From: Thermoanaerobaculia bacterium | GTDB lineage: Bacteria > Acidobacteriota > Thermoanaerobaculia > Multivoradales > JAHZIX01 | NCBI GenBank assembly: GCA_027069135.1 | Contig: JALXFE010000038.1 | Coordinates: forward strand, 1 to 64,000 | Direction: 5' to 3' | DNA length: 64,000 nt | Shown here: one piece after another, positions 1-64,000 of the stretch | How positions within the stretch are numbered: position 1 is the stretch's first letter | Layout of the letters: every line of letters begins with the position of its first letter | Program-made: the position numbers and the translations under genes | The notes under the pieces: model-generated | Databases searched by the model: none | The model's input: the letters and a program-made list of their open reading frames with translations, nothing else | Told to the model about the DNA's origin: nothing

Positions 1-295
1 CGAACCATAGGACCTCCGGGCCCACTGCCACGGCCCGGGCCCCGGCGGAGTCCGGAACGTTGAGGAGCAAGCCGCCGCTGCCCCGCTCCACCTGGACCAC
101 CCCGGCCGCCGTCGCCAGCCACAGCCCCGCCGGGGCGTCGCCCGTTCCTGGAGCCTCCCCGGGTCCGGTCCCCGGGGCATTTCCTGGTCCCGTACCCGGC
201 TCTTGGCCCGTGGGCTGGGCGCCGACCGAGGCGGCGAGGAGTAAGAGGCAGACGAGAAGGCTGAGCAAGAGGGCGAAGAAGGCGGATGGTTTCAT
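1..295 (-). CDS. secreted protein, N-terminal part only (window edge)
   Basis: Minus-strand gene whose 3' part lies beyond the window; 98 codons are visible. The ATG at 295 follows an AAGGAG ribosome-binding site. Residues 1-26 form a typical signal peptide (Lys2, a long Leu-rich core, then SVGA before Gln27). Residues 27-54 are a Gly/Pro/Thr-rich linker with GTGPG-like repeats. The next stretch contains LWLATAAGVVQVERG and AVAVGPEVLWF, which resembles the first strands of a beta-propeller, but too little is present to name a family. The opposite-strand frame over the same bases is only its shadow. Confidence 0.7.
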   Translation of the reverse strand, partial: MKPSAFFALLLSLLVCLLLLAASVGAQPTGQEPGTGPGNAPGTGPGEAPGTGDAPAGLWLATAAGVVQVERGSGGLLLNVPDSAGARAVAVGPEVLWF

Positions 296-332
296 GGCGG
301 TGTCTCCTTAGAGTCGAATGAGCTTCCTGGTC

Positions 333-366
333 TTTGGACTTCTCTAGCCTTTGGACTTCTCTAGCC
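333..366. repeat. 17-bp tandem duplication
   Basis: TTTGGACTTCTCTAGCC occurs twice head to tail (333-349 and 350-366) just upstream of the secreted-protein gene start. This is a simple recent duplication; no function is evident. Confidence 0.9.
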
Positions 367-707
367 TCGGAGAAGTTCCCGGAGGGCTTCGCCAATAGGT
401 ATGGCGAGAAAGTCCCCGGAGAGGGACCACGGACATGTGGATTCCTCTCCGGGGGTGGGGTGGATAAGGAGATCCCGAGACGCAGCCAAGTGGACCCTTG
501 GGCCTTGCGGGCGAGATCTAAGGGACGGGAGGGGGTGGCCCGGGCCGGCGCCAGAGCTGGCACGGACCGGGACCGGGAAGACGATTCCGGAACGGGGAGA
601 CGTGGGATAAAAAGACCGGGCAGGCGAGGTGAGAGGTGTGAGGTGAGATGCAATGCACTCAACCCGAGCCTCACCCGCCCGGTGACCCAAGAGATAATCC
701 CCCTCGA

Positions 708-727
708 TCCCCCGTTGCAAAGGGGGA
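708..727. repeat. short hairpin repeat (REP-like)
   Basis: TCCCCC (708-713) and GGGGGA (722-727) form a perfect 6-bp stem around GTTGCAAA, preceded by CCCCCTCGA. Sequences of this type (C-rich/G-rich hairpin with a TTGCAAA core) are recurrent dispersed repeats in several bacterial phyla; I recall the pattern but cannot check copy number here. Confidence 0.5.
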
Positions 728-849
728 CAGCGTCTTTCCGTCTGGGCACCCTCGCATTCATTTGCTGATTCAAGAGGGCTTCCAAAGGTCCTTGACGGTG
801 CGGGAGCGCGTTCGCCTTCCGCCCTGCGTTGAGCAGGTATGGAAAGCAC

Positions 850-2097
850 TTAGCGCTGCCCCCGGGGGACCATGGTTTCTACGACCAGCTGGAGGGCTTG
901 CCCGATCCGGGCCGCATCGAAAGTCAATCTCTCGACGGACTCCCCGAGCTTCGCGAGCTCCCGGACCAAGAATGGCGAGGGTGCGTGCTGTTCCAGGGCT
1001 CGGACCGTCGGCCTGATCCAATGCTCCAACTGTCCTAAGTTGCAACGGTCGAGGTAATGCCGGCAGAGATCTGTGCCGATGAGGCCTAGGCTATAGGTGT
1101 CGTCGGCGGGTTCCAGGATCCGCCAGGCGTTGAGGAGATCGCCCTCGCCGCTTGGGTCGCCGGAGGTGATGCGGCAGCGGCCGCGGATCCAATACCAAAC
1201 CCCGAGGGCTCGGGAGCCCGGAAGCGATTCGGCCAGATGCTCTGCTACGGCCAGCACGGAGAGGGCCGAGCCGGGCTCACCCCGGCGTTGCATCATTTCA
1301 GCCAGGTTCGTATAGGCCGCCAGGGCGGTGACCGGCTCCGCATCCTCGTCGAGGCGGCTCAGGGCTTCCGCCTGGAGTGCCGTGGCATCCTGCAGCCGAC
1401 CTTCGACGTTCAGAAGGCCGGCTTGGCACAGTTGCACCTCCCCTAACTGCTTCTCCTCGCCCAGGTCTTCATAGAGGGTGGCGGCCTGACCAAACGCCAG
1501 GGATGCCCGCCAGCGCCGATCCGTGGTCCAGCAATAAGAGCCCAGGAGCGTCGCGTAGCGGGCGCGCAGTTCTGCATCTCCGCTCCCGGTGCGTAGAAGC
1601 TGCCGGGCGTAACGGAAGGCCCGGCGGGCCGCCGGGAGCTCGCGTTGGATTCGAAAAGCGTTGGCCCGTTCACACCACAGCCGGGCCGAGATGTCTCGCC
1701 GCCAGCGGTGGGTCGCGGCGGTGCGCAGCCTCTGCGGAATGCGCTTCTGGACCAGCTCCGCCAGGCTGACGATTCGCAGAGCCTCCGTCGCATCCGCAGG
1801 AGCAGCCTTGCCGGCCCGCTGCACCAACTCCAACACCAGGTAGGAGGAGTACAGCCGCCCCCGACTGAGGTTGATTCTCTGGCAAGCCTGCGTGTGCGGA
1901 AGTTGGAGCAACTCCTTTGCCAGCTTCCGGGCCTGCCAATAGCTCTGGAGCCTCGCCGGTTCATCCTGCCGCAAGCCCTCGAGAAGACGGACGCAGCGGC
2001 CGACCACCAGGGCCTTGATGGTGCGCTCGGGTAGAAGTTTCAGGTCTAGGGGGGTCCTTTCGGAGGTGTCCGGTGATGGATCCTGTGCTCGTTTCAT
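850..2097 (-). CDS. TPR-repeat protein, cytoplasmic
   Basis: A 415-residue, mostly helical protein of tandem TPR-like repeats with no signal peptide or membrane segment. The start chosen is the ATG at 2097, preceded by GGAAGGAG; the upstream in-frame TTG at 2115 lies inside that ribosome-binding region. The middle contains DISARLWCERANAF and later helices such as ALAAYTNLAEMMQRRGEPGSA, typical of TPR pairs. The same DISAR segment and repeat layout recur in the TPR protein at 36831-38309, so the two look like paralogues. The N-terminal 130 residues are Arg/Leu-rich and unassigned. TPRs bind proteins or peptides; no catalytic domain is visible and the role is unknown. Confidence 0.8.
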   Translation of the reverse strand: MKRAQDPSPDTSERTPLDLKLLPERTIKALVVGRCVRLLEGLRQDEPARLQSYWQARKLAKELLQLPHTQACQRINLSRGRLYSSYLVLELVQRAGKAAPADATEALRIVSLAELVQKRIPQRLRTAATHRWRRDISARLWCERANAFRIQRELPAARRAFRYARQLLRTGSGDAELRARYATLLGSYCWTTDRRWRASLAFGQAATLYEDLGEEKQLGEVQLCQAGLLNVEGRLQDATALQAEALSRLDEDAEPVTALAAYTNLAEMMQRRGEPGSALSVLAVAEHLAESLPGSRALGVWYWIRGRCRITSGDPSGEGDLLNAWRILEPADDTYSLGLIGTDLCRHYLDRCNLGQLEHWIRPTVRALEQHAPSPFLVRELAKLGESVERLTFDAARIGQALQLVVETMVPRGQR

Positions 2098-2188
2098 CTT
2101 GCTCCTTCCCGTCAAGACAAAAACCTAACACCGTAAGGATCTCGTGGTCTACAAATTGACTGAATATCGATCAAGGAGAAGAAAAATG

Positions 2189-2202
2189 CCTCCGTACGGA
2201 GG
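2189..2202. repeat. perfect 14-bp palindrome overlapping a Shine-Dalgarno sequence
   Basis: CCTCCGTACGGAGG is fully self-complementary. Its right arm GGAGG sits 8 bases before the ATG at 2211, and AAGGAG at 2173-2178 precedes another ATG at 2186. It could be an operator or a hairpin hiding the ribosome-binding site. Confidence 0.6.
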
Positions 2203-2210
2203 CAGCAGAT

Positions 2211-2444
2211 ATGATCAGAGAACTTCTTTCGATTCTTGCCATATCGAACGGAATCTACGACCGGGAGGGCGGGACAGCCCTAACCGTTTGGATCGATGAC
2301 CGGACCGATCTCCCCGCTCTCCCCTCCGCCGTTTTCCGTCTCCGTCAACCAACGCCAAATTGCCATCAAGATCTGCATGGAGGTCTCCTCTTAGGACGGT
2401 TCGCGGCGGGGCAGGAATGCCACGCCCCGACCGTCTTCAGGTAG
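2211..2444 (+). CDS. possible small ORF divergent from the TPR gene
   Basis: 77 codons starting MIRELLSILAIS, with GGAGG eight bases upstream. The N-terminus superficially resembles the 40-aa peptide at 36569 (MLKELLTQVY), which also lies beside a TPR gene. The rest is Pro/Arg-rich and looks non-coding, so if anything is translated it may be only the first part. No known family. Treat as a hint rather than a gene. Confidence 0.2.
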   Translation: MIRELLSILAISNGIYDREGGTALTVWIDDRTDLPALPSAVFRLRQPTPNCHQDLHGGLLLGRFAAGQECHAPTVFR

Positions 2445-2655
2445 GAAGTGTGTCCCACCCTCCATACTGGGGCCGGTCTCCTCGCCAGCCCGTGACGAGG
2501 GGCATCGAATGAGGTGTTCGCCCCCCGGGCGGGACCGAGATCAGCACCTAGACCAGGAAATGAAGGGCCTTGAGATCCCCTGTAGATACGAGGGGGCACG
2601 GCATGCGGCGCCGGTAGATCTGGAGGGTGGACTTTGCGTCGGGTGCCGCTCGGCT

Positions 2656-2686
2656 CCAAGGGAAGGGGCGGCCCCCCTACCCTTGG
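2656..2686 (-). terminator. hairpin downstream of the barrel gene
   Basis: CCAAGGGAAGGGGC and GCCCCCCTACCCTTGG form a long stem with minor mismatches, 13 bases past the stop codon of the minus-strand barrel gene. There is no T-run, so it is at best a weak or factor-assisted terminator. Confidence 0.4.
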
Positions 2687-2698
2687 CTTCTTCGGCTC

Positions 2699-3604
2699 TC
2701 AGCGCAACCGATAGCGCAGCATCAGGCGTAGGTTCAGGACGCCATCGTCCGAGGTGCTGGTTTCACCGAGGCGTTGAACGTCCAGGGGTGAGTAGAAGAT
2801 TTCCGTTCCCAGGCGGACCCGATCGGCCAAGGAAAAGGTGAGGCCGGTGGTAACGGCGTAGGTGGTGCCGTCGGTGACGAGGCGGGTCCGGTCGAGGAAG
2901 CCGAAGGTGCGGGCGTTGACCTGGAACTCCAGGTCCATTTGCTGGACGGAAGCTCCGAAATGCCAGAGGGCTTTCCCAAAGTTGCGGGAGGTCGTGAGCT
3001 CCAGGCCGTAGTAGTCCAGCTGGACCTCGTCGTTGGACTCGGCTTCGCAGCCGAAGGGATTTTCCGGCGACCCAGACGGAAACCGAGCATCTTCCGTCGA
3101 GCAGGTGAAGTCCCCTTTCGCGGTTCCGGTTTGACCGAAGAAACGAGCCCCTACCGTCCAGCGCCCGCTCTTTAGGAGAAGCCTTTCGAGGGCCAAAGAG
3201 ACGAGATTGGCTTTGATCCCGTCGACTTCCACCGGAGGGGACCAGCCCAGAGTCAGGGCGAAGCCCTTCGGGAGGCCGACGGTGACGCGGCCACGGCCGC
3301 TCGCCGGAGCGCGGTTGAGGTTTTCTTCCTTGCGGCCCCCGAAGCCGACCGTTCGTTGCTCCTGATCCAGGTGCGGAACAGAGATGGCCTCGAAGGAGAC
3401 CTCCACGGAACCCGGGCGGCGAGCTTCGACAGCGCCCAGGCCCGTGAGCAGGCTCACCGAGGAAAAGTACTTCATCGCCCAGGCTTCCGGCGCGTCGAAG
3501 TCCAGCTCCTCGGTGACGTCGAGGACCGGTAGGTCCTGGGCGACGGCCGAGCCGCCGCCGACCAGAACCAGGAGAGCGAAGATCCAGATCTTGGACGGGT
3601 TCAT
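2699..3604 (-). CDS. outer-membrane beta-barrel-like exported protein
   Basis: A 301-residue protein with a clear signal peptide (residues 1-22, MNPSKIWIFALLVLVGGGSA, cleavage near AVAQ). The mature part alternates polar and hydrophobic residues in short strands (for example VTVGLPKGFALTLGW, GLELTTSRNFGKALWHFGASV) and ends in strands LNLRLMLRYRLR. The last residue is Arg rather than the usual aromatic. Two cysteines in an extracellular-like loop (CSTEDARFPSGSPENPFGC) may form a disulfide. It lies 12 bases downstream of the cupredoxin/Calx-beta gene on the same strand, so the two are probably co-transcribed. No specific family recognised; a barrel of about 12-14 strands fits. Confidence 0.75.
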   Translation of the reverse strand: MNPSKIWIFALLVLVGGGSAVAQDLPVLDVTEELDFDAPEAWAMKYFSSVSLLTGLGAVEARRPGSVEVSFEAISVPHLDQEQRTVGFGGRKEENLNRAPASGRGRVTVGLPKGFALTLGWSPPVEVDGIKANLVSLALERLLLKSGRWTVGARFFGQTGTAKGDFTCSTEDARFPSGSPENPFGCEAESNDEVQLDYYGLELTTSRNFGKALWHFGASVQQMDLEFQVNARTFGFLDRTRLVTDGTTYAVTTGLTFSLADRVRLGTEIFYSPLDVQRLGETSTSDDGVLNLRLMLRYRLR

Positions 3605-3616
3605 CTCTCGCTCCTC

Positions 3617-5071
3617 TTAAGGGCAGGTCTCGAAGGCTCGGGTGTCCTGCACCGGTACGGCGGCGGTGCCCAAGGCGTTGAAGTACTGCTTGGAGACATC
3701 CGCCTCGGTGTCCGTGACCGTCAACGTGAATTCGACATTGGTGGTAGCGGCGAAGAACACGAAATAGCTTTCGAAGCGCAAGGTGCAGGCGTTGAGGATC
3801 TTCACCAGCATCTCGATATTGTTCTCGTTGAAAAAGTAGAAGAGGCCGGAGTCCCGGCGCCCGATAGTCACCGCCTGACCTTCACCGCTATTCCCGTTGC
3901 GATCGCGCCAAGAAATCTCTGCCTTGAAGCGGCCGTCCTCCCCGAGACACAGCGTTTCCGGTCCTTCGACACAGGGACCGAAGTCGGTGTCGTCGTCTTC
4001 TAACGTCAGGATGGAGCTGCTCGGAGCTCCCAAGGTCGCGCCACCCGTGGGCGAGCTGAGAGTGAGATTCACCGTCTCGTTCGCTTCCTGGACCAGATCC
4101 CCGAGCACCGGAACGGAGAACGTCTTGGCGACCGTCTCCCCGTCGGCCCAGTTCAGAGTGCTGTCGACGGAGGTGTAGTCTTCACCGGCAACCGCGGAGC
4201 CGTCGGCGGTCGATACCTGCACGCTGACCGCGTTGTCGCTGCCGCCGGTGCGCTCGACCGAGATCTCCGCCGAGCCATCGGATTCAGAGACCTGGTAGGA
4301 CGCTTCGGAAAAAGCGAGCTCCCCAGGATTCTCCTCTACGGCGTCGTTGTCCCGGATGGTCACCGTGGTGTTGCCGGGGCTTCCCAGGGCAGCCCCCGTG
4401 GCGTTGCTGAGCGTCGCATTGAAGGTTTGATTGTTCTCCGCAACGGTGTCATCCAGGATCGGGATGTCGAAGAATTTCGAAGTGTCGTCGTTGTCCGCCC
4501 AGTTGAGCGTACCGGTGGTCCCGGTAAAGTCCTGGCCCGCCTGAGCGGAGCCGTTGCTGGTGGAATAGGTCACGGAAGCAGCACCGTCGTCGCCGCCGAT
4601 GCGTTGGACCGTCAGGCGAACGCTGCCGGCATCCTCGTTGACGGTCACGGAGTTGCCGGCAAAACGCAGCGTCCCGGGTTGGCCGCCGCCCCCTCCCCCT
4701 TGTACGACGATCCGGCCGGTCATTCCGACCCCCACGTGGATAACACAGAAGTAGTCGAAGGTCCCCGGGGTATTGAAGACCACGCTGGCGGTCCAGAGAT
4801 TTGTCGAAGCGGCTCCGTTGCCGCCGTCTGCGTCACACCCGTTGGCGCACCGAAAGCTGCCGTCGTTGGCCTCGACGTTGTGGAACCCACCGGCGTTGGT
4901 CCACGTCACCGTATCTCCTTGCTGGATGGTCAGATTGGAGGGCGAGAAGGTGTTTCCGGGCCCCACCTGGACGTTGTGCACCGCGCCCTGGGCCGGTGCG
5001 GCGAAGAGCCCAAGAACGGCGGCGGACACGATTCCGAGCGACAAGAGAAGAGCTGGGTATCTCGATGACAT
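3617..5071 (-). CDS. exported cupredoxin-Calx-beta protein
   Basis: A 484-residue secreted protein. ATG at 5071 is chosen because GGAGG precedes it and a signal peptide follows (MSSRYPALLLSLGIVSAAVLG); upstream in-frame codons lack both. Residues about 30-125 are a plastocyanin/azurin-like cupredoxin with type-1 copper ligands visible: His in GGFHNV, then Cys, His and Met in YFCVIHVGVGM. Two Calx-beta domains follow after a Gly-rich linker (TLRFAGNSVTVNEDAGS and LAFSEASYQVSESDGS, each ending in a DND/DDD calcium motif). A C-terminal domain of about 95 residues with three Cys (LCLGEDGRF to AFETCP) is unassigned. Likely periplasmic or surface electron-transfer or adhesion protein; the combination is unusual. 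Confidence 0.85.
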   Translation of the reverse strand: MSSRYPALLLSLGIVSAAVLGLFAAPAQGAVHNVQVGPGNTFSPSNLTIQQGDTVTWTNAGGFHNVEANDGSFRCANGCDADGGNGAASTNLWTASVVFNTPGTFDYFCVIHVGVGMTGRIVVQGGGGGGQPGTLRFAGNSVTVNEDAGSVRLTVQRIGGDDGAASVTYSTSNGSAQAGQDFTGTTGTLNWADNDDTSKFFDIPILDDTVAENNQTFNATLSNATGAALGSPGNTTVTIRDNDAVEENPGELAFSEASYQVSESDGSAEISVERTGGSDNAVSVQVSTADGSAVAGEDYTSVDSTLNWADGETVAKTFSVPVLGDLVQEANETVNLTLSSPTGGATLGAPSSSILTLEDDDTDFGPCVEGPETLCLGEDGRFKAEISWRDRNGNSGEGQAVTIGRRDSGLFYFFNENNIEMLVKILNACTLRFESYFVFFAATTNVEFTLTVTDTEADVSKQYFNALGTAAVPVQDTRAFETCP

Positions 5072-5241
5072 GGTGTTCCTCCGGACCAGGCCCCCGAGGA
5101 TGGGGTTCGGTCTCTGTTTGAGAGGTGTGTGACGAAAACAACGCAACCGGTGCAATGGGAATCGCGACAAAGTTGGCCTTCCGTGAAAATCCATGGTTTT
5201 CATTTGAACCCTTCGCCGACCTCAAGGCAGCCACCCGATTA

Positions 5242-5276
5242 GATATATCCTAGTCTGGTAATATATCCCGACTAGG
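5242..5276. promoter_or_regulatory. inverted and direct repeats in a divergent promoter region
   Basis: CCTAGTC (5249-5255) and GACTAGG (5270-5276) form a 7-bp inverted repeat; ATATATCC occurs at 5243-5250 and again at 5261-5268. The block lies in the only AT-rich part of the region between the cupredoxin gene (minus) and the broken sigma-factor gene (plus). It looks like a binding site for a dimeric regulator of one or both; no protein can be assigned. Confidence 0.4.
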
Positions 5277-5305
5277 CTCGAAATCCCTAAAAAGATGAAG
5301 AGATC

Positions 5306-5555
5306 ATGGCCGGCATCCGAAAGAAACCGCCGAGCGAAGCCCTGCTCTTCGAGGGAGTCCGCCTCGGAGACCGGGTTTGTTTCGAGGAACTCTACCCCCC
5401 GATATTACCGTAGCCTCTACGGCTATCTGCTCCGAATGACCCGACGTCCGGAGTTGGTCGAGGTGGGCATCAACGAGGTGATGTTCGTGGTGTGGAAAGA
5501 TGCTCGGCGTTTTCGCGGACAATCGCGGCGTTCCTCCGCCGTTCGACGGCCGTAG
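5306..5555 (+). pseudogene. broken ECF sigma factor gene (region 2 only)
   Basis: ATG at 5306 starts MAGIRKKPPSEALLFEGVRLGDRVCFEELYP, then a stop. Reading one frame over from a run of six C at about 5396-5401 continues RYYRSLYGYLLRMTRRPELVE and MFVVWKDARRFRGQS, which is unmistakable ECF sigma-70 region 2. One extra C explains the frameshift. After FRGQS (about 5525), where region 2.4 and region 4 should follow, homology stops and the frame ends at 5555. The gene is therefore both frameshifted and truncated; the missing part was lost where it meets the M56 fragment. Confidence 0.85.
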
Positions 5556-5584
5556 GAGGCTCCGCGAACCCCGGATCCGTTAAT

Positions 5585-5671
5585 GCCGAAGTAGCTCTTC
5601 GGGCAGCTCTCAACGACGAGAGCCAGATTTCGAAGCACGGTTTCTGCCAGCTCGGCGACCTGCAGGCTCAT
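5585..5671 (-). pseudogene. 5' fragment of an M56 (BlaR1-like) peptidase gene
   Basis: Directly after the BlaI-type gene, overlapping its stop in ATGA, a frame begins MSLQVAELAETVLRNLALVVESC. BlaI genes are normally followed in this manner by an M56/BlaR1 sensor gene whose N-terminus has this kind of LRNL membrane segment. After about 22 codons the likeness ends, and the frame runs antisense into the broken sigma-factor gene. Assignment rests mainly on position and the short N-terminus. The limit at 5585 is approximate. Confidence 0.55.
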
Positions 5672-6048
5672 GAATCGTCCCCCTTCTCGAGAAGCTCCTC
5701 GAGCTCCGTGAGCTCTTCCCGTGAAAGGGAACCGCTTTCGGCGAATAAGGGAACCATGGTCTGGGAGTCCACTTCGAGAACCCGCTCGGCGAAATCACGG
5801 ACCAGCACCGCCAGCCCCTGCGCTCGACTGATACGGGCCCGGTAGAGGAAGACACCGTGGAAATCGTCTCGCTCGAGGATTCCCTTACCCACCATCCGGT
5901 CCATGATCGTCTTGGTGGTGGAATAGGCCCAACCGCTGCGCGGCCTCACCTGATCATGAACTTCCCGGATACTTGCCCGCCCGACGCGCCACATCTCCTT
6001 CATGATCTCCAGCTCGGAAGGGCTCAACGAAGGATTCTTCGGGTTCAT
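5668..6048 (-). CDS. BlaI/MecI-family transcriptional repressor
   Basis: 126 residues, normal length for the family. The N-terminal winged helix-turn-helix is clear: LSPSELEIMKEMWRVGRASIREVHDQV followed by WAYSTTKTIMDRMVGKGILERD. The C-terminal helices (about 85-126) form the dimerisation part. ATG at 6048 follows GAGGAG. Such repressors normally act with an M56 metallopeptidase sensor that cleaves them; here the adjacent sensor gene is reduced to a 5' fragment (5585-5671), so the repressor may have lost its anti-repressor or use one elsewhere. A palindrome just upstream (6081-6092) is the probable autoregulatory operator. Confidence 0.9.
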   Translation of the reverse strand: MNPKNPSLSPSELEIMKEMWRVGRASIREVHDQVRPRSGWAYSTTKTIMDRMVGKGILERDDFHGVFLYRARISRAQGLAVLVRDFAERVLEVDSQTMVPLFAESGSLSREELTELEELLEKGDDS

Positions 6049-6080
6049 AGCGACTCCTCATGACGATCGTAACCACCCTG

Positions 6081-6092
6081 CTACTCGAGTAG
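6081..6092. promoter_or_regulatory. probable BlaI-family operator
   Basis: CTACTCGAGTAG is a perfect 12-bp palindrome 33 bases upstream of the repressor ATG and 7 bases past the predicted -10 box, at the transcription start. BlaI/MecI repressors bind short palindromes of the TACT/AGTA kind over their own promoters. Confidence 0.6.
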
Positions 6093-6099
6093 TAAATAA

Positions 6100-6129
6100 A
6101 AGATAATTCAAGGGGATCACAAGTGTCAA
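6100..6129 (-). promoter_or_regulatory. sigma-70-type promoter of the BlaI gene
   Basis: On the minus strand TTGACA (6129-6124), an 18-base spacer, then TATCTT (6105-6100). The -35 box is a perfect match and the -10 matches four of six. The start point would fall in the palindrome at 6081-6092. Confidence 0.55.
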
Positions 6130-6178
6130 GACCTGGAGGGCCGGCTTGCCGTAGAATAGCGGCCTTCCAGGAGGTTGA

Positions 6179-8287
6179 GTGAGCGAAGAGCAGGTCGGAA
6201 AAATCCTCGACGGGAAATACGAGGTCCTCAAGCAGCTGGGTATCGGCGGCATGGGGGTGCTCTACCTCGTGCGGCACCTGCACCTGGACCAGGAGCGAGT
6301 CGTCAAGATCCTGAGAAAGGATCTCGCGACCGATGAAGCCGCGCGCCGTCGCTTCATGCGCGAAGCCAAGCTCGCCACCAACATCAAACATCCCAACGTA
6401 GCCACGCTCTATGATTTCGCCCGCCTTCCGGACGAGAGCTTCTACATGGTGTGGGAATACATCGACGGTCTGGAGATCGGCCAGCTGCTGGAGCAGGACG
6501 GACCGCTACCGCTGGACAAGGCTCTACGCTTGGCCGTTCAAGCATTGAGGGGCCTCGAATCCATCCACTCCCAGGGCATCATCCATCGGGACGTCAGCCC
6601 CGACAATCTGATGGTGACGCGGGATCATCGAGACCGGCCCGTGTTGAAGATCATCGATCTCGGCCTTGCCAAAGACCTCGCTCCGGAATCCAGTGTCGAC
6701 GTGACCCAAGCGGGAATGTTCCTCGGCAAATTGCGCTATTGCTCTCCAGAGCAGGCGGAGATGGAAGAGGAGCTACAGCTCGACGCCCGCTCCGACCTCT
6801 ACTCCTTCGCTCTTGTTCTTTACGAAATGATCTGCGGCCTGCCCCCCTTCGAATCCGACAGCACCGCTGGGTTCATTTTCAAGCGGCTGAGTGAAGATCC
6901 GCTCCCCCTCGTGGGACGCAACCCCGAGGTGACGGTTCCTCCGGCTTTAGGAAGAGTGTTGGCCAAGGCTCTTCAGCGAGACCGCACCCTGCGCTACTCG
7001 ACCGGCATCCACTTCATCGAGGCCTTGGAGCCCATCCTCACGGGCCTCGGCCATGCGGCGACCCAACGAATCGACGTTCCTCCGGAGCTGATTGAAAAGA
7101 GCTCAGCACCTCTTGGAGCCCGGAGCCCCGCACCCAAAGAGGCTTCTATTCCGGCTCTTTCCGCACCCATGGTCAGGAGATCAAGCCAGATTACCCGCAA
7201 GGAACGCAGTGAGCTTCTGGCGCAGATCGATCGCGCAGCGCGTCGGGTCCGCGAAACTTCCAAGCTCTTCGACCAGGCGGAGGAGGCCTTGGGAAGCGGC
7301 GACCTGGACCTCGCCCGAGAGCTTCACGGTCGACTCACCAAGGTCAATCCCCGAGCTGCCGGCTTAGCGCAGCTCACCGAGCGCCTGAAAAAGGCAGAGC
7401 AGGCGACACTTCCCGCCGAGCCCGTCCCGGTCGAGGAGTCTCCAGAGCCGGACCTTAAGTCCCGGGTCAAGGCGGCGGAAGCACTGCTCGATGGCTACCT
7501 GCGCCAGAGAAAAAAGGCTCTGGCCGAGCTCGCCCTGTCTTCCCTCTTGGAAATCGCTCCCAACCACCCCCGCAAGAAGGATTATCAGGGTTGGGTTCGC
7601 CTGGTCGGCAAAGAAGCGACCCAACGATCCAAAGCCCAAGTCGCCGTCGATACGGGCCGTGACGCGCTCCGCTCCGGGGATTTCAAGATCGCCCGCAAGC
7701 AGGCCGATGTCGCTCGCAAGAACGACCCGACAGGAGACATCGCCCACTTGCTTCTGGACGAAATCGAGCTTGCCGAGCAAGAGCGGTCGGCGGGGCAGGA
7801 ACTGGAGGCCCGCAAGGAGCAATTCGAGGAAGCCTTGCAAGACGGACACCTGAAAGAAGCCACCGAGGCCTTAGAGGCGATGAGGGATTTGGGCCTCACC
7901 CGGGTCGCCGAGGTTTTCTTTCGCAGCCGCTTGGAGACAGCTCATGCCGCAAAACAGGATGAGGCCACCCTGCTGTCCTACCACGAACGGGTTCAGCGGC
8001 TCCTGGCAAAACACGACTTCGATGGGGCCCGATCTCTGGCCGTAACCCTCGGTCAGGCCCTGCCCGAGAATCCCGCCCCAAAAACGATGCTGGCAGAGGT
8101 CAATCGCAAGGAGGAAGACCACCGGCGACAGAAATCGATCGAAGAAGGCGAGATGAGAGTCGAGGAATTTCTCGACTCAGATAACCCTGACGGTGCGGCA
8201 CTGGCCCTCAAGATTTTGGTACAAATGGATCCGGCCAACCCTCGCTGGCAACAACTGGAGAAACGTATTCAGGCTCATCGAGCCTAA
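6179..8287 (+). CDS. Ser/Thr protein kinase (PknB-like) with long helical C-terminal region
   Basis: 702 residues, GTG start preceded by AGGAGG. The kinase domain (about 14-280) is complete: Gly loop LGIGGMG (20-26), ATP-binding Lys43 in VVKIL, catalytic HRD at 136-138 with Asn143, and DLG at 160-162 in place of the usual DFG. The APE-like segment is CSPEQAE. There is no transmembrane helix. Residues about 330-700 are charged and helical, TPR-like repeats (LARELHGRLTKVNP, NHPRKKDYQGWVRL), probably a protein-binding or sensing part. Likely a cytoplasmic signalling kinase; its substrates are unknown. It stands alone, with the next gene 50 bases away on the same strand. Confidence 0.92.
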   Translation: MSEEQVGKILDGKYEVLKQLGIGGMGVLYLVRHLHLDQERVVKILRKDLATDEAARRRFMREAKLATNIKHPNVATLYDFARLPDESFYMVWEYIDGLEIGQLLEQDGPLPLDKALRLAVQALRGLESIHSQGIIHRDVSPDNLMVTRDHRDRPVLKIIDLGLAKDLAPESSVDVTQAGMFLGKLRYCSPEQAEMEEELQLDARSDLYSFALVLYEMICGLPPFESDSTAGFIFKRLSEDPLPLVGRNPEVTVPPALGRVLAKALQRDRTLRYSTGIHFIEALEPILTGLGHAATQRIDVPPELIEKSSAPLGARSPAPKEASIPALSAPMVRRSSQITRKERSELLAQIDRAARRVRETSKLFDQAEEALGSGDLDLARELHGRLTKVNPRAAGLAQLTERLKKAEQATLPAEPVPVEESPEPDLKSRVKAAEALLDGYLRQRKKALAELALSSLLEIAPNHPRKKDYQGWVRLVGKEATQRSKAQVAVDTGRDALRSGDFKIARKQADVARKNDPTGDIAHLLLDEIELAEQERSAGQELEARKEQFEEALQDGHLKEATEALEAMRDLGLTRVAEVFFRSRLETAHAAKQDEATLLSYHERVQRLLAKHDFDGARSLAVTLGQALPENPAPKTMLAEVNRKEEDHRRQKSIEEGEMRVEEFLDSDNPDGAALALKILVQMDPANPRWQQLEKRIQAHRA

Positions 8288-8337
8288 GATTGTCTTGGAT
8301 GCGGCCTTTTTACCTCTGAAACGAAGGAAATTCGCCT

Positions 8338-10407
8338 GTGGACCTCTCGGAAGCGTTGCGTCACTACGTGTACATGAAACTCGCTCGGGATCTCGATTCC
8401 CGGTTCGAGTCCCTTCTTTTGACCGGAAGAATCTCCAAGTGGTACAGCGAGGTCGGAAACGAGGCCACTACTGTGGCCGCCGGCTTGGCCCTGGAGCGGG
8501 GAGATGCCCTTTGCACCCTCCACAGAGACCTGGGTGCCATCCTTGCCGTGTATCTGGATCCCGCTCGAACCTTTCCCGGGTTTGGCCTTGGTGAGCCGGA
8601 TCTTCGGCGCCCGGACCCACAGAAAATTCTGCACCGTCTCGCCTGTCAGCTCCTGGGCAAGGCACCGGGGTTCTCCCAGGGAATCGAAAGGTCCTTCCAC
8701 TATGCCCACCTCTCCCCGGACGAGGGTATTCGCCATATCGGAATGATCAGCCATCTGGGCTCCATGATTCCCGTGGCCGCAGGCTGTGCCTTCGCCCTCA
8801 AGCAATCGGGCACAGACCGGGTGGCCGTCAATTTCATCGGCGACGGCGGAACCTCGACCGGCGATTTCCACGAGGGCCTCAACATGGCCGCGGTGTGGAA
8901 GCTCCCCCTGGTGCTGGTGATCGAGAACAACCGCTATGCTTTCTCCACCCCGACGCAGCTGCAGTATGCCGCCCGTTCCCTGAGTGATCGAGGGCTTGGA
9001 TACGGCATCGCCGCCGAGACCGTTGACGGCAACAATCCCCTGGCGGTTTCTGCGGCGATGCAGCGGGCCATCGAACGGGCCCGGGCCGGCGGTGGCCCTT
9101 CGTTGATCGAAGCTATCCTGGGCCGGATGCGGGGCCACAGCGAGGGCGACGATTCCCTCAAGGTCGTCCCGAAAGATGAGCTCGAGCTTTTCGTCTCCCA
9201 AGACCCGGTACCCAATATGGCGGCCAAGTTGGAGGCCCAAGGCGCCTTGGATGCGGCGACCCGACAGCGCCTCGACGAACGCATCGCCGATCTCGTCGAA
9301 ACCGCTATCGAGAGCGCCCTGGAAGCCGAGATTCCGGAGCCGGCGACCGCTCGGCGGCCGACCTTCGCACCGAGCCCGGAAACGCCCGCCGCCCCCGCCG
9401 CTTCCCCGTCGACGCCGGTGACGGGGAAGCCCGGCGCGGCCGTTACCACCTACGTCGAAGCCGTCCAGCGGGCCCTGACGGAAGAAATGGAAAGGGAGGA
9501 CTCCGTGATCCTGATGGGTCAGGACATCGGCGTCTTCGAAGGAGCCTTCCGGGTGACGCGGGGCCTCTTCGACCGATGGCCCCACCGAGTCCTGGACACC
9601 CCCATCGCTGAGAGCGGAACCCTCGGTATCGCAGCCGGGGCCGCAATCCTCGGCTATCGGCCCGTCGTGGAAATGCAATTCGGCGACTTTATTTCCTGCG
9701 GTTTCAACCAGCTGGTCAATGTCATCGCCAAGATGTTCTACCGTTGGCAGATCCCTTGCCCCCTTGTCGTCCGCCTTCCCGTTGGGGGGGGTGCGGGTGC
9801 AGGCCCGTTCCATTCTCAGAACCCGGAAGGGTGGTTCACCCACGTCGCAGGCCTCAAGGTCGTCTGCCCGAGCTCCGCAGGAGATGCCCTCGGTTTATTG
9901 AAGTCGGCCATACGAGACCCGAATCCGGTTCTGTTTTTCGAGCATAAATATCTCTACAGGAGAATCAAGGAGGTTCTCCCGGAGGGGGAACACCTGGTAC
10001 CGTTGGGGCAGGCAAGAATTTGCCGGACCGGAAACCAACTGACACTCATCGGCTATGGCTCGTCGATTCCCCTGTGCTTGGAGGCAGCGGAGCGTTTGAA
10101 TTCGGAAGGAGTGGCGGCGGAAGTCGTGGATTTGCGGACTCTCGTTCCCCTGGACGAGGAAACAGTGATGGCTTCGGTGCGTAAAACTCATCGTGCCGTG
10201 GTGGTCCACGAAGCACAATCTACCGGCGGATTCGGCGCTGAAGTGGTTGCTCGAATCATGTCCGAGGCCTTTGCGTGGCTGGATGCTCCGGTCCGACGGA
10301 TCGCCTACCCGGACTGTCCGTCGCCTTTCGCAAAGAATCTCGAGAAGGAACTCTTGCCGAATATCGACGACGTAATAGAGACTGCCCGAGATACGCTGAG
10401 GTATTAG
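8338..10407 (+). CDS. 2-oxoacid dehydrogenase E1 component, alpha and beta fused
   Basis: 689 residues. Residues about 15-340 are the E1 alpha (thiamine-diphosphate) part, with the binding motif GDGGTSTGDF at 168-177 ending in IENN. A Pro/Ala-rich linker (about 345-370) joins E1 beta (TYVEAVQRALTEEMERED to the end, with MGQDIGVFEGAF and the C-terminal transketolase domain). The enzyme decarboxylates a branched-chain or related 2-oxoacid and reductively acylates an E2 lipoyl partner. E1 alpha and beta are usually separate chains; single-chain fusions are known in some lineages. No E2 or E3 gene is adjacent. Start GTG at 8338 with AAGGAA upstream. Exact substrate cannot be told from sequence. 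Confidence 0.9.
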   Translation: MDLSEALRHYVYMKLARDLDSRFESLLLTGRISKWYSEVGNEATTVAAGLALERGDALCTLHRDLGAILAVYLDPARTFPGFGLGEPDLRRPDPQKILHRLACQLLGKAPGFSQGIERSFHYAHLSPDEGIRHIGMISHLGSMIPVAAGCAFALKQSGTDRVAVNFIGDGGTSTGDFHEGLNMAAVWKLPLVLVIENNRYAFSTPTQLQYAARSLSDRGLGYGIAAETVDGNNPLAVSAAMQRAIERARAGGGPSLIEAILGRMRGHSEGDDSLKVVPKDELELFVSQDPVPNMAAKLEAQGALDAATRQRLDERIADLVETAIESALEAEIPEPATARRPTFAPSPETPAAPAASPSTPVTGKPGAAVTTYVEAVQRALTEEMEREDSVILMGQDIGVFEGAFRVTRGLFDRWPHRVLDTPIAESGTLGIAAGAAILGYRPVVEMQFGDFISCGFNQLVNVIAKMFYRWQIPCPLVVRLPVGGGAGAGPFHSQNPEGWFTHVAGLKVVCPSSAGDALGLLKSAIRDPNPVLFFEHKYLYRRIKEVLPEGEHLVPLGQARICRTGNQLTLIGYGSSIPLCLEAAERLNSEGVAAEVVDLRTLVPLDEETVMASVRKTHRAVVVHEAQSTGGFGAEVVARIMSEAFAWLDAPVRRIAYPDCPSPFAKNLEKELLPNIDDVIETARDTLRY

Positions 10408-10663
10408 CCGGGCTATCCGGTATGCTGAGCAGACTTTTTGGAGCCGAAACCAGAACAATGATGCAGATTCCCCTCGATACAATTTTAATTTGTTGTACAA
10501 TCGGCCTCGACCAGGAGTGTATCGATGAACTGGATGTTGACCGTTTTTTCGCAAAACTGGTTAGCAGATCTCTTTTACATGATAAATAGAAGCTCGTTTA
10601 GCATCACTCGGTGTGGGATGAGCGGGAGGGGGCTAGACTCCACGAGTGACTGAGGAGGTGAGC

Positions 10664-11068
10664 ATGAAGCAACCTGAAGCGAATGCCGTCGAGGTTTACT
10701 TGCAAGGCCTGTCTGCAAGGAATATGAGAACCTCGCTGGAAGCATTGGACCTAATGGCCCAACGACTGACTTGGGAGACAGGCCCCAAGGGCGGAAAACG
10801 GACCTATGACGGCCTCACGGCTCCTTGGTGGCTCCTCACCTCGGAGAAGGTCGTCGCACTACGTGCGGCGTTGGTCAATGGTGAGTGGATCTCGGAAAAC
10901 ACCGGTGAGCCTTTCACCCCGACGGCCGTCAACCGTTTCCTGGCTGCCTTGCGGGGCGTTATGAGGCAATGCTGGCTGCAAGGCCGGATGCCTGTCGCGG
11001 CCTATCTGGACTCTGTAGCAAAGTTGAAATCTGTTTCTCCTGTGCCTTCCCGCGCTGCGCGCGACTAG
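10664..11068 (+). pseudogene. truncated tyrosine recombinase (integrase), N-terminal domain only
   Basis: ATG at 10664 after GAGGAGGTGAGC. The 134 codons fit the SAM-like core-binding domain of phage/Xer integrases (YLQGLSARNMRTSLEALDLMA, then FTPTAVNRFLAALRGVMRQCWLQGRM). The protein ends shortly after VAKLKSVSP, where the catalytic domain with the Arg-His-Arg-Tyr residues should begin; none of it is present. A hairpin terminator follows at once. It is a decayed piece of a mobile element. The 256 bases before it (10408-10663) are AT-richer than the surroundings and contain no convincing gene. Confidence 0.8.
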
Positions 11069-11070
11069 TT

Positions 11071-11120
11071 CCAGAAAAGTCGCCCCCCCGACTTTTCTGG
11101 CTTGGCTCTTCTTTTTTTTT
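11071..11120 (+). terminator. Rho-independent-type terminator
   Basis: Perfect 12-bp stem CCAGAAAAGTCG / CGACTTTTCTGG (11071-11082, 11089-11100) around CCCCCC. A run of nine T (11112-11120) follows after an 11-base gap, so efficiency may be reduced. It sits just past the integrase remnant and before hrpB. Confidence 0.75.
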
Positions 11121-11183
11121 GCAAAGTGTTCCCATGATCCGGCCCTTAGCTCCCGCAACGGAGCTTGAGGAGAGGTGTGTGTA

Positions 11184-13718
11184 GTGAGCGGCTCCGCGAG
11201 AACCGCGTTACCCATCGACTCCTATCTTCTGAATCTGGAGGCCACTCTCCGGAGTGCCTCTTCCTGTGTGCTGGTAGCGGAAACCGGTGCGGGCAAGACG
11301 TCCCGAGTTCCTCCGGCCCTCGCAAGCACTTTCAGATCAGAAGGGACTTCGAGAATCCTTCTGCTCGAGCCCCGGCGCATCGCCGCCAGGGCTGCCGCCC
11401 GACGCATCGCACAAGAACAGGGTTGGACGCTGGGCGACCAGATCGGGTATCAGGTCCGCTTCGACCGGTGTTTCAGCCCGTCGAGCCGTATCGTCGTGGT
11501 CACGGAAGGCATTCTTCTCGGCTGGCTGCAGGCGGACCCTTTTCTCGAGGGGGTCACAGCGGTGGTCCTCGACGAGTTCCATGAACGACGGCTGGATTCG
11601 GATCTGGCCCTGGGACTCCTGCGGGCCGTCCAGCAGGAAGCCCGACCGGATCTTCGGCTCCTCGTGATGTCCGCCACCCTCGATCCCCAGCCTGTGGCAG
11701 ATTACCTTGGGGGAAGCCCCATCCTGGAGTGCCCGGGCCGCACGTTTCCGGTCGAGATCACCCACCGGGCCCGGCCTCGGGAAGCTTCTCTCGAATCCGC
11801 CGCTGCCGACGGGGTTCGTTGGGCGCTTTCGAAGGATGAAGGCGACATCCTCGTCTTCCTTCCCGGAGCCCGAGAGATCCACCGCACGGCCCGAGAGCTG
11901 GCCCCCCTCGCCCGACGGGAAAATCTCCTCCTCGTCCCCCTCTACGGCAATCTTCCGGCCGAGGAGCAGGATCGAGCCCTCGAGCCCGCCCGTCGGCGCA
12001 AGGTCGTTCTGGCGACCAATGTCGCGGAGAGCTCGATCACCCTTCCCGGGATCTCCACGGTCGTGGATACCGGGTATGCCCGAGTCCAGCGTTTCGATAC
12101 CGCATGCAGCCTCGACCGGTTGGAGCTGACGCGCATCAGCCGGGCTTCTGCGGATCAAAGAGCCGGCCGGGCCGGCCGCCTCGGCCCGGGCCGCTGCCTA
12201 CGCCTGTGGTCGGAGCACGAACACCGGGGGCTCCCGGCTTTCGAGACCTCGGAAGTACAGCGTGTAGACCTGGCCGCCGCTGTCCTGCAATTGGCCGCCT
12301 GGGGAGAGCCCGACCCTCACGCCTTTCCATGGTTTGAAACACCCGCCCCTCTGACCCTCGAACATGCACGGGAGCTTCTGGTGCGCTTGGGTGCCCTCAC
12401 GGAGGCGGGAATCACCCCTTTGGGTCGCAAGCTCGTGGGACTCCCGGTGCCGCCTCGCCTCGGCCGGCTCCTCGTCGAGAGCCATCGACGGGGAATCCCC
12501 CGCCGTGGAGCCCTGGCGGCGGCGCTCCTGGCCGAACGCTCGCCCTTTCGGCCGAACCAAGCCCTGAGCCTCGAAGAGCAGCTGGAGGCTCTCGAAGGAC
12601 TTTCAGGAGGCAGAGCTTGGAGCGAGGCCATGGATCCGAGAGGGGCTAAAAACACCCTGCGGGTCCGTGACCAACTCGTCCGGATGCTCGGCCATCGACT
12701 CGCCAAGGCCACCCCGAACCCCGAGGCGTCCTCGGCGACCCAGCGAGATCCTGACCCCTTGCTCCAGGCCCTGGCCTCCGCATTCCCCGATCGGGTGGCC
12801 CGCCGCCGCCCGGAGGACCCTCGCCGGGGCGTCTTGGTCGGTGGCCGTGGTGTTCGTCTGGCCCGCGGCTGTCCGACGCCGACTACGGAGCTTTTTCTCT
12901 GCCTCGATCTCGATGCCGGCCGGCGAGGAGAACAATCCGAAGCCCTGGTCCGCATGGCGAGCGAGTTGACGGTGGAAGGACTTCCCGAGGCTGCGCTACG
13001 GGAAGTCTCTGAGGTGGAGCTCGAAGGAGATTCGCTGCGGGTGGTCGGGTATCGACGGACCTACTTTGAAGACTTGATCGTCGAGGAACGCTCGGCGCCG
13101 GTGGACGCCGAGACGGCTGCCCGGGCGCTGGCGCAAGCAGCCGCTGCGGACGTCTCCGCGGCGCTTCCCCTCGAAGATCCGGCGGTCGCCGCCTTCCTCG
13201 CCCGGCTCCGCTGGTTGCGGCAGGTCATCCCGGACCTCGATCTACCGGCCTTCGATGACGAAGAGCTCGGCCGACTGCTTCCAAGCCTCACCCCCGGGTG
13301 TCGATCCTTCGCTGATTTGCGCAGGGTACCGCTCCTGGCGAGCCTTGAGGGATCCCTGGGCTATGAAAAGCTCTCCACCCTCGATCGCCTCGCTCCGGAA
13401 CGCCTGGAAGTCCCCAGCGGAAGCCGCATTCGCCTGCGCTACCGGCCGGGCGAGCCGCCAATCCTGGCAGCTAGGATCCAGGAGCTCTTCGGCCTTGCGC
13501 AAACCCCTCGGCTGGCGGCCGGGCGAGTTCCGGTCCTCCTCCACCTCCTCGCCCCGAATCGGCGACCTCAGCAGATCACCGACGACCTCGCTAGCTTCTG
13601 GCAAACGACCTACCACGAAGTCCGCAAAGAGCTCCAAGGCCGCTACCCGAAACACGACTGGCCGCAAGATCCTCTCTCGGCTCAAGCACGACGTTCCCCA
13701 CGCCGCCGGCCCGGATGA
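11184..13718 (+). CDS. hrpB: ATP-dependent RNA helicase HrpB
   Basis: 844 residues from GTG at 11184; GAGGAG lies 11 bases upstream, whereas the GTG at 11175 is too close to it. DExH-box helicase motifs are in order: GAGKT at 35-39 (Walker A), DEFH at 130-133, SAT in LLVMSATLDP, then NVAESSITLPG and QRAGRAGRLGPGRC in the second RecA domain. The helicase-associated and HrpB C-terminal domains follow, ending GRYPKHDWPQDPL as is typical of HrpB. Length is normal for the family (about 800-850). Function in RNA metabolism is poorly defined. The gene ends next to a broken antitoxin gene. Confidence 0.95.
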   Translation: MSGSARTALPIDSYLLNLEATLRSASSCVLVAETGAGKTSRVPPALASTFRSEGTSRILLLEPRRIAARAAARRIAQEQGWTLGDQIGYQVRFDRCFSPSSRIVVVTEGILLGWLQADPFLEGVTAVVLDEFHERRLDSDLALGLLRAVQQEARPDLRLLVMSATLDPQPVADYLGGSPILECPGRTFPVEITHRARPREASLESAAADGVRWALSKDEGDILVFLPGAREIHRTARELAPLARRENLLLVPLYGNLPAEEQDRALEPARRRKVVLATNVAESSITLPGISTVVDTGYARVQRFDTACSLDRLELTRISRASADQRAGRAGRLGPGRCLRLWSEHEHRGLPAFETSEVQRVDLAAAVLQLAAWGEPDPHAFPWFETPAPLTLEHARELLVRLGALTEAGITPLGRKLVGLPVPPRLGRLLVESHRRGIPRRGALAAALLAERSPFRPNQALSLEEQLEALEGLSGGRAWSEAMDPRGAKNTLRVRDQLVRMLGHRLAKATPNPEASSATQRDPDPLLQALASAFPDRVARRRPEDPRRGVLVGGRGVRLARGCPTPTTELFLCLDLDAGRRGEQSEALVRMASELTVEGLPEAALREVSEVELEGDSLRVVGYRRTYFEDLIVEERSAPVDAETAARALAQAAAADVSAALPLEDPAVAAFLARLRWLRQVIPDLDLPAFDDEELGRLLPSLTPGCRSFADLRRVPLLASLEGSLGYEKLSTLDRLAPERLEVPSGSRIRLRYRPGEPPILAARIQELFGLAQTPRLAAGRVPVLLHLLAPNRRPQQITDDLASFWQTTYHEVRKELQGRYPKHDWPQDPLSAQARRSPRRRPG

Positions 13719-13737
13719 CCTCGCCTGGAGCACTTAA

Positions 13738-13932
13738 CGACGCTCCAGCTACGCCTCCCAGCGAATCAACGAGGTCGTACGGGGGAAGCGAGGCGTGACC
13801 CCCAAGACAGCCTGGCTTCTCGCTCAGGCCTTCGATACAACTCCAGAGTTTTGGCTGAACCTCCAGGCCGATCATGACCTGGCGCTCAATCGGCCGGGAA
13901 GAACGGTACCGCTGTTGTATAGAGCGGGTTGA
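13738..13932 (+). pseudogene. HigA-like antitoxin remnant, 5' end missing
   Basis: In one frame the bases encode YASQRINEVVRGKRGVTPKT then TPEFWLNLQADHDL, the second half of an XRE-type HigA antitoxin. There is no start codon: an in-frame TAA stands at 13735-13737, directly after hrpB, so the first helix-turn-helix half is gone. Stop TGA at 13930-13932. No HigB toxin gene is next to it. Confidence 0.8.
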
Positions 13933-13993
13933 TGTGGGCGACCAGACCGAGAACCAGGCGTTAGCTCGACCGAGGAGTAGTCCCATTGGGCGG

Positions 13994-14022
13994 TTGACTC
14001 GTCTGCACTCAGGATGCATACT
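13994..14022 (+). promoter_or_regulatory. promoter/operator of the first vapBC pair
   Basis: TTGACT (13994-13999), a 17-base spacer and CATACT (14017-14022). The start point would lie at about 14029, at or next to the antitoxin ATG, so the mRNA is probably leaderless; indeed no Shine-Dalgarno is seen. GATGCATA occurs twice (14013-14020 and 14023-14030), overlapping the -10 box, as expected for an autoregulatory operator. Confidence 0.5.
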
Positions 14023-14029
14023 GATGCAT

Positions 14030-14227
14030 ATGAGAACGACACTGAATATCGAAGACAATCTTCTCAAGCAGGCAGCACGATTGACCGGCGTGAAAGAAAA
14101 GACCGCTCTGGTTCGCCGTGGACTGGAGGCGTTGATCGCTCTGGAGAGTGCTCGTCGATTGGCGGCACTTGGCGGTAGCGAAAAGAAGCTCAAGTCAGCT
14201 CCTCGTCGTCGTACGAGTGCAGCATGA
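14030..14227 (+). CDS. VapB-type antitoxin
   Basis: 65 residues. The N-terminal ribbon-helix-helix is plain: MRTTLNIEDNLLKQAARLTGVKEK and LVRRGLEALIALES. The basic C-terminal tail would wrap the toxin. An in-frame ATG at 14024 is also possible. The stop overlaps the toxin start in ATGA, so the two are translationally coupled. It neutralises the PIN-domain toxin and represses their promoter. Confidence 0.88.
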   Translation: MRTTLNIEDNLLKQAARLTGVKEKTALVRRGLEALIALESARRLAALGGSEKKLKSAPRRRTSAA

Positions 14228-14580
14228 TCCTGGTTGATACTTCCGTCTGGATAGACCATCTCCGAAAAGGCGACCGTGAGCTTGAGGGTCTCCTGAAGGA
14301 AGGTGTGATTCTGTGCCATCCGTTTGTGATCGGCGAACTGGCTTGCGGCAATATGAAGAACCGAGATGAAATCCTCTCTCTGCTAGCTGCCCTTCCTGCC
14401 GCGCTAGTCGCGAGCCACGAAGAGGGTCTGCACTTGGTTGTGGATCGAAAGTTCGCGGGGAAGGGCCTCGGCTGGATAGACATCCACCTGCTGGCGTCGG
14501 CACTTTTGTCGAAGTGCAGGTTATGGACGAAGGACAAGGCCCTTGGGGCCGCTGCCAGTTCACTCAAGATCGGCGCATGA
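14224..14580 (+). CDS. VapC-type PIN-domain ribonuclease toxin
   Basis: 118 residues, starting MILVDTSVWIDHL with the first catalytic Asp5. The acidic residues of the PIN active site follow in order: Glu in VIGELACG, Asp in WIDIHLLASAL and Asp in WTKDKAL. VapC toxins cleave tRNA or rRNA. Complete and paired with the overlapping antitoxin, so probably functional. Confidence 0.9.
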   Translation: MILVDTSVWIDHLRKGDRELEGLLKEGVILCHPFVIGELACGNMKNRDEILSLLAALPAALVASHEEGLHLVVDRKFAGKGLGWIDIHLLASALLSKCRLWTKDKALGAAASSLKIGA

Positions 14581-14644
14581 GCAAGCGAGCAAACGCCGAG
14601 GCGTTAGGCCGCACCCCCCCCCAAGAAAAATGTTGGCAGCGCTC

Positions 14645-14681
14645 GGAAACTGACCCAGTCCAACGTTTGGAAACTGACCCA
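14645..14681. repeat. pair of 13-bp direct repeats, possible IS end remnant
   Basis: GGAAACTGACCCA occurs at 14645-14657 and 14669-14681. Short repeated ends containing TGGGTCAGTTTCC are seen at termini of IS21-type elements, so this could be a scar of one, but no transposase piece remains. The stretch 14581-14750 holds nothing else recognisable. Confidence 0.4.
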
Positions 14682-14719
14682 CCCTGGAAGGGTTTGAGTG
14701 TAATCGAGAGGTCGGCTTC

Positions 14720-14749
14720 TTGACTCCAAGGGAGTATCACGCCAATATT
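14720..14749 (+). promoter_or_regulatory. possible promoter of the phd-like/PIN pair
   Basis: TTGACT at 14720-14725 and AATATT at 14744-14749 with an 18-base spacer. The -35 is good and the -10 poor. The tandem 9-bp repeats at 14751-14768 lie immediately downstream. Confidence 0.35.
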
Positions 14750-14750
14750 A

Positions 14751-14768
14751 GTCTAGATCGTCTAGATC
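14751..14768. repeat. tandem GTCTAGATC operator-like repeats
   Basis: The 9-mer GTCTAGATC appears twice head to tail (14751-14759, 14760-14768), 25 bases before the antitoxin ATG and directly after a candidate -10 box. This is the usual place for the autoregulatory site of a type II toxin-antitoxin operon. Confidence 0.5.
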
Positions 14769-14793
14769 TTTCACCTGAAATTGGAGAACGAAT

Positions 14794-15036
14794 ATGGACT
14801 GGAAACTTGCCGAAGCCAAGAACAAATTCAGCGAGGTCGTGCGTCTCGCCCTGACCGCTGGACCGCAGAGGGTGTTGCGCCGCAATGACGCTGTGGTGAT
14901 TCTTGCAGAGCGGGAGTACGAGGTGCTTACCGGCGGCAAGCAGTCCTTCAAAGATTTCCTGTTCGCTGCCCCGGACCTTGAAGAGCTGGACCTTTCTCGC
15001 GATCGGACCCCGATGCGAGACACGACCACCCTATGA
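14794..15036 (+). CDS. Phd/YefM-family antitoxin
   Basis: 80 residues: MDWKLAEAKNKFSEVVRLAL, then RVLRRNDAVVILAEREYEVL, the standard Phd/YefM dimer and DNA-binding fold. The C-terminal part (FAAPDLEELDLSRDRTP) is the disordered toxin-binding tail. GGAG seven bases before the ATG. The stop overlaps the PIN toxin start in ATGA. Confidence 0.9.
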   Translation: MDWKLAEAKNKFSEVVRLALTAGPQRVLRRNDAVVILAEREYEVLTGGKQSFKDFLFAAPDLEELDLSRDRTPMRDTTTL

Positions 15037-15455
15037 GAGTTCTCCTCGATACTTGCGTGCTCTCGGAGATTCGCCGCGAGCAGGGAAATGCCGAGGTCCG
15101 TGAGCGAGTGAAGGCTATCCGCTCCGACGACCTGTTCCTCAGCGTTCTCACCGTCGGTGAGTTGAGCAGGGGAATCACACTTCTGGCTGCCGGACGCTAC
15201 AAGAATGTTCTGCGCCAGTGGCTGCTGGCTCTGGAGGAGGACTACGCGGATCGGATCCTCGGTATCGATAGCGAGACCGCACGCATCTGGGGCGAGCTTA
15301 CTGCCAGCGCCCAAGCCCGGGGACGAACGGTCCCCGCCTCGGACGGCATGATCGCCGCCACCGCCATTCGACACGGACTCCACGTCATGACGCGCAATGT
15401 CGCCGACTTCGTCGACACGGGAGCTATGCTGCTCAATCCCTGGCTGGACGGGTGA
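15033..15455 (+). CDS. PIN-domain toxin, FitB-like
   Basis: 140 residues with PIN active-site acids: Asp6 in MRVLLDTCVLSEI, Glu in TVGELSRGI, Asp in VPASDGMIAATAI and MTRNVADF. The spacing and the SEIRR start match the FitB branch, which pairs with Phd-type antitoxins, as here. Predicted Mg-dependent RNase; complete. Confidence 0.9.
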   Translation: MRVLLDTCVLSEIRREQGNAEVRERVKAIRSDDLFLSVLTVGELSRGITLLAAGRYKNVLRQWLLALEEDYADRILGIDSETARIWGELTASAQARGRTVPASDGMIAATAIRHGLHVMTRNVADFVDTGAMLLNPWLDG

Positions 15456-15501
15456 TCGATTCGGCCTTGGGAATTTCTTGGCACGAGCCTCACGGGAGCT
15501 T

Positions 15502-15879
15502 TTACCAATCCCTACATGAAATCCCCGGAACGTGACCGAAATGACCGTCCCGTGTGACTACGGCAACGCCGTGCTGGATGGCGAGGGCGGCGATCCAGAC
15601 GTCATTCTCAGGGATGGGCCGACCCAACTTTCGTAGGGCGTTACGGATCTTGGAGTAGGCAGTCGCCGTCACCTCGTCTACCACCAGGATGAAGGACTCG
15701 CGGATCAGGGCTGCTAGGAGCGGCTCCAGATGGTTGCGATGGGACGAGCGCTGAAGACCGTAGCGATACTCGCCAATGACGATTGAAGGGAGATGGTGGC
15801 GATCCTCCGAGTCGAGGAGCGCGGCCAAGGCTGGGTCTCCGACGAAGAGAGCGGAGACCGCGTTGGTATCGAGAATCAT
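15502..15879 (-). CDS. VapC-type PIN-domain toxin
   Basis: 125 residues from ATG at 15879, which overlaps the upstream antitoxin stop (ATGA, 15876-15879). Active-site acids: Asp4 in MILDTNAVSALF, Glu in VIGEYRYGL, Asp in IPENDVWIAALAI and VVTRDGHF. A longer open frame upstream of 15879 is simply the antitoxin gene in another frame. It faces the FitB-like toxin gene tail to tail, 46 bases apart. Confidence 0.9.
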   Translation of the reverse strand: MILDTNAVSALFVGDPALAALLDSEDRHHLPSIVIGEYRYGLQRSSHRNHLEPLLAALIRESFILVVDEVTATAYSKIRNALRKLGRPIPENDVWIAALAIQHGVAVVTRDGHFGHVPGISCRDW

Positions 15880-16127
15880 CGCCACTCGTCCGAATCGACC
15901 CGTCCGAGCTCCTGCGCGACGATGGCGTCGATTTCCTCTACTTCCGCCTCCTGGGCCCGCCCGAAGACTCTTCTCCACCCGAGGGGCCGAGAGCTCCTAC
16001 CCGTCGGCGCCTCCAAGTGCTCTCGAAGGGCCCGGGTAACCAGTTCCTTCAGGCTCTCCCCCCGCAAGGCCGCCGTCGCCTTGGTCTGCCGGAATAACTC
16101 ATCCGGAATCTCAAGCGTCGTCTTCAT
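15876..16127 (-). CDS. VapB-type antitoxin
   Basis: 83 residues: MKTTLEIPDELFRQTKATAALRGESLKELVTRALREHLE is a typical N-terminal ribbon-helix-helix, followed by a linker and an acidic toxin-binding tail. Overlaps its toxin in ATGA. Its own ATG overlaps the stop of the small Phd-like frame upstream (16124-16127), so three frames are chained. No strong Shine-Dalgarno, consistent with coupling to the upstream frame. Confidence 0.85.
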   Translation of the reverse strand: MKTTLEIPDELFRQTKATAALRGESLKELVTRALREHLEAPTGRSSRPLGWRRVFGRAQEAEVEEIDAIVAQELGRVDSDEWR

Positions 16128-16297
16128 GGACCCATTTTCCCATATTTACGGGAAGAGTGACAAATAGGAACAACTTCCCGCTCGGTCGCTGTCCCTCTAC
16201 AGCGATCATCGGTACGCCTCCCCTCGGAATGGGCCCGCTCCAGCAGCCCCGAAAGCCGGGGACGTAACTCCGTCAACGAGATTGTCGTGGTTGCCAT
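16124..16297 (-). pseudogene. Phd/YefM antitoxin remnant, now a 57-aa frame
   Basis: ATG at 16297 with GGAGGTGACG just before it starts MATTTISLTELRPRLSGLLERAHSEG, a standard Phd/YefM N-terminus. After Gly/Arg at about residue 27 the sequence (RTDDRCRGTATEREVV) no longer fits the family, suggesting a frameshift and loss of the rest. It ends in ATGA overlap with the VapB gene, so it may now serve as the translated leader of that operon. Confidence 0.55.
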
Positions 16298-16450
16298 CGT
16301 CACCTCCATGCCAAACCGTACATGATCATGCCAATATTGGATATCTCATTCTGGAACGGTCGATTTTCCGGCGCGGGCACTCGGTAGGGCGAGGTCACGA
16401 GCAAGGGGAGAGGTCAAAGGCTCCGCGAAGCGCGGAAGCTGCGGGGGTGC

Positions 16451-16524
16451 TGGTTGGGATGCAGGGAGTCGAACCCCGATTCCACGCTCCAGAGGCGCGT
16501 GTCTTGCCATTAGACGACATCCCA
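16451..16524 (-). tRNA. tRNA-Gln (anticodon CUG)
   Basis: Complete cloverleaf on the minus strand. Acceptor TGGGATG/CATCCCA, D stem GTCT/AGAC, anticodon stem CGCGC/GCGTG with loop CTCTGGA (anticodon CTG), T loop TTCGACT, discriminator A and encoded CCA. The toxin-antitoxin cluster lies just beyond its 3' end. Confidence 0.95.
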
Positions 16525-16548
16525 ATGGGTCGCCAAGAATAGCGAAAG

Positions 16549-17259
16549 CTACTTTTCCAGGTCAAGGGGCTTGAGGAGACTCGGCAGCCGGAGGGCGAAA
16601 CGGAAGGGGAAGCGGCGGCAGAGCTGGGCACCGGGCAGGGCTCGAGCGAAATGCCGGACCTCCTTCATGGACCAGCTCTCCCGGACGGAAATAGTGCCGT
16701 CGACGGAGGCGACAGGCCCTGCCCGGACGACGAAGCGTAGGATGGAGCGAATCAGGCTTCGTAGAAGGAAGGACCGGCGTAGATCGATGACGGTGGCACC
16801 GCGGCGGCTTACCCTCTGCATCTCCCGCAGAATCTTCCGGTTTCGTTCGCTGCCAAAATGGTGGAAGAAAAGGCTCGAAAAGGACCAATCCACGGCCTCG
16901 GCGGCGAAGGGCAAGGCCTCCGCCGAAGCGACGACCCGCATTTGATCCGGGAATCGGCCTCGGCCGAGCACGAGATGTCGAAGCTTGAAATCGACCGAGA
17001 TGACGCGGAAGGAGCGGCGCCGGCGACCCCCGCCGCGCACCACCGCGGCGGCCACATCCCCGCTGCCGCTGCCGAGGTCCAGGATGCAATCACCGTCCGC
17101 CAGGTCGGGCAGGAGACTTCGCAGAACGGGCCGGTACCCCAGCAAACGACGGTTGGTGAGCCGCAGGTCTTCTAGAGCCCGAGCGGTCTCCCCGAGACTC
17201 AGCTCATCGCCGTCCATCAACTCCGGAGGCGGAGGCGGACGCAGGGCAGACTCTGACAT
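16549..17259 (-). CDS. class I SAM-dependent methyltransferase
   Basis: 236 residues. The SAM-binding motif I is CILDLGSGSGDVAAAVV; motif II follows as VISVDFK, and later MRVVASAEALPFA and WSFSSLFFHHF complete the Rossmann fold. ATG at 17259 is chosen because it starts a plausible N-terminus (MSESALRP); the upstream open frame is not protein-like. Methyl acceptor unknown. It is divergent from the diguanylate cyclase gene and ends 25 bases from tRNA-Gln. Related enzymes often act on small molecules or quinone/polyketide substrates, but nothing here decides that. Confidence 0.85.
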   Translation of the reverse strand: MSESALRPPPPPELMDGDELSLGETARALEDLRLTNRRLLGYRPVLRSLLPDLADGDCILDLGSGSGDVAAAVVRGGGRRRRSFRVISVDFKLRHLVLGRGRFPDQMRVVASAEALPFAAEAVDWSFSSLFFHHFGSERNRKILREMQRVSRRGATVIDLRRSFLLRSLIRSILRFVVRAGPVASVDGTISVRESWSMKEVRHFARALPGAQLCRRFPFRFALRLPSLLKPLDLEK

Positions 17260-17343
17260 TCCAAATGTGATCGATGGTTCTCCAGGCACAGCGGTGTCAT
17301 AATACCCGCAGAATCTTGGACCCAGAATCTCGAATTCGGAATC

Positions 17344-19143
17344 TTGGCTTCGTCTTCCCTTTCTCCGGACTCCTCCGGAACGCCCCCCGTCAGGCTCCAC
17401 CATGGTTTGCCGAGCCGTCGCAGATCCCTATTGGGTTCTCTGGGACTGTTTCTTGCCGCAATCCTGGCGCTGCTTCTGGCGGCCCGCTGGGAGGCTTTGG
17501 CTCCGCAAGGCCTGGCGCCCCGACCGGACCTTCTGCTCCTGCTGCTCCTCGCCTCCGTAGCCATGATTCTGCACCGGCCCTTCGAGGGCTCGACCTTGGG
17601 CGTGGGTGCCCTGGTGGCGGCGGTGGTCACCGGGATCTTCGGCACCGTTCCCGCGGCCTCGGTCGGAGGTCTTGCTGTCCTCTTGGCAGATCTTCTCCGA
17701 CGGTTCTTGCGTCGGCGGTCCCCTTTAGTCGCGGCCGAGCGCCGACGACGGCGGCGGTCCCTCGAGGGCGCATCTCTGATCGTGCTGGCTCTCTTGGGAG
17801 GCGGTACGGCGGCCCGGCTCCTGGTCAAGGACGCTGCCGCACCGCTGCTGCGAGTCGCCGTCGCGGGTGCGATGTACGGCCTCCTTGTGCTCGCTCTACG
17901 ATTCTTCGTGCAGCGACTCCGGAGGACGGAGCGAGAGCGCACCAGCCGGGAAAACCTCTCCACTCTCGGACTCGACTTAGCCGCCTGGAGCATGGGATTG
18001 GCCGTGGTAGATGTCGCCTCGAGGCTTTCCGGCACAGTTGCCGGAGCCCTGGTCGCAGGGTTCGCCCTTCTCTCGCTGGAGGCGGCCCGCCACGCCTTGC
18101 AACACGGTCTCTCCAAACAACGGGTGGACGATCTGGAGCGGCTGGGGAGAGCGACGCGCCGGATGGCCGTCAGCACCGGTGAGCCGGGGTTCTCCCGGGT
18201 GGCGGAGCGTCTCCGCATCGAGTGCTCCAACGTGGTGCCCTTCCGTTGGTTCCAATTTGAGCTTCTCGCCTCGGACGCTCCCTACCGCAGCTGGTGGGCA
18301 GGGCCCGATCGTCGATTGAGCGAAGGGGCTCCGGAGATCCCCCCATCGCCGCCTCCCCTTCCGGGAATTCACCGGCGCCGAACCTGGCAGGTCATCGAAA
18401 GGAGCTTGGAGAGCACCAGCCAACGTTTCGGCCGCTTGCGTTTGTGGTGTGACCCCCGCCAATTGGAGGATGAAGCGGTAGATCTGCTGGACGACCTGCT
18501 TCCCCAGATGGTCGGCTCTCTGGAAAAGGCTCTGCTGGACCGGGAGGCCAAGTTGGATCCCCTGACCGGCCTGGCCCTGCGTAGGGTCCTGGAGGAACGG
18601 CTCTCTAGCGCCTACCGGGAAAGTTGTAAACACGGGGAGCCCATGGCGATCATCCTCTGCGATCTTGATTTCTTCAAGAGGGTCAACGATACCTACGGCC
18701 ACGCCGCAGGGGATCAGGTTCTCGTGGCAACGGCGGAGCTCCTGAGGCGCCACGGCGAAGGGGAAGGCCGACTCGCGGCCCGCTATGGAGGAGAGGAGTT
18801 CGTACTTCTTCTTGAAGGAATAGGAGGGGGCCAAGCCTTGGCCGTGGCGGAGACTCTGCGCCGGGAAGTCGAAGCCCTCCCCCTCGAGGTGGAAGGGGAA
18901 ACGCTAAACCTGACACTCTCCCTCGGCGTCGCGGTATTCCCGGAGCTCACGGCCAAGAGGGCTCAAGAACTCCAGGAGTTGGCGGACGAAGCCCTTTACG
19001 AAGCCAAACGCCACGGGCGAAACCGCTGTCTGCTCAACCTCGGCCGAGGCCGATTTCAAACGATTCGAGGCGAGATCCTCCGGTCTCCTGCAGTCGATCC
19101 CGAGAACGACCAGGAGGCCCCCGCTCCGCGCTTCTTCGCGTGA
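17344..19143 (+). CDS. membrane diguanylate cyclase (GGDEF)
   Basis: About 599 residues from TTG at 17344; the start is uncertain (TTG codons at 17407 and 17432 are also in frame). The N-terminal third has six to eight hydrophobic helices (LLGSLGLFLAAILALLLAA, LLLLLLLASVAMIL, and others). A GAF-like region (about 270-400) follows, then a GGDEF domain with LDPLTGLALRRVLEE and the active-site loop RYGGEEF (GGEEF 482-486). It makes cyclic di-GMP from GTP. The RxxD inhibitory site normally found just before the loop is absent (GEGR), so product inhibition may be lost. The stop overlaps the next gene in GTGA. Confidence 0.9.
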   Translation: MASSSLSPDSSGTPPVRLHHGLPSRRRSLLGSLGLFLAAILALLLAARWEALAPQGLAPRPDLLLLLLLASVAMILHRPFEGSTLGVGALVAAVVTGIFGTVPAASVGGLAVLLADLLRRFLRRRSPLVAAERRRRRRSLEGASLIVLALLGGGTAARLLVKDAAAPLLRVAVAGAMYGLLVLALRFFVQRLRRTERERTSRENLSTLGLDLAAWSMGLAVVDVASRLSGTVAGALVAGFALLSLEAARHALQHGLSKQRVDDLERLGRATRRMAVSTGEPGFSRVAERLRIECSNVVPFRWFQFELLASDAPYRSWWAGPDRRLSEGAPEIPPSPPPLPGIHRRRTWQVIERSLESTSQRFGRLRLWCDPRQLEDEAVDLLDDLLPQMVGSLEKALLDREAKLDPLTGLALRRVLEERLSSAYRESCKHGEPMAIILCDLDFFKRVNDTYGHAAGDQVLVATAELLRRHGEGEGRLAARYGGEEFVLLLEGIGGGQALAVAETLRREVEALPLEVEGETLNLTLSLGVAVFPELTAKRAQELQELADEALYEAKRHGRNRCLLNLGRGRFQTIRGEILRSPAVDPENDQEAPAPRFFA

Positions 19144-19895
19144 TCTCGTGGTACCTTGCCGGTGACGTCGAGGAATCCATCGAAAACCGCGGCCCTCGTC
19201 ATGGGCTCCGCCGAGGAAACACCCTGAAAACGACCCTCGATTCCAGCTCTCTTCTGGGCCGCAGCATCGAGGTGCTGGCGGCGAATGCCCGGCCTTTCCT
19301 TGGCATCGCTCTGGTCGTTCAGTCACCGCAGCTGATCCTTGTCGCCTTGGGCCACGGAGTCTTTGGGGACGGGCCGGGGGAAGCTTCATTTCTGGCGATC
19401 TTAGGCCTTCTCCTCCCCCTCCTGGCCTTGACTCAGATCCAGGCGGGACTGATCGCTCCAGGGGTGGCTCGCTTCCTGCGTGGGGAGACCGTCGAGCTCC
19501 GATATTGCCGGCCCCGTAGCGGCCGTGCGTTTCTCGCGATTCTTCTGGCAGCGACGATGGTCGCTTTGGCGGCGGCCGGAGGGTTTCTCTTTTTCCTCCT
19601 CCCGGGCTGGGTCGTGCTCACCGGCTTTTTCGTGGCCCTGCCGGCAGTGGCCACCGACGGGTTGGCGCCGGTGGCAGCCCTCGGTCTCAGCTGGAGGTTG
19701 ACCACCCAAAGCTGGATCTCCCTCTTCGCCCTGGTCTTCATGTTCACGGTCTTGGAGCGGCTGCTGTCCGTCGCCCTTCTTCTCGGCTTGGGTGCTCCGC
19801 CTCTGGTACCGGCTTTGCTCGCCGTGCCGATCTCGGCTCTCCAGGCGGTGACCGCCGCGGTCGCCTATCTGCGCCTTACGGGCAAGGAAGCCTGA
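19140..19895 (+). CDS. integral membrane protein, unknown function
   Basis: 251 residues from GTG overlapping the cyclase stop (GTGA). Five to six transmembrane helices (FLAILGLLLPLLALTQIQAG, FLAILLAATMVALAAAGGFLFFLL, LFALVFMFTVLERLLSVALLL). The layout, with an N-terminal cytoplasmic stretch and repeated paired helices, resembles membrane domains of the DUF975/glycerophosphodiesterase type, but I do not recognise a named family. Coupled to the cyclase gene, so perhaps functionally linked. The tail faces trkH convergently. Confidence 0.7.
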   Translation: MISWYLAGDVEESIENRGPRHGLRRGNTLKTTLDSSSLLGRSIEVLAANARPFLGIALVVQSPQLILVALGHGVFGDGPGEASFLAILGLLLPLLALTQIQAGLIAPGVARFLRGETVELRYCRPRSGRAFLAILLAATMVALAAAGGFLFFLLPGWVVLTGFFVALPAVATDGLAPVAALGLSWRLTTQSWISLFALVFMFTVLERLLSVALLLGLGAPPLVPALLAVPISALQAVTAAVAYLRLTGKEA

Positions 19896-19905
19896 GAACG
19901 GATTC

Positions 19906-21360
19906 CTATCGCCCCCAGAACCGGGGATTCGCCAGGGCTGCGATGGCGTAAACCTCCAAGCGGCCGACCCACATCAGAACGATCATCAAGAGCTTCGACC
20001 AGGAGCTGAAGAAGGCGAAGTTCTCGACCGGTCCGACCTTCTCCAGGCCGGGACCGACATTTCCCAGCGTCGCGATCGCGGCGGTCGAGGCGGTCAGCAA
20101 GCTGTGACCGTCAAGGGTCAGAAGGATCGTGCCGACCCCCCAACTGGTCAGGAAAAGGATGAAGAAGCCGGTAACGCTTCGCACGATGGGATCCGGCACG
20201 GCATTGCCGCCGACGAAAACTGCCGCCTGCGTGTTGGGGCTGAAGATATAGCGAACCTCCCGCATCGCGGACTTGAGGCCGATGACCATCCGCATCACCT
20301 TCATCGAGCCGGACGTCGATCCAGCGCAGCCCCCGACGAACATCAAAGCGACGAGAAGCATGCGAGAGAAATTCGGCCATTGCTCGAAATCTGTAGTCGC
20401 AAACCCGGTGGTCGTGGTCACCGACACCACCTGGAAGGTCGCCGCCAGGACCGCTTCGAAAGATTCCGTGTAGGTTCCCTGGCTCAGCAAGTGGAGGCCG
20501 ATCACCAGAGAGCTGCCGACCAAGATAAAGGTATAGAGCCGAAACTCCGAATCTCTGAAGAGATTCCAGCCGCGCCCTCGCCAGACTCCGAAGTAGAGAG
20601 AGAAATTCGCTCCCGCGAGCACCATGAAGACGATGATGACGACGCTCACCATGGGTGTCGAAGCAAAGGCTGCCACCGAGTCGTTACGGGGCGAGAAGCC
20701 GCCGGTAGAGAGGGTGGAAAAGGTATGGGTGAGGGCGTCGTAGAGGTCCAGGCCGCAGGCCATGAGGAGGAGGGTTTGGACCACGGTCAACCCCAGGTAC
20801 AGCCGCCAGAGTACCGCTGCGGTGTCGCGAATCCGGGGGGCCAGGGCCTCGGCGGTGGGTCCCGGAACCTCCAACTTGTAGAGGAAACGAGAACCGGGGC
20901 CCAGCTCCGGCAACAGAGCTAGAAACAAGACGATGATGCCCATCCCGCCCAACCACTGGCTGAAGGATCGCCAGAACAAGATGCCCCGGCCTTGGGCGGC
21001 GATATCTACCAGGACTGTAGATCCGGTGGTGGTAAATCCGGATGCGGATTCAAAGAGGGCGTCGATGGGAAGGGAGAGCGTACCGGTCAGAAGGTACGGT
21101 AAGGCTCCCAGAATGGAAGCGAAGACCCAGCCGAGAACGACGATGAGAATCCCCTCTCGCCGATAGAGCTCTCCCTGGGGACTCCGGCCGACCCTCACCA
21201 AGAGACCTCCGAAAGCCGCGCTGACAACGATGGAGCCGGCGAAGGCAAGGGCTGCGGCCCCTTCCGAATAGGCTAAGCAACAGAGCAGAGGGAAGACCTG
21301 TGCCGCTGCCAACACCAAGACCAACCGGCCCAGAAACAGAGACACCGCCCGTAGATTCAT
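19906..21360 (-). CDS. trkH: Trk potassium uptake protein TrkH (channel subunit)
   Basis: 484 residues, about ten membrane helices plus four pore loops with selectivity-filter sequences SGFTTTGSTV, FSTLSTGGFSP, TTTTGFATTD and ATLGNVGPG. Length matches TrkH/TrkG. It transports K+ (with H+ or Na+) across the inner membrane and is gated by TrkA. It is co-transcribed behind trkA with a 7-base gap. Confidence 0.95.
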   Translation of the reverse strand: MNLRAVSLFLGRLVLVLAAAQVFPLLCCLAYSEGAAALAFAGSIVVSAAFGGLLVRVGRSPQGELYRREGILIVVLGWVFASILGALPYLLTGTLSLPIDALFESASGFTTTGSTVLVDIAAQGRGILFWRSFSQWLGGMGIIVLFLALLPELGPGSRFLYKLEVPGPTAEALAPRIRDTAAVLWRLYLGLTVVQTLLLMACGLDLYDALTHTFSTLSTGGFSPRNDSVAAFASTPMVSVVIIVFMVLAGANFSLYFGVWRGRGWNLFRDSEFRLYTFILVGSSLVIGLHLLSQGTYTESFEAVLAATFQVVSVTTTTGFATTDFEQWPNFSRMLLVALMFVGGCAGSTSGSMKVMRMVIGLKSAMREVRYIFSPNTQAAVFVGGNAVPDPIVRSVTGFFILFLTSWGVGTILLTLDGHSLLTASTAAIATLGNVGPGLEKVGPVENFAFFSSWSKLLMIVLMWVGRLEVYAIAALANPRFWGR

Positions 21361-21367
21361 GGTCGGC

Positions 21368-22726
21368 TCACCGTCGCTCTTGCCCGGGAAAGAGAAGCTG
21401 CACCGTACCGAGCTCTTCTTCCTTGACGAAGAGAATGACCTGATCCCCCACCTGCAAGCGGTCCTTTCCCTGGGGGACGAACACCTTGCCCTGCCGAACG
21501 ACGGCTCCTATGCGCAGACCCCTGGGAGGGTTGATCTCTGCCAACGTGACACCCGCGGCGGGGCTCGCCGGGTAGAGCTCCCGCTCGAGGACCTGAGCAG
21601 CGCCGCGGTGGAGGGAGACCAGATTCGCGCTATAGCCGCTCTCGATGTACTCGTTGATTCTCTCGTTCGCCAGAGCCCGCGGAGAGAAGACCTGCACGAG
21701 GCCCAGTTTGCGCCAAAGGTGAGAGGTTTCCGTCCGGTGTACCAGGGCGATGACCTGGGGAACCCCCAACTCCTGGGCGAGCAAGCTGGCCATGAGGTTG
21801 GTTTCATCGTGGCCTGTCAAAGCGACGAAATGCTTGGCTCCACCGATGCGCTCGGAACGAAGGAGCGCCAAATCCGTCGTATCTCCGAGGATGACTTCGC
21901 AACGGGGAAAGGCGGCGGCCAGCTGGCGCGCGCGCTCTCGGTCCCTTTCGATGATCTTGATGTCTGCGCTGGCTCGGTCGAGAGATAGGGCCACGAGCTC
22001 CGTAACAGAGCCGCCGCCGGCGATGACGACGGTACCCAGACGCTCGGAACGGCGAGTGACTCTTCGCTCGAATCGATCGATGACCTCCGTCTCTCCGAGA
22101 ATCAAAGCTTGATCCCCGGGCTGAGCCAGGTCGTCGCCGGAAGGAATGATCAATTCTTTTCCGCGATAGAACGCCATGACCAGGCTGGCCTTGGGCAGGT
22201 CGACTTCCCTCAAAGGCTTTTGGGTAAGGGGAGAGGTCTGATCCAAGGAGATTTTTCTCAGCTGTACTTTCCCGCCGGCGAAATACTCCACCGCCATGGT
22301 GTTGTGGCCCCGTATCTGGTTGACCACCCGGGTCGTGGTCAGCAACTGGGTCGACAGCAGCAAATCGATCTCGAAGACCCGTTGGTAGAGCTGTCGGTGC
22401 GAGACCTCGTGACTGGCACTCTCGACACGCACGGCGCAACGTTGGGCCCCCAGACGTTTGGCCAGGAGAGCCGCCGCCAAGTTGGCTTCTTCCCGAGAAG
22501 AAACCGCCATGAAGAGGTCGCAATCCTCGACCTCCGCAGCCTGGAGAACGTGAACCTCGACGCCGTTTCCGGGCACGACGCGGACGTCGAGCTGTTCCTC
22601 CACCCGGGCGCAGGTATCCGGATTCAACTCGATGAGGATGACGCTCTCACCGGCTTGTGAAAGAGAGCGGGCGAGCTGATAGCCCACTTGACCAGCTCCC
22701 ATGACGACGTACTTCTTGCCCTTCAC
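21368..22726 (-). CDS. trkA: Trk potassium uptake regulatory protein TrkA
   Basis: 452 residues with the duplicated RCK layout: TrkA-N with MGAGQVGYQLARSL and LIELNPD, TrkA-C, then a second TrkA-N (VVIAGGGSVTELVALSL, IIERDRERA) and a second TrkA-C ending in VGDQVILFVKEEEL. It binds NAD(H) and ATP/ADP and gates TrkH. First gene of the trkA-trkH operon; the divergent TonB receptor starts 205 bases away. Confidence 0.95.
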   Translation of the reverse strand: MKGKKYVVMGAGQVGYQLARSLSQAGESVILIELNPDTCARVEEQLDVRVVPGNGVEVHVLQAAEVEDCDLFMAVSSREEANLAAALLAKRLGAQRCAVRVESASHEVSHRQLYQRVFEIDLLLSTQLLTTTRVVNQIRGHNTMAVEYFAGGKVQLRKISLDQTSPLTQKPLREVDLPKASLVMAFYRGKELIIPSGDDLAQPGDQALILGETEVIDRFERRVTRRSERLGTVVIAGGGSVTELVALSLDRASADIKIIERDRERARQLAAAFPRCEVILGDTTDLALLRSERIGGAKHFVALTGHDETNLMASLLAQELGVPQVIALVHRTETSHLWRKLGLVQVFSPRALANERINEYIESGYSANLVSLHRGAAQVLERELYPASPAAGVTLAEINPPRGLRIGAVVRQGKVFVPQGKDRLQVGDQVILFVKEEELGTVQLLFPGQERR

Positions 22727-22931
22727 GATTCTCCTCGCACGCTTCGTAGGTCGTCCCGGGATACTTCCCTGTCGCAGCCGGAGATCCCGGCCCCATCGCG
22801 GCCTGGACTTGGCAAGCCCGTAGAGCTAAGCTTCGGCAGCTCATTCTGTTTCGTAAACACGGTTCGGCGAGTGGTCCCCACGGGTGCTCCACCTGGATCC
22901 GTCCATGAACCCAAGGCAAGGAGGAATCCTC

Positions 22932-25358
22932 GTGAAAGCTTTGAAGATCCTGAGTCTCGTTCTCCTCAGTCTCATCTTACTCCCCCCATCGGCCCACGCC
23001 CAGGCCTCCGGGGGCCTGGAGGGAACGATTCAACGCGAGAACGGTTCCGGCATCGGTGGCGTCTCCGTGGTCGTCAACGAACTGGGGTTGGCAGAGGTGA
23101 CGGACTCTCGGGGACGATTCAGATTCCCTGGAATTCCCGCCGGCACGTACTCACTTTCCTTCAGCTTGGGCGACTATGAGGCCGGCCTTGAGGATGTCGC
23201 CGTAAGCGCCGGCGCTACATCCACCGTTGAGGAGACCGTCGATTGGGCCGTCTCCTTCGCCGAAACGATTACCGTGGTCTCCGCTTCACGGCGGGTCGAA
23301 AGAATCGTCGAGGCTCCCGCCGCAATCACCCTGGTGACCGAAGAAGAGATCGAGCGCCAAGCTTCTCACGGGCAGTTGCCGAAACTTCTCGAGTTCACTC
23401 CCGGTGCCGAAGTCACCCAGAGCGGCCTCTACGACTACAACTTCAATACCCGCGGATTCAACTCCTCCCTCACCCGGCGTGTGGCGGTCCTGATCGACGG
23501 TCGGGATCCATCCGTGCCGTTTCTCGGTTCACAGGAATGGTCTGCCTTTACTTTCCCACTGGACGACATCGCCACCCTCGAAGTTGTGCGAGGTCCCAGC
23601 GCCGCCCTCTACGGTGCCAATGCTTCGAGCGGCATCGTCAATCTCGTGACCAAACAGCCGCGCTATAGCGACGGCGGCACGTTTCGCCTCACCGGCGGCG
23701 AGCTCAGTACCTTCAACGGTGACTTCCGGTATGCCGGCGAGCTCGGCAGTGGCTGGTACGTGAAAGCCTTGGCCGGTGCTCGTACCTCCGGTGATTTCAC
23801 CAGATCCCGCAACGGGAAGGCTGAGTACTCCGTACCCTGTGGTGGCGCCATCCGCACGGACTGCCTGCCTCAGGAAAGGGCCGCCCTGGACCCGGAAGAC
23901 GACGACGAGATCTTCTTCGGCAGCCTGCGCTTTGACAAATACTTCGATGGCGGTAGCGCTCTGACCCTCGAAGGGGGCCAATCGGACGTGTCCGGCCCGA
24001 CATTCCAAACCGGAATCGGCCGAGTCCAAATCGTCCAGCTCGACAGACCCTGGGCCCGCGCGAATTACTCAACCCAACACTGGAATGTCCTCAGCTTCTA
24101 TAACAAGCGCGACGCTTCCGAACAAACGGCTTTGGCCAGCGGCAACAACCTGGTGTTGGATACCAACAACTGGCAAGTCGAGGTGCAGACCAACTGGGAT
24201 CTCGCCGACGGCAAGGCGCGCATCGTCGCGGGCGCCACCTACGGAGAGGAAGAGATCGATACCCTGGATCCTCGCACCGGTCGACAGACCCTGGTTTTCG
24301 AACCCGTCGACTCGGACTCCTCCGCGGCCTTCGCTCAATTGGATTGGAGCATCTCCGACAAATTCAAATTGGTGGTGGCCGGACGCTTTGACGAAAGCTC
24401 CTTGCACGAGTCTCAATTCTCGCCGAAGGCCTCTTTGGTCTACAGCATCAACTCCGACAACACCCTACGCTTCACTTACAACGAGGCGTTCCAGGTCGCG
24501 AACTACTCCGAATTTTTCCTCCAGGCCCAAGTGGGCGCTTTTCCGGGAGCCGTTCTGCAAGGCTTGGTTTGCTCTCGCTTCGGAGTGGACTGCGGTTTCC
24601 CGGCGGCGATTCCGGTCCTGGCCCTTGGCAACGAAGACCTCGAGGTAGAGGAAGTGAAAGCCTTTGAGATCGGCTACAGCGGCATTCTCAACGGGAAGAC
24701 CTTTCTGACCGTCGACTACTACAACACTGAGAATACGAATTTCATTACGGACCTCATTCCCCAGGTCGGTACCGCTGTGGGAACGACCAACCCGAATTTC
24801 GGTCCTTTGGCCGGCGTTCCGGCGGCTCTCGGGGCAGTCCTCAACGGAGTGGTCGGCGGAGCGATTCCCGGAGCCATCCTCACCAACAATTTCGACGGCT
24901 CGCCGATCATCGCCGCGGTCTCGTACACCAACTTCGGCGACGTGGACACCCAGGGCATTGATATCGGCCTGAACCACTATTTCAACAATCAATGGAGCCT
25001 CTCGGCGGGCTACTCCTGGTTCGACTTCGACATCAAGGAAGATCTTCCCGGCTTCGAGCAGCTCTTGGTGCCGAATACACCGGAGAACAAGCTCACCTTC
25101 GGGCTCTCCTACGTTACGAGCTCCTGGGATGCCGGGATCAGCGGCCGGTGGGTGGACGATTTCCGCTGGTCCGTCGGCCCCTTTCAGGGGGACGTCGAGT
25201 CCTACACGACAATGGACCTGAACGCCAACGTCACCATCAACGAGCACATCTCCTTGGGCCTCAACGTCGCCAACCTTACCGACGACGAGCATTTTGAAGC
25301 CTTCGGCGGTGACCTGCTGGGCCGACGCGCTCTGGGGAACGTCACTTTTTCCTGGTAA
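22932..25358 (+). CDS. TonB-dependent outer-membrane receptor with N-terminal CarboxypepD-like domain
   Basis: 808 residues from GTG at 22932, chosen because AAGGAGG precedes it and a signal peptide follows (VKALKILSLVLLSLILLPPSAHAQ). Residues about 27-105 are a carboxypeptidase-regulatory-like beta domain (GLEGTIQRENGSGIGGVSVVV). The plug follows with ETITVVSASR, IERQASHGQLPKLLEF, VAVLIDGRDPSV and VRGPSAALYGANASSGIVNLVTK. The C-terminal barrel ends in LGNVTFSW with terminal aromatic Trp. It imports a siderophore, sugar or other large ligand, not determinable here. A MITE-like element begins 10 bases past the stop. Confidence 0.92.
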   Translation: MKALKILSLVLLSLILLPPSAHAQASGGLEGTIQRENGSGIGGVSVVVNELGLAEVTDSRGRFRFPGIPAGTYSLSFSLGDYEAGLEDVAVSAGATSTVEETVDWAVSFAETITVVSASRRVERIVEAPAAITLVTEEEIERQASHGQLPKLLEFTPGAEVTQSGLYDYNFNTRGFNSSLTRRVAVLIDGRDPSVPFLGSQEWSAFTFPLDDIATLEVVRGPSAALYGANASSGIVNLVTKQPRYSDGGTFRLTGGELSTFNGDFRYAGELGSGWYVKALAGARTSGDFTRSRNGKAEYSVPCGGAIRTDCLPQERAALDPEDDDEIFFGSLRFDKYFDGGSALTLEGGQSDVSGPTFQTGIGRVQIVQLDRPWARANYSTQHWNVLSFYNKRDASEQTALASGNNLVLDTNNWQVEVQTNWDLADGKARIVAGATYGEEEIDTLDPRTGRQTLVFEPVDSDSSAAFAQLDWSISDKFKLVVAGRFDESSLHESQFSPKASLVYSINSDNTLRFTYNEAFQVANYSEFFLQAQVGAFPGAVLQGLVCSRFGVDCGFPAAIPVLALGNEDLEVEEVKAFEIGYSGILNGKTFLTVDYYNTENTNFITDLIPQVGTAVGTTNPNFGPLAGVPAALGAVLNGVVGGAIPGAILTNNFDGSPIIAAVSYTNFGDVDTQGIDIGLNHYFNNQWSLSAGYSWFDFDIKEDLPGFEQLLVPNTPENKLTFGLSYVTSSWDAGISGRWVDDFRWSVGPFQGDVESYTTMDLNANVTINEHISLGLNVANLTDDEHFEAFGGDLLGRRALGNVTFSW

Positions 25359-25367
25359 GGCCCCACC

Positions 25368-25532
25368 TAGCAGCCCGTGGCAAAAGTCGAACCGCGCTCC
25401 GAGCGGTTCTATTCGGCCGAAGCTTCGTTGTCAAACCTCGATGATTCTAAGAATCATCTGCGGTTTTCCGCCTTGATTCGGCTCGAATACTCCTCGCTCT
25501 CGCTAGCGCCTGACTTCTGCCACGGGCTGCTA
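25368..25532 (+). mobile_element. 165-bp MITE-like element, copy A
   Basis: Bounded by 21-bp terminal inverted repeats, TAGCAGCCCGTGGCAAAAGTC at the left and the complement of TAGCAGCCCGTGGCAGAAGTC at the right (one mismatch). Inside are further hairpins, for example GAACCGC/GCGGTTC and GATGATTCTAAGAATCATC. It contains no gene. An inverted, about 98% identical copy lies at 26675-26839. Immediately downstream of the receptor gene. Confidence 0.85.
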
Positions 25533-25548
25533 GCCCGCTGATGTGTGT

Positions 25549-25580
25549 AAGCCCTCGCTGCCCGGCAGCGGGGGCTTCTT
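25549..25580 (+). terminator. strong hairpin before the tRNA promoter
   Basis: AAGCCCTCGCTGCC (25549-25562) pairs with GGCAGCGGGGGCTT (25564-25577) with only one wobble, followed by CTTC. Probably ends transcription from the receptor gene. Confidence 0.6.
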
Positions 25581-25600
25581 CATTGCGAGCATCTCGAGAA

Positions 25601-25630
25601 TTGACAGAGAGAACAACGCTAGCTTACACT
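25601..25630 (+). promoter_or_regulatory. promoter of the tRNA cluster
   Basis: Consensus TTGACA (25601-25606), an 18-base spacer and TACACT (25625-25630), 18 bases before tRNA-Pro. Position and sequence are as expected for a stable-RNA promoter. Confidence 0.7.
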
Positions 25631-25648
25631 CCGCCTCTGCGTTTCCGA

Positions 25649-25722
25649 CGGGGCGTGGCGCAGCCTGGTAGCGCATCTGCTTTGGGAGCAGGAGGTCCTC
25701 AGTTCAAATCTGAGCGCCCCGA
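25649..25722 (+). tRNA. tRNA-Pro (anticodon UGG)
   Basis: Acceptor CGGGGCG/CGCCCCG, anticodon stem TCTGC/GCAGG-type with loop TTTGGGA (anticodon TGG), T loop TTCAAAT, discriminator A. CCA is not encoded. Confidence 0.95.
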
Positions 25723-25761
25723 TTCAGCGCCCATCAACGGCCTGATAAGGAAACACACCGG

Positions 25762-25838
25762 CTGCCTGTAGCTCAGCTGGATAGAGCGGCGGCCTTCTAA
25801 GCCGCGGGTCGGGGGTTCGAATCCCTCCAGGCAGGCCA
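25762..25838 (+). tRNA. tRNA-Arg (anticodon UCU)
   Basis: Acceptor CTGCCTG/CAGGCAG, D arm GCTCAGCTGGATAGAGC, anticodon stem GCGGC/GCCGC with loop CTTCTAA (anticodon TCT), T loop TTCGAAT, discriminator G and encoded CCA. Confidence 0.95.
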
Positions 25839-25914
25839 ACCTTTCGGCCTGTGGGGTTTCGGGCCACCCACTCGGTGGAGCTTGCCGGAGCCGTAGCGAG
25901 TTGAAAAGATCTTT

Positions 25915-25991
25915 GCACCCGTAGCTCAGCTGGATAGAGCGACGGCCTCCGGAGCCGTAGGTCAGAGGTTCGAATCCTCTCGGGTGCACCA
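25915..25991 (+). tRNA. tRNA-Arg (anticodon CCG)
   Basis: Acceptor GCACCCG/CGGGTGC, anticodon stem ACGGC/GCCGT with loop CTCCGGA (anticodon CCG), T loop TTCGAAT, discriminator A and encoded CCA. Third gene of the Pro-Arg-Arg cluster. Confidence 0.95.
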
Positions 25992-26062
25992 TTCATCCAT
26001 ACCCTGGATTTCGAAAAAGTCCGCGTTTATGCTAGGTTAGCTGGACTTCCAGGAGGATTGTC

Positions 26063-26590
26063 ATGTCTCCAAAGCTTATGTGTCGAATCGCAGCTCTCGC
26101 GGTAGGTGTTGCCCTATCGATGGTCGGAAGCGTGCCTGCAGAGGCTGCGGCTTTCATCGTACACCTCAAGAACGACAGCATTTTTTCGACCCTGCAGCAG
26201 CCGAAAGTCGCGTCTTGGGACGAGGATACCGTCCTGGTCTTGACGGAAGCAGGGAATTGGATCGGCCTTCCGAAGACGGAAATCGACCACATCACCTCCA
26301 CCATCGAAGTGCGGGGTATCGGTAGGGTCATCGACAGCAAGACCATCGCCATCGGAACATTGGCTAACGATGCGCCGACCGAAGAAGAGCTGGCTGCCGC
26401 GGATGCTGAGCGCAGTCCATTGGATCGATTCCTGGACCGATTCGAAGACCTGGCCGGGGAGGCTCCGGAACAGCCGAATTATTCGCAGCGGCAATTCGTC
26501 AATCCGGATCAGGCGACGGGGATTCCCCTCAACTATCTCGGAAGTTTTGCAGCCCCTATCGGCGGCGCCATTCAAGAAGCCGAGCAATAG
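26063..26590 (+). CDS. small exported protein, unknown function
   Basis: 175 residues; AGGAGG seven bases before the ATG. Signal peptide at 1-29 (MCRIAALAVGVALSMVGSVPAEA, cleavage before AFIVHL). The following segment (AFIVHLKNDSIFSTLQQPKVASWDEDTVLVLTEAG) has a short beta-barrel look, as in periplasmic proteins that begin with LKNG motifs. The C-terminal half is acidic and Gln/Pro-rich (PTEEELAAADAERSP). No family recognised. It sits alone between the tRNA genes and MITE copy B. Confidence 0.75.
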   Translation: MSPKLMCRIAALAVGVALSMVGSVPAEAAAFIVHLKNDSIFSTLQQPKVASWDEDTVLVLTEAGNWIGLPKTEIDHITSTIEVRGIGRVIDSKTIAIGTLANDAPTEEELAAADAERSPLDRFLDRFEDLAGEAPEQPNYSQRQFVNPDQATGIPLNYLGSFAAPIGGAIQEAEQ

Positions 26591-26674
26591 GCCCACAGCT
26601 CGATCACCGGGATCCTCGAATTAGGGTTCCGGATTTCGATACGGACCGGAGAGACGATCACCGCCTCCCGGTCC

Positions 26675-26839
26675 TAGCAGCCCGTGGCAGAAGTCAGGCG
26701 CTAGCGAGAGCGAGGAGTATTCGAGCAGAATCAAGGCGGAAAACCGCAGATGATTCTTGGAATCATCGAGGTTTGACAACGAAGATTCGGCCGAATAGAA
26801 CCGCTCGGAGCGCGGTTCGACTTTTGCCACGGGCTGCTA
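26675..26839 (-). mobile_element. 165-bp MITE-like element, copy B (inverted)
   Basis: Same length and TIRs as copy A but in the opposite orientation; read on the minus strand it differs from A at only about three positions. No coding capacity; the minus-strand 69-codon frame across it is accidental. The two copies bracket 1.14 kb with three tRNA genes and one small gene. Confidence 0.85.
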
Positions 26840-26866
26840 GGTGTCTTTTAGGCACCTTGTTCTTTT
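26839..26866 (+). terminator. possible terminator just upstream of the riboswitch
   Basis: AGGTGTC (26839-26845) and GGCACCT (26851-26857) form a short stem with one mismatch, followed by TTGTTCTTTT. It would insulate the riboswitch operon from upstream transcription. Confidence 0.4.
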
Positions 26867-26883
26867 ACAGACCTAGGACGACA

Positions 26884-27070
26884 CGGTGATCCGCGAGTGC
26901 GGATTGAAAGAGGGAAGTCGGTGAGAAACCGACGCGGCCCCCGCCACTGTAACCGGGTACGAAACCGTAGATTTGCCACTGGGCGGCTCGATCGAGAGGT
27001 CAGCTACCTGGGAAGGCTCGGGAGTAGGAAGATCCGGAAGCCAGGAGACCTGCCGTTGCGTCCCGCACTG
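26884..27070 (+). ncRNA. cobalamin riboswitch
   Basis: Contains the conserved blocks of the B12 aptamer in order: AAAGAGGGAAGTCGGTG, GCCCCCGCCACTGTAACCGG, CACTGGG, CTGGGAAGGC and the B12 box AGCCAGGAGACCTGCC (27039-27054). It lies in the leader of btuB, about 110 bases before its start codon. Binding of adenosylcobalamin is expected to shut off the B12-uptake operon. Confidence 0.95.
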
Positions 27071-27178
27071 AACCGCCTCCGGGGTGTGAGGGATCGATGG
27101 CGCATCGAATATGCATGCTCCAGTATCGCTCCGCCTCCCGGGAACGGTCGCAGGCGGAAACACAAGGAGCAAACACGC

Positions 27179-28984
27179 ATGCGTCAACTGTGGCTGCTGG
27201 CAGGGATCCTCGGGGGTGCGATCCCAACGCTGGCTCAGGATTCAACGCCCCCCCCACCTACTTTTTCTGATTCGGTCGTCGTCACGCCCTCCCTCGAAGA
27301 GGCGCAACGGCGAGACTCGCCAGCTACGATTACGGTGGTTGACCGCCAACAAATCGAAGATCGCCAGGTCACCGCCGTACTCCAACTTCTCCAGACGGTG
27401 CCGGGTTTGGCCGTCGTCCAATCCGGATCTCCCGGCACGGCGACATCCGTGTTCAGCCGCGGAACGAGCTCAGCCCAAACACTGGTCCTTTGGAACGGCA
27501 TGGTCTTGAACGACCCGTTCTTCGGGGGCTTCGATTGGGCCTACCTGGACACGGAAAACGTCGAGCGAGTGGAAATCGTACGAGGCCCGTTGAGCACTCT
27601 TTACGGCAGTGATGCCATGGGTGGCGTCGTCCAGGTCCTGACCGGTCGCCCGCAGGAGGCGCGGGTGCGTCTGGAGGCTGGAGAGAATAGCTACGGTCGC
27701 GGCACCTTCGCTACAGGATTCGGTGGGGACTCCTTTCACGGCGACGTCGTCTCAACCTACAGAACCGGCGAAGGTGAGCTTGCCAACGAGTTCTTCGACG
27801 GCTTCACCCTGATCGCGCGGGGAGAGTGGCAAGCAACGAAAGGCTTTCTCGTGGGTCTGATGGCCCGCTTCAACGATGCTGAGTTGGGAATTCCGCGCAG
27901 TGGAGGCATGCCGACGCCAAACCGGCGCCAGGATTCGACGTCACGGGATTTCGCCCTTCCCCTGGACCTCTTGGCTGGCCCCTGGCAAATGGAGGCCCAC
28001 CTGTCTCGGGTCACGACGGATTTCGAGTTTCGTGACCCGGACTCCTTTTTCTCCCTCAACGACACGGAAGGGGAACGGCTCCGGGGACGCGTCGTCGCCG
28101 CTCGCGACCTCGGGGACAACGCCTGGGTCGGCGTCGGTGGCGAATGGCAGGACAACGAGGTCACCAACATCAGTACCTTCGGTACCAACCTGGATGCCGT
28201 CAGTCACGAGAATCAGGCGGCATTTCTCCAAGGCCGACTCCGCAAGGGAAAGCTAGCGGTGGAAGCTGCCCTACGCTACGACGACCATGAAGTCTTCGGC
28301 TCCGAGCTCAGCCCCGGCGTGGGTCTCGCGATGGATCTAGGGGCAGGAACCACGCTGCGCGCCAGCTACGGCGAGGGGTTTCGCGCTCCGAGCCTCGGAG
28401 AGTTGTTCTTCCCTTTCAGCGGCAATGAGAATCTCGATGCGGAGACCAGCGAGAGCTACGAGCTGACCCTCGAGAGTCGCAGAGGGCCCTGGAGATTCAC
28501 CCTCGCCGCTTTTGACAGCCGGCAGAAGAACCTCATTGAGTTTGACCTGGCTTCCTTCACCAACATCAACCGCGGCCGGACCCGGAGTCAGGGCCTTGAA
28601 GGCGAGCTCACCTTTCGCTCGGAGCACCTTCTCGTCGCCTCAAACTTCACCTACCTGGATGCCGAAGACGAAAGCACCGGTGAGGCCCTCGTGCGGCGCC
28701 CCCGGGAAAGCGGAAGCCTGCGTCTGGTCTACCGGCCGGGAAGCACGAGCCTGAGTCTTACCGGGCGCTATGTCGGAAGGCGGCCGGACATCGATCCGGT
28801 CTCCTTCGGGCGTAGCTCCAACAGCAGCTATGTCCGCCTGGATCTGGCGGCCCGCTGGCAGGCTCGGCCCTGGTTGCAACCCTACGGTCGCCTGGAGAAC
28901 TTAGCTGACGAGGATTACGAAGAGGCTCTCGGTTTCCAGGCACCCGGGCGAATCTTCATCGGCGGCCTGCGCCTGACCTTCTGA
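27179..28984 (+). CDS. btuB: TonB-dependent vitamin B12 receptor BtuB
   Basis: 601 residues from ATG at 27179, preceded by AAGGAG; the longer open frame upstream is riboswitch RNA. Signal peptide MRQLWLLAGILGGAIPTLAQ, TonB-box-like SDSVVVTPS, plug with ITVVDRQQIEDRQVTAVLQLL, VLWNGMVLNDPFFGG and VEIVRGPLSTLYGSDAMGGVVQVLT, then a 22-strand-type barrel ending IFIGGLRLTF (terminal Phe). Short for a TonB receptor, as is BtuB. The riboswitch upstream and the btuFDC genes downstream support cobalamin as ligand. Confidence 0.93.
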   Translation: MRQLWLLAGILGGAIPTLAQDSTPPPPTFSDSVVVTPSLEEAQRRDSPATITVVDRQQIEDRQVTAVLQLLQTVPGLAVVQSGSPGTATSVFSRGTSSAQTLVLWNGMVLNDPFFGGFDWAYLDTENVERVEIVRGPLSTLYGSDAMGGVVQVLTGRPQEARVRLEAGENSYGRGTFATGFGGDSFHGDVVSTYRTGEGELANEFFDGFTLIARGEWQATKGFLVGLMARFNDAELGIPRSGGMPTPNRRQDSTSRDFALPLDLLAGPWQMEAHLSRVTTDFEFRDPDSFFSLNDTEGERLRGRVVAARDLGDNAWVGVGGEWQDNEVTNISTFGTNLDAVSHENQAAFLQGRLRKGKLAVEAALRYDDHEVFGSELSPGVGLAMDLGAGTTLRASYGEGFRAPSLGELFFPFSGNENLDAETSESYELTLESRRGPWRFTLAAFDSRQKNLIEFDLASFTNINRGRTRSQGLEGELTFRSEHLLVASNFTYLDAEDESTGEALVRRPRESGSLRLVYRPGSTSLSLTGRYVGRRPDIDPVSFGRSSNSSYVRLDLAARWQARPWLQPYGRLENLADEDYEEALGFQAPGRIFIGGLRLTF

Positions 28985-28994
28985 GAGGATTCCG

Positions 28995-29897
28995 TTGCGC
29001 CGCCTTCTCGCCCTCCTTCTACTCGCCATCCTTCCGCTCCCCCTCGCCTGCACCGAGGGGGCACCGGAGGAGATTCCGAAAGCGAGAGCGGCGGCTCCTG
29101 CGAGAATCCTGACCCTGGCCCCCAGCGTCACGGAAATCGCTTTCGCCCTCGGTCTCGGGGATCGCGTGGTCGGGGTCGGGGACTACGTGTTGTGGCCCCC
29201 GGAAGCGGCGGGGCGCCCGCGCCTCGGGGGCTTGATCAATCCCAATTTGGAAGCCATGGTCCGGCTCGAACCGGATCTGGCGATCCTCCTACCGAGCGAA
29301 GAAGATATCGCCCGGTCGCTGCGACGTCTGAACATCGAAGTTCTGACGGTTGAAAGCGAGAGCCTCGCCGACCTCGAAGCGGCGGTCGTGACGATCGGTC
29401 GGCGCTGCTCCGTCCCGGCGCGCGGGGCGGAGCTTAAGGACGAGCTCCACGAAGCGCTAGCCCCTCGCGACGACGCAGCGGGCAGGTCGGTGATGATCAC
29501 CCTCGGTCGGCCCCTGGGACGGCCCGCGGAGGTCCTCGTGGCCGGCCCCGGAACCTTCTACAACGAGCTTCTGGAACGTCTCGGCGCCGCCAACGCCTTC
29601 CAGGACGCCCGGGCCCTCTATCCACAAATCAGCCTGGAGCAGGTCCTGGCACGCTCCCCGGATGTGATTCTTGAAATCCATACGGACGAGCAATCGGCCC
29701 AGCAGGTGGCCCAACGCCAAGAGGATTGGGCCGAGGCCCTTCGGTCCCTGGCAGCTTTGGCACCTCCGGTGCGGGTCATTTCCGGAGATTGGGCTCTGAT
29801 CCCCGGCCCTCGGCTGCCGAGGCTCTACCGCGCCATGGCGGAAGCTCTCGCGGCACCGCCCTCCTCCAAACCCGGCCCTGCCAAGGTCTCCCCTTGA
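28995..29897 (+). CDS. btuF: periplasmic cobalamin-binding protein BtuF
   Basis: 300 residues, TTG start after GAGAGGA. N-terminal signal peptide ending near LPLACTEG, a lipoprotein-like cleavage site although the -3 residue is Pro. The class III substrate-binding fold is clear: RILTLAPSVTEIAFALGLGDRVVGV, LEAMVRLEPDLAIL, then PDVILEI and VRVISGDWALIPGPRLP. It hands B12 from the periplasm to BtuCD. It overlaps btuD by four bases (TTGA). Confidence 0.9.
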   Translation: MRRLLALLLLAILPLPLACTEGAPEEIPKARAAAPARILTLAPSVTEIAFALGLGDRVVGVGDYVLWPPEAAGRPRLGGLINPNLEAMVRLEPDLAILLPSEEDIARSLRRLNIEVLTVESESLADLEAAVVTIGRRCSVPARGAELKDELHEALAPRDDAAGRSVMITLGRPLGRPAEVLVAGPGTFYNELLERLGAANAFQDARALYPQISLEQVLARSPDVILEIHTDEQSAQQVAQRQEDWAEALRSLAALAPPVRVISGDWALIPGPRLPRLYRAMAEALAAPPSSKPGPAKVSP

Positions 29898-30694
29898 CCA
29901 CCTCTCCGGCGACTCCTGCGATCCTCGAAGCTCGGCAGGTTTCCTGGCACAGCCGTCAGCGACCGGTGCTGGGACCGGTATCCTTGGCGATTCGACCCCG
30001 CGAGCATGTGGTGCTCATCGGCCCCAACGGGGCGGGCAAGACGACTCTGCTACGACTCCTCGCTGGCCTTTTGGATCGACAGCATGGAGACATCCTCTTC
30101 GACGGAACCTCCTATGAGCACCTCGACCGGCGCCAACTGGCTCGGCGCATCGCCTACGTGCCCCAGATTCGCCCCGCGAGGATCCCGCTCACCGTCCAGC
30201 AGGTCGTGGAGCAGGGCAGGTATCCGCACCTGAGCTCGGGACGAAAGAGCCTGCGGCTCCGAGATTTCGAAGCCATCGAAGGCGCCCTGCGCCGGGTCGG
30301 CCTGTGGGAGCTGCGGCAACGCTCGGTAGACCGGCTTTCCGGCGGCGAACGCCAGGCGGTCTTTATCGCCGCCGCATTGGCTCAGGAAGCCGGGGTCCTG
30401 ATCCTCGATGAGCCGACGACTCATCTCGATCCTCGACACAAGGCGAAGGTCACCAACATCCTCCTGCGCCTGAAGCGGGAGACCGACACCACCGTCGTAG
30501 CCGCCACCCACGAGCTACGATTCGCGGCCCACGTGGCGGACCGGGTGATCGCGCTCGAGCAGGGCCGCCTCGTTCACCAGGGAGAACCGGAGGAAGTCCT
30601 CGAGCCGACGATCCTGGAGAAGGTCTTCGGGATTCCCTTCGTAGTCGCCTCCCCCGGGGCTCTTGCGACCCCCCGCGTGGAGCTCCCCGAATGA
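29894..30694 (+). CDS. btuD: ABC transporter ATPase for cobalamin, BtuD
   Basis: 266 residues from TTG at 29894, which overlaps the btuF stop; the upstream open frame is only btuF in another frame. Motifs: Walker A GPNGAGKTT, Q-loop in YVPQIRP, signature LSGGERQ, Walker B VLILDEPTTHLD, His switch ATHELRF. FecE/BtuD type. It overlaps btuC in ATGA, so btuF-btuD-btuC are translationally chained. Confidence 0.92.
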   Translation: MTTSPATPAILEARQVSWHSRQRPVLGPVSLAIRPREHVVLIGPNGAGKTTLLRLLAGLLDRQHGDILFDGTSYEHLDRRQLARRIAYVPQIRPARIPLTVQQVVEQGRYPHLSSGRKSLRLRDFEAIEGALRRVGLWELRQRSVDRLSGGERQAVFIAAALAQEAGVLILDEPTTHLDPRHKAKVTNILLRLKRETDTTVVAATHELRFAAHVADRVIALEQGRLVHQGEPEEVLEPTILEKVFGIPFVVASPGALATPRVELPE

Positions 30695-31680
30695 GCGCCT
30701 CCATCTGTCCCCGGCGGCTTCTCCTCTGGCTCTTTGCTGCGTGGTTCGTCGTCCTTTTCACCGCCCCGCTGATCGGGGGTCAGACGCTGGATTTCCGAGA
30801 GCTATGGTCCGGAGACCCCACGACCGCGACCATCTTCTGGCAATTGCGGATTCCGCGGGTCTTGTTGGCACTTCTGGCCGGGGGCTCCCTGGCGGCAGCG
30901 GGGATGAGCTACCAGACATTGTTTCGAAACGACCTCGCGGAGCCTTACACTCTGGGGGTCGCGGTAGGCGCTGCCCTGGGAGTGGTGATCGCTATTCGGC
31001 TCGCTCCGGCGGGCAGCTTTTTCGGCCTTTCCTGGACATCCTTCGCCAGTTTCCTGGGAGCTCTCGCCGCCAGCGCCTTGGTCTTCGGTCTCGCTCAGCG
31101 GCGGCGCTCCGCCGTCGGCTCCACACTTCTACTGGCCGGGATCGCAGTGTCTCTTTCCTGCACGGCCCTGATTCTCTTCATCCAATACCTCTCCGACTCT
31201 ACGCAGACCTTCCGCATGGTGCGCTGGACTATGGGGGGCCTCGCGGTGGTCGGATATCGCGAGGTGCTATGGCTCCTACCGTGGCTCTTCGGCGGCAGCT
31301 TCGTCCTCGTTCGCAGCCGATGGGAGCTCGACCTACTGCTCACTGGCGAAGAGCTAGCCGCCAGCCGAGGGGTGGACCTCGTTCGGCTGCGCCTGACGAT
31401 CCTGGCCGCCACCTCCGTCATGGTCGGCGCTATCGTCGCCGTCGCCGGCCCCATCGGTTTCGTAGGCTTGATGATCCCCCACATCCTGCGCCGTTGGATC
31501 GGCCCAACTCACCGATTCTTGCTTCCCGCCTGCCTGCTCGCCGGCGGGATCTTTCTCGCCCTATGCGACTCCGCCGCCCGCGTCGTCATGGCCCCGGCGG
31601 AGCTCCCCGTGGGCATCCTCACCGCTCTGCTGGGCGGTCCGTTTTTTCTGTGGCTGATCTTTTTCGAGCGGAGCGACTAA
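30691..31680 (+). CDS. btuC: ABC transporter permease for cobalamin, BtuC
   Basis: 329 residues with about ten membrane helices; FecCD/BtuC hallmarks LRIPRVLLALLAGGSLAAAG, LAEPYTLGVAVGAALG, and AGPIGFVGLMIPHILR, the ATPase-contact loop. Forms the inner-membrane pore of the BtuCDF importer. Last gene of the riboswitch operon; the next gene faces it convergently 24 bases on. Confidence 0.92.
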   Translation: MSASICPRRLLLWLFAAWFVVLFTAPLIGGQTLDFRELWSGDPTTATIFWQLRIPRVLLALLAGGSLAAAGMSYQTLFRNDLAEPYTLGVAVGAALGVVIAIRLAPAGSFFGLSWTSFASFLGALAASALVFGLAQRRRSAVGSTLLLAGIAVSLSCTALILFIQYLSDSTQTFRMVRWTMGGLAVVGYREVLWLLPWLFGGSFVLVRSRWELDLLLTGEELAASRGVDLVRLRLTILAATSVMVGAIVAVAGPIGFVGLMIPHILRRWIGPTHRFLLPACLLAGGIFLALCDSAARVVMAPAELPVGILTALLGGPFFLWLIFFERSD

Positions 31681-31704
31681 GGATCCTCCGACGCAGCGTG
31701 GGGC

Positions 31705-32883
31705 TCAGTCAGTGAATTCGCGGACCTTCACCCCATATCCGCTATTCGGATAAGCGTCGTCGTAATGCTCGACACCGTAGAGGTAGAGGCGACCATCGGC
31801 GGCGGAGTAAACTCCGGCACCAGCCTGAAAATCACAGTAGCGCTGTCCACCCGTATTCGAGCTGCTGCAGGTCATGTTGCGATTGGCAACCTTGCGAAAC
31901 TCCGGCTTGTAGGCCAGGGGCTGGCTAGAGTCGAAGGTCACCTGAAAGAGATCCACCCAATCCTTGCTGCCGGATTTATGAGTACCCGCCACGTAGAGCA
32001 TGCCGTCGCAGGCGTTGACGAATTGGACCCCCTGATACGACTTGAAATCGCTCGGCGTGTTCCCGTTCGACATGGAGTTCCAGGCCGAAGGAGCTGCGGA
32101 GAAAGTGGTCGTCGCTGACACGAAGACCTCGTACTCGTTCGAATCATGGCCGAAGACGATCACGATGTAACGGCCGTTGTTGAGCCGGGTCATGGCGACG
32201 GCTCCGGCGTTCTTGGTACTGCTACCTCCTCGACTTCGGGTCTTGAGGCTACCCATGACCGGATTCTCCGGATCGGATAGGTCCGTAATAGAAAAACCCG
32301 CCGTGCGGCTGTCGTTCTTGGTCTCGAAGGGCACGGCCAGGAAGTTGCCACTCACGTCCATGCCTCCGGAATGATTGAAGCCGGTAAGACCGCGATAGGC
32401 CACGATGTGATCTGAGCAATTGGGCCAGCGGGTAGGGGTCACGCCACCGGAGCCGAGCCCGAAGGTTGCTCCGAAGCGCGAGCCCATCCGAATCACTTCA
32501 AAACCCGCGAGGGTGTTTCCAGGGCGCGAATTGCTCACCAGGAGGTAGTTCTCGCCACCGCGGTCGATGCGCTGGATCCCCTGCCGATGAGACATGGTCC
32601 CTTGATGCTTGGTCGGTGCCCAGATCCCGCAGCCGGACTTGCCGCTGCGGTAGGCCAGAATGTAGTTGGGGTTCGTCCGCAGACGGCTGGAGATGTCGAA
32701 CTCCGGATCGAAGACACAGCGGTCGACCGTCGCATCGGTCGACGACTGAGTCACCCAGGCCGGCCGGGTCCAATTCAACGGGACGTATTGGGCCATGGCC
32801 GAGCCAGCCGAAAAGACGATCAGCGCCGAGCCAACGAGGGCTCGGACCCAGAAAGAAGATGAAGGTGCGGTTAGAAATTTCAT
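31705..32883 (-). CDS. secreted protein, beta-propeller-like, unknown function
   Basis: 392 residues from ATG at 32883, with GAGGA upstream and a signal peptide (VRALVGSALIVFSAGSAMAQ). The mature part has repeated short blocks around Asp/Gly and aromatic residues (GGENYLLVSNSRPG, MDVSGNFLAVPFET, NNGRYIVIVFGHD, DGMLYVAGTHKSGSKDWVDLFQV, DGRLYLYGVEHYDD) that suggest a five- to seven-bladed propeller. Several cysteines could form disulfides. I do not recognise the family. It stands alone in its orientation. Confidence 0.75.
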   Translation of the reverse strand: MKFLTAPSSSFWVRALVGSALIVFSAGSAMAQYVPLNWTRPAWVTQSSTDATVDRCVFDPEFDISSRLRTNPNYILAYRSGKSGCGIWAPTKHQGTMSHRQGIQRIDRGGENYLLVSNSRPGNTLAGFEVIRMGSRFGATFGLGSGGVTPTRWPNCSDHIVAYRGLTGFNHSGGMDVSGNFLAVPFETKNDSRTAGFSITDLSDPENPVMGSLKTRSRGGSSTKNAGAVAMTRLNNGRYIVIVFGHDSNEYEVFVSATTTFSAAPSAWNSMSNGNTPSDFKSYQGVQFVNACDGMLYVAGTHKSGSKDWVDLFQVTFDSSQPLAYKPEFRKVANRNMTCSSSNTGGQRYCDFQAGAGVYSAADGRLYLYGVEHYDDAYPNSGYGVKVREFTD

Positions 32884-33198
32884 GTCGGGTTCCTCAAAGA
32901 AAAATCGATCTCTTCCAGTTCCCAAGTGCTCAACCATGGGTTCCAGGGGACACCCAGAATGCTAAAGCCGTGCACCGGAGCCCCTTCACCGAAGGCCCAG
33001 TACTTGCTGGAGACATCGTCCTCTCGTTTTCCAAAGGGAGCCGCCACCGCCTGCCCAAGAGCAGGGTCACGAACTCTCCTGGCCGTCTCGGCCAAGAGAT
33101 TCTCTACCTCCTGACACCACGGTGGCAGGAGGCTTGACGGAGACTAGCGGTAGGCGAGACGAGCCGTTCTTCCATCACCCAAGAATAAGGAGCCCATC
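32884..33198. other. intergenic stretch between a secreted-protein gene and dinB-like gene
   Basis: 315 bases that carry the leaders of two divergent genes. A 71-codon minus-strand frame (32880-33095) has no ribosome-binding site and overlaps the secreted-protein start, so I do not call it. CCTCCTGACACC / GGTGGCAGGAGG (33107-33132) is a good hairpin with one mismatch, function unknown. Confidence 0.4.
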
Positions 33199-33666
33199 AT
33201 GAACAAAGAAATCTTGATCACCGAGTTGCGAGCCACCCAGCAGTTCTTCGACAAATCCACCAGCTGCCTGAAAGAAGAAGACTCCACGTTCGCTCCCGTA
33301 GAAGGCATGTTGAGCGTGGCCCAGCAGGTCGCCCACGTCGCCCAGTCCGTGAATTGGTTCATCGAGGGCGCCTACCGGCCCGAGGGCTTCGACATGGATT
33401 TCGAGAGCCACATGCAGCAAGTCCAGGGGGTCACTTCGTTGAAAGCGGCGCGAAAGATGCTGGCAGATGCCTTCGATCGGGCAGTCGAAGTCACGTCGAG
33501 CAAGAGCCCGGAGGAGCTCATGGCGCCCCTACCGGAAGGCCTGGTCATGGGTGGCGAACCCCGCATCGCAATCTACGGCGGCATCACCGACCACACCGCC
33601 CATCACCGTGGCGCTCTTACGGTCTACTCGCGCCTTCGCGGCTATACCCCGGAGATGCCCTACTGA
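33199..33666 (+). CDS. DinB-family protein
   Basis: 155 residues; AAGGAG before the ATG. A four-helix bundle of the DinB/YfiT type with the metal-binding histidines visible: His in QQVAHVAQ and the pair in DHTAHHRGALTVYSRLRG. Such proteins are metal-dependent enzymes, some thiol-S-transferases, others of unknown role. Complete length. Neighbouring genes give no context. Confidence 0.88.
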   Translation: MNKEILITELRATQQFFDKSTSCLKEEDSTFAPVEGMLSVAQQVAHVAQSVNWFIEGAYRPEGFDMDFESHMQQVQGVTSLKAARKMLADAFDRAVEVTSSKSPEELMAPLPEGLVMGGEPRIAIYGGITDHTAHHRGALTVYSRLRGYTPEMPY

Positions 33667-33675
33667 TCCGGACCT

Positions 33676-34359
33676 TCAAGGCCCTCTCGCTTCCATCCGG
33701 CGCACGAATTCCTCGAGAGTTCGATCCGGCTGGGAGAGAAAAACGTCGTCGAGAACCTCCAGCTCGAACATCCGGTCCGGACGGAAGCTACGGAAGTCGT
33801 CCCGGAGCTCGCACCAGGCGATCAACGTCCAGACGGCACCGAAGAAGGCCAGAGCCAGGGGGCAGACGCCCCGGGAGGTGACGGCTCCCTGGGCATCTCG
33901 GTAGGAGAAGTGGATACGGCGCTGTTCGCGGATGGCCCGGCGCAGGCCGGCGAAATCGATCGTCAGATGATGTGCCCTCGGGGAGCTGGGCGCATACAGC
34001 GCCGTTTCCGCCACCATATGATCCCTGCCGGCGGGCAGGACGGTCTCGATCTTCTCCAGGGCGGAACGGGCCGCTCGGCCCATTTCCGGGTCCGTCCAAC
34101 TATCGACGATACGGGCCCCCAGCACCAATGCCTCCACCTCGTCTCGGTCGAACATCAGGGGCGGTAAGTCATAACCCTTGAGGAGGTAGCCGACGCCAGC
34201 CTCGCTCGCCACAGGAACTCCGGAGCTGGCAAGATCCCGAATATCCCGGTAGATCGTACGCTCGGAAACCTCGAGCTCTTCGCCGAGCTGGCGAGCGGTC
34301 ACCACCCGCCCCCGGCGGAGCCTCTGTACAATTCGGAAAAGACGATCGGCCCGACGCAT
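33676..34359 (-). CDS. YafY-type HTH-WYL transcriptional regulator
   Basis: 227 residues: N-terminal helix-turn-helix RRADRLFRIVQRLRRGRVVTA then VSERTIYRDIRDLASSGVPV, followed by a WYL domain (RIHFSYRDAQGAVTSRGVCPL, TLIAWCELRDDFRSFRPDRM). WYL regulators sense small ligands or nucleic acids. Its start codon overlaps, on the opposite strand, that of the hydrolase fragment. It faces the DinB gene tail to tail. Confidence 0.92.
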   Translation of the reverse strand: MRRADRLFRIVQRLRRGRVVTARQLGEELEVSERTIYRDIRDLASSGVPVASEAGVGYLLKGYDLPPLMFDRDEVEALVLGARIVDSWTDPEMGRAARSALEKIETVLPAGRDHMVAETALYAPSSPRAHHLTIDFAGLRRAIREQRRIHFSYRDAQGAVTSRGVCPLALAFFGAVWTLIAWCELRDDFRSFRPDRMFELEVLDDVFLSQPDRTLEEFVRRMEARGP

Positions 34360-34810
34360 GGCGCGAGTTTATACGCAGCGGCCCACGGTGCTCTTAGCCC
34401 ATGGCTGGGAGGGACGCGGAGCCCAGATGGGTGCCTTTGTCGAACCTCTCGCCGCCGCCGGATTTCGAGTCGTGACTTTTGATGCTCCGGGCCATGGCCA
34501 CTCCACAGGCCGAAGATCCTCCCTCGTCGAGATGGCCGACGCCGTATCCGATGTCGGCCGAGAGTTCGGCCCGCTCTACGCGATCGTGGCCCATTCCGCC
34601 GGGGCCGCCGTCACGACCATGGCCTTGGCCGACGGCCTTCGCGTAGAACAATCGGTGACCGGATTGGCCGGAATAGGCACGAGTCCCGCGGGCTTGGGAG
34701 CCGCACTGATTCAGCGATCGCTGCGGCCGCGCTGCGGGCCATGGCGCTACTTCAATCCGCAGTCTCTCCTCTGCGCCGATCCACCACCACCAGCCATCCG
34801 TGGCTCTTGA
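34358..34810 (+). pseudogene. alpha/beta-hydrolase fragment
   Basis: 150-codon frame: PTVLLAHGWEGRGAQMGAFVEPL, VVTFDAPGHGHSTGRRSS, then VAHSAGAAVTTMALADGLRV. These are the first strands and the nucleophile elbow (HSAGA, Ser about 88) of an alpha/beta hydrolase that is normally about 270-300 residues. After about residue 105 the sequence becomes unlike the family and runs antisense into the next gene, and the usual N-terminal 40 residues are missing. No ribosome-binding site; ATG overlaps the WYL regulator start on the other strand. The Asp and His of the triad are absent, so it is inactive. Confidence 0.7.
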
Positions 34811-36218
34811 GACCTTCGCGAGCCTTTGCGGATGCGGGGCCCTCTAGAATCAAGCGTTTCTCTGCAGAGTGTTTCAAAGCCATTGCCGACTCAGCTGCCG
34901 AGAGAGCCTGCACGAACTCCTCGGTCCAAAGGAGGCACTCCGCCGGTACTGCCACCACCCAGGTTCCAGATTCAGAGAAACCCCATGGTAGGAGAGGACC
35001 ATCAGCCAGCCGGGCCAGCCGATCTACACCCTCGTGGTAGCGCACTAGCATTTCCAGTGACCGGGCGATGACCTTGCCAGCCCGGAAGCGTTCCGACTGC
35101 AAAACCACCTCGATCGCCGAGGCTCGACCAGTGACACCCTCCAACTCGACCAAGGCACGAGTAATCCGCGTCTCGGTAGTTGGAGAAAGGCTCGTCTCCC
35201 AAAAAAGCCGGTCGAGCGAATCCCTTTCTACGCCCATTTCTCCAAGCCACTGTCGGTTCTGCCTTTCCAAGTCCTTTGGATGTTGCTGCCAGACAAGCTC
35301 GTGGACCTGTCCCAACCGGTTCACCAATTCCGGTACCGGCAAATCGATCTGTCGGAAAGCGAGGCCCCCGGCAACAACCACCCAAGCTATCTCTTCTAGC
35401 TCACGCCGCAGATCCCCATTCTCCGTATTGGGATCCACGTTGAGCTCGCGGGCCACCCGTCGCTTGGCCTTGTCGTACCCGATGAGATCCTTGATCCATC
35501 CCTCTCCTTTGTCGAGAACCTTGTCCCCGTCGAGACGCCGAGCCCCGATCGGGTTGGTGCCGGGGCCCTCCGAATTCTTCGGCGGATTGTCTTGCGGGGT
35601 CGGGTTGAAGACCTTTCTTACCTCTTCCTGCGCCTGATTTATCTTGTGAGCTGTCTCTTGGGCCTCGAGAGCGGTCCGCTGGAGGAGTCGCTTGACGCCT
35701 GAACCAAGCCCTCTTGCCGTGGCTACCGGCCGTTGAACGACACTCTTTACAGTGCGGTAGGGCCCGGTAAGGGCAGCCTGTACAGCCTTCTGGAACTCTT
35801 CGGTTTTCTCCATCTCTTCGAGGGCAGCCATGGCCTGGGCTTCGTGTATCCGCACCTCCAACTCCTGGAGACCGGATGCTTCCCACTGCCCCCAACGGGT
35901 CTCGATGAGAAATTCGTAGACATAGCCGTCGCAGGTTGCCTCGGAGGCCACCCTATGGTGCTCGCTCTTCAGCCATTGCGCCGGAACGATTTGGCCGCTC
36001 TCAACTTTCAGAGTCGACTCCGGGGCAAAGACCTCTTGCTCACCGAAGACCATGGTGCTCATCGACAAGGAGAAGAGGATTCCGAGGACCAGTACCATTT
36101 CGCGGAGCTGCCTTGTAGCACCGTTCGCCAAGGAAAGCCGCACGGCGGCTCCGGCCCACAACGCCGAAGAGTCTGCCGGGCAGCCGTTCTTCGGCCCCAA
36201 ACACTTGAATGCGTCCAT
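34752..36218 (-). CDS. large helical protein, probably exported, unknown family
   Basis: 488 residues from ATG at 36218, chosen for GGGGAGGAG just upstream. Residues about 40-65 contain one hydrophobic segment (MVLVLGILFSLSMSTMVFG) after a basic stretch, so it is exported or anchored late; the first 35 residues with two Cys are unusual before a signal. The rest is charged and helical (LEVRIHEAQAMAALEEMEKTEEF, KRLLQRTALEAQETAHKINQAQEE), with a stretch PNTENGDLRRELEEIAWVVVAGG. No domain recognised. Codon use matches its neighbours. It overlaps the hydrolase fragment by 59 bases, tail to tail. Confidence 0.65.
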   Translation of the reverse strand: MDAFKCLGPKNGCPADSSALWAGAAVRLSLANGATRQLREMVLVLGILFSLSMSTMVFGEQEVFAPESTLKVESGQIVPAQWLKSEHHRVASEATCDGYVYEFLIETRWGQWEASGLQELEVRIHEAQAMAALEEMEKTEEFQKAVQAALTGPYRTVKSVVQRPVATARGLGSGVKRLLQRTALEAQETAHKINQAQEEVRKVFNPTPQDNPPKNSEGPGTNPIGARRLDGDKVLDKGEGWIKDLIGYDKAKRRVARELNVDPNTENGDLRRELEEIAWVVVAGGLAFRQIDLPVPELVNRLGQVHELVWQQHPKDLERQNRQWLGEMGVERDSLDRLFWETSLSPTTETRITRALVELEGVTGRASAIEVVLQSERFRAGKVIARSLEMLVRYHEGVDRLARLADGPLLPWGFSESGTWVVAVPAECLLWTEEFVQALSAAESAMALKHSAEKRLILEGPASAKAREGLKSHGWLVVVDRRRGETAD

Positions 36219-36568
36219 GAGTTTCTCCTCCCCTTTTGGAGCGATGTAGTTACCCGAAGAAGACCAGATGAGGCACAAGTATCGCCATCGCCCTCTTTTC
36301 AAGTCAACTCTTCGCGTCGTACGCAAGACTCTTAAACGATACTCGGAACAAGCGGAACAAGAGGGAGTAGAGCAAGGGAACGACGCCTAACAGCCCGTGG
36401 CAGAAGTCAGGGCTCATGTCACCCACACAGTACCCACGGGACCCCAAAGGTCACACGAAAATGCTCGGAAAACGCCCCGGTTTTCGGTCCTGAGACTACT
36501 TCCTATCTAGGCGGGCGACCCTGAGGCGCTTTTGACCCGGGTACGACGCCGCCGAGAGGAGAGCAAAC
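36219..36568. other. intergenic stretch with a solitary TIR
   Basis: 350 bases upstream of the helical protein gene (minus) and the 40-aa ORF (plus). It contains a single copy of the MITE terminal sequence (36388-36411) and a 6-bp inverted repeat GAAAAC/GTTTTC (36468-36485). No other gene seen. Confidence 0.5.
36388..36411 (+). repeat. solitary terminal repeat of the MITE family
   Basis: TAACAGCCCGTGGCAGAAGTCAGG matches the outer 24 bases of the 165-bp elements with one change. The rest of the element and the partner TIR are missing, so it is a remnant or one end of a diverged copy. Confidence 0.75.
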
Positions 36569-36691
36569 ATGCTTAAGGAACTATTGACACAGGTGTACGG
36601 ATTTTTCTTTGCTGTCTTCGCGTTCGGGGAGGCTGAGGGAGGCAGCTCGGATACGGAAAACGGACCCGGGATCGATCCCGATATAAGCTGA
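36569..36691 (+). CDS. 40-aa peptide ORF, hydrophobic N-terminus and acidic C-terminus
   Basis: MLKELLTQVYGFFFAVFAFG followed by EAEGGSSDTENGPGIDPDIS. GAGAGGAGAG five bases before the ATG is a strong ribosome-binding site, and a proper hairpin terminator follows 40 bases past the stop, so the unit looks like its own transcript. The first half is a hydrophobic or signal-like helix and the second half is acidic and Gly-rich. No family recognised. The neighbouring TPR gene (36831) on the same strand suggests a peptide-receptor or regulator-target relation, which is speculation. Confidence 0.6.
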   Translation: MLKELLTQVYGFFFAVFAFGEAEGGSSDTENGPGIDPDIS

Positions 36692-36730
36692 CTCTGATTT
36701 TCAGCTCCTTCTGTCCATTCTAGATTTTCG

Positions 36731-36760
36731 GGGCGCCACGAACGGCGCCCTTTCTTCTTT
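36731..36760 (+). terminator. Rho-independent terminator after the peptide ORF
   Basis: GGGCGCC (36731-36737) and GGCGCCC (36744-36750) form a perfect stem with loop ACGAAC, followed directly by TTTCTTCTTT. Separates the peptide ORF from the TPR gene. Confidence 0.8.
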
Positions 36761-36830
36761 GCCCGAACTAAATTAGAATAACCTCCCCCGATAAAATATA
36801 GATGCTACCGAATCGATTGAGAGCGTTGAA

Positions 36831-38309
36831 ATGAAGAATCCAGACGATATCCACGTAAGCCAAGAACAGTTGGTCCAGCTTCTTTGGCTTGCTGCCTCCT
36901 TTCCCGGAGTCTCTCAAGGCCTTCTTCATCTCCTCGAAGAATGCGATTCCTGCTTCAAGCCCTCGTCCACAGGAAAGGCCCCCGGCGGACATCATTTGAG
37001 CGGTCCCGAGCTCGAGTTGTTCACGGAAAGGCTTGCTGCCGAATCGACGAGAAGCACTCTCGGGGCCTTCGAGCATCTCCTGCAGCAATGTCCAACCTGT
37101 CTCGAAACTGCCAACCCTCTACTGGTGCGCCTCCGGAAGAGGATGGGTGCGGAGTGGATCCCGGGGGATCTCGATGCGCTTGCAGAGCGAGTGTCGAGTC
37201 GTTTCTCTTCCTGGAGCCAAAGAGCGCCCCGAGAAAAGGTGGAGGCACCGGAACTGGGTAGACAGCTACTCGACCACCCTCCGGCTCGCCGCCGCATTCT
37301 TCTCCACAACAGCGAACGCTTCAGCACCTGGCCCTTGATCGATTGGCTCTGCGAAGAGAGCAGGGAGGCGACAAATAGAGCTCCGAAGGACGCAATCGAC
37401 ATCGCAGAAACCGCGGTGGAGGCGGCCGAAAGCCTCGACCCGGAACACTACGGCGAGGCTATTACCGCAGACATCTCCGCGAGGGCTTGGGCCTATCTCG
37501 GAAACGCATACCGCGCGGACGAGTCCTGGAAAGAAGCCGGCCTCGCCTTCGACACTGCCGATGTCTGGCAGGGCCGCGGTACGCAATTCGGAAGTATCAG
37601 AGCTGAAATCTTGTATCTCAGATCTTATGTGGCGTCAGCCCTGCACAGATTCACTGAGGCCCACGAATTACTCAGCTCTGCCCGAGAGATCTACCGAGAG
37701 CTTGGCGAGTCCCACATGGAGGGTCGCCTCTCCGTCATCGAAGCCAACGTATACATCAAGGAAGCCAAACCGGAAGCTTCCGTACGGTGCTTGACATCGG
37801 CCTCGGAACAGATCGACGAAGATCGTGAGCCCCGGCTGCTCTTGGTCGCAAGACAGAATCTCGTACTTGCCCTTGCGGACCTAGGACACTACGAGAAGGC
37901 AGAGCTCCTTCTGCCCGCACTTTTCAACCTCACCAAGAGTGCGGGCAACCGCCTGGACCTTCTCCGCTTGCGCTGGACGGAAGCTCGGATCGATGCCGGC
38001 TTGGGCCGGAGCTCACGGGCAGAGATGACGCTGTCTGACATCAAGGAATCCTTCAAGGGCCTGGGATTGCCTTATGACGCAGCCCTCGTCGGTTTGGAGC
38101 TTGCAAACCTCTACTCAAACCAGGGGAGGACTCGGGAAATCAAGCTTCTCGCCTTGGAGCTGGTCCCCGTCTTTGCCAAGAACGAGCTTCATCGCGAAGC
38201 GTTGGCCGCCATTACTCTTTTCGCCCGCGCCGCGGCGTCGGAAGAGGCCACCGCCGAGGTCGTCAAGAAGACCCTGGAAGCTCTCAAACAAGCTGCTCAG
38301 CGCTCCTGA
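36831..38309 (+). CDS. TPR-repeat protein with N-terminal CxxC pair
   Basis: 492 residues. The N-terminal 100 residues hold two CxxC motifs, EECDSCFKP and QQCPTCLET, spaced like a zinc-binding or zf-HC2-type anti-sigma region. The rest is TPR repeats: DISARAWAYLGNAYRADESW, LGESHMEGRLSVIEANVYIK, QNLVLALADLGHYEKAELLL, ALVGLELANLYSNQGRTREI. The DISAR block and layout match the TPR protein at 850-2097. No signal peptide or catalytic domain. Likely a regulator or scaffold; partner unknown. The promoter seems to lie in the AT-rich stretch after the terminator at 36760. Confidence 0.8.
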   Translation: MKNPDDIHVSQEQLVQLLWLAASFPGVSQGLLHLLEECDSCFKPSSTGKAPGGHHLSGPELELFTERLAAESTRSTLGAFEHLLQQCPTCLETANPLLVRLRKRMGAEWIPGDLDALAERVSSRFSSWSQRAPREKVEAPELGRQLLDHPPARRRILLHNSERFSTWPLIDWLCEESREATNRAPKDAIDIAETAVEAAESLDPEHYGEAITADISARAWAYLGNAYRADESWKEAGLAFDTADVWQGRGTQFGSIRAEILYLRSYVASALHRFTEAHELLSSAREIYRELGESHMEGRLSVIEANVYIKEAKPEASVRCLTSASEQIDEDREPRLLLVARQNLVLALADLGHYEKAELLLPALFNLTKSAGNRLDLLRLRWTEARIDAGLGRSSRAEMTLSDIKESFKGLGLPYDAALVGLELANLYSNQGRTREIKLLALELVPVFAKNELHREALAAITLFARAAASEEATAEVVKKTLEALKQAAQRS

Positions 38310-38423
38310 GCGGCGAACCGGGAGTATCTCCTTGCGGACACCTTCCCGGGATGGCTTCGACCGGGCCGGGCAAACGGCCGGAAGATAAGAACATCCCGCC
38401 ACGCTGGCTGCTAATCTAGGCGG

Positions 38424-39341
38424 ATGCGCCATCTTCGACTGATCGTTCCTCCCCATCTCGACGGCGAGCGCTTGGACCGCGGTCTGGCGGCCCTGTCGAC
38501 TCTGTCCCGCCGACGGGCTCGAGCCTTGATCCGCGAAGGGCGGGTGGTTAGAAACGGGAAACCCTTGCGGGTAGAAGGGAAGCCGTTGGGTTTTGCGGAC
38601 GTCTTAGAGGTCCGACTGGATTCTGAAGAGGCCGCCACTCCCCGGACGGAAGCAGCGGTTCCGGACGCGGAGATCGTCTACCGCGACCGGTGGTTGATCG
38701 CTGTTCACAAGCCCTCCGGTGTCCTCTCCCAGCCAGCAGCCTCCCGGCGACCGGACGACCTCGCCATGGACCAGATCCTGACAGCGAAGCTTGCTCGAGA
38801 GGATGGGCGCCCACCGTTTCTCCGCCTGGTTCACCGCATCGACCGGGTGACCAGTGGCTTGCTTCTCTTCGCGGCCCACCCGGACGCTTTGGCTCCCCTG
38901 GACCATGCATGGCGGGAGGGGGCGGTGGACCGGCGGTATCTCGCCGTGGTTACAGGAACCGCGAGCTTCGAGAGGCAAGAGGTGGATGCGCCCATCGCTC
39001 GGGTACCGGGCAAGGTGTGGCGATTCCAGGTTTCCAAAGCTGGCAAGGCGGCTCGGACGCAGGTCGTGAGGCTCGCGAAAGGAGATGGGTTCTCGGTTGT
39101 GCAATGCCGCTTGCGGACCGGTCGAACCCACCAGGTGCGAGTTCATCTGGCGTATCTGGGGCTGCCGGTTTTGGGAGACACCCTCTACGGCGGAACCCGC
39201 AACCGAGCTCCCCGCCCGCTCCTCCATGCTGCCGAGCTACGGCTTCCCCACCCCGCGATCGAAGAAACGCTGCTTCTCCGGGCCAACCCGCCCAAGGAGT
39301 TCTTTCCCTACCTCGAAGGCTGCCCTAGCCTGGTACAGTAG
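38424..39341 (+). CDS. RluA-family pseudouridine synthase
   Basis: 305 residues: an S4 RNA-binding domain (GERLDRGLAALSTLSRRRARALIREG, VVRNG) then the catalytic domain with the HRIDRVTSGLLLFA motif, Asp being the nucleophile, and LRTGRTHQVRVHLAYLGLPVLGD. The family consensus has Leu where Ile stands in HRID, a mild change. It converts uridine to pseudouridine in rRNA or tRNA; the exact site cannot be told. Four bases separate it from the FAH-family gene. Confidence 0.9.
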   Translation: MRHLRLIVPPHLDGERLDRGLAALSTLSRRRARALIREGRVVRNGKPLRVEGKPLGFADVLEVRLDSEEAATPRTEAAVPDAEIVYRDRWLIAVHKPSGVLSQPAASRRPDDLAMDQILTAKLAREDGRPPFLRLVHRIDRVTSGLLLFAAHPDALAPLDHAWREGAVDRRYLAVVTGTASFERQEVDAPIARVPGKVWRFQVSKAGKAARTQVVRLAKGDGFSVVQCRLRTGRTHQVRVHLAYLGLPVLGDTLYGGTRNRAPRPLLHAAELRLPHPAIEETLLLRANPPKEFFPYLEGCPSLVQ

Positions 39342-39345
39342 ATCC

Positions 39346-40131
39346 ATGCTGCTCTATCGCCTCGGACCGGAGGGTTTCTATGCCGCTACGGACCCGGAGG
39401 GGGATCTACGTTTTCTCCATTCGGACCCTTTTGGAACCCAGGCCGGTGGCTGGGATTTTGGCCGCAAGGTACCGGAGGGTCGGCGCACGCCGATGGTTCC
39501 AGTTCGACCTTCCAAGATTGTCGGCGTGGGTCGCAACTATCGAGCCCATGCGGCGGAGCTTGACAATCCGATGCCCAAGGAACCTTTGCTCTTCCTCAAA
39601 GCTCCGTCTTCCCTGATCGGCCCCAACGCTCCCGTCGTCCTTCCCCCGGAGAGCTCGCGGGTGGATTTCGAAGGCGAGATCGCCGTCGTCCTTCGAGATC
39701 GTGCTTGCCGCATCTCTCCCGAGGAGGCCAGATCCTCGATTCTTGGAGTAACTTGCGCCTGTGACGTGACGGCTCGCGACCTCCAACGCAGCGATGCAAC
39801 CTTCGCCCGAGGCAAGAGCCTCGACACCTTCTGCCCTTTAGGGCCCGCCATCGCCATCACCGCCGACCGGGACCGGGACCTGGAGGATCTCGAGGTTACG
39901 ACTCGGGTCAACGGCGAGGAGCGACAGCGGGGCCACGTCCGCTCGATGGAGTGGGGGATTCTCCAGTTGATCAGCTACATTTCGACCTTCATGACCCTCG
40001 AGCCCGGGGATGTCGTGCTGACCGGGACTCCTCAAGGGGTGGGGCCCTTGGCGCCCAGCGACCGCCTGGAGGTCGAGGTTTCCGGCGTGGGGATCTTGGA
40101 GAATCCGGTGGAGCTATGGCAGGGAGGATGA
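39346..40131 (+). CDS. fumarylacetoacetate-hydrolase (FAH) family protein
   Basis: 261 residues. Start ATG at 39346, four bases after the pseudouridine synthase stop; the long upstream open frame is a shadow. Family marks: KIVGVGRNYRAHAAEL, FLKAPSSLIGPNAPVVLP, the metal-binding SSRVDFEGEIAVVLRDR, and FMTLEPGDVVLTGTPQGVGPL near the end. Family members are Mg-dependent hydrolases, isomerases or decarboxylases of oxo-acids, for example in aromatic breakdown; the substrate is unknown. The stop overlaps the small membrane protein in ATGA. Confidence 0.9.
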   Translation: MLLYRLGPEGFYAATDPEGDLRFLHSDPFGTQAGGWDFGRKVPEGRRTPMVPVRPSKIVGVGRNYRAHAAELDNPMPKEPLLFLKAPSSLIGPNAPVVLPPESSRVDFEGEIAVVLRDRACRISPEEARSSILGVTCACDVTARDLQRSDATFARGKSLDTFCPLGPAIAITADRDRDLEDLEVTTRVNGEERQRGHVRSMEWGILQLISYISTFMTLEPGDVVLTGTPQGVGPLAPSDRLEVEVSGVGILENPVELWQGG

Positions 40132-40295
40132 GCCCGAGAGTCGTCGGCGCGCTCATCGGCTCCGGAATCGCCTTGCCGGCGCTGATCTACCTGCGGGAAT
40201 ACCCCTGGCAGCTAGCGCTCCCCGTAGCCATCGCCATCGGTCTCCTGGTGTTCAGCGCCATCTCGAGCTACGAGAACCTCCGGCGTCGACGCTAG
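40128..40295 (+). CDS. 55-aa membrane protein
   Basis: MSPRVVGALIGSGIALPALI then a second hydrophobic segment (LALPVAIAIGLLVFSAI) and the basic tail ENLRRRR, giving two membrane helices. ATG overlaps the FAH gene stop (ATGA). No family recognised. Its 3' half overlaps, on the opposite strand, the frame at 40212-40436. Confidence 0.55.
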   Translation: MSPRVVGALIGSGIALPALIYLREYPWQLALPVAIAIGLLVFSAISSYENLRRRR

Positions 40296-40436
40296 CTCTC
40301 GCCAGGGCGCCAGGAAGGCAGCGGCCGGCAAGAGCAAGTGAAGCCCTCCGCCAAAGATATGGCCAGCGAGAAGCAGCACCAGCCAGGCGGAAACGACACT
40401 CGAAGCCGCAAGAAGTCGCCAAAACGAAGTGTTCAC
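40212..40436 (-). CDS. small membrane protein, DUF5670/Lmo0937-like
   Basis: 74-residue frame from GTG at 40436, with AGGGTCC upstream. The segment SAWLVLLLAGHIFGGGLHLLL resembles the Lmo0937/DUF5670 core (a short helix, Gly-Gly, then an IHLLL helix), which also has about 50 residues. The last 25 codons are antisense to the 55-aa ORF and may not be conserved. Function unknown; proteins of this type are common in stress regulons. Confidence 0.4.
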   Translation of the reverse strand: MNTSFWRLLAASSVVSAWLVLLLAGHIFGGGLHLLLPAAAFLAPWRELASTPEVLVARDGAEHQETDGDGYGER

Positions 40437-40482
40437 GGTGAGGACCCTAGCACGGTCCTCGCATTGCGATAGGGTGAGACCC

Positions 40483-41010
40483 ATGAGATCTTGGCGACCT
40501 TTTCATATCGAAAGCATCTTCGAACATCCGATCCTCAACCTCCGTAGACACCACGTCGCCGCCGAGGGGGAAACCCGCCTCGCCCTGGTGCTGGATCTTC
40601 CCGATTGGGTCAATGTGATTCCCCTCCTGCCCGACAGTCGGGTCCTTATGGTTCGGCAGTGGAGGTACGGCATCGAGAGCCAGACCTTGGAGATTCCCGG
40701 TGGGGTCGTGGAACCCGAAGAAGATGAGAGGACCGCGGCGGAGCGAGAATTCTTGGAGGAGACCGGGTACCGAGGCAGCACCTGGCGCCGCATCGGCGAA
40801 TGCCACCCCAACCCGGCCATTCAGAATAATAGGACCGGTACGTGGCTGGTGGAAGATCTCGTGCAAGTCGGAGAGCCGGTTGGGGACGGTGAAGAAGAGC
40901 TCGAGGTGGAGGCAGTGCCCCTGGCCGACATCCCACGGCTCATCGCCTCCGGCGAGATCCGACATTCATTGGTCATCGCGGCATTCTACTTTCTTCAATC
41001 TAAGACCTGA
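40483..41010 (+). CDS. Nudix hydrolase, ADP-ribose-pyrophosphatase-like
   Basis: 175 residues from ATG at 40483. The Nudix box is complete: GGVVEPEEDERTAAEREFLEETGY (G-x5-E-x7-REUxEExGU pattern). The preceding VLMVRQWRYGIESQTLEIP and the later WLVEDLVQVGEPVGDGEEELEVEAVPL fit the NudF/ADP-ribose group. It cleaves a nucleoside diphosphate sugar. AGGGTGAG lies upstream. Confidence 0.9.
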   Translation: MRSWRPFHIESIFEHPILNLRRHHVAAEGETRLALVLDLPDWVNVIPLLPDSRVLMVRQWRYGIESQTLEIPGGVVEPEEDERTAAEREFLEETGYRGSTWRRIGECHPNPAIQNNRTGTWLVEDLVQVGEPVGDGEEELEVEAVPLADIPRLIASGEIRHSLVIAAFYFLQSKT

Positions 41011-41066
41011 GAGCGTGCCGTAGCGCAGGGCCATGCTATCTTTCGGGGACTCTAGGAAGGCTCAAG

Positions 41067-41555
41067 ATGAAGATCTCTACCAAGGGCGAATACGGTGTCC
41101 GGGCGATGCTATATATCGCTGCCCATTGCGGGGACGGACAAGTGACGAGCCGAGAGATCGCCGAGCGGCAAGGCATTCCGGAGCCCTACCTTCGGCAGAT
41201 TCTGGCGCTCCTGTCGAAGGACCGCTTGATCGTCTCGAGCCGAGGTCCCCAGGGGGGGCACTCCCTCGCTCGCAGCGCCGAGAGCATCTCTGTACGGGAC
41301 ATCCTCATGACCCTGGAGGGGCAGACGACCTCCGTTGATCAGATCCTGGCGCTACCGTGCCGAATCGAAGTAGGTACCGAGTATTGCGCGATCCGAGAGG
41401 TCTTGCTCAAAGTCAAAGGGGCCGTCGAAAAAATTCTGGCCGAGACTTCGTTAGCGGATCTGGTGGGTCGACAGGAAGAAATCGTTCGGCAGAAGATCTC
41501 AGTTCCGGCAGATCTCTCCGGCGCCGGAACCCTTCTCCCAATTGTCGATCGCTAG
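41067..41555 (+). CDS. Rrf2-family transcriptional regulator
   Basis: 162 residues: MKISTKGEYGVRAMLYIAAH, REIAERQGIPEPYLRQILALLSKDRLIVSSRGPQGGHSLAR, the Rrf2 winged helix. Two cysteines (LPCRIEVGTEYCAIRE) remain where IscR/NsrR-type members have three cysteines for an Fe-S cluster. So a full cluster may not form. Length normal. It is followed by repeat sequences and then the atp operon tail. Confidence 0.9.
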   Translation: MKISTKGEYGVRAMLYIAAHCGDGQVTSREIAERQGIPEPYLRQILALLSKDRLIVSSRGPQGGHSLARSAESISVRDILMTLEGQTTSVDQILALPCRIEVGTEYCAIREVLLKVKGAVEKILAETSLADLVGRQEEIVRQKISVPADLSGAGTLLPIVDR

Positions 41556-41607
41556 GGAGCCCTCTTCAGGCAGCTCAGGCTCCGGCTCCTCCTCGAGATC
41601 CGAGGTT

Positions 41608-41717
41608 ACCGGCTGCCGGGGCTTAAGCCCCGGGCTGGTTTCGAGCCCGCCTGAAGGCGGCCAGGGCGCAAAGAGCCTGTGGAGAGTCACCGGCCGGGCT
41701 TAAGCCACGGGCTGCTA
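41608..41717. repeat. paired repeat units with palindromes and a solitary TIR
   Basis: Two similar direct units: ACCGGCTGCCGGGGCTTAAG onward (41608-41638) and ACCGGCCGGGCTTAAG onward (41689-41717). The first contains the perfect palindrome GGGGCTTAAGCCCC (41618-41631). The second ends in GCCACGGGCTGCTAG (41704-41718), the complement of the MITE TIR. A degenerate element between the Rrf2 gene and the atpC tail; it may double as a bidirectional terminator. Confidence 0.6.
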
Positions 41718-41761
41718 GGTGGGACGGGGTGGTGTGTCTCGGTATGGAAGAGCGCCTCGCT

Positions 41762-42160
41762 TCAACGGGTCAGTCTTCGTTGTACCCGGGCTCGCTCGTA
41801 GGCGGCATCGCGAACCTCAAACTCTGCGCTGGAGGTCGCTTTCAATCCCGAAGCGTGAGTAAAGAGCCCATCGACGGCCTCTTTGTCGAGCTCGTCGATG
41901 GGGCAGGCCTGCTCGGTCAGCAAAGAGAGCTTGTTGTCTGCGACCTGGGCGAAGCCCCCGTCGACGTAGAAGCGGTGGGATTCGCCGTCGACTCCCACGA
42001 CTTTGAGCACTCCGATCCCCAACTTCGCCAATAAGGGTGCGTGGTTGGGAAGTATCCCCATTTCGCCGTCGTAGGCTGGGAAGGTTGCGGATTTCGCTTC
42101 GCACTCGAGAACCGCACCCTCCGGCGTCACGACAGAGACCGTCAAGTTGCCTTGGGCCAT
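41762..42160 (-). CDS. atpC: ATP synthase epsilon subunit
   Basis: 132 residues from ATG at 42160. N-terminal beta-sandwich TVSVVTPEGAVLECEAKSATFPAYDGEMGILPNHAPLLA is standard for F1 epsilon; two helices follow. Last gene of the minus-strand atp operon, four bases after atpD. Confidence 0.93.
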   Translation of the reverse strand: MAQGNLTVSVVTPEGAVLECEAKSATFPAYDGEMGILPNHAPLLAKLGIGVLKVVGVDGESHRFYVDGGFAQVADNKLSLLTEQACPIDELDKEAVDGLFTHASGLKATSSAEFEVRDAAYERARVQRRLTR

Positions 42161-42164
42161 GGGC

Positions 42165-43670
<1,506 letters not shown>

Positions 43671-44540
43671 TTAGGCCAGCGCGTCCGCGCCACCCACGAT
43701 ATCCAGCAACTCCATTGTGATCTGGGATTGCCGGGCCCGGTTGTATTCCTGGGTCAGGTTCTTGATCATGTCTTCCGCCGCTTCCGTAGCCGCCTTCATG
43801 GCAGCCATCCGAGCGATCTGCTCACTCACCACGGCATCGTTGAAACTCTGGAACAGACGCATGCGGACCGAGGCCGGCAACAGCTGATCGAGAATTTCCT
43901 GAGCTGAAGGTCGGATCTCGTAGTCGGCCTTGCTGCCGCTTGCCTCGGGTCCCCCCGGAGCCGTCAGCGGCAGCAGCCGGAAGACCTCCGGGGCCTGCTT
44001 GCCGGGCGAGTAGAAGTGCATATATGCAACATAGACTGCCGAGATCTCACCGGTCACAAAACGCTCGATCAGGTCCTGGGCGAAGGGCTCCACTTGTGCG
44101 AATTCGGGTTTTTCGCCGAAGTGGGTGTAAGACTCCCGGAAGTCTCGTCCCTGATGGGCGAAGGCTCTCGTCCCCTTACTTCCGACCATGTAGATGTCCG
44201 TCTCGATCTCATCCTCCGCCAACTCCGCAAGCCGGCCGGCCGCCACCTTGAGGACGTTGACGTTGTAGCCACCGCAGAAACCCCGGTTGCTGGTCAGGAT
44301 GACTATGGCGGCTTTCTTGGCAGAGCCATGCACCTCCATCAAAGGATGGACATAGTCCCCGGCAACCCCCGAGAGATCCGCGACCAACTCCGCCAATCTA
44401 TCCGTGTAGGGACGAGTGGCGATCGCACGGTTCATCGCCGCCTGAAAACGAGCGGTCGCGATCAACTGCATGGTGCGAGTGATCTTCTTGGTGTTGCGCA
44501 CCGCCTTGCGGCGCTTGACGATGGCTCTACGGTTGGCCAT
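43671..44540 (-). CDS. atpG: ATP synthase gamma subunit
   Basis: 289 residues: N-terminal RRAIVKRRKAVRNTKKITRTMQLIA, SNRGFCGGYN, and the C-terminal helix TEAAEDMIKNLTQEYNRARQSQITMELLDIVGGADAL, both typical of the rotating central stalk. Ten bases after atpA. Confidence 0.96.
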   Translation of the reverse strand: MANRRAIVKRRKAVRNTKKITRTMQLIATARFQAAMNRAIATRPYTDRLAELVADLSGVAGDYVHPLMEVHGSAKKAAIVILTSNRGFCGGYNVNVLKVAAGRLAELAEDEIETDIYMVGSKGTRAFAHQGRDFRESYTHFGEKPEFAQVEPFAQDLIERFVTGEISAVYVAYMHFYSPGKQAPEVFRLLPLTAPGGPEASGSKADYEIRPSAQEILDQLLPASVRMRLFQSFNDAVVSEQIARMAAMKAATEAAEDMIKNLTQEYNRARQSQITMELLDIVGGADALA

Positions 44541-44550
44541 GGATCTTTCC

Positions 44551-46290
44551 TCAGCCCTCTTCTTCCAGGCCGTGCATGCGAGTGTAGTGAGCGCGGAAGG
44601 CGCCGATGATCTCTCTCAGTTTGGCATCCAATTCGTCGGTCAGCTTCGCTTTCTCATCCAGCTCTTCCAGGACTTCCGGGAATTCGTCCCGGAAATGCTG
44701 TAGGAGCTGCTCTTCAAAGTCGAGCACCTTGGTGACCGGAAGCTTGTCCAGGTAGCCCTGGGTGCCGGCAAAGATACTGATGATCTGATCGTTGATGTCA
44801 AACGGTGAGTACTGCGGCTGCTTGAGCAGTTCCACCATTCGACGGCCGCGATCCAGCTGGCGCTGAGAGGAAGCGTCGAGATCGGTACCGAGCTGGGCGA
44901 AGGCCTCCAGCTCGCGAAAAGCCGCTAGATCCAGGCGCAGAGAGCCACTGATGGACTTCATCGCCTTACGCTGAGCGTTACCGCCCACCCGGGAGACACT
45001 GATACCCACGTTGACCGCTGGGCGGATGCCAGCAAAAAACAGATCCGGCTCCAGGTAGATCTGGCCATCGGTGATGGAGATCACGTTGGTCGGAATGTAG
45101 GCTGAGACTTCGCCTTCCAGCGTTTCGATGATCGGCAGGGCGGTCATGGACCCACCGCTATCCGGGTAGCGATGGACCCGGAATTGATCCTTGTCATCCA
45201 AGGTGTCGAGCCAGGTTTGGGCACGGTGGCGCCCTTCGCTACGGTGGTAGAGCCCCAGGAGGTCTCCCGGCCGTTGATCTTCCGGAGCCTTGAGGCTCTC
45301 CGGGTGCATCCGCGCCAGCGAGCGGTCGGTCGAATCCTCCGGCGTGTCCTTGGGTACGACGGCGTACTCTTCCCGCAGCTTGACGCTTCGTTCCAGCAGG
45401 CGGGAATGAAGATAGAAGACGTCCCCGGGGTAGGCCTCTCGTCCCGGCGGGCGACGGAGCAACAGGGACAGCTGCCGATACGATTGGGCTTGCTTGCTGA
45501 GATCGTCGTAGACGACCAACGTGGCACGGCCCTGCTGATACATGAAGTACTCAGCCATGGCGGCGCCGGCATAGGGTGCGATGTACTGCAACGGCGCCGG
45601 CTCCGAGGCCGAGGCCGTGACGACGATGGTGTAGTGCATAGCGCCCGCTTCTTGGAGCTTCTCGACGACCCCTGCGACGGTGGACTCCTTCTGCCCCACG
45701 GCGACGTAGACACAGACCACATCACCACCCTTTTGGTTGATGATCGCGTCGATCGCGATGGCGGTCTTTCCGGTCTTACGATCACCGATGATCAGCTCGC
45801 GCTGACCTCGCCCCACGGGAATCATGCTGTCGATGGCCTTGATGCCGGTCTGCAGAGGCTCGGTGACGGGCTGGCGTTCGACGATGCCGGGAGCCTTGAA
45901 CTCCAGGGGCCGACGGTGAGGCGTCTCGATGACCCCGAGGCCGTCCTGCGGTTCCCCCAGGGGATTGACCACGCGGCCAATCATCTGTTCTCCCACCGGC
46001 ACGCTCAGCAGCTCGCCGGTACGGCGGACTTCCTCTCCCTCTCGGATCCCCAGGTAGTCGCCCAGGATGACGACACCGACGGAGTTCTCTTCCAGGTTGA
46101 AGACCTGACCTGAAGCTCCGTTGGCAAAAACCAAGCGCTCACTGGCCATCGCGTTGGTGAGGCCGTAGACCCGGGCGATGCCGTCGCCGACCTCCAGAAC
46201 CCGGCCCACTTCCGCGAGGTCAACCTCACTGCGGTATTGTTGAATCTCCTCGGAAATTACAGAGGAGATCTCGTCTGCTTTGAACTTCAT
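44551..46290 (-). CDS. atpA: ATP synthase alpha subunit with an extended loop
   Basis: 579 residues against the usual 500-515. Walker A GDRKTGKT at 169-176, [17 protein letters not shown] near the start and [20 protein letters not shown] are all normal. The extra length is one loop, about residues 306-378, between LLERSVKL and [12 protein letters not shown]: it is charged and Pro/His/Arg-containing ([29 protein letters not shown]). In other bacteria this segment is known to vary from a few to some thirty residues, so it is an enlarged version rather than a foreign domain. The reading frame is uninterrupted and the gene is in its normal operon place. Confidence 0.95.
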
Positions 46291-46300
46291 CGTTCCACCT

Positions 46301-46894
46301 TCAGTTCTCGACGTGTACGCCGCTTCGAATCTCGTGGGAGGCCCGCGAGAGCAGCGCGTCGCTCAGGTTTCGCAAGCGGGAGACGACGGACGCGTCTGCT
46401 TTGCGGTCTCCGATCTGAACAACCATTCCCCCGATGAGGGATGGGTCCACTGTTTCGATGAGCTGGGCTTTGCAGCCCATCTTTTTCTCGACCGCCTGCC
46501 GAACCTGGTCCCGCTGAGAGTCCTTGAGGGGAACAGCAGACCTCAGGAAAACATCGACTTCGTTACGACTGGAGCTGAATCCTTCTCTAAAGGTCTCGGC
46601 CACCGCCGGCAACAAAGCTAGGCGCCGCCTACGGTTGAGCACTTGAAGAGAGTCCACCAGGAGATCGCTGGCCTTCCCTCTAAAGATCCGTTCCAGACTC
46701 TTCTCCCGCCGGTTGGCGTCGAGCAATGGGTCGGTCAGGAAATGCTGCAGGTCCGCGTTCGCCCCGATCAGACGGGAGAGCTCCTGCAACTCATCCATCA
46801 GGCTCTCGGCCTCTCCCCTCCCGTTGGCCACCTGAAGCATCGCCTTGCTGTAGACACGGGCCACCGCTAGCATTTTGTCGTCGAAACTCGCCAT
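46301..46894 (-). CDS. atpH: ATP synthase delta subunit
   Basis: 197 residues from ATG at 46894. Helical N-terminal domain ([41 protein letters not shown]) and C-terminal segment [28 protein letters not shown] as in F1 delta/OSCP. Links F1 to the b stalk. Confidence 0.93.
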
Positions 46895-46927
46895 AGTATT
46901 AAAACTCCGGGCCTTTTCCGCCGGCAA

Positions 46928-47503
46928 TCAGTTCTCCATCTGCTCGATCGAAGCGATGGAATCCTGGATTAGGCGGTCGTGGTCAGCGGCGTCGAGCTCA
47001 CGCTCGAGGATCCGAGAGGCACCATCCGTCGCCAGCTGGGTCGCCTTCGAGAAGAGTTCCCGGACAGCGGTGTCCCGGGCGATCTCGATCTCTTTGCGAG
47101 CTCGGTCGAGGAGCTTTTCGGCCTCGTCTTTGGCTCTCTCCTCTTCCCGCGCCCGCAGAGCGTCGGAGTCCCGGCGTGCCTCTTCCAGAATCGCTTCCGT
47201 TTCTTCCCGAGCTGCCGCCAGCTTTTCCTGGTGCTCCCGGAGAAGGGCGTTGGCTTCATCCCGTTGCTGCTTGGCCTGGTCGAGGGAGTCCTCGATAAAC
47301 CTCTCCCGACGCTGCAGCCCTTCCAGGATCGGCCCCCAGGCATACTTACCCAACACCCACAGGACCACCAGGAAGATGACGAGGGTCCAGATGACATTCC
47401 CCAGGTCGCCGGCAAAGGGACTGACCGTCCCCTCACCCTCCCCGGAGGCCAGGGCCGGCAACGACAATGCCAACGCAGCCCCGGCTAGGCTGATGATTCT
47501 CAT
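46928..47503 (-). CDS. atpF: ATP synthase b subunit
   Basis: 191 residues. The N-terminus looks like a signal peptide (MRIISLAGAALALSLPALASG), then the membrane helix VIWTLVIFLVVLWVLGKYAWGP and a long charged coiled coil (QQRDEANALLREHQEKLAAAREE). Peripheral stalk of the synthase. The signal-like extension before the anchor is found in several Gram-negative lineages. Confidence 0.93.
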   Translation of the reverse strand: MRIISLAGAALALSLPALASGEGEGTVSPFAGDLGNVIWTLVIFLVVLWVLGKYAWGPILEGLQRRERFIEDSLDQAKQQRDEANALLREHQEKLAAAREETEAILEEARRDSDALRAREEERAKDEAEKLLDRARKEIEIARDTAVRELFSKATQLATDGASRILERELDAADHDRLIQDSIASIEQMEN

Positions 47504-47619
47504 GGCTCAGGATCTTTCTGCGCTCTTGCGCTCGGTTTCTTGCATCTTGACCTTCTGAAGGCTCTGCCTTGTGCAACTCGGAAGATTCCTCTCCCCTCGC
47601 GGCAGGTCGAACGAGCCGG

Positions 47620-48078
<459 letters not shown>

Positions 48079-48963
48079 TTAGTGGGCGTGGGCCTCCTCG
48101 TGCTCCTCGCCATGGTGAAAGACGACTGACATTCCAAGGAATAGGGCCGTCAGAAACGTGAAGATGAACGCCTGTAAGAAAGCGACGAAGATCTCCAGAA
48201 AGCTGATGGCGACACTCCCGGCAATCACCGGGATGGCCACGGCGAAGCCGGCGGCGGCTCCCATACCGGTGCCAGCGCTCAGGATGAAGCTAAGGAGCAC
48301 CGCCAAGAGAACGTGGCCGGCCATCATGTTGGCGAAGAGCCGAACGGCCAACGAGAAGGTCTTGGCCACTAGGCCCACCAGCTCCAAGGGCACGAGCAGA
48401 GGGGCCAGCCACAGCGGGCCTGGGTTGAAATGAGCGAGGTAGTCCTTGCCGCCGATTTTCAATCCGTTGTAGACCCAGAGCATCAAGGAGAGGATGGCGA
48501 GGGTCGCTGTGACCCAGATATTGGCCGTCGGGGTGCCACCGATATGCACGCCGAACAGAGCCGGTGTCAGTACCCCGATGGGCAGTAGGCCCAATAGGTT
48601 GATGGTCAGGATAAAGAAAAAGACCGTCCAGATGTACTTGATGAAGCGGTCGGTATAGGGGCCAAGGTTGGGCTCAGCGACCTCTTTGCGCAGATATTGG
48701 CAGATCGTCTCGATGAAATTTGCCGGGCCGGAAGGAACCAATCGGGTGATTTCATCCGTCCCCTTCCTCCGTCGAACGAGCCGAGGCAGCAAGAGGATCA
48801 GGAGAAGCCCCGCGAACAACATCATGACGATGTGATCACTCAACAGCGTGATCTCCCCTTTGGGGGTGAAGAATCCCAGGTCTGCCTTCTCCGTAAACAA
48901 CGGATGCTGAACGATGTGATCCAGCGGGCTGCTTCCCGAGACGCTATTCAAACCGATCTTCAT
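48079..48963 (-). CDS. atpB: ATP synthase a subunit
   Basis: 294 residues, five or six membrane helices. The conserved helix with the essential Arg is SLAVRLFANMMAGHVLLAVL; PFIFTFLTALF-like AFIFTFLTALFLGMS lies near the end and His-rich HHGEEHEEAHAH forms the tail. Proton half-channels of F0. Overlaps the upstream small membrane gene by four bases (ATGA). Confidence 0.96.
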   Translation of the reverse strand: MKIGLNSVSGSSPLDHIVQHPLFTEKADLGFFTPKGEITLLSDHIVMMLFAGLLLILLLPRLVRRRKGTDEITRLVPSGPANFIETICQYLRKEVAEPNLGPYTDRFIKYIWTVFFFILTINLLGLLPIGVLTPALFGVHIGGTPTANIWVTATLAILSLMLWVYNGLKIGGKDYLAHFNPGPLWLAPLLVPLELVGLVAKTFSLAVRLFANMMAGHVLLAVLLSFILSAGTGMGAAAGFAVAIPVIAGSVAISFLEIFVAFLQAFIFTFLTALFLGMSVVFHHGEEHEEAHAH

Positions 48964-49364
48964 GAGATCTCCAGAGGCTTCGGCCCCGAGTGTCCTATCG
49001 ATGACCGCAGAATGAACCGCGTCTCAAGGGGCAACATTGCCAGATAACCGATGGCGGTCCAGATCAATAAAGGTGCTTTGGGCAGGTTGCTGGCCAGCGC
49101 CAATACGACCGCCGCAACACTCGCCACTCCAAACCGGATTCCCATCGCCGCGAGGGCCAAAATCATGGTGTTTCGGGGCTCCGCCCTGACCACGGCCGTC
49201 GGCAGGGCGCCGAGCACACAGGCAACGAACCCTATCGAGCAGCCGACGACGAGCGCCGGCAAGGAACCCGGACCCGCCAGCCGACTCGTCGGTAGCACTC
49301 CCAGGGCTATGAGGGCGAGGGTGAGACCCGCGGCTGTGGCAACAAAGACGCTGTACCGGCTCAT
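48960..49364 (-). CDS. small membrane protein of the atp operon (AtpI/AtpR-like)
   Basis: 134 residues with four hydrophobic helices (VFVATAAGLTLALIALGVL, ALVVGCSIGFVACVLGALPTAVV, TMILALAAMGIRFGVASVAAVVLALAS, LLIWTAIGYLAMLPLETRFIL). Position between atpZ and atpB, with four-base overlaps at both ends, is where AtpI or AtpR-type assembly factors sit. Sequence itself is weakly conserved. Confidence 0.7.
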   Translation of the reverse strand: MSRYSVFVATAAGLTLALIALGVLPTSRLAGPGSLPALVVGCSIGFVACVLGALPTAVVRAEPRNTMILALAAMGIRFGVASVAAVVLALASNLPKAPLLIWTAIGYLAMLPLETRFILRSSIGHSGPKPLEIS

Positions 49365-49633
49365 TCCGCTCCATCCGCCTCTGGGCCTGACCCCGTCTCC
49401 TCCGAAGCCGCCTTGGAATCGGCTCCGGATCGGGTGGCCATCAGGGCTTCCTGAATCATGTTGTACATGCCACCGACCAAACCGATGAAGACCCCTATCA
49501 GGAGACCCCAGGGCTTGGTGCCAAACCGACTGTCAATCCAGTAGCCCAACAATGTCAGGCCGGCGACCGCCGCGGCGAACTCTATCCCCAGGCCGGCAAA
49601 ACGCATTCCACGAAACTTGGGCTTTCTCGACAA
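49361..49633 (-). CDS. atpZ: AtpZ/ATPase_gene1-type small membrane protein
   Basis: 90 residues: two helices with the family pattern GLGIEFAAAVAGLTLLGYWIDSRFG and WGLLIGVFIGLVGGMYNMI, then an acidic tail. First gene of the operon atpZ-(atpI-like)-B-E-F-H-A-G-D-C. Such proteins form an assembly factor or a Ca/Mg channel with AtpI. The 230 bases before it hold only a short C-terminal-like frame I do not call. Confidence 0.85.
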   Translation of the reverse strand: MSRKPKFRGMRFAGLGIEFAAAVAGLTLLGYWIDSRFGTKPWGLLIGVFIGLVGGMYNMIQEALMATRSGADSKAASEETGSGPEADGAE

Positions 49634-49863
49634 GTTGCGCCTTCTCGGGCTGCGCCGTACCGGTCGCTAGTCTCTCCTCAGGCCAAGGCCCGGGAGTAAA
49701 AAGACTCGTTGATCCTTACTTCTGAACGAGGTCCCGAATCCGCCGGCTTGCCTTGAGTTTCTCGTAGCTCCGGGTGATCGGCACACCTCGTTCTGTCAGA
49801 GGACTAAAGTGTAGCAATCTCAGAGACGCCGTTCAACCTTTGCGGCTACGATATTCGAGGAGA

Positions 49864-51267
49864 TCAAGCAAAGGACCGCCCACCCAGAACCGCCCAGATA
49901 ATCCAGCCGATGGCCAACGGGCACACGAAGCGCAGCAGGAAGAGCCAAACCCCGTAAAGGGCAAATTTCCCATGGCCGATTTCGATCTCATCTCGGCTGA
50001 GATTCTTTGCCAGCCACCAGCCCGTGAAGAGGGCGATGCCAAGGCCGCCCAAGGGCAAGAACCAATTGGACGCCAGGTAGTCGACGATACTCAGGAAACC
50101 TCCGTTGCCCTTGAAGGTCAGGTCGGAGAAGAAGCTGCTCGCACCGAGAGACAGCGCAGAGGGGACGCCGAAGAGGCAGATCAGCGCACCGACGAAGACG
50201 GTAGCCTTGCGCCGCGCCCAGCCCTTGACGTCGATGAAGTAAGACACGATGACCTCGAGCAGCGAGATTGTCGACGTCAACGCCGCGAACGAGACCAGGA
50301 GGTAAAAGACCGGCGAGAGGATTGCTCCCCCCGGCATTGCATAGAACATTCGCGGCAGGGTCGTGAAAAGGATCGTCGCACTCTTGGTGAACGTCTCTTC
50401 CCGGGCGGCCTCCGGCACGCTGAAAATAATCGAGAACATGATCAGTGAAGCCAGCAAGGCGATGAGCGTATCCAGGAAGCAGATCGTCACCGCCGCCCGC
50501 GGCAGGGACTGCCGCCGAGAGACATAGGAGCCGTAGGTGATCATGGCTCCCATTCCCAGAGAGAGCGTAAAGAAGGCGTGGCCTATCGCCTCGAGGGCTC
50601 CGTCGGCGGTAATCGGCCCGATATGGAAGAGGAAGTTGAGGGCCTCCGAGAAGCCCGCTGTCCTCGAAGAGACGACCGCCAGAAGAACCAACACAGCAAA
50701 GAGCACGGGCATCAGAATCTTGGTCGTACGTTCGATGCCCCCTTTGACCCCCATGGCCACCACGCCGACGGTGATAGCGATGAAGAATACCTGGAGCCCC
50801 GTCTGCAACCAGCCATTGGCAAGAAAAGCCCCGAAGCTCGGACCCAGAGAATCAGCGATCTCCGGTGTGAATCCGGACATCGACCACCCCAGGCATTTGA
50901 CGAAGTAATAGGCCGTCCAACCGGCGATCACCGCGTAGTAGGAGAGGATCGTAAAGCCGGCGAGAATCCCGAGCCAGCCGACCCAAGACCAACCCTTGCT
51001 TGTCCCGGAGCTCTTGGCCAGAGCCAGGAAAGCGCCGACCGGGCTCTGCTCCGTCCGTCGTCCGATCACCACTTCGGCCAACATGATGGGGGCCCCGATG
51101 AGCAAGATGGCGAGAAGGTAGACGACGACGAAGGAGCCCCCCTCGTTCTCGTAGGCGATGTACGGAAATTTCCAGATATTGCCCAGGCCGATAGCAGATC
51201 CTGCCGCCGCAAGGACAAAACCGAAATTTCCGAATCGATCCCGCGCCTTCGCTACCTTCGCTGACAT
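49864..51267 (-). CDS. sodium-dependent transporter, SNF/NSS family
   Basis: 467 residues, about 12 membrane helices. The family signature near the start is GNFGFVLAAAGSAIGLGNIWKFPYIAYENEGGSF (Na+ and substrate site), with SYYAVIAGWTAYYFVK and SLGMGAMITYGSYV later. Imports an amino acid or osmolyte with Na+; substrate unknown. Independent of the atp operon, though on the same strand and upstream of it. Confidence 0.93.
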   Translation of the reverse strand: MSAKVAKARDRFGNFGFVLAAAGSAIGLGNIWKFPYIAYENEGGSFVVVYLLAILLIGAPIMLAEVVIGRRTEQSPVGAFLALAKSSGTSKGWSWVGWLGILAGFTILSYYAVIAGWTAYYFVKCLGWSMSGFTPEIADSLGPSFGAFLANGWLQTGLQVFFIAITVGVVAMGVKGGIERTTKILMPVLFAVLVLLAVVSSRTAGFSEALNFLFHIGPITADGALEAIGHAFFTLSLGMGAMITYGSYVSRRQSLPRAAVTICFLDTLIALLASLIMFSIIFSVPEAAREETFTKSATILFTTLPRMFYAMPGGAILSPVFYLLVSFAALTSTISLLEVIVSYFIDVKGWARRKATVFVGALICLFGVPSALSLGASSFFSDLTFKGNGGFLSIVDYLASNWFLPLGGLGIALFTGWWLAKNLSRDEIEIGHGKFALYGVWLFLLRFVCPLAIGWIIWAVLGGRSFA

Positions 51268-51405
51268 GAATTACCTCCTGCGAGCCGGAGCACTCTTGCC
51301 CGCCCTCTCAGCGCTACTCGCAGAGATTCCTGTCACGACCGAAGGGCTGCTGGTGCTTTCGAGGAAATGAATGACTCTTTTGCCAGCATATCAAACACGG
51401 AAAAA

Positions 51406-52062
51406 TCAGGGGCGGAAGCGGTAGGTCTGCGAACGACTCCACCGGTCCCCCAGCGAGCGACCGGAAAGTGCGACGAGCAAGGGCAGTCCCAATAGGGCGA
51501 AGGTCAAGATCGCCGCCCCCCACCGCAGGGCCGTTTGGGGAAACGTCAGGTTCTCCTCTTCCATGGTGCGCACGAAGAGCCCCAAGCTCGCCATCCCGGG
51601 AGTCTGCCCCCAGAAAGCCATGGGTACGACGCAATACAAGAAGGAGAAGGCCAGTAAAAAGACTGCATAGGCAGGAGCGTGGGACATCGCTGGCCCGAGG
51701 CCCAGCAGACTCTGGCCCAGAATCGCCAAGACAAGAACCCCTCCGTGAACCGCCAGGTCTGCCAATCCGCTCAGGAGACGCAACCCGAAGGTCGCCGACT
51801 CGAGCTGCGGCTCTGGCACCTCCTCATCCGAGGGCTCGGAAACTTCTTCCGGGTCCGGATCCTTACCTACCGGGGCCTCCACCGGAGACTCTTTGCCCCT
51901 TCCGGCCTGCGCGGCCGGTAGCTCCGGGAATAGGGGCAGGTCGCCTGCACCTTCTGGTTCCGCTGGCTTCTCGATGGGGTCTTCCGGCTCCTCCGCCGCT
52001 GGGCGCAAAGGCAGATCGAAGGCGAGATGAGACTGATCCGGAGAGCGACCGGACCGCTTCAT
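51406..52062 (-). CDS. RDD-family membrane protein
   Basis: 218 residues. Residues 1-85 are acidic and Pro/Glu-rich and probably cytoplasmic. The RDD-type membrane part has three or four helices (FGLRLLSGLADLAVHGGVLVLAIL, YAVFLLAFSFLYCVVPMAFWGQTPGM, FALLGLPLLVALSGRSLGDRWS). The Arg and Asp of the name are in GLRLLSGLADL. Overlaps the TPR gene upstream in ATGA. Function of RDD proteins is mostly unknown. Confidence 0.82.
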   Translation of the reverse strand: MKRSGRSPDQSHLAFDLPLRPAAEEPEDPIEKPAEPEGAGDLPLFPELPAAQAGRGKESPVEAPVGKDPDPEEVSEPSDEEVPEPQLESATFGLRLLSGLADLAVHGGVLVLAILGQSLLGLGPAMSHAPAYAVFLLAFSFLYCVVPMAFWGQTPGMASLGLFVRTMEEENLTFPQTALRWGAAILTFALLGLPLLVALSGRSLGDRWSRSQTYRFRP

Positions 52063-54467
52063 GTCGTGCGGTAGGGGAGATACTTGACGTAGATGCGATA
52101 GAGAAGATCTTCGGGACGGACCAAATAGGCTTCGGAGAACTGGAGATGGCGAGCCAGCTCCGAATCCCCCGGGTCGAGTCCGACGGCCTCCTGGAAGTTC
52201 TCCTTGGCTTGCTGCTGATTACCTCGTTGAAGCTCGCGCACTCCGAGATTGTAGTAGCAGTCGACGATCAGCCGCAGAAGATCCGGGTTCTCCGGATCCC
52301 CACTCTTGCGCCGCCAGAGGTCCTGCAGGGCCTGAACCCACTCCCGCTGCTCCATGAGATCGAAAGCGCTCTTGAGGGGTTGCAGGTGGTCGTCGGCAGT
52401 CGCCTGCAGGGTGCTCTCTTCCCCTTCCAGCGGTGAGATCTTCGCCGCTGCCTGGAGGGCCTCACGGACCCGCAAGAACTCTCCGGTCTCGGCGTAGGAG
52501 CGGGCAGCGGCGGTAAGACTCTGCCTTTGGGCGACCAACTCCGGTGCCAGGACAGGTTCCGGCTCGGCCTCGACGACGGTCCATTCCGCAATCAGCTCCT
52601 GAGCTTTCTGATGATGAGAGCTCGTGGCAGGAAGCCGCCGGAGTTGAGCGATGGCCTGCTCCGTCTTGCCGTTCGAGTGGAGTTTCTCCGCTCGCTGAAT
52701 CGGATTGAGCCGGGGCCTCTGGGGCCCCAGCACTGCGTCGTCCCCGGCGTTGGGGAAGAATGAGCTCCGATGAGAGAAAACGTACCAACCCCCGACGAGA
52801 ACCAAGACCAAGACTCCGAGGCCGATGGCCAGAAAAGGGGATCTTGCAGCCTTGGAGCTACTGGCCTTGGCCATGGGCTCTACCGCGGGCCGGGCCGGGC
52901 CCAGGGCTCCGGCCTGGATTTCTCCGGGGGCGGGGGGAATGAGAATTTCCTCGAGGAGTTCCTTGTTCCCACCGGGAGGTTCGCTCGCTGGGGTCAGAGT
53001 CCCCAGGCTCTCTTCGGCGGCAGGCACCGGCGGCGACGCACCTCCGGCAAGGAGTTGCTCCAAGCGCTCCTGGGCTGCGACATGGCCGGGGTGAATCTCG
53101 AGAACTCTCTCGAAGGCTGCCTTTGCCTTTTCAGCATCACCGGCACCCCAGGCATCGAGTCCTTCATGGAACACCTCTTCTACGGCCCGCTCGTTCTCCG
53201 CCTTGAGATTCCTCGCCTTCTCGATCCGCAGGGACGCTTCTTCGTTGTCGATATCGATGAGAAAGATCCGAGACCAGACATCGATAGCCCCCTGGTAGTC
53301 CCCTTTTTCAAAGGTCGCTTGGCCGTCGTTGAGGAGGTCCTGAACCCGGCCCCCGCTCTCGCGGGTATCTGTGAGGGCCTCAGCCTGTGCCGGTTCACCG
53401 CCCGCAGCCTGGTCGCTGATCGACAGGAGATCGAAGGGATCCCCGCCGACCTCGTCATCCCCCAACTCGAGGTCGCCCCCGCCGGTGGTCTCCGCCTCAA
53501 AAGCCAAGGGGTCATCCTCCGGAGCGGGGGGTTGACCGACCAGCGGATCCGAGCCCGGGCCCGCCGCATCGAAGGCATCCAACGGATCCTCGACGGAGGA
53601 TTCGGCTCCTCCGGTGATGGAATCCTCCACCGGCGCGAGATCCGCAAATGGGTCGGAGATCTCTGCGGGGTCTGCAGGCGCTGGAGGGTCTGCAGAAAGG
53701 GTGCTCTCAGCACGGTCCGGTTCTTGCCCTAGACCTTCTTGCCCTAGACCTCCTTGCCCTAGAGCACCGAGGGGATCGTCACTGAGGGCGGGCTCCTGCC
53801 CCAGGGCCCCCAGGGGATCGTCGCCGAGAGCGGGCTCCTCCAGCGGTACCGGGCCTCCATCGAGCCGAAAGCTGGTCACCGGCTCATCGAAATCCAAGCT
53901 GAACGCCGAAGATCCCGAGCCCTCTCCGGCGTCGGTCCCGGCTTCCGGCAGGGGCGTGCCAACGACCGTTGCCAGAGCCGCCGAGAGCTTGAGGAGACGA
54001 GGATGCTGCGGATCCAGGGCCCGAGCCTTGCTCAGCAGGCTGTCCGCTCGATCGGGGTCACCGCTCTTAAGGGCGGCGTCGGCGGAGTCCAGGAAACTGC
54101 TGACGTAGGGCGATGCTTCTACCAGCTCCTGGGCTCTCGCCATCAGAGCAGCTACGGCCGGGTCACCGGCCACCAGAGCCGAATTCGCCCGACCGATGTC
54201 CAAGGCTTCTTTGAACCGCCGTTCGTCCAACAACGCTGTGATCTCGGATACCGAGCTCGTCGGCGAAGCCGCAGCCGGGGCCGATTGGAGCTCGCGAGCC
54301 AGTTTCTTTGCCGGCTGGAATTCCGGGTCCAGTTTCAGGATGAAGTCGCATCCCAGGAGGGCTTCATTCTCTTTGCTCTGGCGAACCGATTCCAGAGTCT
54401 GCTCGAAGGTCGAGACGATGCGCTCTTTGATGTCGTCGGGAAGGGCTGCGTTTCCGGGGTATTCCAT
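52059..54467 (-). CDS. TPR protein with a central membrane anchor and low-complexity linkers
   Basis: 802 residues from ATG at 54467. N-terminal TPR-like helices (about 1-165), then an acidic, Gly/Pro-rich region (about 170-380) with imperfect repeats built on DDPLGALGQ, another TPR block (FEKGDYQGAIDVWSRIFLID, AWGAGDAEKAKAAFERVLEIHPGHVAA), a single membrane helix (about 560-580: FLAIGLGVLVLVLVGGWYVF) and a periplasmic C-terminal TPR block ending YLVRPEDLLYRIYVKYLP. It likely scaffolds an envelope complex. The layout resembles large TPR proteins of gliding or adventurous-motility clusters, but no such neighbours exist. Coupled to the RDD gene. Confidence 0.82.
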   Translation of the reverse strand: MEYPGNAALPDDIKERIVSTFEQTLESVRQSKENEALLGCDFILKLDPEFQPAKKLARELQSAPAAASPTSSVSEITALLDERRFKEALDIGRANSALVAGDPAVAALMARAQELVEASPYVSSFLDSADAALKSGDPDRADSLLSKARALDPQHPRLLKLSAALATVVGTPLPEAGTDAGEGSGSSAFSLDFDEPVTSFRLDGGPVPLEEPALGDDPLGALGQEPALSDDPLGALGQGGLGQEGLGQEPDRAESTLSADPPAPADPAEISDPFADLAPVEDSITGGAESSVEDPLDAFDAAGPGSDPLVGQPPAPEDDPLAFEAETTGGGDLELGDDEVGGDPFDLLSISDQAAGGEPAQAEALTDTRESGGRVQDLLNDGQATFEKGDYQGAIDVWSRIFLIDIDNEEASLRIEKARNLKAENERAVEEVFHEGLDAWGAGDAEKAKAAFERVLEIHPGHVAAQERLEQLLAGGASPPVPAAEESLGTLTPASEPPGGNKELLEEILIPPAPGEIQAGALGPARPAVEPMAKASSSKAARSPFLAIGLGVLVLVLVGGWYVFSHRSSFFPNAGDDAVLGPQRPRLNPIQRAEKLHSNGKTEQAIAQLRRLPATSSHHQKAQELIAEWTVVEAEPEPVLAPELVAQRQSLTAAARSYAETGEFLRVREALQAAAKISPLEGEESTLQATADDHLQPLKSAFDLMEQREWVQALQDLWRRKSGDPENPDLLRLIVDCYYNLGVRELQRGNQQQAKENFQEAVGLDPGDSELARHLQFSEAYLVRPEDLLYRIYVKYLPYRTT
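53721..53765. repeat. 15-bp tandem repeat, three units, in the TPR gene
   Basis: Units 53721-53735, 53736-53750 (identical, TTCTTGCCCTAGACC) and 53751-53765 (two changes) encode GLGQE repeats in frame. Longer, imperfect repeats (53766-53850) encode DDPLGALGQEPALS twice. Prone to copy-number change by slippage. Confidence 0.85.
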
Positions 54468-54584
54468 ACTCGTGAGCTTCTCTTTTCGGCACAGAGGCGT
54501 TCGGACAAGCATGCTAGCAGACGCTCATTGCCCCGACAATCGCCCCGCGACAGCAACCTCACCGAGAAGTCGAGGCCGCGCTCC

Positions 54585-56018
54585 TCACACGGTCTCAAGG
54601 CCCTCCAAGAGCCGCTGCGGAAGGCCCTCGAAAGCTCCCGAAGACATGGTCACCAAGAGATCTCCGGGGCGGGCCTCAGCCAGAGTGGCATTGCAGAGGT
54701 CGTCGATACTTGCACAGGGGGTGACCCTTAAGCCCCGCTCGGCGAGCTCTCGGGCCAACGCTTCCCGATCCAGCACTTCGTCGGCCAAAAGACGACCTTC
54801 GTGGTAGACCGGAGCGAGGAATACGCGGTCCGCATGCACGAAGGCTTCGAGATATAGCGGATGGAAAATATTTCGCCCGGCGGAGAGACTACGGGGTTCG
54901 AACAATGCCGCCACTCGACGCCCCGGATAGCGGCCTCGAATCGCTTTCAGTGTTGCCGCAACCGCCGTCGGGTGGTGGGCGAAGTCGTGGACGACCGTCA
55001 CGCCGCCCACGGTGCCGAGCTCTTCCAAGCGCCCTCTCGCACCCTCGAAGGAAGAAAACGCTCTGACCACCGCCTCGACCTCGAGGCCATCCCGTCGAGC
55101 CGCTGCCCACACCGCCAGAGAATTCAGAACATTGTGGTGCCCGGAAAGCCCCAGATGCACCTCGATGGGCCCCTCCTCCCCCGGTAGGCGGAACCGACAG
55201 CCATCCGTCGCTTCGTGAATCCCCGCCGCGCCACCGATGGGTCGGAGATCGTTGCCCTCTTCGAGACCGTAGAAGATCACCGGGCATGCGGCCTCTCGAG
55301 CCGCTGCACGAACCTCCGGGTGGTCTCCCCAGGCGATCAGGGCCCCCTCCGGAGGCAATAGCTTCACAGCCTTGCGAAAGGCCCGGCGAAGAGATTCGAA
55401 ATCCGGATAGAGATCCGCGTGATCGTACTCGACGCTGGTGAGAATCAAGGTCTCCGGCTGATAATGGAGAAACTTCGCACCGCGGTCGAAATACGAGGCG
55501 TTGTACTCGTCACCCTCGATGATGAATCGATTTCCGGTCCCCAATTCGAAGCTCTTTCCAAGGTTTCTCGGCACGCCTCCGATGAGGTAGCTGGGATCCC
55601 GGCCGGTCTGGGAATACACCCAGGTTGCCAGGCTCGTCGTCGTGGTCTTGCCATGGGTTCCCGCCACCACCAGGGGGCTTTGGCCGGGGAGCAGGAACCT
55701 CGCGATGGCCTGGGGCATCGAGATCCGCTCCACGCCCAGAGCTTCCGCCCGCTGGGCCTCCGGGTTGGAGCGGTGAACGGCGTTTCCGACGATGACCAGA
55801 TCCGGTGCTGACCCCTTACTTCCGGCGGATAGATGATCCGCGTCGAAACCGACCACCGGCTGGATGCCGGCTCGCTCCAACAACGTGCTCATGGGTGGGT
55901 AGAGTGGACCATCGGAGCCTGTCACCTTGTGGCCCAGCTCTTGCAAAAGGCAGGCGAGAGGGGCCATGCCCGTCCCACCGATGGCGATGAAATGAATGTT
56001 CAGTTGTTTGGATGTCAC
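54585..56018 (-). CDS. mpl: UDP-N-acetylmuramate:tripeptide ligase Mpl
   Basis: 477 residues: Mur-ligase N-terminal HFIAIGGTGMAPLACLLQELGHKVTGSD, ATP loop VAGTHGKTTTTSLA, then Mur ligase middle and C-terminal domains with SVEYDHADLYPDF, VHDFAHHPTAVAATL and LFEPRS. SYLIGGVPRNLG and IEGDEYNASYFD are typical of Mpl rather than MurC. It recycles the cell-wall tripeptide onto UDP-MurNAc. Length normal. Confidence 0.93.
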   Translation of the reverse strand: MTSKQLNIHFIAIGGTGMAPLACLLQELGHKVTGSDGPLYPPMSTLLERAGIQPVVGFDADHLSAGSKGSAPDLVIVGNAVHRSNPEAQRAEALGVERISMPQAIARFLLPGQSPLVVAGTHGKTTTTSLATWVYSQTGRDPSYLIGGVPRNLGKSFELGTGNRFIIEGDEYNASYFDRGAKFLHYQPETLILTSVEYDHADLYPDFESLRRAFRKAVKLLPPEGALIAWGDHPEVRAAAREAACPVIFYGLEEGNDLRPIGGAAGIHEATDGCRFRLPGEEGPIEVHLGLSGHHNVLNSLAVWAAARRDGLEVEAVVRAFSSFEGARGRLEELGTVGGVTVVHDFAHHPTAVAATLKAIRGRYPGRRVAALFEPRSLSAGRNIFHPLYLEAFVHADRVFLAPVYHEGRLLADEVLDREALARELAERGLRVTPCASIDDLCNATLAEARPGDLLVTMSSGAFEGLPQRLLEGLETV

Positions 56019-56144
56019 GGTGGGGTTCAGCCCTCAATTTGCCAGTGTAACATTGCCTTTCAGCGAATCGTACGCAGCTTGACACCGCCTCCCTGCGGCC
56101 AAGCCTGTCTGCGGCCCAGAGGCTAACGCGGAGGAACACCGAGA

Positions 56145-57185
56145 ATGAAATTTCTTGCAGCAAGCGCCATTTTGGCATTCGGCACCATGGCTACAGTCAG
56201 CGCCACCCCGGCCGTCGAGAGCGCAACCGCCACGGCGGAGGCCGTCGCAGCCAAGCCCAAAGCGGTGGTTGCTGAGCCGATGAAGGACCTTGGGATCGTC
56301 CCCAAGGGCAATAAAGCGAAGGTCGAATTCGTGATCCGCAACGAGGGGACGGCACCTTTGTCCATCACCGAGGTTCGGCCGGCCTGCGGTTGCACCGTCG
56401 CCAACTTCGACAAGACCATCGCCCCCGGGGCGGAGGGGAAAGTCCGGGCGAGCCTGGATACGACCAACCTCTACGGCGCCAACTCGAAGACCATCACCGT
56501 CTATACCAACGACGCAGCGAATCCGTCCATCGTCTTGACCATCAAGAGCGACGTCAAACCCTATATCAACGCCGTTCCCGGCTACGCACGCTTCAACGTC
56601 GTGCGCCTCGAAAAAGAAGGGTCGATCACACAGACTCTCTGGTCCGAAGACGGCGAGGACTTCAAGATCCTCTCCGCCGAGGTTCCCGCTCCCTTCATGA
56701 AGGCGACGTTCCGTGAAGCGAAAGAGGACGAGAAGGACGAGAACGGCAAGGGTCGACAGTGGCTGGTGGAGCTCCACCTGGCCCCGGATGCACCGGTGGG
56801 TGCCCTGACCAAGCACCTGGTGATCACCACTGACCACCCGAAGCAGAAGACCGTCAAAATTCCGGTGTCCGGATTCGTCCGCCCGGTCCTCGCGGTCTCT
56901 CCGCCGACGGCAAACTTTCGCAAAATCGCCCAGGAAGAAACCAAGCGCACCAATCTCCTGGTCCGAAACTTCGCCACCGAGAACATCAAGGTCACCGGAG
57001 TGACGAGCAGCCTCAAGAGCTTGAAGGCCTACCTCGTTTCCGTCGAAGAGGGCCGGCGCTACCGCGTCAACCTGGAGATGGCTCCGGAAATGCCCAAAGG
57101 CCCTTTCACCGGCACTCTCACCATCAAGACGGATAGCCCCAAGGTACCGGAGCTCGAGGTCGAAGTGAAAGGCAACGTCATCTAG
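56145..57185 (+). CDS. exported DUF1573 protein
   Basis: 346 residues with a signal peptide (MKFLAASAILAFGTMATVSA). Residues about 45-140 are the DUF1573 Ig-like domain with its VRPACGCTVANFD motif; a second, similar unit (LVVSPPTANFRKIAQEE-like ALAVSPPTANFRKIAQ) lies near residue 240-340. Between them is a charged KEDEKDENGKGRQW loop. Periplasmic, function unknown. The TAG stop is part of a repeat end that resembles the MITE TIR. The long minus-strand frame over this gene is a shadow. Confidence 0.85.
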   Translation: MKFLAASAILAFGTMATVSATPAVESATATAEAVAAKPKAVVAEPMKDLGIVPKGNKAKVEFVIRNEGTAPLSITEVRPACGCTVANFDKTIAPGAEGKVRASLDTTNLYGANSKTITVYTNDAANPSIVLTIKSDVKPYINAVPGYARFNVVRLEKEGSITQTLWSEDGEDFKILSAEVPAPFMKATFREAKEDEKDENGKGRQWLVELHLAPDAPVGALTKHLVITTDHPKQKTVKIPVSGFVRPVLAVSPPTANFRKIAQEETKRTNLLVRNFATENIKVTGVTSSLKSLKAYLVSVEEGRRYRVNLEMAPEMPKGPFTGTLTIKTDSPKVPELEVEVKGNVI

Positions 57186-57196
57186 CAGCCCGAGGC
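57183..57196 (+). repeat. degenerate TIR of the MITE family at a stop codon
   Basis: TAGCAGCCCGAGGC differs by one base from the TIR start TAGCAGCCCGTGGC, and its first three bases are the stop codon of the DUF1573 gene. A remnant or a chance match of 13 of 14 bases. Confidence 0.45.
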
Positions 57197-57208
57197 ATCG
57201 CGGAAGAG

Positions 57209-57246
57209 AAAAGGGATCTCGGGACAACCCCTGAGATCCCCTTTTC
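57209..57246 (+). terminator. terminator after the DUF1573 gene
   Basis: AAAAGGGATCTC (57209-57220) pairs with GAGATCCCCTTTT (57233-57245); the inner GGG/CCC adds to the stem. The loop side of the right arm ends in TTTT, so it can work in both directions, fitting the convergent rph gene beyond it. Confidence 0.75.
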
Positions 57247-57285
57247 ACTTGAGGGAATAGAACCGCCACTTGAGGGAATAGAACC
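57246..57285. repeat. 19-bp direct repeat
   Basis: CACTTGAGGGAATAGAACC at 57246-57264 and again at 57267-57285, two bases apart, right after the terminator hairpin and before the rph stop. No function evident. Confidence 0.8.
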
Positions 57286-57307
57286 ACGGTGGCCTTCCCC
57301 CGGGCGC

Positions 57308-58135
57308 TTATTCCGGAGCTCCCCAAAGCTGCTTCTCATCCTTCGGGAGGGCGACCTTGCGCCGGCCTTTGGCCCGCACCGCCTCGACCTCTTCGAGCAC
57401 CGGCCGCAATACGGAACGCTGCGCTCGAGCCAGCTCCTCGATCCCTTTGAAGGAGAGGTCCAGGATCCGGTCCATCTCAGACCGCGCAAAGGTCCGGCGC
57501 TCGCCGGTCCCCTGGACCTCGACCAAAGCGCCGTCGGCGGTACCGACGACGTTCATATCCACCTGAGCTTCCCGGTCCTCGCAATATTCCAGATCCAACA
57601 AAGCGGTGTCTTGCACGATGCCCGCCGAGATCGCAGCGAGCTCCCCCCTAATGGGCCATCGCTCGAGGTCGCCGGCGAGAAAAAGTCCTCCCAGAGCTTC
57701 GACGACGGCCACATAGGCTGCCGTGATGGCCGCCGTCCGGGTACCGCCGTCTGCCTGGAGGACGTCACAATCGACGAGCACCGTACGATCCGGCAGGGCG
57801 GTCAGGTCCACCACGGCGCGCAGGCTCCGGCCGATCAGGCGTTGGATCTCCGTGCTTCGGCCGGACGGGCGACCCTTCGAGACCTCCCGCGGTGATCGCG
57901 TGTGGGTCGATCTCGGTAACATCGCATACTCCGCCGTCAACCAGCCGGAGCCGCTGTCCTTCAAGAAAGGCGGAACCCGAGATTCGACGCTTGCGGCGAC
58001 CAGGACCCGCGTGTCTCCAAGGTCGATCTGGGCCGAACCTTCGGCAAATTTCATGGCACCCGAACGAATCGACACGGGACGAAGCGCGTCGAAGGCTCGG
58101 TCGTGGACACGGCGGTAGGCGGATCGCATGCTCAT
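57308..58135 (-). CDS. rph: ribonuclease PH
   Basis: 275 residues: SIRSGAMKFAEGSAQIDLGDTRVLVAASVE, EIQRLIGRSLRAVVD, TVLVDCDVLQADGGTRTAAI and VVGTADGALVEVQGTGE are diagnostic RNase PH segments. It trims tRNA 3' ends with phosphate. Slightly long at the C-terminus (basic tail, 240 is usual). 49 bases after the GerMN gene in the same operon. A second in-frame ATG at 58129 is possible. Confidence 0.95.
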   Translation of the reverse strand: MSMRSAYRRVHDRAFDALRPVSIRSGAMKFAEGSAQIDLGDTRVLVAASVESRVPPFLKDSGSGWLTAEYAMLPRSTHTRSPREVSKGRPSGRSTEIQRLIGRSLRAVVDLTALPDRTVLVDCDVLQADGGTRTAAITAAYVAVVEALGGLFLAGDLERWPIRGELAAISAGIVQDTALLDLEYCEDREAQVDMNVVGTADGALVEVQGTGERRTFARSEMDRILDLSFKGIEELARAQRSVLRPVLEEVEAVRAKGRRKVALPKDEKQLWGAPE

Positions 58136-58184
58136 ACGGAAAATCCCTTTCCCGACCCAGGGCCGGCGGAGGAAGACTTTGCCC

Positions 58185-58742
58185 TCATCGGGCTAGCTGA
58201 GGTCTCGGTTCCAGGGGGCCGCCGTTGCTCAGATGACCGGCGAGGCTCTCCTGTTGCGTACCGTTCCACAGCAGGCTCAGACGCTCGACCCCTTGAACGT
58301 TGAGGACCACAGAGTTCACCAGGCTGTAGATCATCAAAGTCTCTTGAAGGGAGCCCATCGGTGGAGGGGGTTTGTTCCCCGTCCGATGGAGATCCAGATA
58401 GACCACCTCAGCAGTTCCCAAATAGACCCCGCCAACGGTCGTATCCCCCGGCAGAACGGGACGCGCCTCCGGTGCCTCGGGCCCCTCCAACAACGCTTGA
58501 ACGATGGCCCGGATCTGCTCTTCCGGTGTGCCCTTCGGCAGTCGGCGCTCCTCCTTGACCAGGAGCTCCCCGGTTCCCGGGAAGAAAAGCGTGACCGTCT
58601 GAAGATCTCCGGAGGGTGGACGATTCCCGCCGGGGCCTTCCGGGCCGGTCCCCGACTCCTCTGCCCCCCCGCAAGCCAAGAGAGCGGTAACCAGCCCAGC
58701 CAACACCGCCATGACCCACGAAGAAAACGGTGTCTTCCTCAA
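58185..58742 (-). CDS. GerMN-domain lipoprotein
   Basis: 185 residues from TTG at 58742, overlapping the amidase stop (TTGA). Lipoprotein signal MRKTPFSSWVMAVLAGLVTALLACGG with Cys24. The GerMN domain follows (VTLFFPGTGELLVKEERRLPKG, LLEGPEAPEARPVLPGDTTVGGVYL, VYLDL, LMIYSLVNSVVLNVQGVERLSLLWNG). In spore-formers it occurs in the germination/sporulation protein GerM; elsewhere it is linked to cell-wall enzymes, as here next to an amidase. Confidence 0.88.
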   Translation of the reverse strand: MRKTPFSSWVMAVLAGLVTALLACGGAEESGTGPEGPGGNRPPSGDLQTVTLFFPGTGELLVKEERRLPKGTPEEQIRAIVQALLEGPEAPEARPVLPGDTTVGGVYLGTAEVVYLDLHRTGNKPPPPMGSLQETLMIYSLVNSVVLNVQGVERLSLLWNGTQQESLAGHLSNGGPLEPRPQLAR

Positions 58743-60274
58743 GGCCTCACATCTCCAGCCGAGGCCGCGGCGGAGCCGGACTCCGGCACGGGCTCCGACT
58801 GGGATTTATAGCGAACGACGGCACGAACCAGGGAATCGACCAATTGTGAGCGATACTCCGGATCCTGGAGTCGCGCATCCTCCGCCGGATTGCTCAAGAA
58901 CCCGAGCTCTACGAGCACCGCGGGCATCGCCGCTCCTTGGAGGACCTGGAAAGGCGCCTGTTTGACCCCGCGATCCCGAAGTTTCAACGCCTGATTGAGC
59001 TCTTCCTGGACCAACGTCGCGAAACGAAGACTCTCCACCAGGTGATGGCTCTGGCTGAGATCCCACAGAATCAGCTGCAGGTCGTAGAGGGGATCTACCT
59101 TGCCACTCACGGCAGCCCCGGCTTCGTTCTCCGCCTTCGCTGAGGCTGCCGCCTGGGAATCGCTGGCCTCAGTGCTGAGGATATAGGTCTCCGCTCCCTG
59201 GGCTTTCGAGCCATAGGAGGAATTCAGGTGCAGAGAGATGAAGAGATCCGCCTTATTCTGGTTGGCGATAGCGGTCCGTGTCGGCAGGGCGAGCTCCTCG
59301 TCCCCTTCGCGGGTCAGAACCACCTCCACCGGTAGGCGGCCCATCAGTCGTCGCCGCAAAGCTCTGGCAAGAATCAGCGTCAGCTCTTTCTCGTACACCC
59401 CGCTGGCACTCTTGGCACCGGTCTCGGATCCGCCATGGCCCGGATCGATGACGATGGTGTGAATGCCCTTTCGCCTGCGGGGTCGGGAGATACGAGCCGG
59501 TTCGTCCGGCTCCGAAACATCGGTCCCGGGATAGACATCGAAGACCAGCCGAAAGGGATTTTCCAGAACGTAACTCTGGGTTTGGGCTCCCGATTCCAAC
59601 GAGATACGAATCCGTTGGTCGTTGAATGAAACCCGGCGCACCAGGGGATCCCCCGATGGGATCTGCCCCCGCGGCCGCAACCGATCCCCCCGAACTTCCA
59701 CGGAGACCATTCCCGGCAGCTCCTCGATCCGATACCGCGGCGGCTCTGAGAACTCGAAAGCCAGCGTCGTAGCACCCTGGAGGTGCACGAGCTCTGTTGC
59801 CACCAGAAGGACCCGAGAATCCGGCTGGTCAATGCGCAGAGTCAAAGTTGCGCGATCCCATCGGAACCGGTACCCCAGGCCGACGCCGAAGGTTTCATCC
59901 AAGAAGTCCAACGGTACCAACAGGCCGGAAACAGATTGCATCGGTGCCTGGGAGAGACGGAGAATCCGCTCGCCGATGGTCACCGCCGGGCTCTCCGGGC
60001 CAAAGATCAACTCCTGATCCAGGATCTTCAACTCGTAGGATTCGCCGTAGGCGCCAATTTCCAGCTGTCCGCCGAGGCGCTCGGCCAAGGGAGGTAGTGA
60101 AAACAACGGACCCGCGGTGGTTTGCCGGGCAGGGAGGGAGAATCGCCCGGATCCCAACTCTACAGTGGCAGAAAAGACCGCTCGAACCGCTGTGGAGGTC
60201 TCTTTCGGATCCTCAGCCACGGCCGCCAATGGCAGCCAAAGCCCCAGGAGAAGAACCCCGGGCAGACCGTTCAT
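58739..60274 (-). CDS. N-acetylmuramoyl-L-alanine amidase (Amidase_3) with AMIN-like region
   Basis: 511 residues if ATG at 60274 starts; a GTG at 60313 is also possible and neither has a good ribosome-binding site. Signal peptide MNGLPGVLLLGLWLPLAAVA. Residues about 20-250 are beta-rich with an AMIN-type part (FEFSEPPRYRIEELPGMVSVEV) that targets the enzyme to peptidoglycan. The catalytic domain has the Zn ligands in TIVIDPGHGG, YEKELTLILAR and LFISLHLNSS, and the catalytic Glu in VLVELGFLSNPAED. Cuts the amide between MurNAc and L-Ala. First gene of the amidase-GerMN-rph operon. Confidence 0.92.
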   Translation of the reverse strand: MNGLPGVLLLGLWLPLAAVAEDPKETSTAVRAVFSATVELGSGRFSLPARQTTAGPLFSLPPLAERLGGQLEIGAYGESYELKILDQELIFGPESPAVTIGERILRLSQAPMQSVSGLLVPLDFLDETFGVGLGYRFRWDRATLTLRIDQPDSRVLLVATELVHLQGATTLAFEFSEPPRYRIEELPGMVSVEVRGDRLRPRGQIPSGDPLVRRVSFNDQRIRISLESGAQTQSYVLENPFRLVFDVYPGTDVSEPDEPARISRPRRRKGIHTIVIDPGHGGSETGAKSASGVYEKELTLILARALRRRLMGRLPVEVVLTREGDEELALPTRTAIANQNKADLFISLHLNSSYGSKAQGAETYILSTEASDSQAAASAKAENEAGAAVSGKVDPLYDLQLILWDLSQSHHLVESLRFATLVQEELNQALKLRDRGVKQAPFQVLQGAAMPAVLVELGFLSNPAEDARLQDPEYRSQLVDSLVRAVVRYKSQSEPVPESGSAAASAGDVRP

Positions 60275-60504
60275 GAACCGAAAAAGGGGGCTGGGCAGGA
60301 ACCGATTACGCACCGAAAGAGAATACCATCGTAGGAGCCATCGGGAGCACACAAGAAGCGCTGGCCCGAAAGATCCGGTATCTTTACCTGCCGAGGTGCG
60401 CTAATCCCTACGTTGAAGATTCTCTTAAGAGTCCGCTCGGGGTCCTCGGACTTCCCAAGATTTCTTGGAGCTCGACAGAAAAGGACACCAGAAACGAAGA
60501 TCTC

Positions 60505-63288
60505 ATGACCCCACGATGTTTTGAATTTGCAGCCGTAGCCCTATTCATGATGAGCACAATTTTTACCCCCCCAAGTCTCGACGCCCAAACCTGGACCGTG
60601 GACGACCTGATTCTGGCCGAGACGCTCGAGTCCTGGGACGTCGCGCCGGATGGCAGGACCGTCGTCTGGGTCCGCTCCTCGGTTTCCGAAGACGACGACA
60701 AAGAGATCTCCGTATCGAATCTCTGGCGCAGCCGCCTCGAGGACGGTTCACCTACGGCCCTGACCCGCGGCAAACACCAGGTTTCCGAACCGCGCTTTTC
60801 GCCGGACGGTTCCTTCATCGCGTTTCTCTCAGACCGCAAATCCCCGGAGGGAAAAAGCAAGGATCGGGGCAAACAACAGGTTTGGGTCCTGCCGACGCAG
60901 GGCGGAGAAGCCTATCCGGTGACGTCCTTCGATCGCTCCGTGGAAGATTTCGCGTGGACGGATGCCGAATCCTTGGTCGTGCTCGCCCCCGAATCCCCGA
61001 GCGCCTGGGAGCTCGAGCGCAAGAAACGCAAGGACACGACACAGGTCGTGGACGACGTCGCTCACCGACCGCCGACCCGCCTGTTCCGAGTCCCCCTCGA
61101 AGGGGATGCGAGCCGTTTGACCACCAACCAGCGCTGGATCTCTAGCCTCTCCGTTTCCCCGGATGGCCGACACGGAGTCATCACCCTTCAACAGGACCTG
61201 AAATACAACTTCGACCAGAAGAACAAGCCTCAGACCTTCTACGTAGATCTATCCACAGGATCGCTCAAGCCTCTCTTCGAAGACGGAAAGCGCCTCCCAT
61301 CGGGCGTTAGGTGGGCACCCGATTCTTCCGGCTTCTACTTCGCGGACGAACTCACCCACCACCCCCGGTATCGCATCGCTACCGTCCGGGAAATCTATTA
61401 CCACGACTTAGCCGCGGGCTCGACCACGAAAGTCGATCTGGACTGGCCCCAGGGCCTGGGGGGTGAGTTTCTGCCCCTCACGGACGGCATCCTGGCCCTC
61501 TTGGATGACGGTATTACCTTTAGAGCAGCAAAGATCGCCCGCGACGGCGACGGGTGGACCCGCCAAGATCTGTCCGGAATCCACGCGGAGCGAATCCGCA
61601 GTTGGCAGCTGTCCCGGGACGGTCGGACCTTGGCCTACGAACACTCCACGGCGACCCAGCCGACACAACTCTACGGAGCGCGCCTTGACGGCACCCGGCT
61701 CGTGGCCGAGACACAGCTCAGCGATCTCAACGAGGCGTTTGACGACAAGCCCACGGGCAAAGTAGAGGTCCTGCGCTTCGAGGGCGCTGGCGGCGATTCC
61801 GTCGAGGCCCTCCTTCATTTTCCCCTGGACTGGCCTGTTTCTCCGGACGGGCCCATTCCTCCAGAAGTGCCCATTCCTTCAAAAGGGCACAGTGATGGCA
61901 CGGTCCAACGGCGCCCCCTGGTGGTTGACATCCACGGAGGTCCCGCCGGCGCGGATCGGGATTTCTGGGATCAACGTTGGTCCGGCCCGCTGCTCCTCTA
62001 TCGCCAGCGGGGAGCCTTCGTCCTCCAGGTCAACTACCACGGCAGTGCTGGCTACGGCCTGGACTGGGTGGAGTCCATCGCGGGCCGCTACTACGAACAG
62101 GAACGGGTGGACATCCTCAACGGTGTCGACGCTCTGATCGAACGTGGCCTGGTGGATCCCGACCGCCTGGGCTGCACCGGATGGAGCAACGGGGGAATCT
62201 TGACGGCGGACCTGACCACTCGAACCTCTCGGTTCAAGGTCGCTGCCGTCGGCGCCGCAGATATCGAGTGGATCAGCGATTGGGCCAATGTAGACTTCGG
62301 GGCAGCCTTCGACAACTACTATTTCGGAGGTACGCCCTGGGAGAAGACCCAGGAATACATCGAAAGGTCTCCGTTCTTCCGGCTGGGCGAGGTGACCACT
62401 CCGACCATCGTCTTCACGGGCACGGAGGACCGCAACGTTCCCCCCCACCAAAGCTGGTCTTTGTACCGGGGCCTGCAGCACTTCGAAAAGACGTCCGCGA
62501 GACTGGTCCTCTTCCCCGGCGAGCTCCACGGCCTGCGCAAGATTGCCCACCGGCGGCGCAAGGTAGAAGAAGAGATCGCCTGGTTCGACCGCTACCTCTT
62601 CATGACCGAGCCGGGGCCCGACGAAGCCCTCGAGAAAGAGTCTCTCTTGGCCGGATTGCTGGAGCGCTCCAAGGCCGCCCGTACCGGCACGGCCCTCGGC
62701 CTCGAGGTCGGGGGCAAGCTGGTTCCCGAGACCGTCTCTTTGAAGGGCCAGCAGGTCGGTCGCTTCGAGGTGACCCGAGCTCAGTTCGCTGCTTTCGATA
62801 CAGCCTACGCCGTTCCCGCCGGCACCCAGAACCACCCGGCCACTTCCGTGACCTACCGAGATGCGCAGCGCTATGTCCGCTGGCTGACGGAGATCACCGG
62901 GCGGGCGTTCCGGCTGCCCTCGAAAGAAGAATCAGAAAAACTCCGGAAGAAAGTCGGAAAGGACGGCAACACCCTCGACCGGTGGGCGGGCTACAGCCCC
63001 AACCCGGAAGATGCCGAGCGCCTCCGCAAGCTCCTTGCTCAGCTGCCGGAGGAGGCCCCCCTCCTCTTACCCGCCGGCAGCCTCCCGGGCACCGGCGACG
63101 ACCCGGTTTTCGACCTGGATGGCAACGCCGCCGAATGGGTCGTTGATGCCCAGGGCGGCGGCGTCCCCCACGGCCTCAGCGCCGACCGGCCCATCGACTC
63201 CCGAAACCCCGGCGCAACCACGGACCCCGCCTACATCGGCTTCCGCGTCGTCGTCGGTGACGAGAAACAGGAAGGCAAGAAGCCTTAG
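60505..63288 (+). CDS. secreted S9 peptidase fused to an FGE-like domain
   Basis: 927 residues with a signal peptide (about 1-27, ending SLDAQ). Residues 30-430 form a TolB/WD40-like propeller (FSPDGSFIAFLSDRK, VRWAPDSSGFYFADE). Residues about 460-715 are the prolyl-oligopeptidase catalytic domain: nucleophile Ser561 in GWSNGG, Asp in GTEDRNVPP and His in GELHGL. Residues about 730-920 are a formylglycine-generating/SUMF1-type fold (GRFEVTRAQFAAFDTA, YRDAQRYVRWLTEITGRAFRLPSKEE, FDLDGNAAEWVVDAQ, YIGFRVV) with no cysteine, so not an active oxidase; it may bind a ligand. A periplasmic or secreted serine peptidase; the tail is the unusual part. Confidence 0.9.
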   Translation: MTPRCFEFAAVALFMMSTIFTPPSLDAQTWTVDDLILAETLESWDVAPDGRTVVWVRSSVSEDDDKEISVSNLWRSRLEDGSPTALTRGKHQVSEPRFSPDGSFIAFLSDRKSPEGKSKDRGKQQVWVLPTQGGEAYPVTSFDRSVEDFAWTDAESLVVLAPESPSAWELERKKRKDTTQVVDDVAHRPPTRLFRVPLEGDASRLTTNQRWISSLSVSPDGRHGVITLQQDLKYNFDQKNKPQTFYVDLSTGSLKPLFEDGKRLPSGVRWAPDSSGFYFADELTHHPRYRIATVREIYYHDLAAGSTTKVDLDWPQGLGGEFLPLTDGILALLDDGITFRAAKIARDGDGWTRQDLSGIHAERIRSWQLSRDGRTLAYEHSTATQPTQLYGARLDGTRLVAETQLSDLNEAFDDKPTGKVEVLRFEGAGGDSVEALLHFPLDWPVSPDGPIPPEVPIPSKGHSDGTVQRRPLVVDIHGGPAGADRDFWDQRWSGPLLLYRQRGAFVLQVNYHGSAGYGLDWVESIAGRYYEQERVDILNGVDALIERGLVDPDRLGCTGWSNGGILTADLTTRTSRFKVAAVGAADIEWISDWANVDFGAAFDNYYFGGTPWEKTQEYIERSPFFRLGEVTTPTIVFTGTEDRNVPPHQSWSLYRGLQHFEKTSARLVLFPGELHGLRKIAHRRRKVEEEIAWFDRYLFMTEPGPDEALEKESLLAGLLERSKAARTGTALGLEVGGKLVPETVSLKGQQVGRFEVTRAQFAAFDTAYAVPAGTQNHPATSVTYRDAQRYVRWLTEITGRAFRLPSKEESEKLRKKVGKDGNTLDRWAGYSPNPEDAERLRKLLAQLPEEAPLLLPAGSLPGTGDDPVFDLDGNAAEWVVDAQGGGVPHGLSADRPIDSRNPGATTDPAYIGFRVVVGDEKQEGKKP

Positions 63289-63333
63289 GTTGCACTGAGA
63301 AAAGCTTTGCGCTAAAGTCCCGCCCTCAAGCGT

Positions 63334-63409
63334 GGCGCGTTCGTCTAGGGGTCCAGGACGCCGGCCTCTCACGCCGGTAACACGGGTTCGAATCCCGTAC
63401 GCGCTACCA
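63334..63409 (+). tRNA. tRNA-Glu (anticodon CUC)
   Basis: Acceptor GGCGCGT/ACGCGCT with one G-U pair, D arm GTCTAGGGGTCCAGGAC, anticodon stem CCGGC/GCCGG with loop CTCTCAC (anticodon CTC), T arm CGGGTTCGAATCCCG, discriminator A and encoded CCA. Stands alone after the S9 peptidase gene; the 205 bases behind it hold no gene. Confidence 0.95.
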
Positions 63410-63614
63410 ACCCTTTATCCCTAATCTTCAGACAACCCCGATTCAGAATCTGGCCGGAACCTCTCCATGGTCTCCTTGAGACTGTATTGATCCCGGAACG
63501 CAGCGGGGTAGCTAGCGGGCGACTCGGGTGACGCCCGAAAAACGGCCGGGACAAGCATGGTCCCGATGGTCATCTGTGAAGTAAGCGTCAGGAGAAATGC
63601 AGTAGAATAGGGTA

Positions 63615-64000
63615 ATGGAAGCCACTAAGCCCCATGATTTCAGCCTCTTAGGCCGCGGCATCTATTCGGTACCCGAGGCCGCGAGGATCGCATCACTCGC
63701 TGTTGGTACCCGCATTCACCCACAAACGATTCACCGTTGGTTGTGGGGGTATCGCTATAAGCGCGCCGGACAAACACTGCAAGGCAATCGCCTGTGGAGG
63801 CCGGAGCTTCCGATTCTGGGAGGCTTGAAGCTGCTCTCATTTCGCGACCTAGTCGAGGTGCAGTTCGTCGCCACTTTCAGAAACAAAGGGGTTAGCTTGC
63901 ACACGATTCGGCGCATCATCGGGCGAGCTACGGAACTCCTTCAGGCGCCCCATCCTCTTTCCTCATTGAGTTTCAAGACTGACGGGACAAGCGTCGTGGC
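63615..64000 (+). CDS. DUF433/VapB45-type antitoxin-like protein, partial (window edge)
   Basis: 128 codons visible, ATG at 63615. IYSVPEAARIASLAVGTRIHPQTIHRWLWGYR is a MerR-like DNA-binding segment, and LSFRDLVEVQFVATFRNKGVSLHTIRRIIGRATEL is the typical DUF433 antitoxin-associated part. Such proteins often precede a PIN- or DUF5615-type toxin; that gene, if present, is beyond the window end. Confidence 0.75.
   Translation, partial: MEATKPHDFSLLGRGIYSVPEAARIASLAVGTRIHPQTIHRWLWGYRYKRAGQTLQGNRLWRPELPILGGLKLLSFRDLVEVQFVATFRNKGVSLHTIRRIIGRATELLQAPHPLSSLSFKTDGTSVV

Follow-up and report, generated by a model that had tools for sequence, protein, structure and literature searches.

The locus studied here raises the question of whether a very short open reading frame (ORF) beside a gene for a TPR protein is a real gene, and whether the two belong to one regulatory module, which an initial annotation had pictured as serving either peptide-based signalling or membrane stress. 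Within the window, the 64-kb stretch of DNA analyzed here (contig 38 of a 7.17-Mb genome), the ORF occupies positions 36569–36691 on the + strand and comprises 40 codons from an ATG start, with the product MLKELLTQVYGFFFAVFAFGEAEGGSSDTENGPGIDPDIS. Both its length and its strong ribosome-binding site were confirmed, the latter read from the sequence as AGGAG (36557–36561, +) 7 nt before the ATG. The TPR gene follows at 36831–38309 on the same strand. Based on the ORF, on family linkage, and on selection acting on related peptides, we annotate the small gene as a short form of a peptide family. Its product has no obvious signal peptide and carries NGPGIDPDI (36659–36685, +), which by motif composition across 116 pairs is a variant of the usual xGxxPhiDP[DN]G. 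On the other side of the small gene lies a divergent 524-codon ORF (34752–36326, −) without a Pfam match.

The pair is not alone. Family searches detected more than 100 related small peptides, mostly exported-looking and bearing a GxxPhiDP[N/D]G motif, that adjoin TPR regulators of an expanded acidobacterial family. The C-terminal DPD-like pattern singled out in the initial annotation is a conserved element in this form, GxxPhiDP[DN]G, and the N-terminal LKELL named together with it was not seen in other peptides. TPR-family matches occurred in 35 of the 59 genomes searched, our own included, with maxima of at least 26–27 per genome; our own has about 27 full or partial members at E < 1e-16. 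A scan of a collection of genome contigs with the window TPR protein as a single query found no relative. Across 199 sampled genomes of the phylum, a strong match was detected in only seven, again including our own and all of the same class, and the peptide/TPR system has so far been seen in one order of Acidobacteriota. The window itself holds a second pair, comprising a 32-aa family peptide found by the motif ORF search (MQILMAIWRWLTETENGGGESGEIGPVIDPNG; 2280–2378, −) and its partner, a second TPR-family gene (850–2097, −; hmmsearch E 1.6e-73). Four small ORFs with strong ribosome-binding sites in the 64-kb window fit a loose motif rule, two of them with a genuine GxxPhiDP motif, and both of these sit upstream of the window's only two members of this TPR family.

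Linkage between peptide and TPR genes was strongly directional. Among 201 TPR-family genes, a strict-motif peptide ORF was located upstream in the sense direction in 88 of 182 testable genes, versus 5/182 upstream-antisense, 2/163 downstream-sense, and 15/163 downstream-antisense. Under a stricter rule, the counts were 46/119 upstream-sense and 0/119 upstream-antisense, with 2/118 in each downstream orientation and 1/119 for the reversed motif placed upstream. These paired counts depend on the motif rule, which misses variant motifs such as ENGSIVP and leaves roughly half of the TPR genes unpaired with a peptide ORF; simple rules rather than dedicated predictors were used to assign gene starts and signal peptides. 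The association also held when starting from the motif, by scanning whole genomes for the DNA pattern of DP[DN]G-stop: of the 45 distinct short ORFs that had this ending and a ribosome-binding site, 41 were within 1 kb of a TPR-family gene. Among the remaining four, two sit close to the margin of a contig or on one that is very short, and a third directly adjoins a TPR fragment below the filter length. The same scan found no small ORF ending in DP[DN]G-stop in G047, a genome of the same order without a TPR-family match. Many of the downstream-antisense ORFs are convergent partners of HTH-like TPR genes. Such an arrangement is found at L247 and L248 (contigs 23 and 29 of G007), L162, L167, and L172, where peptide genes lie on the opposite strand between HTH-like TPR genes and are convergent with one of them. 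Small signal-peptide-bearing ORFs that end in AEHGxIV or ENGSIVP, lacking the DP motif, were found beside sigma/TPR pairs at L035, L038, L044, and L049, and possibly represent an older or alternative peptide type.

We recovered 107 distinct precursors, 91 of which are long (50 aa or more). By a home-made rule, a signal-peptide-like start was present in 82 of the 91 long forms versus 3 of the 16 short forms, and 81 of the long forms have a Trp in a hydrophobic helix or segment ahead of the motif. Two to four motif copies occur in 49 of the 107 precursors, the motif glycine is the exact precursor end in 50, and searches of the peptides against Pfam and NCBIfam returned no meaningful family. Purifying selection was evident between close peptide pairs, with dN/dS of 0.2–0.7 for nine of the ten that gave a value and 1.04 over 27–30 aa for the tenth (pooled pS 0.36, pN 0.18). 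Equal rates of the two kinds of change, which would have spoken against a coding function, were therefore not the rule, in a comparison made on related peptides rather than on the window copy. Judged from sequence comparison, the peptide genes are real and selected as proteins at the family level. Copies of the motif within a precursor were also concerted: in the 31 precursors compared for this purpose, identity at the four positions preceding DP was 73% within and 32% between precursors, and within-precursor identity in shuffles reached at most 44.5%. Because synonymous change at the codons of these variable residues is high and non-synonymous change low (pS 0.53 versus pN 0.15), the motif copies appear to be old, yet one peptide signature has been kept per gene. 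Copies homogenized in this manner would look like those expected of a multi-copy ligand with paralogue-specific recognition.

Between the peptide and TPR genes of the window lies a stable, terminator-like hairpin (36730–36751, +; stem GGGGCGCC, loop ACGAAC, stem GGCGCCCT) with a T-rich tail and a z of −2.97 for the 46-nt stretch around it. It had been described as perfect, which it strictly is not because one of its eight pairs is a G-T. Terminator-like hairpins occupy this position in 13 of 70 pairs, versus 0.7 expected, and would permit more peptide than receptor transcript. A small ORF directly upstream of a gene, followed by such a hairpin, is also the layout of a cis-acting leader or attenuator in which the ORF and hairpin control TPR expression and the peptide itself is inert. 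That explanation is barely credible here given protein-level selection and the homogenized motif copies, and as a general rule it is further opposed by the several HTH-type TPR genes whose peptide genes are convergent on the opposite strand.

The window peptide is itself an unusual member, ending in DPDIS in place of the usual DP[DN]G. Over 36659–36691, this ending rather than DPDG-stop is explicable by a small frame-shifting change near the end. The closest peptide is MQEFFWLMLGFFGFSSSTDLHGGDYGPGIDPDG in L159, and the nearest TPR partner of the window's copy in the family search has 40% identity. On account of the DPDIS ending and the lack of a close orthologue, the window's peptide copy could be diverging or may be decaying.

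The TPR protein of the window, of 492 aa, is our proposed receptor, based on family search, predicted structure, and fold matches. Its adjoining position and two CxxC motifs were confirmed; these are HLLEECDSC (residues 33–41; 36927–36953, +), which is anti-sigma-like and of the type found in ECF-linked paralogues, and HLLQQCPTC (residues 82–90; 37074–37100, +), both of the form HxxxxCxxC. In the secondary structure of the predicted model, helices 209–450 form the central TPR solenoid (37455–38180, +). AlphaFold2, run with 81 family sequences, predicted an all-helical TPR solenoid with a pLDDT of 93, for which the best PDB matches in Foldseek were LGN/Pins at the top and Rap proteins (E 1.3e-4 to 7.7e-4), among them 4gyo, a complex of Rap with the CSF peptide (E = 1.3e-4). 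Sequence relationships were less specific, with the best 60 PDB profile matches being generic TPR proteins and none indicating RRNPP homology, and with Pfam and NCBIfam returning only TPR and weak regulator models for the family. Models of the NsdA/AfsR type, from Streptomyces TPR regulators whose family names imply no peptide partner, weakly matched the TPR part of 38 and 37 of the 81 members, and the window protein scored 23.8 bits against a curated cut-off of 75 bits. Matches in a viral structure library were confined to a few phage proteins and generic TPR proteins from giant viruses, and PADLOC gave no meaningful defense match. The top fold match also points to eukaryotic LGN/Pins-Inscuteable and kinesin light chain, in which a TPR groove reads a linear motif; these, however, are eukaryotic scaffolds that share homology with the family only in the repeat.

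If the motif were bound in such a groove, its variable residues might be expected to track the receptor. In TPR folds, the concave face is lined by A helices, and after overall TPR similarity was removed, motif residues tracked columns located in A helices. Two of three leads, which link motif residue 3 to column 346 and motif residue 5 to column 377, ranked second and fourth of 397 columns in disjoint nearest-neighbor pairs, a re-test drawn from the same data set as the discovery; this covariation, which involves the codons of L346 (37866–37868, +) and L377 (37959–37961, +) in the window protein, is suggestive. The third lead, between motif residue 1 and TPR positions 269/270, was strong in pooled data and was set aside because it was lost in disjoint pairs. 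In an AlphaFold2 model of a peptide-linker-TPR read-through (L094), the motif was not placed (pLDDT about 30).

An alternative is that the peptides act outside the cell as antimicrobial, membrane-active, or structural agents, with the TPR protein serving only in regulation or protection and the motif not being its ligand. Small exported proteins beside regulators are common, and the hydrophobic Trp helix ahead of the motif in 81/91 long forms would suit such a role. Nonetheless, motif repeats with precursor-specific residues, the acidic character of the motif regions, and the covariation with TPR columns all make it clearly unlikely, as does the fact that no immunity or transport gene was recurrent beside the pairs.

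Further indications of function come from what the TPR proteins are attached to. Immediately upstream, 42 of the 201 TPR genes (at L033, L036, L040, L085, and 38 others) have an ECF sigma gene, which in many cases overlaps the start of the TPR gene, and most of the TPR proteins at these loci carry a zinc anti-sigma-like motif. Pfam confirmed Sigma70 regions 2 and 4 in the upstream sigma genes, and 15 of the 42 sigma-linked loci also have a strict-rule peptide ORF ahead of the sigma gene, so that the genes run peptide - sigma - TPR. H(x3-5)CxxC was present at least once in 76 of 135 TPR-family members, and the zf-HC2 and ChrR models matched 4 and 5 of 81 members, respectively. Other paralogues carry HTH_3/HTH_31 (XRE) or AraC-type HTH_18 domains. 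From their sequences, the sigma/TPR loci are candidates for a class of TPR anti-sigma factors with cognate sigma factors. Like ChrR and other zf-HC2 members of the ZAS anti-sigma factors, they combine an HxxxxCxxC near the N-terminus with, in these 42 cases, an upstream ECF sigma, but they differ in having a peptide gene and, at the C-terminus, a large TPR domain. The classical ZAS zinc motif is H-x3-C-x2-C, from which the spacing of the window motifs differs by one residue. The window copy further departs from ZAS factors in having two such motifs and no sigma neighbor: no ECF sigma gene was found next to the TPR gene within the 64-kb window, and no HTH domain was detected in its protein by sequence and domain searches. 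With no sigma gene nearby, the window protein must act on a target that is encoded elsewhere or is of a different kind. A review of ECF mechanisms (PMC8999054) mentions TPR extensions that belong to the ECF42 sigma factors and not to anti-sigma factors associated with peptides. In class-level relatives outside the order (L188-L195), sigma plus TPR was found with no peptide detected, which suggests that the sigma/TPR pair is ancestral and the peptide a later addition within this order.

These outputs also bear on whether the small gene could instead encode a RiPP precursor, with a C-terminal and sometimes repeated core and the TPR protein as an accessory factor. The leader-core-like layout with repeated cores agrees with this, and 10 of the 81 TPR proteins weakly match HaaT, the TPR protein of a cyclophane RiPP system. 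However, no modifying-enzyme family was recurrent in flanks of roughly 1.5–2 kb around 186 loci, and sigma and HTH outputs suggest regulation, which leaves a RiPP origin very unlikely.

The closest parallels are with RRNPP/RRNPPA systems (Rap-Phr, PlcR-PapR, Rgg-SHP, AimR-AimP), which likewise pair an adjacent pro-peptide gene with a cytoplasmic TPR receptor. In the acidobacterial family, too, the motif is C-terminal and sometimes repeated, and most precursors look exported by the home-made rule. Internal pheromone repeats and multi-copy pro-peptides have been described for Phr families (PMC11343458), and many paralogous RRNPP pairs per genome, as in the acidobacterial family, are known from Paenibacillus (PMC7425212). 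The adjacent pro-peptide gene, also present for the window copy, and a C-terminal TPR domain whose predicted fold matches Rap are shared features, and some members combine an XRE HTH with TPR. The N-terminal HTH or Rap-type helical bundle of RRNPP receptors, by contrast, is absent from the window protein, and most members have a zinc anti-sigma-like N-terminus and ECF sigma partners rather than HTH. The conserved GxxPhiDP[DN]G motif and the Trp helix are further differences, as is the host, since the surveys consulted assign RRNPP peptide quorum sensing to Bacillota and the phages that infect them, and a sequence relation was found only at the level of the TPR repeat. As we read it, the system works like RRNPP but falls outside RRNPP on sequence homology and, for the window copy, on the N-terminal domain.

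Our main reading, to which we give a probability of roughly 55%, is that the pair is one copy of an expanded RRNPP-like peptide/TPR regulatory system, in which we infer ligand binding, processing, re-import, and output. The small gene would encode a pro-peptide that in most members has a Sec-like signal peptide, a Trp helix, and one to four acidic xGxxPhiDP[N/D]G copies. Given the exported appearance of most precursors, we consider it likeliest that they are mostly exported and that the motif peptide is released and re-enters the cytoplasm, as happens in RRNPP quorum sensing. Oligopeptide-binding proteins may provide the route back, and the seven SBP_bac_5 proteins encoded in our own genome are compatible with this. 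The motif would then be the ligand of the neighboring cytoplasmic TPR protein, bound in its concave groove, with the variable motif residues deciding which paralogue is recognized. Binding would switch the N-terminal module, either an XRE/AraC DNA-binding domain or a zinc domain that resembles anti-sigma factors and targets an ECF sigma. Of the two roles first proposed, a peptide/TPR module with RRNPP-like logic is strongly supported by linkage, selection on related peptides, multi-copy precursors, and fold, the peptide being its putative ligand and signal, and nothing was found in support of a membrane-stress module.

The main rival to this RRNPP-like circuit is retention of the FlgM/ExsE type, in which the precursor would bind the TPR protein inside the cell until export removes it. 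Such an exported co-regulator would sense secretion capacity rather than cell density and would need no re-import. Signal peptides on most precursors, TPR regulators that look cytoplasmic and lack signal peptides, and the sigma/anti-sigma-like output are all consistent with it. However, several homogenized, linker-separated copies better fit the release of several equal peptides, and the short forms have no signal peptide, so we give it a real but minor chance.

No earlier description of the family was found in the open-access literature, itself weak evidence of absence, and the RRNPP-like system is a strong candidate for a so far undescribed peptide-receptor signalling system. Tentatively, and with the odds leaning slightly against, we propose a new class, independent of Bacillota RRNPP, in which GxxPhiDP[N/D]G peptides made in multiple copies are recognized by TPR proteins acting as peptide-gated anti-sigma or HTH regulators, each acidobacterial genome of this kind having some two dozen pairs with mutual specificity. 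If proven, a peptide-gated anti-sigma role would be categorically new. With roughly two dozen TPR paralogues or more in a genome, all divergent, such a system would provide naturally occurring candidates for orthogonal peptide/receptor pairs in studies of specificity. A comparable system in a diderm phylum would extend the peptide/TPR principle to the poorly studied Acidobacteriota and, if true, would supply a testable input for the ECF sigma factors and TPR proteins of this phylum.
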